A stretch of DNA of 32,444 nt, from the IMG/VR virus record IMGVR_UViG_3300002134_000023, positions 1-32,444 of that record, one strand, 5' to 3'. Numbering within the stretch: position 1 is the stretch's first letter; each line of letters begins with the position of its first letter. A model generated the notes under the pieces. That model had not been told where the DNA came from. It worked only from the letters and a program-made list of their open reading frames with translations, and did no database searches. Below, piece by piece: positions 1-32,444 of this stretch. This DNA comes from a virus. A program made the translations under genes and the position numbers.

Positions 1-633
1 ATTCCTTCTGTTGTTAGTGCAAATCCTGCTGCTGGGTTTAGTATTGTTAGTTATACAGCTAATGGAACAGATGGAGCAAGCGTTGGACACGGTTTAGATT
101 CAGCTCCTAAAATGATTATTTACAAAGGCAGAAATGCTGTTGGAGATTGGATAGTACTAACTACTGCTATTGATGGTTCTGCTGATTATTTATTTTTAAA
201 TACCACAGCAGCAAAAGGCGATTATCCTTCAAATTATATACCAACAGATAATTTATTTTATAGTATATCAAGCAGCAGTACTTTGCAATTCATAGCCTAC
301 TGCTTTGCAGAGGTTGCAGGGTTCAGTAAATTTGGTAGTTATACAGGAACAGGAACTTCATTAAATCAAATAAACGTAGGATTTGCTCCAAGATTTGTAA
401 TGATTAAAAGGACTAATTCAACAGGTGGTTGGAGAATGTATGATAATGTAAGGGGTTTAGATAGGTCTATACAAGCACAAAGTTCTGATGCTGAATATGA
501 TGATACTACTAATTACTTAGACTTTTATGCAAATGGATTTGAATTTAATAATGGTGTGTCATATCAATCAAACCCAGACATAAACGCAAGCGGAGGAACT
601 TATATATATATGGCATTTGCTAATCAGTTTTAG
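1..633 (+). CDS. C-terminal part of phage adhesin/tail fibre (DUF7483-like), 5'-truncated
   Basis: The reading frame is open from base 1 and the first ATG at 112 lies inside the conserved region, so the start is outside the window. Two beta-rich units are visible: one with SYTANGTDG and GHGLDSAPKMIIYKGR, the next with YCFAEVAGFSKFGSYTGTG followed by GFAPRFVMIKR. These phrases are typical of DUF7483-type modules in phage receptor-binding or fibre proteins, often found behind a LamG domain. The gene running off the other end of the window (31693-32444) is a LamG protein whose C-terminus looks like the beginning of the same architecture, so both are probably parts of one adhesin. The role is inferred as host-surface binding at the tail; no catalytic motif is seen. 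Confidence 0.75.
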   Translation: MPSVVSANPAAGFSIVSYTANGTDGASVGHGLDSAPKMIIYKGRNAVGDWIVLTTAIDGSADYLFLNTTAAKGDYPSNYIPTDNLFYSISSSSTLQFIAYCFAEVAGFSKFGSYTGTGTSLNQINVGFAPRFVMIKRTNSTGGWRMYDNVRGLDRSIQAQSSDAEYDDTTNYLDFYANGFEFNNGVSYQSNPDINASGGTYIYMAFANQF

Positions 634-667
634 CTACGCTAAACCTTTGGGTCAATTTTAAATAAAA

Positions 668-685
668 GGGGGTGTAAAAGCCCCC
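668..685 (+). terminator. G5/C5 hairpin after the adhesin gene
   Basis: Five G (668-672), an 8-base loop and five C (681-685) form a perfect stem 35 bases after the adhesin stop. No T-run follows, so it may be a weak terminator or an mRNA 3'-end stabiliser ahead of the tail tube gene. Confidence 0.4.
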
Positions 686-719
686 ATTAAAAACAATTAA
701 ACGGTTACTAAAAATATAT

Positions 720-727
720 TATCTTTA
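720..727 (+). promoter_or_regulatory. Promoter-like box TATCTTTA upstream of tail tube gene
   Basis: TATCTTTA followed by CAAAAAA lies 37 bases before the tail tube ATG. It differs by one base from the Bacteroidetes -7 consensus TAnnTTTG. The same string occurs at 23362-23369 before the prohead protease gene. No TTTG is found at the expected -33 distance, so confidence is low. Confidence 0.35.
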
Positions 728-764
728 CAAAAAATATTAATACACACAATTTTAAAATATAAAT

Positions 765-1175
765 ATGGCAACAACAGGAGTATTTAACGGAACAGATTTA
801 CTGCTTCAAGTGGAAGGGTCTACAATAGGACACACAACGTCTTGTACTTTGACTATTTCGCACGACTTACCAGAAGCTACTACAAAAAATAGCGCTGGTT
901 GGCAAGAGGTTATTTCGGGCGTAAGGTCTGGAGAAATTTCTTTTGAAGGTTTAGTTGATTATAGCGATACTGCAAACGCTATTGAATTAGCAGATTATAT
1001 TATTAACAGAACGATTGTTACTTGCGTATTTGGAACGGCTGCTTCTGGCGATGCTATTTACACCGCAGAAGGTTACATTTCAAGCGTTGAGCAATCTGCT
1101 GAAATGGAAAGCCCTGTTTCTTACAGTGGTTCAATTACCTTAACAGGTGCTATTGTTAAGTCTGCAAACCCTTAA
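765..1175 (+). CDS. Major tail tube protein
   Basis: The 136-residue protein is predicted to polymerise into the tail tube around the tape measure. It starts MATTGVFNGTDLLL, is rich in beta-strand-type sequence, and has the TP901-1-like pattern of a short GTDLLLQV strand, a central SGVRSGEISFEGLVDY stretch and a closing SYSGSITLTG strand. Its size fits this family. Position supports the call: it lies directly before the frameshifted chaperone and the tape measure, the standard siphophage order. It has its own upstream promoter-like box and a hairpin on each side (668-685 and 1199-1219), consistent with production at higher levels than its neighbours. ATG at 765 is preceded by an A/T-rich leader without Shine-Dalgarno sequence. 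Confidence 0.85.
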   Translation: MATTGVFNGTDLLLQVEGSTIGHTTSCTLTISHDLPEATTKNSAGWQEVISGVRSGEISFEGLVDYSDTANAIELADYIINRTIVTCVFGTAASGDAIYTAEGYISSVEQSAEMESPVSYSGSITLTGAIVKSANP

Positions 1176-1198
1176 TAATAAATTTTATTATAATATAT

Positions 1199-1219
1199 AA
1201 GGGGCTAAAGCGGCCCCTT
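1199..1219 (+). terminator. Hairpin between tail tube and chaperone genes
   Basis: AAGGGGC (1199-1205) pairs perfectly with GCCCCTT (1213-1219) around a 7-base loop, followed by a short broken T-run. It probably acts as a partial terminator or attenuator that keeps chaperone and tape measure expression below that of the tube protein. Confidence 0.55.
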
Positions 1220-1248
1220 TACTTCTTAACAAATTAACTAAAGGGAAA

Positions 1249-1632
1249 ATGGTAAATAAAAAAAGAGGTTATTACTCGCTAAGTATTGGCGGGAAACAAC
1301 GAACACTTCACTTTTCAATGAATTTTTGGGCGGCCTTTACGGACGAACTTAATATTTCTATTGGCGAAATCGACAAAGTATTTTCAGATACACTAAACCT
1401 TAATATGATTAGGGCCTTAGTATATGCTGGTTTATTAGCCTACGACCAGGAGGAAGGCAACGAAATAGATTATAATTTATTTAAAGTTGGCGCCTGGTTA
1501 GACGATGTTAATACTGACCAATTTAATGAAATGCTTAATACACTAACCGAAAGCAGGTTATTAGGTAACGATTTAAACGGCGGCATAGCTAGAAACGCAA
1601 AACCTACTAGCAAGGCAGCGCCAAAAAAGTAG
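1249..1632 (+). CDS. Tail assembly chaperone, short (G-like) form
   Basis: The 127-residue product begins MVNKKRGYYSLSIGG and continues with a helical region (FWAAFTDELNISIGEIDKVF) typical of short tail assembly chaperones that coat the tape measure during tail assembly. It sits between the tail tube and tape measure genes, where lambda gpG-type proteins are expected. The C-terminus is lysine-rich and ends at TAG (1630-1632), immediately after the slippery heptamer A AAA AAG in the correct phase. A fraction of ribosomes should shift -1 there and make the longer GT-like form. The family is recognised by context and architecture rather than by strong sequence similarity. Confidence 0.8.
   Translation: MVNKKRGYYSLSIGGKQRTLHFSMNFWAAFTDELNISIGEIDKVFSDTLNLNMIRALVYAGLLAYDQEEGNEIDYNLFKVGAWLDDVNTDQFNEMLNTLTESRLLGNDLNGGIARNAKPTSKAAPKK
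1623..1629 (+). promoter_or_regulatory. -1 ribosomal frameshift slippery site (A AAA AAG)
   Basis: Bases 1623-1629 read A AAA AAG, with AAA and AAG as zero-frame codons and the TAG stop next. This is the classic bacterial X XXY YYZ -1 slip site. After a slip the ribosome continues GTA GCA GCT and stays open for 108 codons to TAA at 1953-1955. I did not identify a clear downstream pseudoknot. Confidence 0.85.
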
Positions 1633-1955
1633 CAGCTTCCTTAACGTGGGACGATTTAACGGACTATTATATAGGGCAGGCTGGTATAAAACCAGCGGAG
1701 TTTTGGAGGCACACCTGGAAGGAAAACGCCCTGCTAGGCGAAAGCTGGCAAATCAATGTAAACTTAAATTGGGAACAGACTAGGTTTTTAGCTTCTATGG
1801 TATATAACACAAACGTTAGCAAAAAGCGCGACCTTATTACCCCGGACAAGCTATTTAAGCTACCCCAGGACGCATATAATAAACCTAGTGGGCCTAAGTC
1901 TACTAAAGAAGATTTTGAGGCGTTTAAAGAGCGCGCAGAGAAGGCACTTAAATAA
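1629..1955 (+). CDS. Tail assembly chaperone -1 frame extension (T-like part of GT fusion)
   Basis: This frame has no start codon of its own near the beginning; it is reached by the -1 shift at 1623-1629, giving a fusion of about 235 residues with the upstream ORF. The extension contains WDDLTDYYIGQAGIKPAEFW followed by RHTWKE, resembling the T-part of tail chaperones that contacts the tape measure, and ends in a charged helix (KEDFEAFKERAEKALK). The only in-frame ATG (1797) lies far inside the conserved region and is unlikely to be a start. The tape measure gene follows after 40 bases. Confidence 0.8.
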   Translation, partial: VAASLTWDDLTDYYIGQAGIKPAEFWRHTWKENALLGESWQINVNLNWEQTRFLASMVYNTNVSKKRDLITPDKLFKLPQDAYNKPSGPKSTKEDFEAFKERAEKALK

Positions 1956-1970
1956 GTGTCTTTTTTTGGT

Positions 1971-1978
1971 TATTTTTG
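1971..1978 (+). promoter_or_regulatory. Promoter-like -7 box TATTTTTG before tape measure gene
   Basis: TATTTTTG matches the Bacteroidetes consensus TAnnTTTG and ends 17 bases before the tape measure ATG. A/T-richness makes chance matches common, so this is only suggestive. Confidence 0.35.
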
Positions 1979-1995
1979 TAAGTAAATAAAATTAT

Positions 1996-4431
1996 ATGGC
2001 AGCTAATGAATTAAAGGTATTATTAACAGGGGACGCCTCTAGGTTAAGCGCCTCGTTAAATACCGCAAGTTCAAGATTAAAAGGGTTTGGAAATAGTGTT
2101 AAAAACATAGGTTCAAGCCTTCAAAGGTTTTCTTTGCCATTGGCATTGGCTGGAGGTGCTGCCGTTAAAATGGGCGCAGACTTTGACAAGTCAATGACCC
2201 AAATAAAATCATTAGTAGGGGTTGCAAGCGCAGAAGTTGATAAGATGGGCGCCGCTGCTAGGCAAATGGCAATTAGTACGGGCAAAAGCAGTACGGAAGC
2301 CGCAGACGCTTTGTTTTTTATTACTTCGGCAGGTTTAAGAGGTTCAGAAGCTATGGACGTTTTAGATGCTTCTTTAAAAGCAGCGGCAGTTGGTTTAGGA
2401 GAAACTTCTACGGTTGCTGATTTAGCAACGTCTGCAATGAACGCTTACGGATCCGCTACATTAAGCGCAACCGATGCTACCGACGTAATGGTATCGGCAG
2501 TAAGAGAAGGTAAACTAGAAGCCAGCGAATTGGCTGGTGCAATGGGTGGTGTTTTGCCTATTGCTTCAAATATGGGTGTTAAGTTTCACGAAGTTGGCGC
2601 TGCATTTGCTGCATTATCTAGGACGGGGACAGGTGCAAGCGAAGCCGCTACTCAAATTAGAGGTATTTTATCTAGTTTATTAAAACCAACTACCCAAGCC
2701 GAAGCAGCACTTACAGAAATGGGACTATCTAGTGCGGGCCTAAGAAAGTCTTTAAAAGAGGACGGTTTACTTGCTACTTTAGAAATATTAAAAACAAATT
2801 TTGAAGGTAACGATACTGCTGCTCAAACTGTTTTTGGAAACGTTAGGGCCTTGTCCGGGGTAATGGATTTACTAGGCGCTGGAGTTGAAAGTACTAGGAC
2901 AATTTTTGCTAGTATGAATAAAACCCAAGGCGCTACGGCAAATGCGTTTAAAGAAACTGCAAAAAGCGCAAGTTTTCAATTAACTGCTTCATTAAATAAA
3001 GCTAAAGAAAGTTTTGCCCAAATGGGTGCAATAATGCTAAAAACTATGCTGCCATTATTCCAGGATATTGCAGCGGTTGTAGCTAAAGTATTTAATGCGT
3101 TTAATAATTTAGACGGTGCTACCCAAAAATTAGTTTTAGGTATTGGCGCTTTAATAGTTGCTTTGCCTACTATATTAACTTTAGTAGGAACTTTAACTAC
3201 AATTGTAGGTGCTTTGTTATCGCCTTTAGGTTTAGTAGCTGCGGCATTAGCTGCGGTTGCATACGTTATATATAAAAACTGGGCCGAAGTTGCGCCGGTT
3301 GTTGTAGGTCTTTACAATCAATTTGTAGATTTATACAATGGAAGCGAGGCGTTAAGAAAAGTTATTGCTGGAGTAGGCGCTACTTTCAAATCCGTATTTA
3401 TAGGCGTTAAAGCGGTTGTAAACGAATTTGTGAACGTTTTTGCTACAATGTGGAACCTTATTAAAGAGTTTTCAGAAAAAGGCACAGACGGAGCATTTGG
3501 CGATATATTAGAACAAGGAGTTGAAAAAGGTAAAGGCATAGCTAAAGAAGCTGGAGAAGATATTGGTAAAGCATATAGTGACGCATTAGCTGCTGCGGTT
3601 GGCAGTAGGCTAGAAAAGAAAACAGTTGAGCAATTAAATGCAAGCCTTACTAATATAGGAAACAAAGCAAAAGGTTTAATAAGCGGAATTTTTAGCGGAG
3701 GTGGTGGTGTTGGAGGTCAAGCGGCAGGAACAGGCCAAGCGGCCCCAGTTAATTTAGCTAGTACATTTGCTTCTAGGGGCGTACAAGGCGACCAATTAAT
3801 AAGCGGAAGCGCTGAAAGCCCTTTAACAGGAGTTGTTGAGCAAATGAATATTGACCTGGAAGGTATGGAAACTGCCCAGCAAAAATATGAGGCTAATTTG
3901 CAAAGAATGCAAGAGATAGGTAATGCAGTAGGGCAATCGGTTGCGGGAGCGTTTAGCAATATGACCGGTTCAATGATTGATTCACTAGGTTTAGCAGATA
4001 CAGGAATGCAAGGCTTTTTAAAAAGTATGCTTAAAACTGTAACTGATTTAATAGCTATGATGTTAGCGTCGTCTATTTCGCAAGCTATTGCAGGAGCAAC
4101 TGCTGCGGGTACGGCAACGGGGCCTGCGGCTATATTTACAACGCCTGCATTTATTGCCACGGCAGTAGGTGGTATTATAGGAGCGTTTGCTGCTATTCCT
4201 GCTTTTGCTAACGGTGGTATTGTTAGCGGGCCTACAATGGGTCTTATGGGAGAATATCCAGGAGCAAAAAGCAATCCGGAAGTTATAGCGCCATTAAACA
4301 AACTTAAAAATTTAATGGGCGAACAAGGCGGTGGTAATAATATGAACGTTAGCGGCGAGTTTGTTGTAAGGGGTCAAGATTTAGTAGTAGCTTTGCAAAG
4401 AGCAGACAAAACAAGGTCGAGAATAAAATAA
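1996..4431 (+). CDS. Tail tape measure protein
   Basis: The 811-residue protein sets tail length and probably helps DNA cross the envelope. The N-terminal third (residues about 50-300) carries the TP901-type tape measure core, with GADFDKSMTQIKSLVG, AADALFFITSAGLRGSEAM and GTGASEAATQIRGILSSLLKP. A hydrophobic block at about 378-428 and another at about 684-745 are probable membrane-interacting segments; alanine- and glycine-rich helical sequence separates them. The C-terminus contains FANGGIVSGPTMGLMGEYPG, a motif common at the end of tape measures. At roughly 1.5 angstrom per residue the length predicts a tail near 120 nm. It follows the chaperones and is 4 bases from the next gene, so they are co-transcribed. 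Confidence 0.93.
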   Translation: MAANELKVLLTGDASRLSASLNTASSRLKGFGNSVKNIGSSLQRFSLPLALAGGAAVKMGADFDKSMTQIKSLVGVASAEVDKMGAAARQMAISTGKSSTEAADALFFITSAGLRGSEAMDVLDASLKAAAVGLGETSTVADLATSAMNAYGSATLSATDATDVMVSAVREGKLEASELAGAMGGVLPIASNMGVKFHEVGAAFAALSRTGTGASEAATQIRGILSSLLKPTTQAEAALTEMGLSSAGLRKSLKEDGLLATLEILKTNFEGNDTAAQTVFGNVRALSGVMDLLGAGVESTRTIFASMNKTQGATANAFKETAKSASFQLTASLNKAKESFAQMGAIMLKTMLPLFQDIAAVVAKVFNAFNNLDGATQKLVLGIGALIVALPTILTLVGTLTTIVGALLSPLGLVAAALAAVAYVIYKNWAEVAPVVVGLYNQFVDLYNGSEALRKVIAGVGATFKSVFIGVKAVVNEFVNVFATMWNLIKEFSEKGTDGAFGDILEQGVEKGKGIAKEAGEDIGKAYSDALAAAVGSRLEKKTVEQLNASLTNIGNKAKGLISGIFSGGGGVGGQAAGTGQAAPVNLASTFASRGVQGDQLISGSAESPLTGVVEQMNIDLEGMETAQQKYEANLQRMQEIGNAVGQSVAGAFSNMTGSMIDSLGLADTGMQGFLKSMLKTVTDLIAMMLASSISQAIAGATAAGTATGPAAIFTTPAFIATAVGGIIGAFAAIPAFANGGIVSGPTMGLMGEYPGAKSNPEVIAPLNKLKNLMGEQGGGNNMNVSGEFVVRGQDLVVALQRADKTRSRIK

Positions 4432-4435
4432 AATT

Positions 4436-7400
4436 ATGGCATACGGAACAAAATACCGTTTGGATTTTTCCGATACGGAAGGGAATAAGAGGCGTTTAGA
4501 TATTTTACAGAAAAACTATGACGGTTATATTTACCCGTTAATAGGTACCGGTTCTCCTGCTAGTATTAAATGGGAACAGGATAATGATTTTTACGACCCA
4601 ATTATAGCTTCCAACTGCGAGATTAATTTAATACAAACTGATTCCGTTACATACGAGGAATTTTACGATTTTGACGAACGCGAGTTTTTAGTTAAATTAT
4701 ATTATTCAGAAACCAGGCAAGCCAATTGGGAGGACGAAAACCAAAACTGGGAGGCTGCCAATCAAACTTGGAATTTATTAGGCGCTGGATATAACCCAGC
4801 AGACGAATGGCAAAACGTAGACGTTGTTTGGGACGCAAATAGTGGCGTTTGGGAAGGCGGTATTATTGTAGATAATTACCAGTTATTTTGGCAAGGTTTC
4901 TTGATACAAGATACATACCAGCAGAAGCTATCTGCGGCGCCATTTAACGTATCTTTTAAAGCAGTTGATGGTTTAGGTTTATTAAAGGGTATTGAGTTCC
5001 CTATTGCGCCTAATAACGAGGTTACGCTTTGGGAATGTTTGCACGAGTGTTTGTTTGAAACAGGTTTTGAGGCGGATATTTACGTTAAAACAAATTTAAA
5101 AGAGGAAAACGCTACGGCAATAACAAACGTATTTGAAGATGTTATTGTAAATAGTAGCACTTATACCGACGAGAATACCTATAAATTTAGCGCTGCCGAG
5201 GTGCTATATTCTATTTTAACAGGGTTTAACTGCCGTATATTTCAAGCTAATGGCGATTGGGTTATTATAAACAATGCGGATATTACAACGCTATCTGCAA
5301 TAACTTATAGGAAATACAATTATTTAGGTACTTATCAAAGCAATAATATACTAGGCGAAATAGTATTTATACCTAGCGACGCTTTGCCTATTGGCGACGA
5401 CCTTTTAAAAGAAACTAGCGGGGGTATTATTGAAGTTTCAAATACAGTAGATTTTGGTAGGCAATTAAATTATATACCTAATGGAAATTTTGAGGACGAT
5501 TTAACCGATTGGGTTTATAATAGTGAATTTGTAAGCATTGACGAAAATGCAATAAAAGGCTATAAGTCTGCTAAAGTTTTAGACACTTACCAAGGAATAT
5601 TACCAATTAATCCTAACGATTTTACTTCTGTTTTATCTAATGAGTTTTTAATTAAAGCACAAACAGACGAAAACGATAAAAGTATTTTTGACTTTAGTTT
5701 TGAGGTTCTGTTTCAAAATTCTGGCTTTCAAGTCAATCCTGCAAAATACGAGGTGCCGTTTAGAATAAGATTAAGATTTAGAGAATTTTTAAGTGGCGAT
5801 TGGACTGACCAATTTTGGAATAGATACTACGACGATATAAACGACGAATTTACAGATACAAACACAATAAATTATTTTACTTATGCCGGTCGTGGGGAGT
5901 GGGTTACTTACACAGAGGAAATAAAATATAATAGCCCAGCGCCATTTGAAAATTATTACCCTTATGATTTTAGAATTGAATTTGGTAAACCAATAAAATA
6001 TAGTGGCGATATACATATTAGTATGTTGCTTAGTGGCGTTAAAATTAATTGGAAAAAACTTAATTATTTAGAAAGCCCTGCTACTGAAATAGAAAGTTAT
6101 GTATTTAAAGACGAAGATTTAGAAACTACTAATAGGCAAACAACTGCTAAAAATCTAACAAATAAATTAGAATACAAAGATATATACCAGGGCAGTACTT
6201 TTAACCAATTTGAAAAAGGTTATATGGCGCCTTTAGATTCTAGTAAAAAAGGTTTTATAACTAAATTTTTAAGAAGCGGAGACGTAAACTCTAGATTTAT
6301 TGAAGATTTAACTTCAATACAACGTATAAACGACAACAGAGATAAAATAGAGCGTTTTGAGGGTACTTTAAAGAAAATTGATAATAAGTACCCAATACAA
6401 ATGCTAGACCGCTTATATATCAATTTTAACAGTTTTAGCGAGCCAAAAGTATTGGTAATTGATACTTTAGAATATAATGTAAAAGCTAACCAATATAGAT
6501 TTAATTCACATTTAGGGGAGCAAGGTACTGACGTTGAAACGGTATTTAATAGCAGCCAAATATCATACCCATTAGATAGCAACGTACAAAATTGCGCAAC
6601 TTGGTATGTAATTAATAACGAAACAACGCCAGGCACAGATGTTGGGTTTATTTATTTAGATTGCGACAGGGAATTTCAATATATATTGCAACCTTACAGT
6701 AGTCAAAGCGCAAATTTCTGTTCTATTGGTGGGCCGCTATATTTAGGTGGCGGATCTAATTATGAAATTGTAAAGGTTAGCGATGAGTGCGTTACTATAC
6801 AATATTATTCACTTAGAAAATGTAGCGACGATACGACGGGTTGGGTTACTGCTCAAAACACCGAGCAGATAACTTTGGAAGTAAACGACAGGGTGCAAGA
6901 CCCTAGTTTGGTAGATTATGTAGTTACAGGAACAATAGACGAAGGTACAAGCGTTGGAACAGTTACAGATACTGGCGAAGTAGGTTGCCCAGTACCGCCA
7001 AGTTTAACGGCGTTTTTACGTTCTACTAGCGGCTTCCCTAACCCTTGCGGTTCTACACCTACAATAACGGCATACCACGACGGGGCTGGTACATATCCAG
7101 CAGGCGGCGATAAAGTTTATAACACGCCTAATTTAACAAGCCCATTATCTAGCGGTTCGTATTTAATGGCAAACAACTTTTATATTAGTTTGTTTGGTGG
7201 CGAACCTGGAGAAGTAACGGGTGTTACTGAATGTACGGCGCCAATACCATTACACTATACATTAGAAAAATGTAGCGATAGTACTACGGGTTGGATAACA
7301 GGGCAAGAGACTACCGAAATAACGCTATCTAATAACGATAGGGTTAGTGTTGGAAGTGATTTATATATTGTAACGGGTACATCTAGCACGGGTACAAGCG

Positions 7401-8395
7401 TTGGCACAGTAACCGATACGGGCGAAGTTGGTTGTCCGGTAATACCAACAATTTATTATTACACGCTTACTAAATGCGAGGACAGTTCTACGGGTTATAT
7501 AACTGGTCAAAATACAACAGAAATAATACTAGGCACAAACGAAAGGGTAAGAGACGCCTCTTTTGTAGATTATATTGTTACAGGGCAAGCTACTAGTGGA
7601 ACAAGCGTTGGAACAGTTAGTGCGACGGGCTTATTTAATTGCCCAGTTCCGCCTTCAACAGGAACGTTTGTTTCAGTTTGGGACACTAGAAATATAAGCG
7701 GAGGCTCAACTAATGAGTTTAGCGTTATGCTAGGGCTTATGAGCCAAGGAAATTATAATTTTAGCGTAGATTGGGGCGATGGTAACGTTGAAACAATTAC
7801 TTCTTATAACAACAGAACACACGCTTACGCCGTTCCAGGAATTTATGAAATTAGAATAACAGGAACAATAGAAGGGTTTAGGGTTGTTAAAGATGACGAT
7901 AAAATAATTTCTATAAAACAATGGGGAGATTTAAGACTAACAAGAGCAGGATTTAGTGGGACTAATTTTGGATTGTATTTTGCGGGTTGTAATAATTTAG
8001 ATTTATCGCAAGTTACAGACGTACCTAATTTTACTAACACCACAAACTTTTATTCAGCTTTTTCTTATTGTACTACATTGACTACTATTAATAGAATAAA
8101 TGAATGGAATATAGCAGATATTGTAAGCGTTCAGGCAATGTTCCAAGAGTGTACTAACTTAAATATTGATATTAGTAATTGGGACGTTACAAATATTACA
8201 AATGCAAGTCTGTTTATGTTTAATACAGGTTTAACCCCTGCCAATTTAGATGCTATATATAACGGTTGGGGAAGTCAAAACGTAAATAATGGCGTTACGG
8301 CTACATTTACGCCAACTAAATACACAAGCGCAGGAGCAGCAGGACGCGCAGATTTAGATGTACATTGGACTATAAATGACGGCGGTTTAGAATAA
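4436..8395 (+). CDS. Large multidomain tail-tip / receptor-interaction protein
   Basis: The 1319-residue protein follows the tape measure, the place of distal tail or tip proteins. The N-terminal 200 residues (MAYGTKYRLDFSD...) with repeated W-rich phrases (NWEDENQNWEAANQTW) resemble tip proteins of Bacteroidetes phages. Residues about 345-540 (YIPNGNFEDDLTDWVYN) look like a carbohydrate-binding jelly roll. Three repeats starting with KCxDxxTG and ending GCPVP or NCPVP occupy roughly residues 790-1073. A PKD-like domain follows (VDWGDGNVETI and THAYAVPGIYEIRITG). The C-terminus has BspA/DUF285-like sequence (NNLDLSQVTDVPNF, NISNWDV-type turns, FNTGLTPANLDAIYNGWG). Domain content indicates binding to surface polysaccharide or protein. 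Specific function is inferred. A strong terminator follows 25 bases after the stop. Confidence 0.75.
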   Translation: MAYGTKYRLDFSDTEGNKRRLDILQKNYDGYIYPLIGTGSPASIKWEQDNDFYDPIIASNCEINLIQTDSVTYEEFYDFDEREFLVKLYYSETRQANWEDENQNWEAANQTWNLLGAGYNPADEWQNVDVVWDANSGVWEGGIIVDNYQLFWQGFLIQDTYQQKLSAAPFNVSFKAVDGLGLLKGIEFPIAPNNEVTLWECLHECLFETGFEADIYVKTNLKEENATAITNVFEDVIVNSSTYTDENTYKFSAAEVLYSILTGFNCRIFQANGDWVIINNADITTLSAITYRKYNYLGTYQSNNILGEIVFIPSDALPIGDDLLKETSGGIIEVSNTVDFGRQLNYIPNGNFEDDLTDWVYNSEFVSIDENAIKGYKSAKVLDTYQGILPINPNDFTSVLSNEFLIKAQTDENDKSIFDFSFEVLFQNSGFQVNPAKYEVPFRIRLRFREFLSGDWTDQFWNRYYDDINDEFTDTNTINYFTYAGRGEWVTYTEEIKYNSPAPFENYYPYDFRIEFGKPIKYSGDIHISMLLSGVKINWKKLNYLESPATEIESYVFKDEDLETTNRQTTAKNLTNKLEYKDIYQGSTFNQFEKGYMAPLDSSKKGFITKFLRSGDVNSRFIEDLTSIQRINDNRDKIERFEGTLKKIDNKYPIQMLDRLYINFNSFSEPKVLVIDTLEYNVKANQYRFNSHLGEQGTDVETVFNSSQISYPLDSNVQNCATWYVINNETTPGTDVGFIYLDCDREFQYILQPYSSQSANFCSIGGPLYLGGGSNYEIVKVSDECVTIQYYSLRKCSDDTTGWVTAQNTEQITLEVNDRVQDPSLVDYVVTGTIDEGTSVGTVTDTGEVGCPVPPSLTAFLRSTSGFPNPCGSTPTITAYHDGAGTYPAGGDKVYNTPNLTSPLSSGSYLMANNFYISLFGGEPGEVTGVTECTAPIPLHYTLEKCSDSTTGWITGQETTEITLSNNDRVSVGSDLYIVTGTSSTGTSVGTVTDTGEVGCPVIPTIYYYTLTKCEDSSTGYITGQNTTEIILGTNERVRDASFVDYIVTGQATSGTSVGTVSATGLFNCPVPPSTGTFVSVWDTRNISGGSTNEFSVMLGLMSQGNYNFSVDWGDGNVETITSYNNRTHAYAVPGIYEIRITGTIEGFRVVKDDDKIISIKQWGDLRLTRAGFSGTNFGLYFAGCNNLDLSQVTDVPNFTNTTNFYSAFSYCTTLTTINRINEWNIADIVSVQAMFQECTNLNIDISNWDVTNITNASLFMFNTGLTPANLDAIYNGWGSQNVNNGVTATFTPTKYTSAGAAGRADLDVHWTINDGGLE
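6803..7653 (+). repeat. Three intragenic protein repeats in the tail-tip gene
   Basis: Repeat copies lie at about 6803-7000, 7253-7447 and 7454-7653. Each encodes a segment of about 65 residues opening with Y-x-L/Y-x-KCxDxxTG, containing TEI and TGTSVGTV, and ending in CPV. A non-repeated insert of about 84 residues separates copies 1 and 2, whereas copies 2 and 3 are nearly adjacent. The paired cysteines at both ends could form a disulfide or metal cluster. Confidence 0.85.
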
Positions 8396-8420
8396 AGATT
8401 CCCTTTTTGTTTCTTTGTTG

Positions 8421-8456
8421 GGGGTGGTAGTTTTCGGACTGCTGCCCCTTTTTTTT
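8421..8456 (+). terminator. Rho-independent terminator of the tail operon
   Basis: GGGGTGGTAG (8421-8430) pairs over 10 positions with CTGCTGCCCC (8439-8448), including G-U pairs, around an 8-base loop, followed by eight T. It marks the end of the tail genes and the boundary to the early region. Confidence 0.92.
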
Positions 8457-8490
8457 ATGTAAAATATTTTTTTAATTGAAAATAAATTTT

Positions 8491-8498
8491 TATTTTTG
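8491..8498 (+). promoter_or_regulatory. Promoter -7 box TATTTTTG of the early region
   Basis: An exact TAnnTTTG match lies directly behind the terminator and 17 bases before the small HTH gene. TTTT occupies the place of the -33 TTTG. Context (end of one operon, start of another) makes a promoter here likely. Confidence 0.5.
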
Positions 8499-8515
8499 TA
8501 TTTAAATATTTACCT

Positions 8516-8683
8516 ATGAATATACGAGAACAATTAAAAGAACGTAAGCTATTAAAGCGAGACGTATGTAAGCATTTAGGTTGCACGATGCCAACGCTAA
8601 AGTCAAAACTAGACAACCCGGCCAAGCTAACTTTGGGCGACGTTGAAAAATTAAAACAGTTAGGAATTATAATTAACATTTAA
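8516..8683 (+). CDS. Small helix-turn-helix protein (55 aa)
   Basis: This short gene opens the early region. The product MNIREQLKERKLLKRDVCKH contains an HTH-like arrangement: a first helix with RDVCKHLGC, a turn, then MPTLKSKLDNPAKL as recognition helix, and a last helix LGDVEKLKQLGI. The spacing resembles very small Cro/CI-like phage DNA-binding proteins that recognise single operators. It could regulate early transcription or simply be a DNA-binding accessory. No second divergent regulator is present, which argues against a classical lysogeny switch. ATG 8516 is the only reasonable start and follows the -7 box at a short distance. Confidence 0.65.
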   Translation: MNIREQLKERKLLKRDVCKHLGCTMPTLKSKLDNPAKLTLGDVEKLKQLGIIINI

Positions 8684-8687
8684 ACTT

Positions 8688-9185
8688 ATGAAAGCAGTAA
8701 ACATTAAGGGAAAAGACTACATTACCGTAAACGAACGGCTAATACATTTTAGAGCCGAAGGCGTTTTTACCAATTGGGGTATTGTTGAAACAATAGTTTC
8801 TTTGGACGACAAAGAGGGCGTTTTTAAAGTTACTATAACAGACGACACGGGTTCCGAAGTTGTAAGCGCGCACGCCCAGGAATACCGAGATAGCAGCTAT
8901 ATAAACAAAACTAGCTTTTTAGAAAATGGTTTTACTAGCGCATTAGGTAGGGCATTGGGTTATTTAGGTATTGGTATTGATACTTCAATTGCAAGCGCAG
9001 AGGAGGTTACTAACGCGGTGCAAAACCAAAGCAATACGCAAGTAGACGACAATAGGGCCTGGCTTACAGAGGAGCAGTTACAAGCTACATTAAAGGGTAC
9101 TAAAGAGCAAGCTATTAAAGTAGTGGGCGCCTTTAGAATGAAAAAAGCATATAGGGAGCAGCTAAAAACTAAATTTAGTCTATAA
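8688..9185 (+). CDS. Putative single-strand annealing (ERF/Rad52-like) recombination protein
   Basis: The 165-residue protein starts KAVNIKGKDYITVNERLIHF, has a central strand-rich region, then NKTSFLENGFTSALGRALGYLGIG and SIASAEEVTNA. This layout (ITVNERLIHFR, tryptophan, a TS-x-E-x-x-x-TSALGRALGxLGI motif) is seen in phage proteins generally assigned to the ERF/Rad52-type annealase group. The assignment fits its neighbours: an SSB-like protein (9330) and a RecE-like exonuclease (9889) follow, making a two-component recombination set. The C-terminal 40 residues are helical and charged. Family identification is from memory of the motif, not from a search. Confidence 0.55.
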   Translation: MKAVNIKGKDYITVNERLIHFRAEGVFTNWGIVETIVSLDDKEGVFKVTITDDTGSEVVSAHAQEYRDSSYINKTSFLENGFTSALGRALGYLGIGIDTSIASAEEVTNAVQNQSNTQVDDNRAWLTEEQLQATLKGTKEQAIKVVGAFRMKKAYREQLKTKFSL

Positions 9186-9337
9186 TGCAAACAACGACAA
9201 TCGACGATATTGAGGTTATCTACGAAAGCAAAACGCACGCGCAGATAAAAATAAAGGGTACACCCTACGCAATATGCAGGGTATTACAGGAATTAAACAA
9301 CGGAAAATTAAATTTAAAATCAAAAACAAATGAATGA
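9185..9337 (+). CDS. Hypothetical small protein (50 aa)
   Basis: Its ATG shares the last A of the preceding stop codon (TAATG) and its stop overlaps the next gene by 8 bases, so it is translationally coupled inside the recombination operon. The product alternates charged and hydrophobic residues (TTIDDIEVIYES, AQIKIKGTPYAICRVLQEL), suggesting a small alpha/beta fold. I do not recognise a family. Confidence 0.6.
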   Translation: MQTTTIDDIEVIYESKTHAQIKIKGTPYAICRVLQELNNGKLNLKSKTNE

Positions 9338-9608
9338 ACAGAAAACAGACAAAGTATTTATTGGCGGTGGTAAGAAAATTACAGGTCAATATGGCGATTT
9401 TAGAAGCGTAAGTATTTGCCTAAGTAAAATACCGGCAGATGCTAAATTTGAATACGGCGGCCAGGAGTACGTAAAGCTAAATATTAGCGACAAAAAAGAA
9501 GCTGACCAATACGGCAAAGACGTAAGCGTTTCAATTAACGATTGGAAGCCGGAAGCTAAAACGGTGGCTAATACCTTAGAGCCACAAGACGACGATATGC
9601 CGTTTTAA
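9330..9608 (+). CDS. SSB-like protein with acidic C-terminal tail
   Basis: The 92-residue product has a compact beta-rich body (VFIGGGKKITGQYGDFRSVSI, YVKLNISDKK, VSVSINDWKP) and ends PQDDDMPF. An acidic tail closed by P-F is the hallmark of SSB and T7 gp2.5-type proteins, where it recruits replication partners. It lies between the presumed annealase and the exonuclease. It is shorter than a canonical OB-fold SSB, so it may be a reduced analogue. ssDNA binding is inferred from the tail and context. Confidence 0.6.
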   Translation: MNEQKTDKVFIGGGKKITGQYGDFRSVSICLSKIPADAKFEYGGQEYVKLNISDKKEADQYGKDVSVSINDWKPEAKTVANTLEPQDDDMPF

Positions 9609-9633
9609 AGTATAATCTAACCTAAACAAAAAG

Positions 9634-9659
9634 GCGGTCTATAATGGGCCGCTTTTTTT
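9634..9659 (+). terminator. Rho-independent terminator after SSB-like gene
   Basis: GCGGTCT (9634-9640) pairs with GGGCCGC (9646-9652) through three Watson-Crick-plus-wobble extensions around loop ATAAT, followed by seven T. Confidence 0.88.
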
Positions 9660-9683
9660 ATTTAAAATTATTTTTAAAAATGC

Positions 9684-9713
9684 TTTGTAATTAAAAGAAT
9701 TTTTTTAATTTAG
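9684..9713 (+). promoter_or_regulatory. Promoter: TTTG, 18-base spacer, TAATTTAG
   Basis: TTTG at 9684-9687 and TAATTTAG at 9706-9713 (followed by C) are spaced 18 bases apart, close to the Bacteroidetes -33/-7 layout. It lies just behind a terminator and 20 bases before the next gene. It is one of four nearly identical elements in the window (also 13663, 18580 and 25356). Confidence 0.7.
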
Positions 9714-9733
9714 CGGTATAAAACTTATTTATT

Positions 9734-9895
9734 ATGACAGAAAAATTTAGAGTATCGGAAACAGGATTGGTATTTTACGAGCGTAAAACCAAAACAGGAA
9801 TTAGAATTGAAATACTAACGCCAAAGGAAGCTATTGCATACGTTAATAGAAGCTGGTTAGTTAGGTTAATCGAAAAAATCAAAACAGTATGGTAA
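9734..9895 (+). CDS. Hypothetical small protein (53 aa)
   Basis: This is the first gene behind the 9684-9713 promoter. It overlaps the exonuclease gene by 7 bases in a different frame (ATGGTAA), indicating coupled translation. The product begins MTEKFRVSETGLVFYERKTK and ends with a basic helix (SWLVRLIEKIKTVW). I do not recognise it; it may be an accessory of the exonuclease. Confidence 0.6.
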   Translation: MTEKFRVSETGLVFYERKTKTGIRIEILTPKEAIAYVNRSWLVRLIEKIKTVW

Positions 9896-10650
9896 CGAAA
9901 GTAGAAAGCAACGAGGTGTACCACCAAAGCAAGGCGATAAGTTCAAGCGCCCTAAAGACAATACATAAAAAATCGGTTTACCATTACCTAAACCAGGCAC
10001 CGCGTTATAGCAACGCTTTGCAATTAGGTACGGCAATCCATACGGCAGTCCTAGAGCCACAAAACTTTTATGATGAGTTCTATATATCGCCTAAAATAGA
10101 TAAGCGCACAAAAGCCGGTAAAGAGGCTGCTGCAAAGCAGGAAAAATTAGCGGAGGGTAAAAGCGTTATTGAGGCCGACCAATACGATATGATTTTAAAG
10201 ATTAAAGAAAATTTTGAGCGTAACGAACAAGCGGTTTATTATACTAAAGGCGATATTGAACTTTCTCATTATACAACTTACGAAGGCGTTGATGTAAGGG
10301 TAAGGCCTGACTGTATTAATAAGATGCTAGGCTTTATTTCAGACCCAAAGAGTTGCCAAGACAATAGCCCTAGAGCGTTTAAAAGCGACGTGTATAAATG
10401 GGGCTACCATTTACAGGCGGCTTTTTATAGCGATATGCTAGGTATAGACCCAAAGAACTTTGTATTTATTGCAATAGAAACAAACTATCCTTATAGCGTT
10501 GAGTGCTATACACTAAGCGAAAAAATGATTGACGAAGGGCGTAATGCTTACGCAAACGCCATAGCAGATTGGAAGTTTTATTTAGAGACTGGTATAGCTA
10601 CCGGTTATAGAGGTTATGAAAGGAACGAAAACGGAATAATAGTATTATAA
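9889..10650 (+). CDS. RecE-like PD-(D/E)XK exonuclease
   Basis: The 253-residue protein is predicted to resect double-stranded DNA ends and supply single strands for an annealase. Motifs in order: GTAIHTAVLEP with His51, RVRPDCIN with Asp141, the ISDPKS strand with Asp152 and Lys154 (D-x-K), and YHLQAAFY with Gln176 and Tyr180 (QxxxY). This is the RecE/lambda-exonuclease-type active site. Length matches the catalytic domain of exonuclease VIII relatives. It is coupled to the 53-residue gene before it and overlaps the next start by one base. Together with the putative annealase at 8688 it forms a RecE/RecT-like pair. Confidence 0.82.
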   Translation: MVTKVESNEVYHQSKAISSSALKTIHKKSVYHYLNQAPRYSNALQLGTAIHTAVLEPQNFYDEFYISPKIDKRTKAGKEAAAKQEKLAEGKSVIEADQYDMILKIKENFERNEQAVYYTKGDIELSHYTTYEGVDVRVRPDCINKMLGFISDPKSCQDNSPRAFKSDVYKWGYHLQAAFYSDMLGIDPKNFVFIAIETNYPYSVECYTLSEKMIDEGRNAYANAIADWKFYLETGIATGYRGYERNENGIIVL

Positions 10651-10997
10651 TGGAAAACCAATTAAACTACGTAAAAAGCATATTGCTGGGCCAGTTATTA
10701 TTAGAGGCTAACGACCAGTTAAAAGGAACGAACAGATATAAGCAAAGCATTAAGCAGCAAGTCAATAAAGTAAACGAAATGCTGGAGCCAATTGCAAAAG
10801 CGGAATACGATAAACTTTATTCTGTAGACCCGGAAATGGTTACAAATATTTTAAATAAAATTGAGTCGCTAATTGATAAATTAAAAGACGGAAGCATTGA
10901 CGATTTGGTTTTAATTGACGCCGTTATTGATAAGTATAAAGAAAACAAAGAGTGGTTTGCAGAATATGGAGAAGCTGACTTTTTAAAATTAGATTAA
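10650..10997 (+). CDS. Hypothetical helical protein (115 aa)
   Basis: Its start overlaps the exonuclease stop by one base. The sequence is almost wholly alpha-helical and charged, with heptad-like stretches (NRYKQSIKQQVNKVNEMLEP and VTNILNKIESLIDKLKDGS), so coiled-coil or helical-bundle structure is likely. No family recognised. Its place between recombination genes suggests a DNA-metabolism accessory, but that is inference. Confidence 0.7.
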   Translation: MENQLNYVKSILLGQLLLEANDQLKGTNRYKQSIKQQVNKVNEMLEPIAKAEYDKLYSVDPEMVTNILNKIESLIDKLKDGSIDDLVLIDAVIDKYKENKEWFAEYGEADFLKLD

Positions 10998-11294
10998 ATG
11001 ACACCAATAGAATTATTGCAAGAAAAGGCCGCTTGGGACTATCATTATAGCGAACTTACAATTATGGAAATAGCTAAAAAATACGGCTTTAGTAAAAATT
11101 CAATTAGTTCTATTAAAAACAGATTTCCTAAAATACATTTTGAATTACCGGCTGGTCCGCCTATTGAAAGGGTGGTAATTATTGACGAAGCAGAACTTGA
11201 AAGGGCAGAAGTTTTGTTTAAAGAGTTTGGCATAAAATATACCGTTCCTTTTAATTTTACGCTTGAAATGCAATTTAATAGCAAAATAAAGTAA
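10998..11294 (+). CDS. Small HTH-domain protein (98 aa)
   Basis: The gene begins directly after the previous stop. Residues about 10-40 form a clear helix-turn-helix, ELTIMEIAKKYGFSKNSISS, of the resolvase/RpiR-like type. The remainder (ERVVIIDEAELERAEVLFKE) looks like a small alpha/beta tail. It is probably a DNA-binding protein; target and role are unknown. The stop codon overlaps the promoter-like box at 11292. Confidence 0.7.
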   Translation: MTPIELLQEKAAWDYHYSELTIMEIAKKYGFSKNSISSIKNRFPKIHFELPAGPPIERVVIIDEAELERAEVLFKEFGIKYTVPFNFTLEMQFNSKIK

Positions 11295-11299
11295 CTTTG
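11292..11299 (+). promoter_or_regulatory. Promoter-like -7 box TAACTTTG
   Basis: An exact TAnnTTTG match overlaps the stop codon of the preceding gene and lies 21 bases before the ATG at 11321. A TTG is present upstream only at non-ideal spacing. Confidence 0.45.
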
Positions 11300-11320
11300 T
11301 AGAAGTTAATATATTATCTA

Positions 11321-11461
11321 ATGGCTAAAGCTAAACAACAAGAGGGTAATTTTAGAAAAAAAAAGCGAGTAAAAAGGCCTGGTATTCATAGTAAGAAAAA
11401 AAATTCTGTACATAAAAAAGGTAAACATTACAAAAAAGCTTATAAAGGGCAAGGTAAATAA
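11321..11461 (+). CDS. Very basic small protein (46 aa)
   Basis: About half of the residues are lysine, arginine or histidine, for example FRKKKRVKRPGIHSKKK and HKKGKHYKKAYKGQGK. There is no hydrophobic core, so it is probably disordered and binds nucleic acid. Its stop lies directly against the ATG of the VRR-NUC gene. It resembles ribosomal-protein-like or histone-like tails in composition, but I recognise no family. Confidence 0.65.
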   Translation: MAKAKQQEGNFRKKKRVKRPGIHSKKKNSVHKKGKHYKKAYKGQGK

Positions 11462-11839
11462 ATGGCAAAATTAAATCCATATATGCGTTACCTTGGTCCA
11501 GAGGACCATTTACAACGCGCGGTATTAAATTATTTATCTATGCAATACCCGCATAGCTTAGTTGCGCACCCAGCTAACGAAGGTAAAAGGTCGCCATTTG
11601 AAAGGTTTAAATTAAAGTATTTAGGTGTTAGCAGCGGTATTCCGGATATATTAGTTTTTACACCTAGCAATCAATATAGTGGGTTAGCTATTGAATTAAA
11701 GGCTGGATATAACAAGCCAACAAAAAATCAAACAGAGTGGTTAGAAAATCTTAAAGTATGTAATTGGTATGCGGTTTGGCTTAATGATTTTGAAAACTGC
11801 AAAATTATAATTGACCAATATTTTAACAACGGATTATGA
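11462..11839 (+). CDS. VRR-NUC domain nuclease (Holliday-junction-type)
   Basis: The 125-residue protein matches the minimal VRR-NUC fold: N-terminal GPEDHLQRAVLNYL with the first acidic residue, SSGIPDILVF with Asp62, GLAIELKAG with Glu78 and Lys80 (E-x-K), and PTKNQTEWL with Gln90. Stand-alone phage VRR-NUC proteins cleave branched DNA, so it probably resolves replication or recombination intermediates before packaging. All catalytic residues appear intact. It overlaps the next ORF by four bases (ATGA). Confidence 0.85.
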   Translation: MAKLNPYMRYLGPEDHLQRAVLNYLSMQYPHSLVAHPANEGKRSPFERFKLKYLGVSSGIPDILVFTPSNQYSGLAIELKAGYNKPTKNQTEWLENLKVCNWYAVWLNDFENCKIIIDQYFNNGL

Positions 11840-12075
11840 AACATATCCATTTATATTTTAACGAACACGAGCAAAAAGTAGGCCGTAGAAAACAAATACT
11901 TACAGGGGCCAAAGATGGTTTTGAATACGTTGGAACGCTTACAGAAGTAGAACGGGAACTTTTAATTGAAATACTATTTATGGTTTATGGCGACGACCAT
12001 ATAAGCCTTGATAACTTCCTTAGAATATTTGGCGACCTTAAAACTTTCTGCGATAAAATAAAGCAAATCGTTTAA
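11836..12075 (+). CDS. Hypothetical protein (79 aa)
   Basis: The ATG overlaps the stop of the VRR-NUC gene (ATGA), so translation is coupled. The product begins MKHIHLYFNEHEQKVGRRKQ and contains an acidic and hydrophobic helix pair (TEVERELLIEILFMVYGDD). No family recognised. Confidence 0.65.
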   Translation: MKHIHLYFNEHEQKVGRRKQILTGAKDGFEYVGTLTEVERELLIEILFMVYGDDHISLDNFLRIFGDLKTFCDKIKQIV

Positions 12076-12082
12076 TAATTTT

Positions 12083-12090
12083 TATATTTG
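12083..12090 (+). promoter_or_regulatory. Promoter -7 box TATATTTG of the intergenic RNA
   Basis: An exact TAnnTTTG match lies 8 bases after the preceding stop. Transcription would start near 12096-12098, just upstream of the structured sequence. No good -33 element is seen. Confidence 0.5.
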
Positions 12091-12096
12091 TTTAAG

Positions 12097-12183
12097 ACTT
12101 AGAGGTTACGGGCTAAGTTGTTTAAAAAACATTTAAAGCTAGGGTAGTAGGTGCCGTAACCACCGAACCCCCAGCTTTTTTTT
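12097..12183 (+). ncRNA. Structured intergenic RNA with terminator (possible attenuator or small RNA)
   Basis: GGTTACGG (12104-12111) is perfectly complementary to CCGTAACC (12154-12161). The second strand lies inside the loop of a terminator hairpin made by AAAGCT plus GGG (12135-12144, one bulged A) and CCC plus AGCTTT (12170-12178), which runs into eight T. The 8-bp pairing and the terminator would therefore form a pseudoknot or compete. A -7 box sits just upstream and the replication-protein ATG just downstream. It could be an attenuation leader for the replication genes or a stand-alone small RNA. I cannot assign it to a known family. Confidence 0.55.
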
Positions 12184-12186
12184 ATT

Positions 12187-13101
12187 ATGGACAAAAAGAG
12201 TTACTACGCAATCATTCCGGCAAACGTTAGGTACGACAAAACGTTAAAAGCAAATGCAAAACTTCTGTATGGCGAAATAACTGCTTTGGCTAACGACAAA
12301 GGTTTTTGCTGGAGTACAAATAGTTATTTTGCGAACTTGTACGACGTTTCTAAAACGTCGGTTAGTGTTTGGATTAGCGAACTAGAAAAACGCGGTTATA
12401 TAAGCCTTGAAATGACCTATAAGCAAGGCACAAAACAAATAGAGCAGCGCAAAATATTTATCGCTACCCCTATTAAAGAAAACTTAAATACCTATATAAG
12501 AAAACTTAAAGACCCTATTAAAGAAAACTTAAAGGGTAATATATATACTAATAATATTAATAATACAAAAGAGAATAATACAATTAATACCGCACAGGTT
12601 AAAAAACCTGCGCCAGCTAGATATTCTAAATTAGTTGAAAATGCTTTTGCGCCATATTTAGATTTATTTAAAGGCGAAAAAACTTTGCCTGCAAATGAAA
12701 GCCAAAAAATAGCTTGGAAAAATACATTGGTTTGGTTTGAAAAAAACGACTACGATTTAAGGGAAGTATATGCTGCGGTTAAGTGGGCCAGGCAAGACCC
12801 TTTTTGGCGACCAAATGTATTAAGTCTACCAGCTTTAAAAAATGTACGTAATTCTGTACGTAAAATTGATAACATAATGGCGAAGTATAAAATCGCTAGC
12901 AAAGAAATAGCTAAGCCAAAATATATGGCTGCTATTAAAAACGCAAAGGAATGGTATTTAGCTGAAAATAAAAGAGGCGAAATAGAATTGTACGTACAAC
13001 TTTACAACGGTACGATAATAAACGAGTTTTTGCTTACCCAAAACGTTGAGGTGGGAAGGCGAGGTGTAGAACAAATAAGAAACTATTTACAAAATGCTTA
13101 A
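12187..13101 (+). CDS. Winged-helix replication initiation-like protein
   Basis: The N-terminal 90 residues read YYAIIPANVRYDKTLKANAK, then ALANDKGFCWSTNSYFANLY and VSKTSVSVWISELEKRGYIS, a winged helix typical of phage and plasmid replication initiators. A polar linker with asparagine and threonine repeats (residues about 118-135) is encoded by very AT-rich DNA. The C-terminal half (WKNTLVWFEKNDYDLREVYA, WARQDPFWRPNVLSLPAL) resembles DnaD/DnaB-II-like modules that bind DNA and helicase. It stands 4 bases behind the T-run of the structured RNA and before the primase-helicase gene, consistent with origin binding or helicase loading. The AT-rich linker could harbour the origin, but no iterons are obvious. 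Confidence 0.7.
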   Translation: MDKKSYYAIIPANVRYDKTLKANAKLLYGEITALANDKGFCWSTNSYFANLYDVSKTSVSVWISELEKRGYISLEMTYKQGTKQIEQRKIFIATPIKENLNTYIRKLKDPIKENLKGNIYTNNINNTKENNTINTAQVKKPAPARYSKLVENAFAPYLDLFKGEKTLPANESQKIAWKNTLVWFEKNDYDLREVYAAVKWARQDPFWRPNVLSLPALKNVRNSVRKIDNIMAKYKIASKEIAKPKYMAAIKNAKEWYLAENKRGEIELYVQLYNGTIINEFLLTQNVEVGRRGVEQIRNYLQNA

Positions 13102-13501
13102 CCAAATACACGCTAAAGAGCAATTAAAAGTAAAAGAGTTAAACGAGAGGGGTTGGAAACTAAAATGGTCGGGAGGTGGCTTTGACCATTACGACGCTAT
13201 TGGCAAAACTTGTACCGGTAAAAAATGCGTTTTAGAATTTAAGTTTAGAAACGATAGCTATAAAACTAAAATGCTAGAGGTTTACAAATACGAAAAACTA
13301 ATGGAAATGCACGATTATTTAGTTTTTTATTTAGTAAGCGAACAATATTTTGATTACATATTTGATTTAAGAGATTTAACCAATTTAACAAAACACGAAT
13401 TACAATGTCCGACAACAACACTATGGGAAAACCAAATGGTAACCAAAGAAGTTTTTTTATTAAATGCAAGCGATGCACAAACCATACTGACGATACAATA
13501 G
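13094..13501 (+). CDS. Putative PD-(D/E)XK-like protein (135 aa)
   Basis: The protein has FDHYDAIGKTCTGKKCVLEF followed by KFR: Asp34, then Glu48-Phe-Lys50, the D...E-x-K pattern of PD-(D/E)XK nucleases, flanked by helices (KEQLKVKELNERGWKLKW before, MLEVYKYEKLMEM after). It may be a nuclease or an inactive structural relative. It overlaps the replication protein gene by 8 bases and its last 97 bases overlap the next gene in another frame. Assignment rests on motif pattern only. Confidence 0.6.
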   Translation: MLNQIHAKEQLKVKELNERGWKLKWSGGGFDHYDAIGKTCTGKKCVLEFKFRNDSYKTKMLEVYKYEKLMEMHDYLVFYLVSEQYFDYIFDLRDLTNLTKHELQCPTTTLWENQMVTKEVFLLNASDAQTILTIQ

Positions 13502-13680
13502 TAAATAACGTCGTAGAGGCATTTTTAATGCGTTCTAAGATAGGAACAGAAAAATATGGCACTACCTTAGACCGAAACGATTTAACGCCTTTAGAATGGC
13601 TTAAACACGCCCAAGAGGAAGCAATGGATTTTACTTTGTATTTAGAAAAGCTAAAAAAGATATTTGCAGATTTAAAATAA
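13405..13680 (+). CDS. Conserved phage hypothetical protein (91 aa)
   Basis: The C-terminal 60 residues (VVEAFLMRSKIGTEKYGTTL, LTPLEWLKHAQEEAMDFTLY) belong to a small helical family widespread in phages, with EKYG and EE-x-x-D positions reminiscent of MazG-like pyrophosphohydrolase helices. The N-terminal part is encoded in a 97-base overlap with the previous gene and looks less conserved, although NNTMGKPNGNQRSFFIKCKR has a CKRCTNH cysteine cluster. ATG 13405 is used here; 13423 is an alternative. Nucleotide-pool cleaning is a speculative role. Confidence 0.65.
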   Translation: MSDNNTMGKPNGNQRSFFIKCKRCTNHTDDTIVNNVVEAFLMRSKIGTEKYGTTLDRNDLTPLEWLKHAQEEAMDFTLYLEKLKKIFADLK

Positions 13681-13693
13681 ATTTTTAATTTAG
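13663..13693 (+). promoter_or_regulatory. Promoter: TTTG, 19-base spacer, TAATTTAG
   Basis: TTTG (13663-13666) and TAATTTAG (13686-13693, followed by C) repeat the arrangement at 9684, with 19-base spacing. It begins inside the end of the previous gene and directs transcription of the primase-helicase gene 21 bases further on. Confidence 0.7.
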
Positions 13694-13714
13694 CCATTAA
13701 CTAACTTATTGATT

Positions 13715-15430
13715 ATGTATTTAAAAGAATTACAAGACCTGGGTATTAGCCTAAAGGGCAAACCTAGTGGCGACGTTAAAACAAAATGCCCACAATGCGG
13801 CCCAACTAGGAAAAACAAAAGCGACGTTTCACTAAGCGTTAATGTAAACAAAGGCGTTTACAACTGTCATAATTGCGGCTGGTCGGGTTCGGTAAAATTT
13901 AAGCCAAAAGAAGATTATGTACTGCCGGCTAAAATAGATATAAACCTGTCGCCTAAAATTGTAGATTGGTTTAGGGGTAGGGGTATTTCAGAAGCTACCC
14001 TAGCGCATTGGAAGGTAGGCGAAAGCATTACATATATGCCGCAGGTTAAAAACAACCGCAAAACAATAAATTTTAATTACTACAAAGACGGTAATTTAAT
14101 AAACGTCAAATACCGCGATTCTGAAAAGAACTTTAAAATGGTATCGGGAGCCGAATTAATATTTTACGGCTTAGATAATATAAACGAACTTAAAAAGGTT
14201 TATATAGTTGAGGGCGAAATGGACGCGCTTAGTTTACACGAGGCCGGTATATATTCGGTTTGTTCGGTTCCAAACGGTGCAAGTAAAGGCAACCAACGCT
14301 TGGAATACTTAGATAATTGTTGGCGGTCTTTTGAAGATAAAGAGGAGGTTATTATTTGCACCGATAACGACGAAGCTGGTTTGCAATTACGCGCAGAGTT
14401 AGCCAGGAGGTTTGGCCATTACCGTTGCAAATACGTTGATTGGGGAGACTATAAAGACGCCAACGAGGTTTTAGTTGATAAGGGAGCCGAGACGCTTAGA
14501 ACAATAGTAAAAAGCGCTAAGAACTTCCCATTAGAAGGCGTGCTAAACATAGCGGATATTTGGGACGACGTTTTGCAGTATAACGAAAATGGTATAGTAA
14601 ATTACGATATGAACTTGGGCGGCAGTAATGAATACTTTAAGCTAGCAATGGGGGAATGGACGGTAGTAACGGGAATACCAAATAGCGGTAAGTCGGATAT
14701 TATAGACCAAATTTGTGTTAATATGGCAACCAAATACGATTTTAGATGCGCTATGTTTTCCCCCGAAAGTTTCCCATACGAGGGCCATATAAAACGAGTT
14801 GCTAATAAACTAAACGAAACTAATTGTACAAATGACCAATTAAATGGCACAAAAGATTTTATACTAGAGCATTTTTATTGGGTTAAAATAGACCTTAAAA
14901 ACTTAACCCTAGAGGCAATACTAAACCATTTTAGAGATTTGGTATTTCAAAAGGGCGTAAACATTTGCGTTATAGATCCTTGGAATATGCTAGACCATAG
15001 CGCGCAAAAAGACCATAGTTACGTTGGTAAGGTGCTTAGTCAAATAACACAATTTTGCCAGCAAACAAACACGCACTTGTTTTTAGTGGCGCACCCTAGA
15101 AAAATAGAAAGTGAAAACGGCAACTATAAAAAACCAACGCTTTACGATATAAGCGGGTCGGCAGACTTTTTTAATAAGTGTTATAATGGTCTTATTTGTT
15201 ATAGAAATATAGGCGACCGCACCGATTACGGAAGTGATAGCGTAGATATACACGTTGAAAAAGTAAAGCGTAAAGAGAATGGTGGGCTAGGCAGTTTTAG
15301 TATTGCTCCCGATTTTGATAATGGCGCAGTATATAAACCAATTACCGCGGCCCAAAAAAGATTTGAGGCCCCTAAAAAAATGGTCGAAGTTGTAGATTTA
15401 GACCAGGACGAAACAGGAGTACCGTTTTAA
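13715..15430 (+). CDS. Primase-helicase (T7 gp4/Twinkle-like)
   Basis: The 571-residue protein combines primer synthesis and replicative helicase functions. A zinc-binding domain has C25-x2-C28 and C51-x2-C54. The TOPRIM domain contains YIVEGEMDALSLHEAG (about 163-178) and ICTDNDEAG (about 214-222). The RecA-like helicase has Walker A GIPNSGKS (320-327) and Walker B ICVIDPW (417-423), then a HPRK-like motif AHPRKIE. The C-terminus ends DQDETGVPF, an acidic tail like that of SSB proteins. A TTG six bases upstream (13709) is possible, but ATG 13715 is preferred because it lies at a normal distance from the promoter. Confidence 0.92.
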   Translation: MYLKELQDLGISLKGKPSGDVKTKCPQCGPTRKNKSDVSLSVNVNKGVYNCHNCGWSGSVKFKPKEDYVLPAKIDINLSPKIVDWFRGRGISEATLAHWKVGESITYMPQVKNNRKTINFNYYKDGNLINVKYRDSEKNFKMVSGAELIFYGLDNINELKKVYIVEGEMDALSLHEAGIYSVCSVPNGASKGNQRLEYLDNCWRSFEDKEEVIICTDNDEAGLQLRAELARRFGHYRCKYVDWGDYKDANEVLVDKGAETLRTIVKSAKNFPLEGVLNIADIWDDVLQYNENGIVNYDMNLGGSNEYFKLAMGEWTVVTGIPNSGKSDIIDQICVNMATKYDFRCAMFSPESFPYEGHIKRVANKLNETNCTNDQLNGTKDFILEHFYWVKIDLKNLTLEAILNHFRDLVFQKGVNICVIDPWNMLDHSAQKDHSYVGKVLSQITQFCQQTNTHLFLVAHPRKIESENGNYKKPTLYDISGSADFFNKCYNGLICYRNIGDRTDYGSDSVDIHVEKVKRKENGGLGSFSIAPDFDNGAVYKPITAAQKRFEAPKKMVEVVDLDQDETGVPF

Positions 15431-15441
15431 AATATATAATT

Positions 15442-16086
15442 ATGATACAGATAACAAACGAGGACAATATGGAACTTATGGCAAGGTATGAAGATAATTA
15501 CTTTGACCTTGCTATTGTAGATCCGCCTTATTTTGAGGAATATGGTAAGACAAATTATACTGGTGCTTCAATAACAAAAAAAGGGATAAAAAGAATTTCA
15601 ACTGATATTGAAAATTGGGATATACCTAATGAAAATTATTTTAAAGAACTTTTTAGGGTCAGTAAAAATCAAATTATATGGGGGTGTAATTATTATGCTA
15701 ATTTAATTCCTTCGGTTGGTAGAATTATTTGGGATAAAAAAAATGATAGCTCTACTTTTTCTAAATGCGAACTAGCAAGTCATTCATTTGGACTTAGAGT
15801 TGATTTATTTCGATTTATGTGGAATGGAATGCTACAAGAGAATATGAAAAATAAAGAGCAAAGAATACACCCAACACAAAAGCCAGTTCAACTTTACGAA
15901 TGGGTATTAATGAACTATGCTAAAGAAGGGGACAAGATTTTAGATACGCATTTAGGTTCAGGAAGTATTGCAATAGCTTGTCACAATTTAAAGTTTGATT
16001 TAACCGCTTGTGAATTAGATAAAGAATACTTTGAAGCAGCAATGAAAAGATTAAAGCAGCACCAAGCACAACTGACAATGTTTTAA
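15442..16086 (+). CDS. DNA methyltransferase (beta-class, N6-A or N4-C)
   Basis: Motif IV comes first (VDPPYF at residues about 26-31, the catalytic DPPY), and the SAM-binding motif I near the end (ILDTHLGSGSIAIA at about 168-181). This order is that of beta-class amino-methyltransferases; HPTQKPVQLYEW before motif I is typical as well. The 214-residue length is short, leaving little room for a target-recognition domain, so specificity is likely a short site. No restriction endonuclease partner is adjacent, hence an orphan methyltransferase protecting phage DNA or helping regulation. It opens the modification cassette; its DNA is AT-richer than that of the primase gene. Confidence 0.9.
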   Translation: MIQITNEDNMELMARYEDNYFDLAIVDPPYFEEYGKTNYTGASITKKGIKRISTDIENWDIPNENYFKELFRVSKNQIIWGCNYYANLIPSVGRIIWDKKNDSSTFSKCELASHSFGLRVDLFRFMWNGMLQENMKNKEQRIHPTQKPVQLYEWVLMNYAKEGDKILDTHLGSGSIAIACHNLKFDLTACELDKEYFEAAMKRLKQHQAQLTMF

Positions 16087-16319
16087 TGGCAAAGCGTAAA
16101 AGAGTAAAGCAATACATTCCAACAGATTCGCAAACAAATGCAAGGATTTGGTGTATTAAAAACAATATTAAAATATTGCCGGAGCCTACATTTAGAGGCA
16201 TTTATTTAACCCTGGACGTAATGGGTAGGCTTACAAAGTCGCCCGACCCTTACACAAATGAAACACTAAATGCAAAGATTTTTGAACTTTATGAGTACCT
16301 TTACAAAAAATATTATTAA
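16086..16319 (+). CDS. Hypothetical small basic protein (77 aa)
   Basis: The ATG shares the final A of the methyltransferase stop (TAATG), so expression is coupled. The product starts with a basic cluster (MAKRKRVKQYIP) and contains RIWCIKNNIKILPEPTFRGI, then ends in a helix with several tyrosines. No family recognised. Position suggests an accessory of the DNA-modification cassette. Confidence 0.6.
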   Translation: MAKRKRVKQYIPTDSQTNARIWCIKNNIKILPEPTFRGIYLTLDVMGRLTKSPDPYTNETLNAKIFELYEYLYKKYY

Positions 16320-16321
16320 AT

Positions 16322-16486
16322 ATGGGTTCATTTCAAGTTCAATTATTTCCTATTTATGGTTTTGCTTTTGGCATAAATTACGCAAGTGGCGCAATTGAAG
16401 AATTTTATTATATGGACGAAGACGAACGTATGATACAATTTTTTATTGGGCCGTTTGGTATTTCAATAGTTTGGTTTAAGGGATAA
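16322..16486 (+). CDS. Hypothetical small protein (54 aa)
   Basis: The gene begins two bases after the previous stop. The product MGSFQVQLFPIYGFAFGINY is hydrophobic and aromatic, with a central acidic stretch (YYMDEDERMIQ) and a closing hydrophobic strand (FFIGPFGISIVWF). It could be a small beta-rich soluble protein or a membrane-associated peptide. No family recognised. Confidence 0.55.
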   Translation: MGSFQVQLFPIYGFAFGINYASGAIEEFYYMDEDERMIQFFIGPFGISIVWFKG

Positions 16487-16501
16487 ATTAAATATATATA
16501 T

Positions 16502-17098
16502 ATGAAACAAAAAGTAAAAATCGGGGACGTTATACCTAACGAAAAAAACCCAAGGTATATACGCGACCCTAAATTCAACAAATTAGTTACTAGTATAAAG
16601 GAGTTTCCACAAATGCTAGAGAAGCGTCCAATAGTCGTAGATGAAAATATGATTGTATTAGGCGGTAATATGCGTTTAAATGCTTGCAAAAAAGCAGGTT
16701 TAAGCGAAGTTTGGATTGATGTAGCAGAGGGGTGGAGCGAAAAACAAAAATCCGAGTTTATAATAAAAGACAATGTAGGCTTTGGAGAATGGGATTGGGA
16801 AATACTAGCTAATGAATGGAATACTCAATTACTAGAAGATTGGGCGCTAGATTTACCAGGTTTTGATGTAAATGAGGACGATTTAAGTGACGACTTTAGT
16901 TTGCCGGAAGGGGATAAGGAACCATTTCAACAACAAACATATACTTTAGCAGATGAGCAGGCAACTGTAATAAAAAATGCCATTGCTGATATTAAAAAAA
17001 CAGATGAATTTAAGTACGTTGAAACATTTGGTAATGAAAACGGAAATGGTAATGCTCTTTATTTAATTATTATGCAATGGATAGCAACGAACAATTAA
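16502..17098 (+). CDS. ParB/Srx-fold N-terminal domain protein
   Basis: Residues 1-65 have the ParB-N/Srx pattern: IGDVIPNEKNPRYIRDPKFN, LEKRPIVVDENMIVLGGNMR and LNACKKAG, with the GGNMRLNA box at 54-61 that binds nucleotide in this fold. The rest is acidic (EWDWEILANEWNTQLLEDWA, NEDDLSDDFSLPEGDKEPF) and ends in a less conserved tail. Phages frequently place such proteins beside DNA methyltransferases, where they may act as nucleases, NTPases or recognition subunits. The stop overlaps the mom-like gene by 22 bases. Function in the modification cassette is inferred from context. Confidence 0.8.
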   Translation: MKQKVKIGDVIPNEKNPRYIRDPKFNKLVTSIKEFPQMLEKRPIVVDENMIVLGGNMRLNACKKAGLSEVWIDVAEGWSEKQKSEFIIKDNVGFGEWDWEILANEWNTQLLEDWALDLPGFDVNEDDLSDDFSLPEGDKEPFQQQTYTLADEQATVIKNAIADIKKTDEFKYVETFGNENGNGNALYLIIMQWIATNN

Positions 17099-17772
17099 AA
17101 GAAGTAACAGTTAAAATTATTAATAGTAAAATAGCTAAAGAATATACTATTAAACATCATTATATGAAAACCTTTTCAAACCCAAAAGTTTGTTTTGGTG
17201 TTTTTTATTTAGGTAAATTATATGGTGTAATTACATTTGGATATTCAACTGCAACAAAAGAAAAAATCAAAAAATATATTCCAAATATAAAAGATGGTGA
17301 ATTTATTGAAATGCAACGTATGAATATACACGACATTTTAGGTTTTAATGCTGAAAGTTTTGTGTTAGGTAAAATATATGAATTGTTTAAAAAGAATACT
17401 AAAATTAAAGTTTTAGTGACGCACGCTGGCGGTTGTAAAAACGATTGCGGTATAATTTATCAAAGCAGTTCTTGGTTATATTTTGGCAAAGATGAATGTA
17501 ATGATTTTTATTTAACTAAAAATAATGAATACAAAAATATTATTGCTCCAATGAGATTTGGACGAGTTCCAAAAGGAATAAAAGGCGGTCAAAATATAGG
17601 CGAATATTTATTTGGAGAAGGACAAATAATTGAATCATATAGGTATTTATATTTATATCCTTTACAAAAAGGTTTAAGAAAATTTTTAGAGAAAAAAAGT
17701 TTAGAATATCCAAAAGATAGTAGTATCTTTCGTAAGAATCAAAAATGGGTAGAAAACGGGGTAGACCAATAG
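17077..17772 (+). CDS. mom: Mom-family DNA hypermodification protein, paralogue 1
   Basis: The 231-residue product has the Mom/GNAT-like plan: an IKHHYMK motif (H27, H28, Y29), GVFYLGKLYGVITFG strands (41-55), GEFIEMQRMNI (74-84) and HAGGCKNDCGIIYQSSSW (116-133). Mom of phage Mu converts adenine in DNA to N6-carbamoylmethyladenine and blocks restriction. Compared with paralogue 2 the ADG motif Asp is replaced by Gly in THAGG, and the C-terminus is longer and basic, so substrate or partner may differ. The gene overlaps the ParB-like gene and is strikingly AT-rich (about 11 G/C in the first 60 bases after 17100). Its 3' end lies in a tRNA-like 3'-half. Family assignment is by motif recognition. 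Confidence 0.78.
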   Translation: MDSNEQLKEVTVKIINSKIAKEYTIKHHYMKTFSNPKVCFGVFYLGKLYGVITFGYSTATKEKIKKYIPNIKDGEFIEMQRMNIHDILGFNAESFVLGKIYELFKKNTKIKVLVTHAGGCKNDCGIIYQSSSWLYFGKDECNDFYLTKNNEYKNIIAPMRFGRVPKGIKGGQNIGEYLFGEGQIIESYRYLYLYPLQKGLRKFLEKKSLEYPKDSSIFRKNQKWVENGVDQ

Positions 17773-17810
17773 GGGTTTTAAAGGAGGTTCAAACCCTTCC
17801 TACTCCACTA
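17758..17810 (+). other. tRNA 3'-half-like element at the end of mom paralogue 1
   Basis: Bases 17783-17799 form a T-arm (GGAGG, loop TTCAAAC, CCTTC), followed by CTACTCC (17800-17806), which pairs with GGGGTAG (17758-17764) over 7 positions with one wobble. Only about 18 bases remain between acceptor and T-arm, too few for normal D and anticodon arms, so this is not a conventional tRNA. It overlaps the stop codon of the gene before it. It could be a degenerate tRNA, a tRNA-like RNA, an old integration scar or a coincidence. Confidence 0.3.
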
Positions 17811-17815
17811 TTTTT

Positions 17816-18475
17816 ATGGGGAGAGCAAAAGAAATATTAGTTAAAGTTATACCTAGTAAAATAGCTAATGAATTTGTCAAAAAAAACCATTATAGCGGTA
17901 AAGTAGTGCCAAACAGTACTTTGCATTTTGGTTGTTTTTTAGATAATAAATTGCACGGTGTTATGTCTTACGGCCCTAGTATAAATAAAAAAGGCACTAT
18001 TAATTTAGTTAAAAATACTGGTTGGAATGAATTTATTGAACTTAACAGAATGGCTTTTGATGATTATTTACCAAAATATTCTGAAAGTAGATGTATTGCA
18101 ATAAGTATTAAATTAATTAAAAAAAATGCACCGCATATAAAATGGATTATTAGTTTTGCAGACGGTACACAATGCGGAGATGGAACAATATATAGAGCAA
18201 GTGGTTTTAAATTAGTTGGTATTGTAGATAATACCGCTTTAAGAATAAATCCAAAAACAGGCGAAGCAATTCACGTTATACAGGCACATCATTTAAAAAT
18301 AAGCAGCGAGTTTAGAAATTGGAAACCATTTGAAGGTAAGCAATTAAAATATATTTATTTAATAGATAAAAGTTGTCAAATAAATGCCGATATACTGCCA
18401 TTTAGCGAAATAGATAAACAAGGAGCTGGTATGTATAAAGGCGAAAAAATAACTTTAAAAGACAGGCGTAATTAG
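17816..18475 (+). CDS. mom: Mom-family DNA hypermodification protein, paralogue 2
   Basis: The 219-residue protein is the clearer Mom homologue of the pair: KKNHYSGKVVPNSTLHFGCF (H25, Y26), LHGVMSYGPS (46-55), NEFIELNRMAFDDYLPKYSE (71-90) and IISFADGTQCGDGTIYRASG (111-130). The GNAT-like fold is expected to transfer a carbamoylmethyl group to adenine in phage DNA, giving resistance to host restriction. The motif order is the same as in paralogue 1, so the genes arose by duplication or were acquired together. The last codons (R-R-N-stop) double as the acceptor strand of the tRNA-Gly-like element, and a terminator follows 62 bases later. Confidence 0.85.
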   Translation: MGRAKEILVKVIPSKIANEFVKKNHYSGKVVPNSTLHFGCFLDNKLHGVMSYGPSINKKGTINLVKNTGWNEFIELNRMAFDDYLPKYSESRCIAISIKLIKKNAPHIKWIISFADGTQCGDGTIYRASGFKLVGIVDNTALRINPKTGEAIHVIQAHHLKISSEFRNWKPFEGKQLKYIYLIDKSCQINADILPFSEIDKQGAGMYKGEKITLKDRRN

Positions 18476-18535
18476 TGTACTGGTAGCACATCTAACAACC
18501 AGTTAGAAAGAGGGGTTCGATTCCACCATTACGCT
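18466..18535 (+). tRNA. tRNA-Gly-like element with non-canonical anticodon loop
   Basis: Acceptor GCGTAAT (18466-18472) pairs perfectly with ATTACGC (18528-18534), discriminator T (18535). The D-arm is GTGT, loop ACTGGTA, GCAC (18475-18489). The anticodon stem is TCTAA/TTAGA (18491-18495, 18503-18507) with loop CAACCAG: position 33 is A instead of the invariant U, and 34-36 read ACC. The T-loop is TTCGATT (18516-18522) on a 4-bp stem with one bulged A; the variable region is only about 4 bases. G1-C72, C2-G71, G3-C70, C35, C36 and U73 are the E. coli glycine identity set. CTA rather than CCA follows. It overlaps the mom stop codon. Probably chargeable but poor in decoding; a pseudogene remains possible. 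Confidence 0.6.
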
Positions 18536-18537
18536 CT

Positions 18538-18570
18538 AAAGGTAGATTTAAAAAAGTCTACCTTTTTTTT
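18538..18570 (+). terminator. Rho-independent terminator of the modification operon
   Basis: AAAGGTAGA (18538-18546) pairs perfectly with TCTACCTTT (18557-18565) around a 10-base loop, inside a run of eight T. It ends transcripts just behind the tRNA-like element. Confidence 0.9.
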
Positions 18571-18579
18571 ATGATTAAT

Positions 18580-18610
18580 TTTGACAAATTAAAAAAATAT
18601 TTTAAATTAG
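18580..18610 (+). promoter_or_regulatory. Promoter: TTTG, 19-base spacer, TAAATTAG
   Basis: TTTG (18580-18583) and TAAATTAG (18603-18610, followed by C) with 19-base spacing, directly behind a terminator and 21 bases before the next ATG. Member of the four-copy promoter set. Confidence 0.75.
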
Positions 18611-18631
18611 CATCATATTAAAACAGAAACA

Positions 18632-18856
18632 ATGACAACACATTTTGATGATTTAGGTTATTTTTTAGAATATTTAGTGGACGGAAAGTATATTGGTTCA
18701 ATTAATATTGACAAACCAGATAGAGAAGAAATTGGTTATTACGGTAAAATTGATGCGATAGCAGAAAAAGATATTATTTTTAAAAATAAAAAACGCATTA
18801 AAAAAGGTCAGCATTACTACACTAGAATGTACCCATTATGCGGTCAAAAAAAATAA
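18632..18856 (+). CDS. Hypothetical protein (74 aa)
   Basis: First gene of a two-gene unit driven by the 18580-18610 promoter. The product MTTHFDDLGYFLEYLVDGKY alternates acidic and aromatic residues and then turns basic (IIFKNKKRIKKGQHYYTRMY). A strand-rich small fold is likely. No family recognised. The DNA is AT-rich like the modification cassette. Confidence 0.65.
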   Translation: MTTHFDDLGYFLEYLVDGKYIGSINIDKPDREEIGYYGKIDAIAEKDIIFKNKKRIKKGQHYYTRMYPLCGQKK

Positions 18857-18882
18857 ACTAAAACAAACTAAAACTATTTATT

Positions 18883-19299
18883 ATGTCAGTTAATTTATTT
18901 GCAGAACAGGAAATTTCAAAATTGTATAACACATTAAGCGAAAACAAAAACGTTCAAGAATTTGTTTCGGAATTAGATTTTTTTAAAAAAAGAAATAAGT
19001 TCGGTGCAGAAAGCGCAGAAGATTTTATTGGTAGAGCAGTATGGTATGGCTATATAGCAAACATTACTGCTTTTAATGTTCAATACAAAGAAAACGAACA
19101 AATTAATTTTAATATGGAAAGCAATGAAAAGTTTGATAACTTTCAAGATGCGATTCAATTATTGGGGTCTTTGCTTTATAATGTAGCTACAAATGATGGC
19201 AATATATTTTTAATGGACGATTGGTATAACGCTTTAACTTCTATTGAAAAAGAGTTTGTAGTTGAGGAGCCAATTGAAATTCCTAACTACTGTTATTAG
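18883..19299 (+). CDS. Hypothetical protein (138 aa)
   Basis: A mostly helical, acidic protein: ISKLYNTLSENKNVQEFVSE at the N-terminus, RAVWYGYIANITAFNVQY in the middle, and QDAIQLLGSLLYNVATNDGN further on. No catalytic motif recognised. It lies 26 bases after the preceding gene and shares its promoter; the unit ends at the terminator 19321-19347. Between modification genes and terminase such genes are often anti-defence or takeover factors, but nothing in the sequence proves this. Confidence 0.7.
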   Translation: MSVNLFAEQEISKLYNTLSENKNVQEFVSELDFFKKRNKFGAESAEDFIGRAVWYGYIANITAFNVQYKENEQINFNMESNEKFDNFQDAIQLLGSLLYNVATNDGNIFLMDDWYNALTSIEKEFVVEEPIEIPNYCY

Positions 19300-19320
19300 G
19301 ATTAAATACATAAAAATAAG

Positions 19321-19347
19321 GCGGTTATTAATTTAGCCGCTTTTTTT
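19321..19347 (+). terminator. Rho-independent terminator before terminase genes
   Basis: GCGGTTA (19321-19327) pairs with TAGCCGC (19334-19340) including one G-U pair, loop TTAATT, followed by seven T. It separates early from late transcription units. Confidence 0.9.
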
Positions 19348-19350
19348 ATT

Positions 19351-19358
19351 TAATTTTG
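19351..19358 (+). promoter_or_regulatory. Promoter -7 box TAATTTTG, probably giving a leaderless terminase mRNA
   Basis: An exact TAnnTTTG match ends four bases before the TerS ATG at 19363. With usual -7 geometry transcription would begin at or next to the start codon. No clear -33 TTTG is seen. Confidence 0.5.
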
Positions 19359-19362
19359 TAAA

Positions 19363-19737
19363 ATGAATAAACAAAATGTTACATTAAAAAAGGCGATGCT
19401 AGAAGCCTTGGAAAAATCATTGGGTATAGTTACTACTGCTGCTAAGTCAGTTGGTATAACTAGAAAAACTCATTACGATTGGTTAAATAAAGACCCGCAG
19501 TATGCAAAAGCGGTAACTGAATTAGAAGATTTGGCGCTAGACTATGTAGAGTCAAAGCTATTTAAGAATATTGAAAAGGAAAAAGAAGCTAGCGTATTTT
19601 TCTATATGAAAACAAAAGGTAAGAAAAGAGGGTATGTAGAACGCCAAGAAATAGTACACCAAGGCGCTATGCCGGTTACTAAAATATCTGAGGAGGCAAT
19701 GCAAGAGATTGACAAAATACTAGACAAAGAGTACTAA
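19363..19737 (+). CDS. terS: Terminase small subunit
   Basis: The 124-residue protein recognises phage DNA for packaging. It has an N-terminal HTH (ALEKSLGIVTTAAKSVGITR, KTHYDWLNKDPQYAKAV) of the phBC6A51-type small terminase, then a helical oligomerisation region (ELEDLALDYVESKLFKNIEK) and a C-terminal tail (SEEAMQEIDKILDKEY) that probably contacts the large subunit. The large subunit gene follows after 9 bases. ATG 19363 is close to a -7 box; the in-frame ATG at 19396 is an alternative but would remove the first helix of the HTH domain. Confidence 0.88.
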   Translation: MNKQNVTLKKAMLEALEKSLGIVTTAAKSVGITRKTHYDWLNKDPQYAKAVTELEDLALDYVESKLFKNIEKEKEASVFFYMKTKGKKRGYVERQEIVHQGAMPVTKISEEAMQEIDKILDKEY

Positions 19738-19746
19738 AATGGGAAA

Positions 19747-21105
19747 ATGGAAGCAGTTAGGGAGGTTATTAAAAATAAATGTATTGATAGTTTACTATTC
19801 TTTACAAGATTTATATTTAAAGAAAACACGGGCAATAAATTCGAGGTTGCGCCGTTTCATATCGAATTGGCCCAAACCCTTGAAAAGGTAAGTAAAGGCG
19901 AAATAAACCGCCTTATAATTAATATACCGCCTAGGTATGGTAAGACCGAGATTGCCGTAAAAATGTTTATAGCCTGGTCGCTTGCTAAAAACCCAGCCGC
20001 TAAATTTATACACTTATCGTATTCAGATGCCCTAGCGTTAGATAACTCTAGCCAAACAAGGGAATACATTACAGGCGATGCCTACCAGGGTATATGGCCC
20101 CTACAACTTAAAAAAGATAGCCAAAGCCAAAAGAAGTGGTACACAACCGCAGGGGGTGGCGTATATGCAACCGCTTCGGGAGGTGCAATTACAGGATTTG
20201 GAGCCGGTAGTGGTGGGGCTATTATTATTGATGACCCTTTAAAGCCAGACGATGCCGTTTCAGATGTTAGGCGTTCGTTTATTAATAACCGTTATAACAC
20301 TACCATTAGATCCAGGGTAAACACCAGGGACGTGCCGATTATAGTTATTATGCAAAGGCTACACGAAGAAGATTTAAGCGGGTATTTATTAGACGGTGGG
20401 AGCGGCGAAGATTGGCACCATTTAAAATTAGCTGCAATAGACAAAGACAATAATTCTTTATGGCCTAGCAAACATACCTTTGACGAATTAGAAGCAATTA
20501 GACAGGCAGACCGTTATACGTTTAGCGGTCAGTATATGCAGGAGCCAGCGCCTTTAGAAGGTGGCGAATGGCGTAAAGATTGGTTTAATGTTATTAATAA
20601 AGCAGAACTTCCGGCAGATGTAAATTGGGAAATGTTTATTGATGGCGCATATACAAAAGACACTAGGAACGACCCAACAGGAATACAGATAAGCGGTAAA
20701 AGCGGCGATAATCTGTATATACTTAAAAGCATAGATAAGTACCTAGAGATGCCGGAATTAAAGCAGTTTATAGAAAGTTTTGTAAAAAGCTGCGGGGTAC
20801 AGGTGCAACAAATATTAGTGGAGCCAAAAGCGTCGGGTAAATCGTTGGTTCAATTACTAAGGCGTGAAACAAATTTTAATGTATCGGAATTAAAAACAGA
20901 TTTTGTTAAGTTTAGCAAAATAGAACGGGCTAGGGCTTCGTCGCCATTTTTAGAAGGCGGCAGGGTGTACCTTGTTAAAGATAATTGGAACGACGCGTAT
21001 TTGCAGCAGGTTAGCACTTTTCCCAATGCTAAGCACGATGAACATATTGACGTTACAAGTTATGCAATAGAGCGTAATTTATTAAAACGCTTTTTTGTTG
21101 TCTAA
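19747..21105 (+). CDS. terL: Terminase large subunit
   Basis: The 452-residue packaging motor has an ATPase domain with Walker A PPRYGKTE (61-68), Walker B AIIIDD (158-163) and a coupling-type motif IIVIMQRLHEEDL (198-210). The RuvC/RNase H-like nuclease shows MFIDGAYT with Asp299, NDPTG with Asp309, LVEPKASGK, and the closing HDEHIDVTSYAI. This is the headful-type terminase used by many HK97-like phages. The start MEAVREVIKNKCIDS is chosen; an ATG 8 bases earlier is in another frame. Confidence 0.95.
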   Translation: MEAVREVIKNKCIDSLLFFTRFIFKENTGNKFEVAPFHIELAQTLEKVSKGEINRLIINIPPRYGKTEIAVKMFIAWSLAKNPAAKFIHLSYSDALALDNSSQTREYITGDAYQGIWPLQLKKDSQSQKKWYTTAGGGVYATASGGAITGFGAGSGGAIIIDDPLKPDDAVSDVRRSFINNRYNTTIRSRVNTRDVPIIVIMQRLHEEDLSGYLLDGGSGEDWHHLKLAAIDKDNNSLWPSKHTFDELEAIRQADRYTFSGQYMQEPAPLEGGEWRKDWFNVINKAELPADVNWEMFIDGAYTKDTRNDPTGIQISGKSGDNLYILKSIDKYLEMPELKQFIESFVKSCGVQVQQILVEPKASGKSLVQLLRRETNFNVSELKTDFVKFSKIERARASSPFLEGGRVYLVKDNWNDAYLQQVSTFPNAKHDEHIDVTSYAIERNLLKRFFVV

Positions 21106-21111
21106 AATTCG

Positions 21112-21119
21112 TATTTTTA
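21112..21119 (+). promoter_or_regulatory. Promoter-like box TATTTTTA before portal gene
   Basis: TATTTTTACAAAAA, one base off TAnnTTTG, stands 19 bases before the portal ATG. The same A-rich context occurs at 720, 23362 and 26715. No -33 element at the ideal spacing. Confidence 0.3.
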
Positions 21120-21138
21120 CAAAAAATTTTATATATAG

Positions 21139-22503
21139 ATGGCCTCAATCTTAGATAGATTTAAGACGCTTATTACTAAACAAGCGCAAAACACCAACGT
21201 AAATTACAATAAAGCCCTTTACAACTGGCTAGGTAATTCAATTATTTGGAATAGCGAAAACGACGATACATATATTCGTGAAGGCTACCAAAGAAACGCA
21301 ACCGTTTATAGTATTATAAACCTAATAACAAAGTCGGCTTCTACAATACCGTTTCAAGTTTACGAAGTAAGCAATGAGGCTAACGCTAAACGCTACAAAT
21401 CAATGACAAGCGGTTATATGGATAGCAACGCAATGCACGCGGCTAACGTGCTAAGAAAGCGCGCATTTACAGAAATAGAAAACACGCCATTACATAAACT
21501 TATGGAACGCCCTAACCCAGCGCAATCTTATAACGCCTGGCTTACTGAAATACTTAGTTTCGGTTTGCTAACAGGGAACCGTTACATTTATGGTATTGGG
21601 CCAGAAAGTGGGCCAAGCCAAGGTAAATACACCGAGTTGTATATACTACCTTCACAAAACGTTGAAATAGTAAGTGGCGGTATTATGGAGCCGGTGCAAG
21701 GTTACAAGTTGCAATATAATGGAACTTTTGAAGCTGCGGCAGAAGATGTTTGCCATATAAAAAACTTTAACCCGGATTATGACGGGACAGGAACGCATTT
21801 GTACGGACAATCTCCGCTTAGAGCAGGTTTAAGAACGCTAACTACAAATAACGAGGCGGTAACAACTGGAGTTAAATACTTGCAAAACCAAACGGCTAGG
21901 GGTATTCTAATGAGCGATGAGGGAGATATAAACGAGGTGCAAGCGCAGCAATTAAAAGATAAATTTAGGCAGCAGCACCAGGGCAGCAATAATGCAGGGG
22001 ACGTTATTATTACGCCTTCAAAACTTAGTTGGGTAAACTTTGGATTGCCGGCTTCCGATTTGGCGCTTATTGAGCAGTACAATAGCAGTATAAAAGACCT
22101 TTGTAATATTTACAATATACCGGTACAATTATTAAACAATACCGACAGTAGTACTTACAACAATATGAAAGAAGCCAAAAAGGCTTTATACCAAAACGCG
22201 GTTATTCCGGAACTTATAAAATTAAGAGACGAATTAAATAGATGGCTTACGCCTAAATATGGCGCCAATCTATATATTGATTTTGATTTTACCGCAATAC
22301 CGGAAATGCAAGAGGACATTGACAAGCTAGTAAGTCAATTGGGCCAAGCCTGGTGGGTAACACCAAACGAAAAACGCCAAGCTATGTATTACGGACAGGA
22401 CGAAAACCCGTTAATGGACGAATATTATATGCCAGCCAATTTAATGCCATTGGAAGTTTCTATGCCGGAGTTAGAAAACCCCGCACCTTTAAACCAGGAG
22501 TAA
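21139..22503 (+). CDS. Portal protein (HK97-type)
   Basis: The 454-residue protein forms the dodecameric DNA gate. Recognisable segments are INLITKSASTIPFQVYEV, LHKLMERPNPAQSYNAWLTE, FGLLTGNRYIYG, the LSPL-like YGQSPLRAGLRTL, and the late stem/clip part NIPVQLLNNTDSSTYNNMKE, all standard for HK97-type portals. It follows the large terminase gene and lies two bases before the minor head gene. Length is normal for the family. Confidence 0.94.
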   Translation: MASILDRFKTLITKQAQNTNVNYNKALYNWLGNSIIWNSENDDTYIREGYQRNATVYSIINLITKSASTIPFQVYEVSNEANAKRYKSMTSGYMDSNAMHAANVLRKRAFTEIENTPLHKLMERPNPAQSYNAWLTEILSFGLLTGNRYIYGIGPESGPSQGKYTELYILPSQNVEIVSGGIMEPVQGYKLQYNGTFEAAAEDVCHIKNFNPDYDGTGTHLYGQSPLRAGLRTLTTNNEAVTTGVKYLQNQTARGILMSDEGDINEVQAQQLKDKFRQQHQGSNNAGDVIITPSKLSWVNFGLPASDLALIEQYNSSIKDLCNIYNIPVQLLNNTDSSTYNNMKEAKKALYQNAVIPELIKLRDELNRWLTPKYGANLYIDFDFTAIPEMQEDIDKLVSQLGQAWWVTPNEKRQAMYYGQDENPLMDEYYMPANLMPLEVSMPELENPAPLNQE

Positions 22504-22504
22504 T

Positions 22505-23353
22505 ATGTTAAAACGCGCCAAAGATAATTGGCAAAATGCTTTTGAAAGCACTTTGGATAAGTCCGAGCGTAAAGCAGTACGCGATTTTACAAACTATTAT
22601 AAAACCGAAAGCGATAAGGCTATAAATATAGCGTTACAAAAGGGTAGTTTAAACGAACAGGATTTATTGGGGGTATTTACTAGGGACGGTTTTGCGAAGC
22701 GTTACGAGGCTTTATATGAAGGCATAGGGCTAACCTTTGCTAATTGGTATGCTAAAAACTTCGATAAGTATTTGACAAAAGGCGTATCTCCTAACCAGTT
22801 CCAGGAACCCTGGAGGGCAGCATTTAAGAACTTAGGTATAACAATAGGCGCACAACGCGTTACGTTAGTGCAAAATACCGCAAAGAAAACCCTTATAAAA
22901 GTATTTAGGAAATTATCAAACGATCCTATATTTCAAACAGAAGGCGAAGTTGTAAAAGCTAGAATGCTTAAAAAGCAATACAATAGATATAATACATACC
23001 AGGCTAAACGATTAGTTAGAACAGAGGCAACCAACGCGGCTAATTATGCTACTATGCAAAGCGCCCAGGATATTTTTCCAGGAGCAGATATGCAAAAGGA
23101 ATGGATTACGTCAATGGACGGTAGAGAACGAGAATGGCACGGTGCTGCTAATGGTCAAATAGTAGACTTTAATAAACCGTTTATAGTAAAAGGCGAAAGC
23201 ATAATGCGACCTGGGGAAGGTAGCGCTGCTAACGTCATTAACTGCCGTTGTAGCGTGGCGCCATTTCCAAAACCTAACGCCAATACAACATATTTAATAG
23301 ATAGCATAGGTATAGGAATAGCATTTGGAGCAGCCGAGGAATTAATAAGCTAA
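22505..23353 (+). CDS. Minor head / head morphogenesis protein (SPP1 gp7-like)
   Basis: The 282-residue protein has the phage Mu gpF/SPP1 gp7 domain: RLVRTEATNAANYATMQSAQ, KEWITSMDGREREWHGAANG and the C-terminal VINCRCSVAPF, where the ER-x-x-WH and INCRC signatures are diagnostic. The first 150 residues are helical and basic. Such proteins bind the portal and travel with DNA into the procapsid. About 25 residues after the signature (TTYLIDSIGIGIAFGAAEEL) are hydrophobic and unusual. Confidence 0.88.
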   Translation: MLKRAKDNWQNAFESTLDKSERKAVRDFTNYYKTESDKAINIALQKGSLNEQDLLGVFTRDGFAKRYEALYEGIGLTFANWYAKNFDKYLTKGVSPNQFQEPWRAAFKNLGITIGAQRVTLVQNTAKKTLIKVFRKLSNDPIFQTEGEVVKARMLKKQYNRYNTYQAKRLVRTEATNAANYATMQSAQDIFPGADMQKEWITSMDGREREWHGAANGQIVDFNKPFIVKGESIMRPGEGSAANVINCRCSVAPFPKPNANTTYLIDSIGIGIAFGAAEELIS

Positions 23354-23361
23354 AAATTTAA

Positions 23362-23369
23362 TATCTTTA
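23362..23369 (+). promoter_or_regulatory. Promoter-like box TATCTTTA before protease gene
   Basis: TATCTTTACAAAAA repeats the string found before the tail tube gene (720-727) and stands 16 bases before the protease ATG. It may boost protease and capsid expression; no -33 box at the right distance. Confidence 0.35.
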
Positions 23370-23385
23370 CAAAAATTTTATTAAT

Positions 23386-24066
23386 ATGATGTTATATAAG
23401 GCGTCGCCTATTGGAGACTTAATTGATGCCGACGACAAAGCCGGTATCGTTAAAGGGTACGGTTCTGTTTTCGGTAATGTAGATTCAGACGGGGACATAA
23501 TTACCAAAGGGGCTTATACAAAAACAATCAAAGAAAATGGCGACCGTGTTAGGTATTTATACCAGCACAATATGGATTGGCCGTTAGGAAAAATGCTAAA
23601 CCTATACGAGGACGAAAAAGGCCTTGTATTTGAAGCTGAAATACCAAAGACTAGATTAGGTAAGGACGTAATGCAGCTAATTAAAGCTGGAGTAGTTACC
23701 GAAAATAGCGTTGGAATATTGCCAATAAATAAAGGAATGGCTAACGGTTACCGTGAATTAAGAGAAGTTAAACTTTTTGAAATTAGCGCCGTTACATTAG
23801 CAGCAAACGACCAGGCCCTTATACTAGATGTAAAAGGAAATGTAGATATTGATAAAATAGCTAATAAATATGACAACCTAGCAAAGCTAATTCGTAAGGG
23901 CGATATATCCGACGAACTAGGCTATGCTATTGAAGCTGAACTTTACAAACTAAAATCTTTATTTGTAAATGCCACAGAGCCGTCTGTTGAGGACACTTTG
24001 CCGGAAACAAAAAACGAAGATGTTAGCGAAGTATTGAAATATTTGTATAACAGTCTTAAAAAATAA
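23386..24066 (+). CDS. HK97-type prohead protease (S78)
   Basis: The 226-residue protease matures the capsid. Visible features: KGYGSVFGNVDSDGDIITKG, then YLYQHNMDWPLGK with catalytic His61, VVTENSVGI with catalytic Ser108, and KLFEISAVTLAANDQALI with the family's E-x-S/A-x-V-x-x-P/A-like strand. The C-terminal 50 residues are a charged helical tail, typically removed or used for scaffold binding. It directly precedes the capsid gene with a 6-base gap. The second of two adjacent ATGs (23389) could also be used. Confidence 0.93.
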   Translation: MMLYKASPIGDLIDADDKAGIVKGYGSVFGNVDSDGDIITKGAYTKTIKENGDRVRYLYQHNMDWPLGKMLNLYEDEKGLVFEAEIPKTRLGKDVMQLIKAGVVTENSVGILPINKGMANGYRELREVKLFEISAVTLAANDQALILDVKGNVDIDKIANKYDNLAKLIRKGDISDELGYAIEAELYKLKSLFVNATEPSVEDTLPETKNEDVSEVLKYLYNSLKK

Positions 24067-24072
24067 TTTAAA

Positions 24073-25266
24073 ATGGACGAAAATTTAAAATCGCAGTTAG
24101 ATAATATTTCTAACGAAATTGATTCAAGAATTGAAAAGGCTTACGGCCAGGCTTTAGAGTCTGCTAACGGAAAAGCTGACGAAATGATTAAAGGCGAGGT
24201 AACAAACCTTGTAAACAAGTTCAACGAACTTAACGACAGATTAGATGCTAACGAAGTAGCTGCTAAAAAAAGATTCGAGTCTAACAGACCAGCTTCTTTT
24301 AAAAGCGGTTTAGCTGACGCATTGAAAAACGGAGCAATTGAAAGCCTTGTAAAAGGTGGTTCACGCTCTGCTTCTTTTGAGATTAAAGCGGATATGACAA
24401 CTGGCGCAGACTTTACTGGCGAGGTTATTCCAGCGCAAAGAGTTGCTGGGTACAAATTTGACCCAACAAGACCAGTACACGCTAGACAGTTAATTCCACA
24501 AGGATCTACAACTTCTGACGTAGTAAGATTCGTAAAAGAAAGCGGATATTCTAACGGTGCTGCACCAGTTGCAGAAGGCGCTACAATGGCACAGTCTGAT
24601 TTCGATATGACTGCTGCTGACGCTAACGTAAGAAAAATCGGTACTTACTTCCGTATTTCAGAGGAAATGTTAGCTGACACGCCACAATTAACTTCTTATT
24701 TATCTGCAAGAGCGCCAGAGAAATTATTGGAAGTTGAGGACACGCAAATTTTAAGCGGTGCTGGTACTGGTTCTAACTTATCCGGTATTATTACTGATGC
24801 TACTGCATTTGCTGCTGGCGGATTCGCTGGAGCAGTAGAAGCTGCTAACGAGTTTGACGTATTGACTGCTGCATTAAACCAATTGGCGTTATCTAACTAC
24901 AACGCTGATTATATTATGCTTAACCCAACAGATTTCCACAAAATCTTATTATTGAAAGGTACAGATAACCACTATATTAAAGATTCTGTTTACCAAGGTT
25001 TACAGCCTACTTTCTTAGGAGTGCCTGTTGTAATTAACACGGCTATTCCAACTGGAGACTATTTAGTTGGTAACTTCGGAATGGGTACGCAACTATGGGT
25101 TAGAGATAACGTTTCTGTTGAGTTCTTTAGAGAAGATGGAACAAACGTAAGAGACGGATTTGTTACAGTAAGAGTAAGCGAGCGAGTAGCTTTAACTAAC
25201 TACTTACCAAACGGATTCGTAACTGGAGATTTCGCAACTGACAAAGCAGCTTTAGAGACTGCATAA
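24073..25266 (+). CDS. Major capsid protein (HK97 fold)
   Basis: The 397-residue precursor has an N-terminal coiled-coil delta domain (about 1-85, LKSQLDNISNEIDSRIEKAY) serving as internal scaffold and probably cleaved by the preceding protease. The mature part starts near residues 95-110 and includes FTGEVIPAQRVAGYKFDPTR, the E-loop region SDVVRFVKESGYSNGAAPVA, KIGTYFRISEEMLADTP and a P-domain helix, then QLWVRDNVSVEFFREDGTNV and VRVSERVALTNYLPNGFV. Codon use is shifted to more C-ending and GC-richer codons than in neighbours, fitting very high expression. A strong terminator follows. Confidence 0.95.
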   Translation: MDENLKSQLDNISNEIDSRIEKAYGQALESANGKADEMIKGEVTNLVNKFNELNDRLDANEVAAKKRFESNRPASFKSGLADALKNGAIESLVKGGSRSASFEIKADMTTGADFTGEVIPAQRVAGYKFDPTRPVHARQLIPQGSTTSDVVRFVKESGYSNGAAPVAEGATMAQSDFDMTAADANVRKIGTYFRISEEMLADTPQLTSYLSARAPEKLLEVEDTQILSGAGTGSNLSGIITDATAFAAGGFAGAVEAANEFDVLTAALNQLALSNYNADYIMLNPTDFHKILLLKGTDNHYIKDSVYQGLQPTFLGVPVVINTAIPTGDYLVGNFGMGTQLWVRDNVSVEFFREDGTNVRDGFVTVRVSERVALTNYLPNGFVTGDFATDKAALETA

Positions 25267-25287
25267 TTAGTTACTAAATAACAAACT

Positions 25288-25317
25288 AAACCCTGGCTTA
25301 ACGGCTGGGGTTTTTTT
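25288..25317 (+). terminator. Rho-independent terminator after capsid gene
   Basis: AAACCCTGGC (25288-25297) pairs over 10 positions with GCTGGGGTTT (25304-25313) using two wobble pairs, loop TTAACG, with T continuing to 25317. Confidence 0.92.
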
Positions 25318-25355
25318 ATGCCTAAAAAATAAATTAAAATTTTTTTTGCATTTTG

Positions 25356-25386
25356 TTTGGTATATTAAAAGTTTATTTTAAATTAG
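25356..25386 (+). promoter_or_regulatory. Promoter: TTTG, 19-base spacer, TAAATTAG
   Basis: TTTG (25356-25359) and TAAATTAG (25379-25386, followed by C), spacing 19, located behind the capsid terminator and 21 bases before the first island gene. Member of the four-copy set. Confidence 0.75.
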
Positions 25387-25407
25387 CTAAAGCAAAACAA
25401 AACAAAT

Positions 25408-25593
25408 ATGACTTTTGAAATTTTAGACAACAGACAAGGCGAATGGGAAGCTGGAAACACAAAGGAATGTAAGTACTTTGTAAGGGCTATTGAAACAGAT
25501 AGAATTGTAGGCGTAGGCAGCAAGGCATTTGCAAATGAAATAATAAAAGACTGGCAAAACTGGGACTTTGGTCAATATGAAGATTTATATTAA
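25408..25593 (+). CDS. Hypothetical protein (61 aa)
   Basis: First gene of the island between capsid and connector genes. The product MTFEILDNRQGEWEAGNTKE is acidic with a strand (YFVRAIETDRIVGVGSKAF) and ends in a tryptophan-rich helix (EIIKDWQNWDFGQYEDLY). No family recognised. Small acidic proteins in such positions are often regulators or anti-defence factors; this is not shown here. Confidence 0.65.
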   Translation: MTFEILDNRQGEWEAGNTKECKYFVRAIETDRIVGVGSKAFANEIIKDWQNWDFGQYEDLY

Positions 25594-25600
25594 CTAATTT

Positions 25601-25699
25601 ATGGAAGAAAACACAAAACAACTTATTATTGGTTTTATAGGCGCTATTTTACTGTTAGTATTTTGTTTTGTTTATATAAACTTTAAAGGCAAAAAATAA
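25601..25699 (+). CDS. Tiny single-pass membrane protein (32 aa)
   Basis: The peptide has a polar start (MEENTKQ), one hydrophobic helix (about residues 8-27, LIIGFIGAILLLVFCFVYIN) and a basic end (FKGKK), giving N-out or N-in topology by positive-inside rule with C-terminus inside. Its last A is shared with the next ATG. It could be a small membrane effector or holin-like peptide; no family recognised. Confidence 0.5.
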   Translation: MEENTKQLIIGFIGAILLLVFCFVYINFKGKK

Positions 25700-25848
25700 T
25701 GGACGAAGTATTTGAGCATTTAAACGACTGCATTTATTTAGCCGAGATTTCGGACAATGCACTGGTTAAAAACAAGCTAACAAAAGTTAGAGATTTATTA
25801 ATTAGAAAAATTGAAATAGAATATGAGCAATTTAGCGGTCAATTATAG
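25699..25848 (+). CDS. Hypothetical helical protein (49 aa)
   Basis: The start overlaps the previous stop (TAATG) and the end overlaps the next ORF by 26 bases. The product is a helical hairpin-like sequence (MDEVFEHLNDCIYLAEIS then VKNKLTKVRDLLIRKIEIEY). No family recognised. Confidence 0.5.
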   Translation: MDEVFEHLNDCIYLAEISDNALVKNKLTKVRDLLIRKIEIEYEQFSGQL

Positions 25849-26044
25849 AGGCGTAGTGTTAGCAATCGAGGGCGAATATTACAAAGGCGAGGAACGCGCA
25901 TTTGATTACCCTGGAAGCGGCCACGAGTTTGAAATAGAACACGTTTACGCTGGGTCTAATATAGATATATACGATATACTAGAAACCAAACAGGTTTATG
26001 AATTAGAAAAACTTTGTATTGAGGAAATAAATAAAAATCATTAA
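25823..26044 (+). CDS. Hypothetical protein (73 aa)
   Basis: Product begins MSNLAVNYRGVVLAIEGEYY and contains YPGSGHEFEIEHVYAGSNID, a small strand-rich acidic fold ending in a helix (ETKQVYELEKLCIEEI). Similar small proteins occur near replication or moron genes in phages, but I cannot name a family. The 26-base overlap with the preceding frame suggests coupling. Confidence 0.65.
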   Translation: MSNLAVNYRGVVLAIEGEYYKGEERAFDYPGSGHEFEIEHVYAGSNIDIYDILETKQVYELEKLCIEEINKNH

Positions 26045-26053
26045 TTTTAGGAT

Positions 26054-26224
26054 ATGGAAAATTTAACAAGTGAAAAAATCGGTAATGTAATTATATTAGG
26101 ATTAGTTGCCGGCCTGTGGTGGGTCAATACCTTTATTAATTTTAATTGGTTTAGCTTTTTAGTGATTAGCTTTATGCTGGCCCTTCAAGCGAATAATGTT
26201 TATAAGAATTTTAAAAAGAAATAG
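26054..26224 (+). CDS. Small two-helix membrane protein (56 aa)
   Basis: Two hydrophobic stretches (about residues 10-27, GNVIILGLVAGLWWVNTF, and 31-46, NWFSFLVISFMLALQA) are joined by a short turn and followed by a basic tail (YKNFKKK), a hairpin topology with both ends inside. It could be a superinfection-exclusion-type membrane protein or a holin-like one, but it lies away from the lysis cassette. Last gene before the terminator at 26249. Confidence 0.55.
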   Translation: MENLTSEKIGNVIILGLVAGLWWVNTFINFNWFSFLVISFMLALQANNVYKNFKKK

Positions 26225-26248
26225 TTTGGTTTGTTTGTGATGCTAAAG

Positions 26249-26277
26249 GCGCTTTGTTATACAGGGCGCTTTTTTTT
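26249..26277 (+). terminator. Rho-independent terminator before nuclease gene
   Basis: GCGCTTTG (26249-26256) pairs with CAGGGCGC (26262-26269) over 8 positions with two wobble pairs, loop TTATA, followed by eight T. Confidence 0.9.
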
Positions 26278-26278
26278 G

Positions 26279-26286
26279 TAGCTTTG
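26279..26286 (+). promoter_or_regulatory. Promoter -7 box TAGCTTTG for nuclease gene
   Basis: Exact TAnnTTTG match directly behind the terminator and four bases before the ATG at 26291; a TTTG lies 22 bases upstream inside the terminator stem (26253-26256). The mRNA would be leaderless or nearly so. Confidence 0.55.
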
Positions 26287-26290
26287 TTTT

Positions 26291-26659
26291 ATGCTTACCG
26301 ATATAAACCAAATTGGTTGCCTAGCAGAATACAAGTTTTTTGTTACTTGTATGGAGTTAGGTTTGCAAGTGTCAAAGCCTATTTTAGACGCTAGTGTTTA
26401 CGACTGTATAATTGACAATGGTAAGCGCCTTATTAAGGTACAGGTTAAGTCTAGGAGCGTAAGCGACAGAGGCGAGCAAAACGATATGCTGCAATGGGGC
26501 AGCAATAGATACAAGCCGACAGACTTCGATTATTACGCTATTTACTTGCACCAAACAGGCGATTGGTTAATAATGCCAAACACGGGCCAAATAAGTATGC
26601 GATTAAATAAAGAGAATACAGATAAATTTAATAACTTTGCGTTATTGTTTTCTGCATAA
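26291..26659 (+). CDS. PD-(D/E)XK endonuclease-like protein (moron)
   Basis: The 122-residue protein follows the intron-associated/Hjc-like PD-(D/E)XK pattern: IGCLAEYKFFVTCMELG with Glu13, KPILDASVYDCIIDNG with Asp38, and LIKVQVKSRS with Gln51 and Lys53 (Q-x-K). WGSNRYKPTDFDYYAIYLHQ follows, as in this family. Likely a DNA endonuclease such as a junction resolvase or homing-like nuclease. It sits alone between two terminators with its own promoter box in the middle of the morphogenesis genes, a moron arrangement. Start 26291 is needed to retain the first catalytic Glu helix. Confidence 0.78.
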   Translation: MLTDINQIGCLAEYKFFVTCMELGLQVSKPILDASVYDCIIDNGKRLIKVQVKSRSVSDRGEQNDMLQWGSNRYKPTDFDYYAIYLHQTGDWLIMPNTGQISMRLNKENTDKFNNFALLFSA

Positions 26660-26683
26660 TAAACATAAGTTAGTTAATGAAAG

Positions 26684-26713
26684 AGGCGTTACTTTAGGGT
26701 AGCGCCTTTTTTT
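26684..26713 (+). terminator. Rho-independent terminator after nuclease gene
   Basis: AGGCGTTAC (26684-26692) pairs with GTAGCGCCT (26699-26707), one wobble, 6-base loop, with T continuing to 26713. Confidence 0.9.
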
Positions 26714-26714
26714 G

Positions 26715-26722
26715 TATTTTTA
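26715..26722 (+). promoter_or_regulatory. Promoter-like box TATTTTTA before connector genes
   Basis: TATTTTTACACAAA lies right behind a terminator and 15 bases before the next ATG. It is one base off TAnnTTTG. Since a terminator has just stopped upstream transcription, a promoter for the connector operon is needed here. Confidence 0.5.
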
Positions 26723-26737
26723 CACAAATTAATTATT

Positions 26738-26947
26738 ATGAAACTTCAAATGTTAAAAAGCGTTGTTGACGGCAACCAAGTACACAAAAAAAATACAATT
26801 GTTGAGGTTAATGACGATACTGCTAGGCATTACTTAGCCGTAGGTATTGCAATAGAATACAAAGATCCTATTGTAAAAGAAGATAAACAAGAGGTCGAAA
26901 CAAAAGAACATAAAGCGCCACGTAAGCGCAGAACTAAAAAGAATTAA
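26738..26947 (+). CDS. Small structural-region protein (69 aa)
   Basis: The product begins MKLQMLKSVVDGNQVHKKNT, has a small SH3-like strand pattern (IVEVNDDTARHYLAVGIAIE) and ends in a lysine-rich tail (APRKRRTKKN). Proteins of this size and layout commonly precede the head-tail connector in HK97-like phages and may join the head or assist packaging. Exact role unknown. Confidence 0.65.
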   Translation: MKLQMLKSVVDGNQVHKKNTIVEVNDDTARHYLAVGIAIEYKDPIVKEDKQEVETKEHKAPRKRRTKKN

Positions 26948-26950
26948 GCT

Positions 26951-27460
26951 ATGCGCCAAATTAAAGTAAATAGTTTACTAGGCAATGAGATAATTACCCT
27001 AGGGGACGTAAAGAACTACGTTCGTATTGATAGCGACGACGATAACGCTATTATTACCAATATGATTACCCAGGCGCGCATTTGGTGCGAGAATTATATT
27101 TCCAGGGACATAGTACCTAAAAACCGTACTTATTATATGGATAGCACTAACGGTTTATTTGATTTACCTTTTGCACCGGTTGCCACTATTGTAAGCGTAA
27201 CCGTCGAGGGCGAAGCTGCTACATATACCGAATATGGTTTGGACGATTTAAGCATTGAATTAAACGGTGGGCCAAGTAACAATGTAAAGATTACATATAC
27301 AACTGCTGGCTTAAACGACGGGCTTATTAAACAGGCGCTTTTGCAAATGGTATCTAATTACTATGATAACAGGGCAGATTTTGAAATTGGTAAAGCAGTA
27401 AATGAAATACCTACAAATGTAAAAAGCATATTGAGTGGGTACAAATCAATGTATATTTAA
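26951..27460 (+). CDS. Head-tail connector (gp6-like)
   Basis: The 169-residue protein shows the gp6/adaptor pattern: LGDVKNYVRIDSDDDNAIIT, MITQARIWCENYISRDIVPK, then a strand-rich insert with PFAPVATIVSVTVEGEA and the closing helix IKQALLQMVSNYYDNRADFE. Such proteins form a ring under the portal to close the filled head. It overlaps the next start by one base. Length is typical. Confidence 0.88.
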   Translation: MRQIKVNSLLGNEIITLGDVKNYVRIDSDDDNAIITNMITQARIWCENYISRDIVPKNRTYYMDSTNGLFDLPFAPVATIVSVTVEGEAATYTEYGLDDLSIELNGGPSNNVKITYTTAGLNDGLIKQALLQMVSNYYDNRADFEIGKAVNEIPTNVKSILSGYKSMYI

Positions 27461-27786
27461 TGCAGGCAGGAAAACTAAATAGCCGTATTACGGTAAAAAA
27501 AACAACCAGGGTGCAAGACGAATTTGGAGGCTGGCAAAATACTGCCGACTACAACGTTTCGTATTGGGCCGACGTAAACCAAATTGCAGGCGAAATAAGC
27601 CAGGAAAATGGCAAACGTTCTTTGGAGTTGGAAGTGCAAATAATAATGCGTAAAAAGAGCGCAGACGGTATTAATATAGGCGATGTTATTACGATAGGAA
27701 GCAACTCAGCGGAATATAGGATAAATTCCAAGTTCGATAGCGTCTTAGATTTTAAAACAGAATTAAAAGCTACTAAAATTGATTAA
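27460..27786 (+). CDS. Head-closure / head-tail adaptor (SPP1 gp16-like)
   Basis: The 108-residue protein begins MQAGKLNSRITVKKTTRVQD and contains EFGGWQNTADYNVSYWADV and YRINSKFD, the standard small beta-barrel of head-closure proteins. It binds the connector ring and blocks DNA leakage until tail attachment. It overlaps the following gene by 8 bases. Confidence 0.88.
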   Translation: MQAGKLNSRITVKKTTRVQDEFGGWQNTADYNVSYWADVNQIAGEISQENGKRSLELEVQIIMRKKSADGINIGDVITIGSNSAEYRINSKFDSVLDFKTELKATKID

Positions 27787-28222
27787 CGCCAAAATAGATA
27801 AAAGTTCTTTAGCAATGCTAGATAAAAAGCTGACTAGGTTAAAACAACTTAGTAAGCAAGGGTTTAGTAATGAGATAGGTAAAACGGCTTTTGAAATTGT
27901 TAGTTTGTCAAAAAAGGCGGCACCAGCACCTACTGGTAATTTAAGAAATTTAATAGGCTTACAAAAAAGCGGAACCAATACAATAGAAGTATTTAGTAAG
28001 GCGCCATATAGTCCCTACGTTGAATTTGGAACAGGTGCTAGAGTAGATTTAGCAGATATGCTAGAACTTGGCATACCGGCAGAATATGCGGCCCAATTTA
28101 AGGGTAAGGGAATTAAAGAAGTAAACCTACCGGCTAGGCCATACTTTTATAGCAGCGCCAGGAAGGGGTTACAAAATTTATTATTACGATTAGATAGTGC
28201 AATTAAAAAAGCAAAAAAATAA
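27779..28222 (+). CDS. HK97 gp10-like tail-completion protein
   Basis: The 147-residue product has KAAPAPTGNLRNLIGLQ, APYSPYVEFGTGA and LPARPYFYSSARKGLQNLLL, the gp10 signature of an aromatic-rich YVEFGTG followed by ARPF/Y. It acts at the head-tail joint. TTG 27779 overlaps the preceding stop, which favours coupled translation; ATG 27815 (residue 13) is an alternative start. Confidence 0.88.
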   Translation: MINAKIDKSSLAMLDKKLTRLKQLSKQGFSNEIGKTAFEIVSLSKKAAPAPTGNLRNLIGLQKSGTNTIEVFSKAPYSPYVEFGTGARVDLADMLELGIPAEYAAQFKGKGIKEVNLPARPYFYSSARKGLQNLLLRLDSAIKKAKK

Positions 28223-28659
28223 TGTTAGAAGCTATACATTACTTACGCAAGGCGATAATAGAAAAATTAAATGGCGAGGTTCTTTTAAACGGCCAGGCAT
28301 TACCAGTTTATAACAGGGTGCCTAGCAATGCAGTAGCGCCTTATATAATTGTTTATAGCGTTTCTAATAACGAAATAGACCAAAACCAAACCAGCCTAAC
28401 AATGGAACTGCTAACACGAGTAGAAGTAGTAACAAGGTTTAATGGCGACGACGGTGGCGAATTGGATTGCAACCTAGCTATTTCAAAAATATTATCTTTG
28501 CTACGTACAAGGTCTGCGGGTTATTTAGATTTGACTGCTGCCGGATTTAATGTTTATACTAGCGTTAATGAAGGGGTTACATATTTAACAGACGATTTAA
28601 AAGACCATACGTATTACAGGGCAATATTAGAATTGTCAAATAGAGTTGAGCCAATTTAA
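28222..28659 (+). CDS. Tail completion / terminator protein (DUF3168-like)
   Basis: The 145-residue protein begins MLEAIHYLRKAIIEKLNGEV and has VYNRVPSNAVAPYIIVYSVS, TRVEVVTRFNG and a C-terminal DHTYYRAILELSNRV strand, the layout of the tail terminator family capping the tail tube. It overlaps the previous gene by one base. The usual next gene (tail tube) is not here but lies in the first kilobase of the window, with lysis and adhesin genes in between. Confidence 0.85.
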   Translation: MLEAIHYLRKAIIEKLNGEVLLNGQALPVYNRVPSNAVAPYIIVYSVSNNEIDQNQTSLTMELLTRVEVVTRFNGDDGGELDCNLAISKILSLLRTRSAGYLDLTAAGFNVYTSVNEGVTYLTDDLKDHTYYRAILELSNRVEPI

Positions 28660-28686
28660 AAAAAATATAATTATAACCATAATATA

Positions 28687-28962
28687 ATGACAACTGCAAC
28701 CGATTTGAAAATTTACGCCTTAAACTCCGCAACTTTAGCATTTAACTTTATGCAAATAGATATTTTACTTAAAATATTTTTAACCGCTGTTGTTATGGGT
28801 TACACCATACATAAGTGGTATATAATGAATGAAGAACGTAAACTGCAAAAGCAAATGGATAAAATACAAAATGCGGCAGAAAATAAATCTAAGGACCGCG
28901 TTAAGGCTAGTGAAAGTGTTATTAAAAACGGTATTGTTAGAAAAACAAAATTAGAAAAATAA
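28687..28962 (+). CDS. Holin candidate with one TM and cytoplasmic coiled coil
   Basis: The 91-residue protein has one hydrophobic helix (about 24-40, IDILLKIFLTAVVMGYT) followed by a long charged helix (EERKLQKQMDKIQNAAENKS) and a basic end. Such proteins open lysis cassettes in Bacteroidetes phages. It overlaps the next gene by one base. Holin, antiholin or accessory; call based on topology and position. Confidence 0.6.
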   Translation: MTTATDLKIYALNSATLAFNFMQIDILLKIFLTAVVMGYTIHKWYIMNEERKLQKQMDKIQNAAENKSKDRVKASESVIKNGIVRKTKLEK

Positions 28963-29171
28963 TGAAAAATATAGTTTCCGGTTGGAAAACTACTTTACTA
29001 GGAATGCTAGTTATAGGCGCTGGTATTGCTTATATTTTCGTGGTTCAAGACAGTAAAATATTTCAATTTGCTATATTGCTAATTGTAGGTATAGGCTTTT
29101 TATTTGCGCCTGATACAATAGTGGACGGTTTAAGAAGTTTAATACAGAACAATAAAACAAAAAAATTCTAA
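28962..29171 (+). CDS. Holin candidate with two TM segments
   Basis: The 69-residue protein begins MKNIVSGWKTTLLGMLVIGA and has hydrophobic helices at about 10-27 and 32-49 (FQFAILLIVGIGFLFAP), then a polar basic tail (SLIQNNKTKKF). The SGWKTT...LL-x-FAPD pattern is common in small phage membrane proteins next to lysins. It is sandwiched between the TM-coil gene and the lysin candidate, so it is the better holin candidate. Confidence 0.65.
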   Translation: MKNIVSGWKTTLLGMLVIGAGIAYIFVVQDSKIFQFAILLIVGIGFLFAPDTIVDGLRSLIQNNKTKKF

Positions 29172-29172
29172 T

Positions 29173-29604
29173 ATGGAAGCAATTTTAACAAGGGAAATAG
29201 CACAAGACGAACAAACCCTAGGTAGTTTAGTGATAAAAGACGACGAAGGTAAAAAGCTATTTAGCTGCAAGACTTTAGAGTTGCCCTGGAACGCTAATAA
29301 AAAGAACGAAAGCTGCATACCATTAGGAGATTATAAAGTGGCGCCTAGGCAAAGCGCTAAATACAATAAGCATTTCCATATACAAGACGTTCCTGGACGT
29401 TCTTTTATTCTTATTCATATTGGAAACTACAAAGACCAAACAAGGGGTTGCGTGTTAGTAGGCGATAAATTAGCCGATTTAAACGCGGATAGTTACAAAG
29501 ATGTAACTAACAGTAAAGCGACAATGCAAAAGCTGCTTAAAGTGGCGCCTAACGGTTTTGATTTAACTATAAAAAACAAAGCCAAACGAAATGCTGAAAT
29601 ATAG
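29173..29604 (+). CDS. DUF5675 protein, lysin candidate
   Basis: The 143-residue product has the DUF5675 pattern: SCKTLELPWNANKKNESCIP, GDYKVAPRQSAKYNKHFHI, PGRSFILIHIGNYKDQTRGC and VLVGDKLADL. His82 in ILIHIGN and Cys93 in TRGCVLVG are spaced like the active-site His and Cys of L,D-transpeptidase-type enzymes (H-x(n)-S/T-x-GC), so an action on peptidoglycan peptides is plausible. It lies between holin candidates and spanin, the endolysin position, and no other endolysin is seen in the window. Enzymatic activity is inferred. Confidence 0.75.
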   Translation: MEAILTREIAQDEQTLGSLVIKDDEGKKLFSCKTLELPWNANKKNESCIPLGDYKVAPRQSAKYNKHFHIQDVPGRSFILIHIGNYKDQTRGCVLVGDKLADLNADSYKDVTNSKATMQKLLKVAPNGFDLTIKNKAKRNAEI

Positions 29605-30025
29605 CATAGTAATATTATTACTCTTTACAAGTTGCACCGCAAAAAAAATAGTTACCCAAACTAAAGAGGTTATTATAAACGATACAATTATACTTACCAA
29701 AGACCGCATAGTTACAAAAGCGGTAAACGATACCATACTTATAGAAAGCCCTTGCGATAGCACAGGCATTTTAAAGCCGTTTAAGGAACGTTTAAAGACT
29801 GCCCAGGGGGAAATTACCATACAATCAAAAAACAACGTCTTAGAGGCTACAATTAACTTAGATAGTATTGTACAAAGCATCGAAAAGCGTTATGAAAGTA
29901 GGGTAGTAGATACAGTACAAAAAAGTGATACGTTAAAGGTAAAATACAAAACGCCTTTATGGTTGGTTTTATCTTTGGTTTTTTCTGTATTGCTAAACGT
30001 GTTATTGCTAAGATTTAAGTTATAG
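29591..30025 (+). CDS. Unimolecular spanin (u-spanin)
   Basis: The 144-residue protein begins MLKYSIVILLLFTSCTAKK, a lipoprotein signal with Cys15 as lipidation site, and ends with a hydrophobic helix (about 122-144, PLWLVLSLVFSVLLNVLLLR). The middle is a periplasmic, helical and beta-prone linker (LEATINLDSIVQSIEKRYES). An outer-membrane lipid anchor plus an inner-membrane C-terminal anchor in one chain is the definition of a u-spanin, which fuses the membranes in the last step of lysis. It overlaps the DUF5675 gene by 14 bases in another frame. Topology is directly visible; function inferred from it and from context. Confidence 0.85.
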   Translation: MLKYSIVILLLFTSCTAKKIVTQTKEVIINDTIILTKDRIVTKAVNDTILIESPCDSTGILKPFKERLKTAQGEITIQSKNNVLEATINLDSIVQSIEKRYESRVVDTVQKSDTLKVKYKTPLWLVLSLVFSVLLNVLLLRFKL

Positions 30026-30034
30026 GTTTTTCCT

Positions 30035-30042
30035 TAACTTTG
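30035..30042 (+). promoter_or_regulatory. Promoter -7 box TAACTTTG for fibre operon
   Basis: Exact TAnnTTTG match, 14 bases before the ATG at 30057 and just behind the lysis cassette. Its overlap with a GTG at 30042 argues that this GTG is not the start. Confidence 0.5.
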
Positions 30043-30056
30043 TGAAAAATATAAAT

Positions 30057-30329
30057 ATGGCAAAGGAATTACAATATACGAGCGTATTTCAAAAGGTTTC
30101 TTTTGGAGATTACGGGCTTAGAATTTTAAGTAGTGGCGAAACGAGCGTAGCAAATGAGGCTTTTGCAGCTATTCAAGTGTTAGCTGATTGCGTTGTTAGT
30201 TTTACAAACAATACAGACGGTGGCGATACAACAATTACAAGTTTGTCGTTGAGTGCGGGCCAAGCTATTTATGGTAATTTTGAAGATATTAGCGTTACAA
30301 GCGGTAAAGTGATTGCTTATTTAAGGTAA
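30057..30329 (+). CDS. Small beta-rich structural protein (90 aa)
   Basis: The product MAKELQYTSVFQKVSFGDYG, then NTDGGDTTITSLSLSAGQAI and GNFEDISVTSGKVIAYLR, consists mostly of short strands and glycine/serine turns. It resembles small virion decoration or fibre-associated proteins found near adhesin genes in marine Bacteroidetes phages. ATG 30057 is chosen over GTG 30042 because the GTG lies within the promoter box. Confidence 0.6.
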   Translation: MAKELQYTSVFQKVSFGDYGLRILSSGETSVANEAFAAIQVLADCVVSFTNNTDGGDTTITSLSLSAGQAIYGNFEDISVTSGKVIAYLR

Positions 30330-30333
30330 TGTT

Positions 30334-30456
30334 ATGCTAGGCATAGGAAATAATTTAACGAGAATAATACAAAAAACAATAACTATAATTAGTGATTTTT
30401 GGCAAGACCAAGTAAACGTCTGGCAGGATCAAAACACCGATTGGGATAATACATAA
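30334..30456 (+). CDS. Hypothetical 40-residue protein
   Basis: The gene starts four bases after the previous stop and ends 10 bases before the next gene. The product has an amphipathic N-terminus (NNLTRIIQKTITIISDFWQD) and a W-rich end (VWQDQNTDWDNT), similar in phrase to the W-rich N-terminal region of the tail-tip protein. Possibly a small virion component. Confidence 0.5.
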   Translation: MLGIGNNLTRIIQKTITIISDFWQDQVNVWQDQNTDWDNT

Positions 30457-30466
30457 ATAAAAATAT

Positions 30467-31126
30467 ATGGCGACTTTAACAGGACAAACAATAAGCAGCA
30501 CCTACGACGGACTGCTAAAAACTACCGACAACGACGTACTAAACGCGAACGGTAAAGAAATAACAGACGGCTTAGGTAATGGCTCCGGTGTTTCATTAGA
30601 TACAAACGGTAATATAATAGCGCAGGGAACTGTAAAAGCTATTGGTGGGGTTAGAGATACTAGCAACGATTTAGGAACAAGCGGGCAGGTGTTATCTAGC
30701 ACGGGTAGCGGTACGAATTGGATAAACCCAACTAACGCGGTAGATTCAGTAAATGGCGTAACAGGGGTAGTTGTTTTGGATTCAGACGATATTGCAGAAG
30801 GCGCGACAAACGAATACCTTTTAGCGGATTCTGTAACATACGCTAAGTTGGGCGCTGAATTTACAACAAGTGCTGCTTTATCTACAAACGTAGATTTTAG
30901 TACTGCACAAGTATTTACTAAGACACTAAGTGGAGACACTACCCTTACTTTCTCAAATACTGCAATAGGTATGGTAAAGGACTTAGTAATTACAGGGGCG
31001 CATACTTTAACGCTTCCAAGCGGTTCAACAGTAGCAGGTACATATAACGGAGCGGTAAGTAATTTAATTCAAGTAGTAGTAACAGGAGCAGCTGAATACT
31101 GGTTCTCAATCTCTCAAGCACAATAA
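30467..31126 (+). CDS. Tail fibre-like protein
   Basis: The 219-residue protein begins MATLTGQTISSTYDGLLKTT and continues with SGVSLDTNGNIIAQGTVKAI, LGTSGQVLSSTGSGTNW and a C-terminal beta-rich region (TLSGDTTLTFSNTAIG, LVITGAHTLTLPSGS). This layout is shared by trimeric fibres or fibre shafts of phages and by tail-fibre N-terminal attachment parts. It follows small structural genes and precedes the assembly-like protein and LamG adhesin. Confidence 0.72.
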   Translation: MATLTGQTISSTYDGLLKTTDNDVLNANGKEITDGLGNGSGVSLDTNGNIIAQGTVKAIGGVRDTSNDLGTSGQVLSSTGSGTNWINPTNAVDSVNGVTGVVVLDSDDIAEGATNEYLLADSVTYAKLGAEFTTSAALSTNVDFSTAQVFTKTLSGDTTLTFSNTAIGMVKDLVITGAHTLTLPSGSTVAGTYNGAVSNLIQVVVTGAAEYWFSISQAQ

Positions 31127-31127
31127 T

Positions 31128-31691
31128 ATGAAAGCAATAGAAATTAACGGAAACATTAAGACATTTAGAAGGCTTCCTAATGTATGGGAAGACGAAAAAG
31201 GTTTACACTTAAACTTTAGAAAAGTAGCTGACCCAACAGAGTTTGGGTTTTACGATGTTGTTACACCACAATACGACAAGATTAGTGAAAGGCTTTCTGC
31301 TATGTTCTTTGATAAAAAGAAAAAAGCATTTACTTATAAAGTAGTTGCTATTGACTTAGAAGGTACTCACGATATATTAGACGAAGATGGTAATGTTATT
31401 GAAACAAAACCTAACTATGACATTGCAGAGTTAAAAGCAAGCAAGATTTCAGCTATTAAAACAGAAGCAGGGAAGCTATTAAGCCCTACTGATTGGTATG
31501 TAACAAGACTTGCTGAAAGAGCCGTAGCAATACCACAGGAGATTGCAGACAAAAGACTTGACATAGTAACAAAGTCAGATACATTTGAAACAGAGATTAA
31601 CGCATTAATAACCGTAGAAGAAGTACTAAGATACACACACGCATTTTACCCGCAGCCAAGTTTAGATGAAGTTGAACCATTAACTGAATAG
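31128..31691 (+). CDS. Fibre-assembly-like protein (DUF4376-like C-terminus)
   Basis: The 187-residue product begins MKAIEINGNIKTFRRLPNVW and has a helical C-terminal part with ISAIKTEAGKLLSPTDWYVT, RLAERAVAIPQEIADKRLDI. The TDW-Y-V/I-R-x-x-E-x-x-x-x-IP pattern is typical of tail-fibre assembly or DUF4376-type proteins. It lies between the fibre and the large adhesin with gaps of one base on each side, so co-translation and a chaperone role are likely. Confidence 0.65.
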   Translation: MKAIEINGNIKTFRRLPNVWEDEKGLHLNFRKVADPTEFGFYDVVTPQYDKISERLSAMFFDKKKKAFTYKVVAIDLEGTHDILDEDGNVIETKPNYDIAELKASKISAIKTEAGKLLSPTDWYVTRLAERAVAIPQEIADKRLDIVTKSDTFETEINALITVEEVLRYTHAFYPQPSLDEVEPLTE

Positions 31692-31692
31692 T

Positions 31693-32444
31693 ATGTTAGC
31701 TAAGAGATTAATAAAAAGTAATGATGCAGGGGGCGGTGGTTGCACTAATACAGTAGATTTATACAATCCATTTCCAGACGGTGGTGGTATTGCTTTGTAT
31801 CAATTAAATGGCGATGCTACTGATGTAAGTGGGAATTATAATGGTACTGCTTCAAATGTTACTTATGGCACAGGACAGTTTGGTCAAGCAGGTGTTTTTA
31901 ATGGTAGTAATAGTTATGTAGTGATAGATGATAGCTCAGCTTTAAGATTAACAGGTTCTTATACTGTTTCATTATGGGTTAAATTTAATTCTTTTTCAAC
32001 TTTTCAAAGAATAATAACTAAGGATAATGCAAACGATTATAGTGGAGGATATTCTTTTAATGCTAATTCAACTAATATTTATTGGCAACATAATAATGGC
32101 TCTGCAACTGATGTAGTTTTTCCTAATACTTTATCAACAGCTACTTGGTACAATCTTTGTATTGTTTACGATTCTTCAAATACATCTAATAATTTATTTT
32201 TTTATGTTAATGGAGTTCTTGAAGTTACTGATTCCGCTGCCTCCCCAATTATTGGAGAAGCAGGCAATAAGTTATTTTTTGGGACTTATGGCTCGTCAAG
32301 TCCTTTAGGTCAATACTTAAATGGAGATTTAGACCAAGTAAGAATATTCAACAGAGCATTAAGACCTTACGAAGTAGAGGCTTTATATACAGAAGAATAT
32401 TGTACACCTACTATTGTACCAAGTGAGCATTTTAATACTGTTTT
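31693..32444 (+). CDS. LamG-domain adhesin, 3'-truncated by window end
   Basis: The frame is open to the last base (250 codons plus two bases). After an N-terminal MLAKRLIKSNDAGGGGCTNT, residues about 40-225 form a LamG/concanavalin-like domain: ATDVSGNYNGTASNVTYGTG, VFNGSNSYVVIDDSSALRLT, YTVSLWVKFNSFSTFQRIIT and LDQVRIFNRALRPYEVEALY. The end EEYCTPTIVPSEHFNTV is the usual bridge to DUF7483 modules, which are found at base 1 of the window. It probably binds host surface sugars. Confidence 0.85.
   Translation, partial: MLAKRLIKSNDAGGGGCTNTVDLYNPFPDGGGIALYQLNGDATDVSGNYNGTASNVTYGTGQFGQAGVFNGSNSYVVIDDSSALRLTGSYTVSLWVKFNSFSTFQRIITKDNANDYSGGYSFNANSTNIYWQHNNGSATDVVFPNTLSTATWYNLCIVYDSSNTSNNLFFYVNGVLEVTDSAASPIIGEAGNKLFFGTYGSSSPLGQYLNGDLDQVRIFNRALRPYEVEALYTEEYCTPTIVPSEHFNTV

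Follow-up and report, generated by a model that had tools for sequence, protein, structure and literature searches.

Described RNAs of comparable design

In phage lambda, the oop RNA and the tR1 region place a small terminated transcript and a terminator near the replication genes. The oop RNA is antisense to cII and carries no kissing loop. The guanidine-IV riboswitch (mepA/GGAM-1), which turns transcription on when it binds guanidine, and its Gd4v variant resemble the element in architecture. They consist of two hairpins with loop-loop pairing, the 3' one being a terminator followed by U residues, and they too sit before open reading frames. For guanidine-IV, a steric coupling of the kiss and the terminator has been proposed (PMC7736828, PMC9788692, PMC11611296), in which ligand-stabilised kissing blocks the complete closure of the terminator by stretching the linker (PMC7736828, PMC11611296). 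The conserved bases of guanidine-IV lie in and around its pseudoknot loops. In the phage element, by contrast, the loops are unconserved, with 18 different pairs, and conservation resides in a bulged-G internal loop and a GGYG/CRCC helix; it also belongs to phage replication modules and not to guanidine-related genes. Judged from sequence, the element is guanidine-IV-like in outline and is not classed there, as an Rfam match and the loop conservation are both absent.

A further likeness concerns only the 3' hairpin, H2. TEG147 (RF03535), a genomic-island RNA of S. aureus, has the same layout of a 9-bp stem, GAGUA/GAAA, a 4-bp stem, a loop and a U tract, while its Rfam model has no counterpart of the 5' hairpin, H1. 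The best score of TEG147 was obtained with an uncultured relative, L201, at 33.1 bits (E 3.7e-5 on 201 nt), which does not reach the curated cut-off of 56.1 bits; the TEG147-like element lies at 515-563 of that locus on the minus strand. No TEG147 match was found in the window record at E<=1. The likeness hints that hairpins of the H2 type could also occur in mobile elements of Firmicutes.

The Rfam comparison advised in the original prediction yielded no known family. The window reached the gathering threshold of none, a result that covers guanidine-IV only if it is part of that Rfam set, and relaxing the limit to E<=10 brought up nothing but an unrelated model of a CRISPR repeat. No account of the element turned up in a search of open-access papers; it is a structured RNA that has so far gone undescribed and that Bacteroidota phages carry at the replication module.

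The locus before the replication-initiation gene

The window, that is, the whole stretch of DNA analysed, is a 32.4-kb viral contig (32,444 nucleotides) with promoter boxes of the Bacteroidota type. It holds a single copy of the RNA element, in the gap between the end of a 79-aa ORF at 12075 and the start of the replication-initiation gene at 12187; the parts of the RNA and the gene after it lie on the plus strand. The gap opens with the -7 box TATATTTG (12083-12090), a Bacteroidota-type TAnnTTTG promoter element, and the RNA is predicted to start at about 12094-12097, at the base of H1. H1 (12096-12119) is a 7-bp hairpin, GACTTAG (12096-12102) with CTAAGTT (12113-12119), closed by a 10-nt loop (12103-12112). 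The 5' strand of the kiss, GGTTACGG (12104-12111), is located inside this loop. A linker of 15 nt (12120-12134) leads to H2; it measures 15-23 nt across the six members measured.

H2 (12135-12178) is a terminator-like hairpin that shows covariation in relatives. Its basal stem (12135-12144/12169-12178) has 9 bp plus an A-C mismatch and is followed by the internal loop UAGUA (12145-12149) opposite GAAC (12165-12168), of bulged-G consensus, the inner stem GGUG/CACC (12150-12153/12161-12164) and a 7-nt apical loop (12154-12160). The 3' strand of the kiss, CCGTAACC (12154-12161), is the exact complement of the 5' strand. C12161 is also the last inner-stem base of H2, which leaves seven kiss pairs free of conflict. 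A T8 tract (12176-12183) forms the 3' end of the terminator, 3 nt before the ATG. The box, the two complementary strands and their positions had been named beforehand, and both coordinates and complementarity proved exact.

With a G+C-containing stem followed by a U tract, H2 has the make-up of a candidate intrinsic terminator. A terminator consensus scan did not list it, probably because of the internal loop. Elsewhere in the window, a strong classical terminator hairpin (13 bp, 6 GC, T7) lies at 8420-8456, where the long structural genes end, and positions 18466-18570 hold a tRNA-Gly (anticodon acc) and, immediately after it, a hairpin of 12 bp that has a T tract.

The protein encoded after the RNA (12187-13101, 304 aa), expected earlier to be a replication protein, is a replication-initiation protein (PF13730 HTH_36, phrog_19658). 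Downstream of it lies a TOPRIM primase/helicase gene, whose product has relatives in Flavobacterium and Cellulophaga phages, among others. No further promoter is seen between the U tract and the ATG of the initiator gene in the window; the transcripts of this gene must therefore cross H2.

The kissing loops and the family of elements

The two strands meet as a loop-loop kiss, which can form with both hairpins intact. The original prediction had described a loop pairing with the leader. The pairing itself stands, whereas the free leader strand does not, as GGTTACGG lies in the loop of H1. Across 18 phage loci or copies, of which five belong to cultured phages, 18 different loop pairs were found, each exactly complementary over 6-9 bp. 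The window on its own offers modest statistics: the 8-nt match of the H2 loop with the 110 nt upstream has a shuffle p of about 0.003, and the fold energy without the kiss is ordinary (z -0.18). The proof of the kiss is therefore comparative, coming from the 18 complementary and mutually different pairs.

When the H2 loops of 15 elements were compared with the 110 nt preceding each, the longest exact complement of a loop to its own upstream sequence spanned 6-9 nt, whereas mismatched combinations averaged 4.05; the partner lay 20-30 nt before H2 in all except L202 (73 nt). Complementarity was not a criterion in finding 16 of the 18 pairs. Their shuffle p values, combined by Fisher's method, gave about 5e-16, which is to be read only as indicative, since in the cultured phages the T-run hairpin of each gap was identified by eye, and for two of these hairpins the individual p is 0.03-0.08. 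The loop sequences themselves are not conserved (mean identity 2.2/6 in anchored 6-mers). In one record that carries two paralogous copies, an A-U pair of the kiss in one copy is replaced by G-C in the other, a compensatory change (GTATCCG/CGGATAC against GTGTCCG/CGGACAC). This 32.8-kb record (L206, G008:C1) carries the RNA plus the replication gene at 31729-31776 and 3239-3286, both on the minus strand, and the two copies could be a real duplication or a two-strain assembly. As a sole marker, the exact 8-mer pattern GGTTACGG...CCGTAACC was discarded, being unspecific and common in viral contigs among the matches listed.

Covariation among relatives had been set beforehand as a test, and on being run it was found. 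The H1 stem covaries, with a G-U to G-C change in L006 and other stems in types B, C, F and K. In H2, 83% of the cells are paired, with 21 double changes (0/500 shuffles). In the main group, the basal stem covaries and has about 9 bp; it is joined by xAGUA/GAAx, the GGYG/CRCC helix and a loop of 6-8 nt, and conserved sequence is limited to xAGUA/GAAx, GGYG/CRCC and the U tract. Most non-cultured members carry the internal loop and the helix exactly, along with this stem. AGUA opposite GAA, flanked by pairs, is invariant in 11/11 alignment rows and fits, at the level of sequence, the consensus of a bulged-G (sarcin-ricin/loop E) module. The module is absent from L173, L181, L105 and four of the five cultured members; it thus marks the main group and not the whole family. 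A T/U tract is found in every member compared, and a TATATTTG-type -7 box stands directly before the element in L118, L201, L216, L173, L181, tooticki, Harreka, phi19:3 and elemoC.

Among close relatives, collected as Rep homologues with their upstream regions, two RNA types were seen. Type A, with the pair GGTTACGG/CCGTAACC, comprises the window and L002-L006. Type B (L007-L014) has ATGCGG/CCGCAT, and its H1 stem, which covaries, differs from that of type A and reaches up to 12 bp. In these relatives the RNA type travels with the N-terminal, DNA-binding half of Rep. L007 and L005 share 95-97% identity to either side of a stretch comprising the RNA and the N-terminal part of rep and diverge almost only there, which suggests that the RNA and the DNA-binding half are exchanged as one cassette; adjacency alone could explain this. 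The exchanged segment is equivalent to 12091 to about 12580 of the window, and one breakpoint falls right after the -7 box. In L016, L175 and L177, rep and the small gene upstream are retained without the RNA, so the element is dispensable or exchangeable.

The wider uncultured family was reached by two routes. A profile of the upstream small protein, blind to the RNA, led to L172 (GTGCAG/CTGCAC), L173 (GTAAGGG/CCCTTAC) and L181-L184 (AGTAGAGG/CCTCTACT). A DNA pattern of the H2 core, used without a kissing criterion, led to L201, L202, L203, L208, L213, L215 and L216, in every one of which a loop further upstream complements that of H2. An H2 covariance model, R1, matched 26 loci at E<=1e-7, including the sequences it was built from, and in a further 886 kb of viral loci its only matches were two weak ones, L118 and L065. 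Both are genuine elements with kiss and -7 box, though their kiss is not independent evidence, as these loci came from the exact 8-mer kissing pattern. The pattern matches L143-L145, L204, L205, L209, L212, L214 and L217 were set aside as false positives, having no terminator context or a weak or missing model score. A blast search of the RNA in phages and plasmids gave nothing usable, the sequence being too variable, and pattern and protein scans of host genome contigs gave no match.

Cultured phages were selected by protein similarity only and then inspected at the replication module. The kissing pairs are GTGAGACG/CGTCTCAC in the Flavobacterium phages tooticki and hemulen/sniff/stinky, TGAGAGC/GCTCTCA in the elemo phages, GTGGTGG/CCACCAC in Olleya Harreka_1 (with AGUA/GAA present and an R1 score of 21 bits), GTACGAC/GTCGTAC in Cellulophaga phi10:1 and CTCTCACAA/TTGTGAGAG in Cellulophaga phi19:3/phi13:2. 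In each, a small ORF and/or the replication gene is preceded by a -7-like box, a strand for the kiss and, downstream of that strand, a terminator-like hairpin. The distance from the U tract to the next ATG, about 18 to 48 nt, is longer than in the window. In the sewage phage PJN03, no element was seen at the replication module. In cultured Flavobacteriia phages, the small ORF that precedes the replication gene has another short, hairpin-like motif, GGTnnnCTTnAAACC or similar, 15-30 nt ahead of its ATG (L220, about 12750-12779; L222, about 10350-10381; L221, about 30330-30357).

Comparison establishes both the fold of the element and its location. With few exceptions its place is ahead of the replication module: in tooticki, hemulen, Harreka, phi10:1, phi19:3 and the elemo phages and, among the uncultured, in the window family, L172, L202, L203, L215 and L216. 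Four members, L208, L213, L201 and L173, have something other than a replication initiator as their first gene downstream.

Proposed attenuation in cis and its alternatives

The structured leader with loop pairing and terminator, as originally predicted, is strongly upheld by the covariation, and among the uses offered for it attenuation in cis is the best supported, because no other promoter precedes the rep ATG and transcripts must pass the terminator. We infer, with a probability of roughly one half, that a leader of some 88 nt, driven by a promoter of its own and closing with an intrinsic terminator before the replication operon, attenuates the transcription of the replication genes in cis. 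The comparative kiss, the covariation of H2, the placement at replication genes and the guanidine-IV analogue (PMC7736828, PMC11611296) argue for this leader. The direct adjacency of the ATG is weak evidence for action in cis, as compact phage operons put ORFs close after anything.

In the proposed course of events, the loops of H1 and H2 would kiss once the H2 loop emerges. Closure of the basal stem of H2 would then shorten the linker, so that the kiss and the full closure of the terminator may be sterically coupled. By our own estimate, the linkers measured would have to serve about 31-35 stacked base pairs, which would bring them near the spanning limit and under a tension like that of guanidine-IV. 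The bulged-G/GGYG core is the likely docking site for a putative factor or ligand that would decide read-through; that read-through is regulated rather than fixed is an assumption of the model.

The main rival, tentative yet deserving of attention, is a free phage sRNA, in which case the transcript of about 88 nt would be terminated, compact and resistant to exonucleases, with the kiss holding it together, and active in trans through protein binding at the bulged-G core or through RNA pairing, with the terminator serving only as its 3' end. The element has its own promoter, H1 at the predicted 5' end and the U tract at the 3' end, so that both ends are closed by hairpins; its conserved core is a motif of the protein- or RNA-docking type. 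TEG147, a 60-nt RNA listed as a bona fide sRNA, has the 9 bp/GAGUA-GAAA/4 bp/loop/U-tract layout, and the downstream gene is not always a replication initiator. Yet the element is tied to the replication module across unrelated phages, and rep can be transcribed only through it. The loop sequences also change freely, which implies that they pair with no fixed outside target.

It is rather doubtful that the element is a constitutive dose setter, a partial terminator whose rigid tertiary fold would fix a low level of replication protein with no ligand or factor. Such an architecture alone would yield fixed read-through, and no conserved alternative base-paired structure exists. But xAGUA/GAAx and GGYG/CRCC are exactly conserved while stems and loops vary, and this implies recognition or a specific tertiary fold beyond plain termination.

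A more speculative and improbable idea is that the fast-changing, self-complementary loop pairs form a private recognition code, by which the RNA, released or nascent, kisses its own kind in trans. If true, phage replication would be tuned by RNA from genomes of the same code, and superinfecting relatives would escape by a change of code, comparable to the control of plasmid copy number and incompatibility by kissing RNAs.

An origin-linked role, as a primer, an R-loop transcript or a replication-control RNA and not as a control of expression, is very unlikely. The position at the replication module and the joint swap of the RNA type with the DNA-binding half of the initiator (L007 against L005) speak for it; the swap also follows from adjacency, however, and some members precede other genes. 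Least probable of all is a classical attenuator or riboswitch whose leader strand pairs away part of the terminator: the terminator does sit in the leader, and the leader of phi10:1 has 8 nt, TCATAGTT, that complement the 3' arm of the terminator, but no such alternative was found in the window (by eye) or in the other cultured members, the pairing of the leader with the 5' arm (in truncated transcripts) lies below the shuffled mean in eight of ten types, and the kiss is compatible with both hairpins, so that the base-pair competition first envisaged finds no support and only steric competition remains.

To our knowledge, no control RNA is known for the timing or dosing of replication in Bacteroidota phages. 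The element is covered by no described RNA family and precedes replication genes in cultured phages of Flavobacterium, Cellulophaga and Olleya as well as in diverse uncultured phages. Its 18 natural, mutually different kissing pairs are a ready set for studying kissing-loop control of termination. It looks like a control element for starting phage replication and is a testable handle on how replication is timed and dosed in the phages of Bacteroidota.
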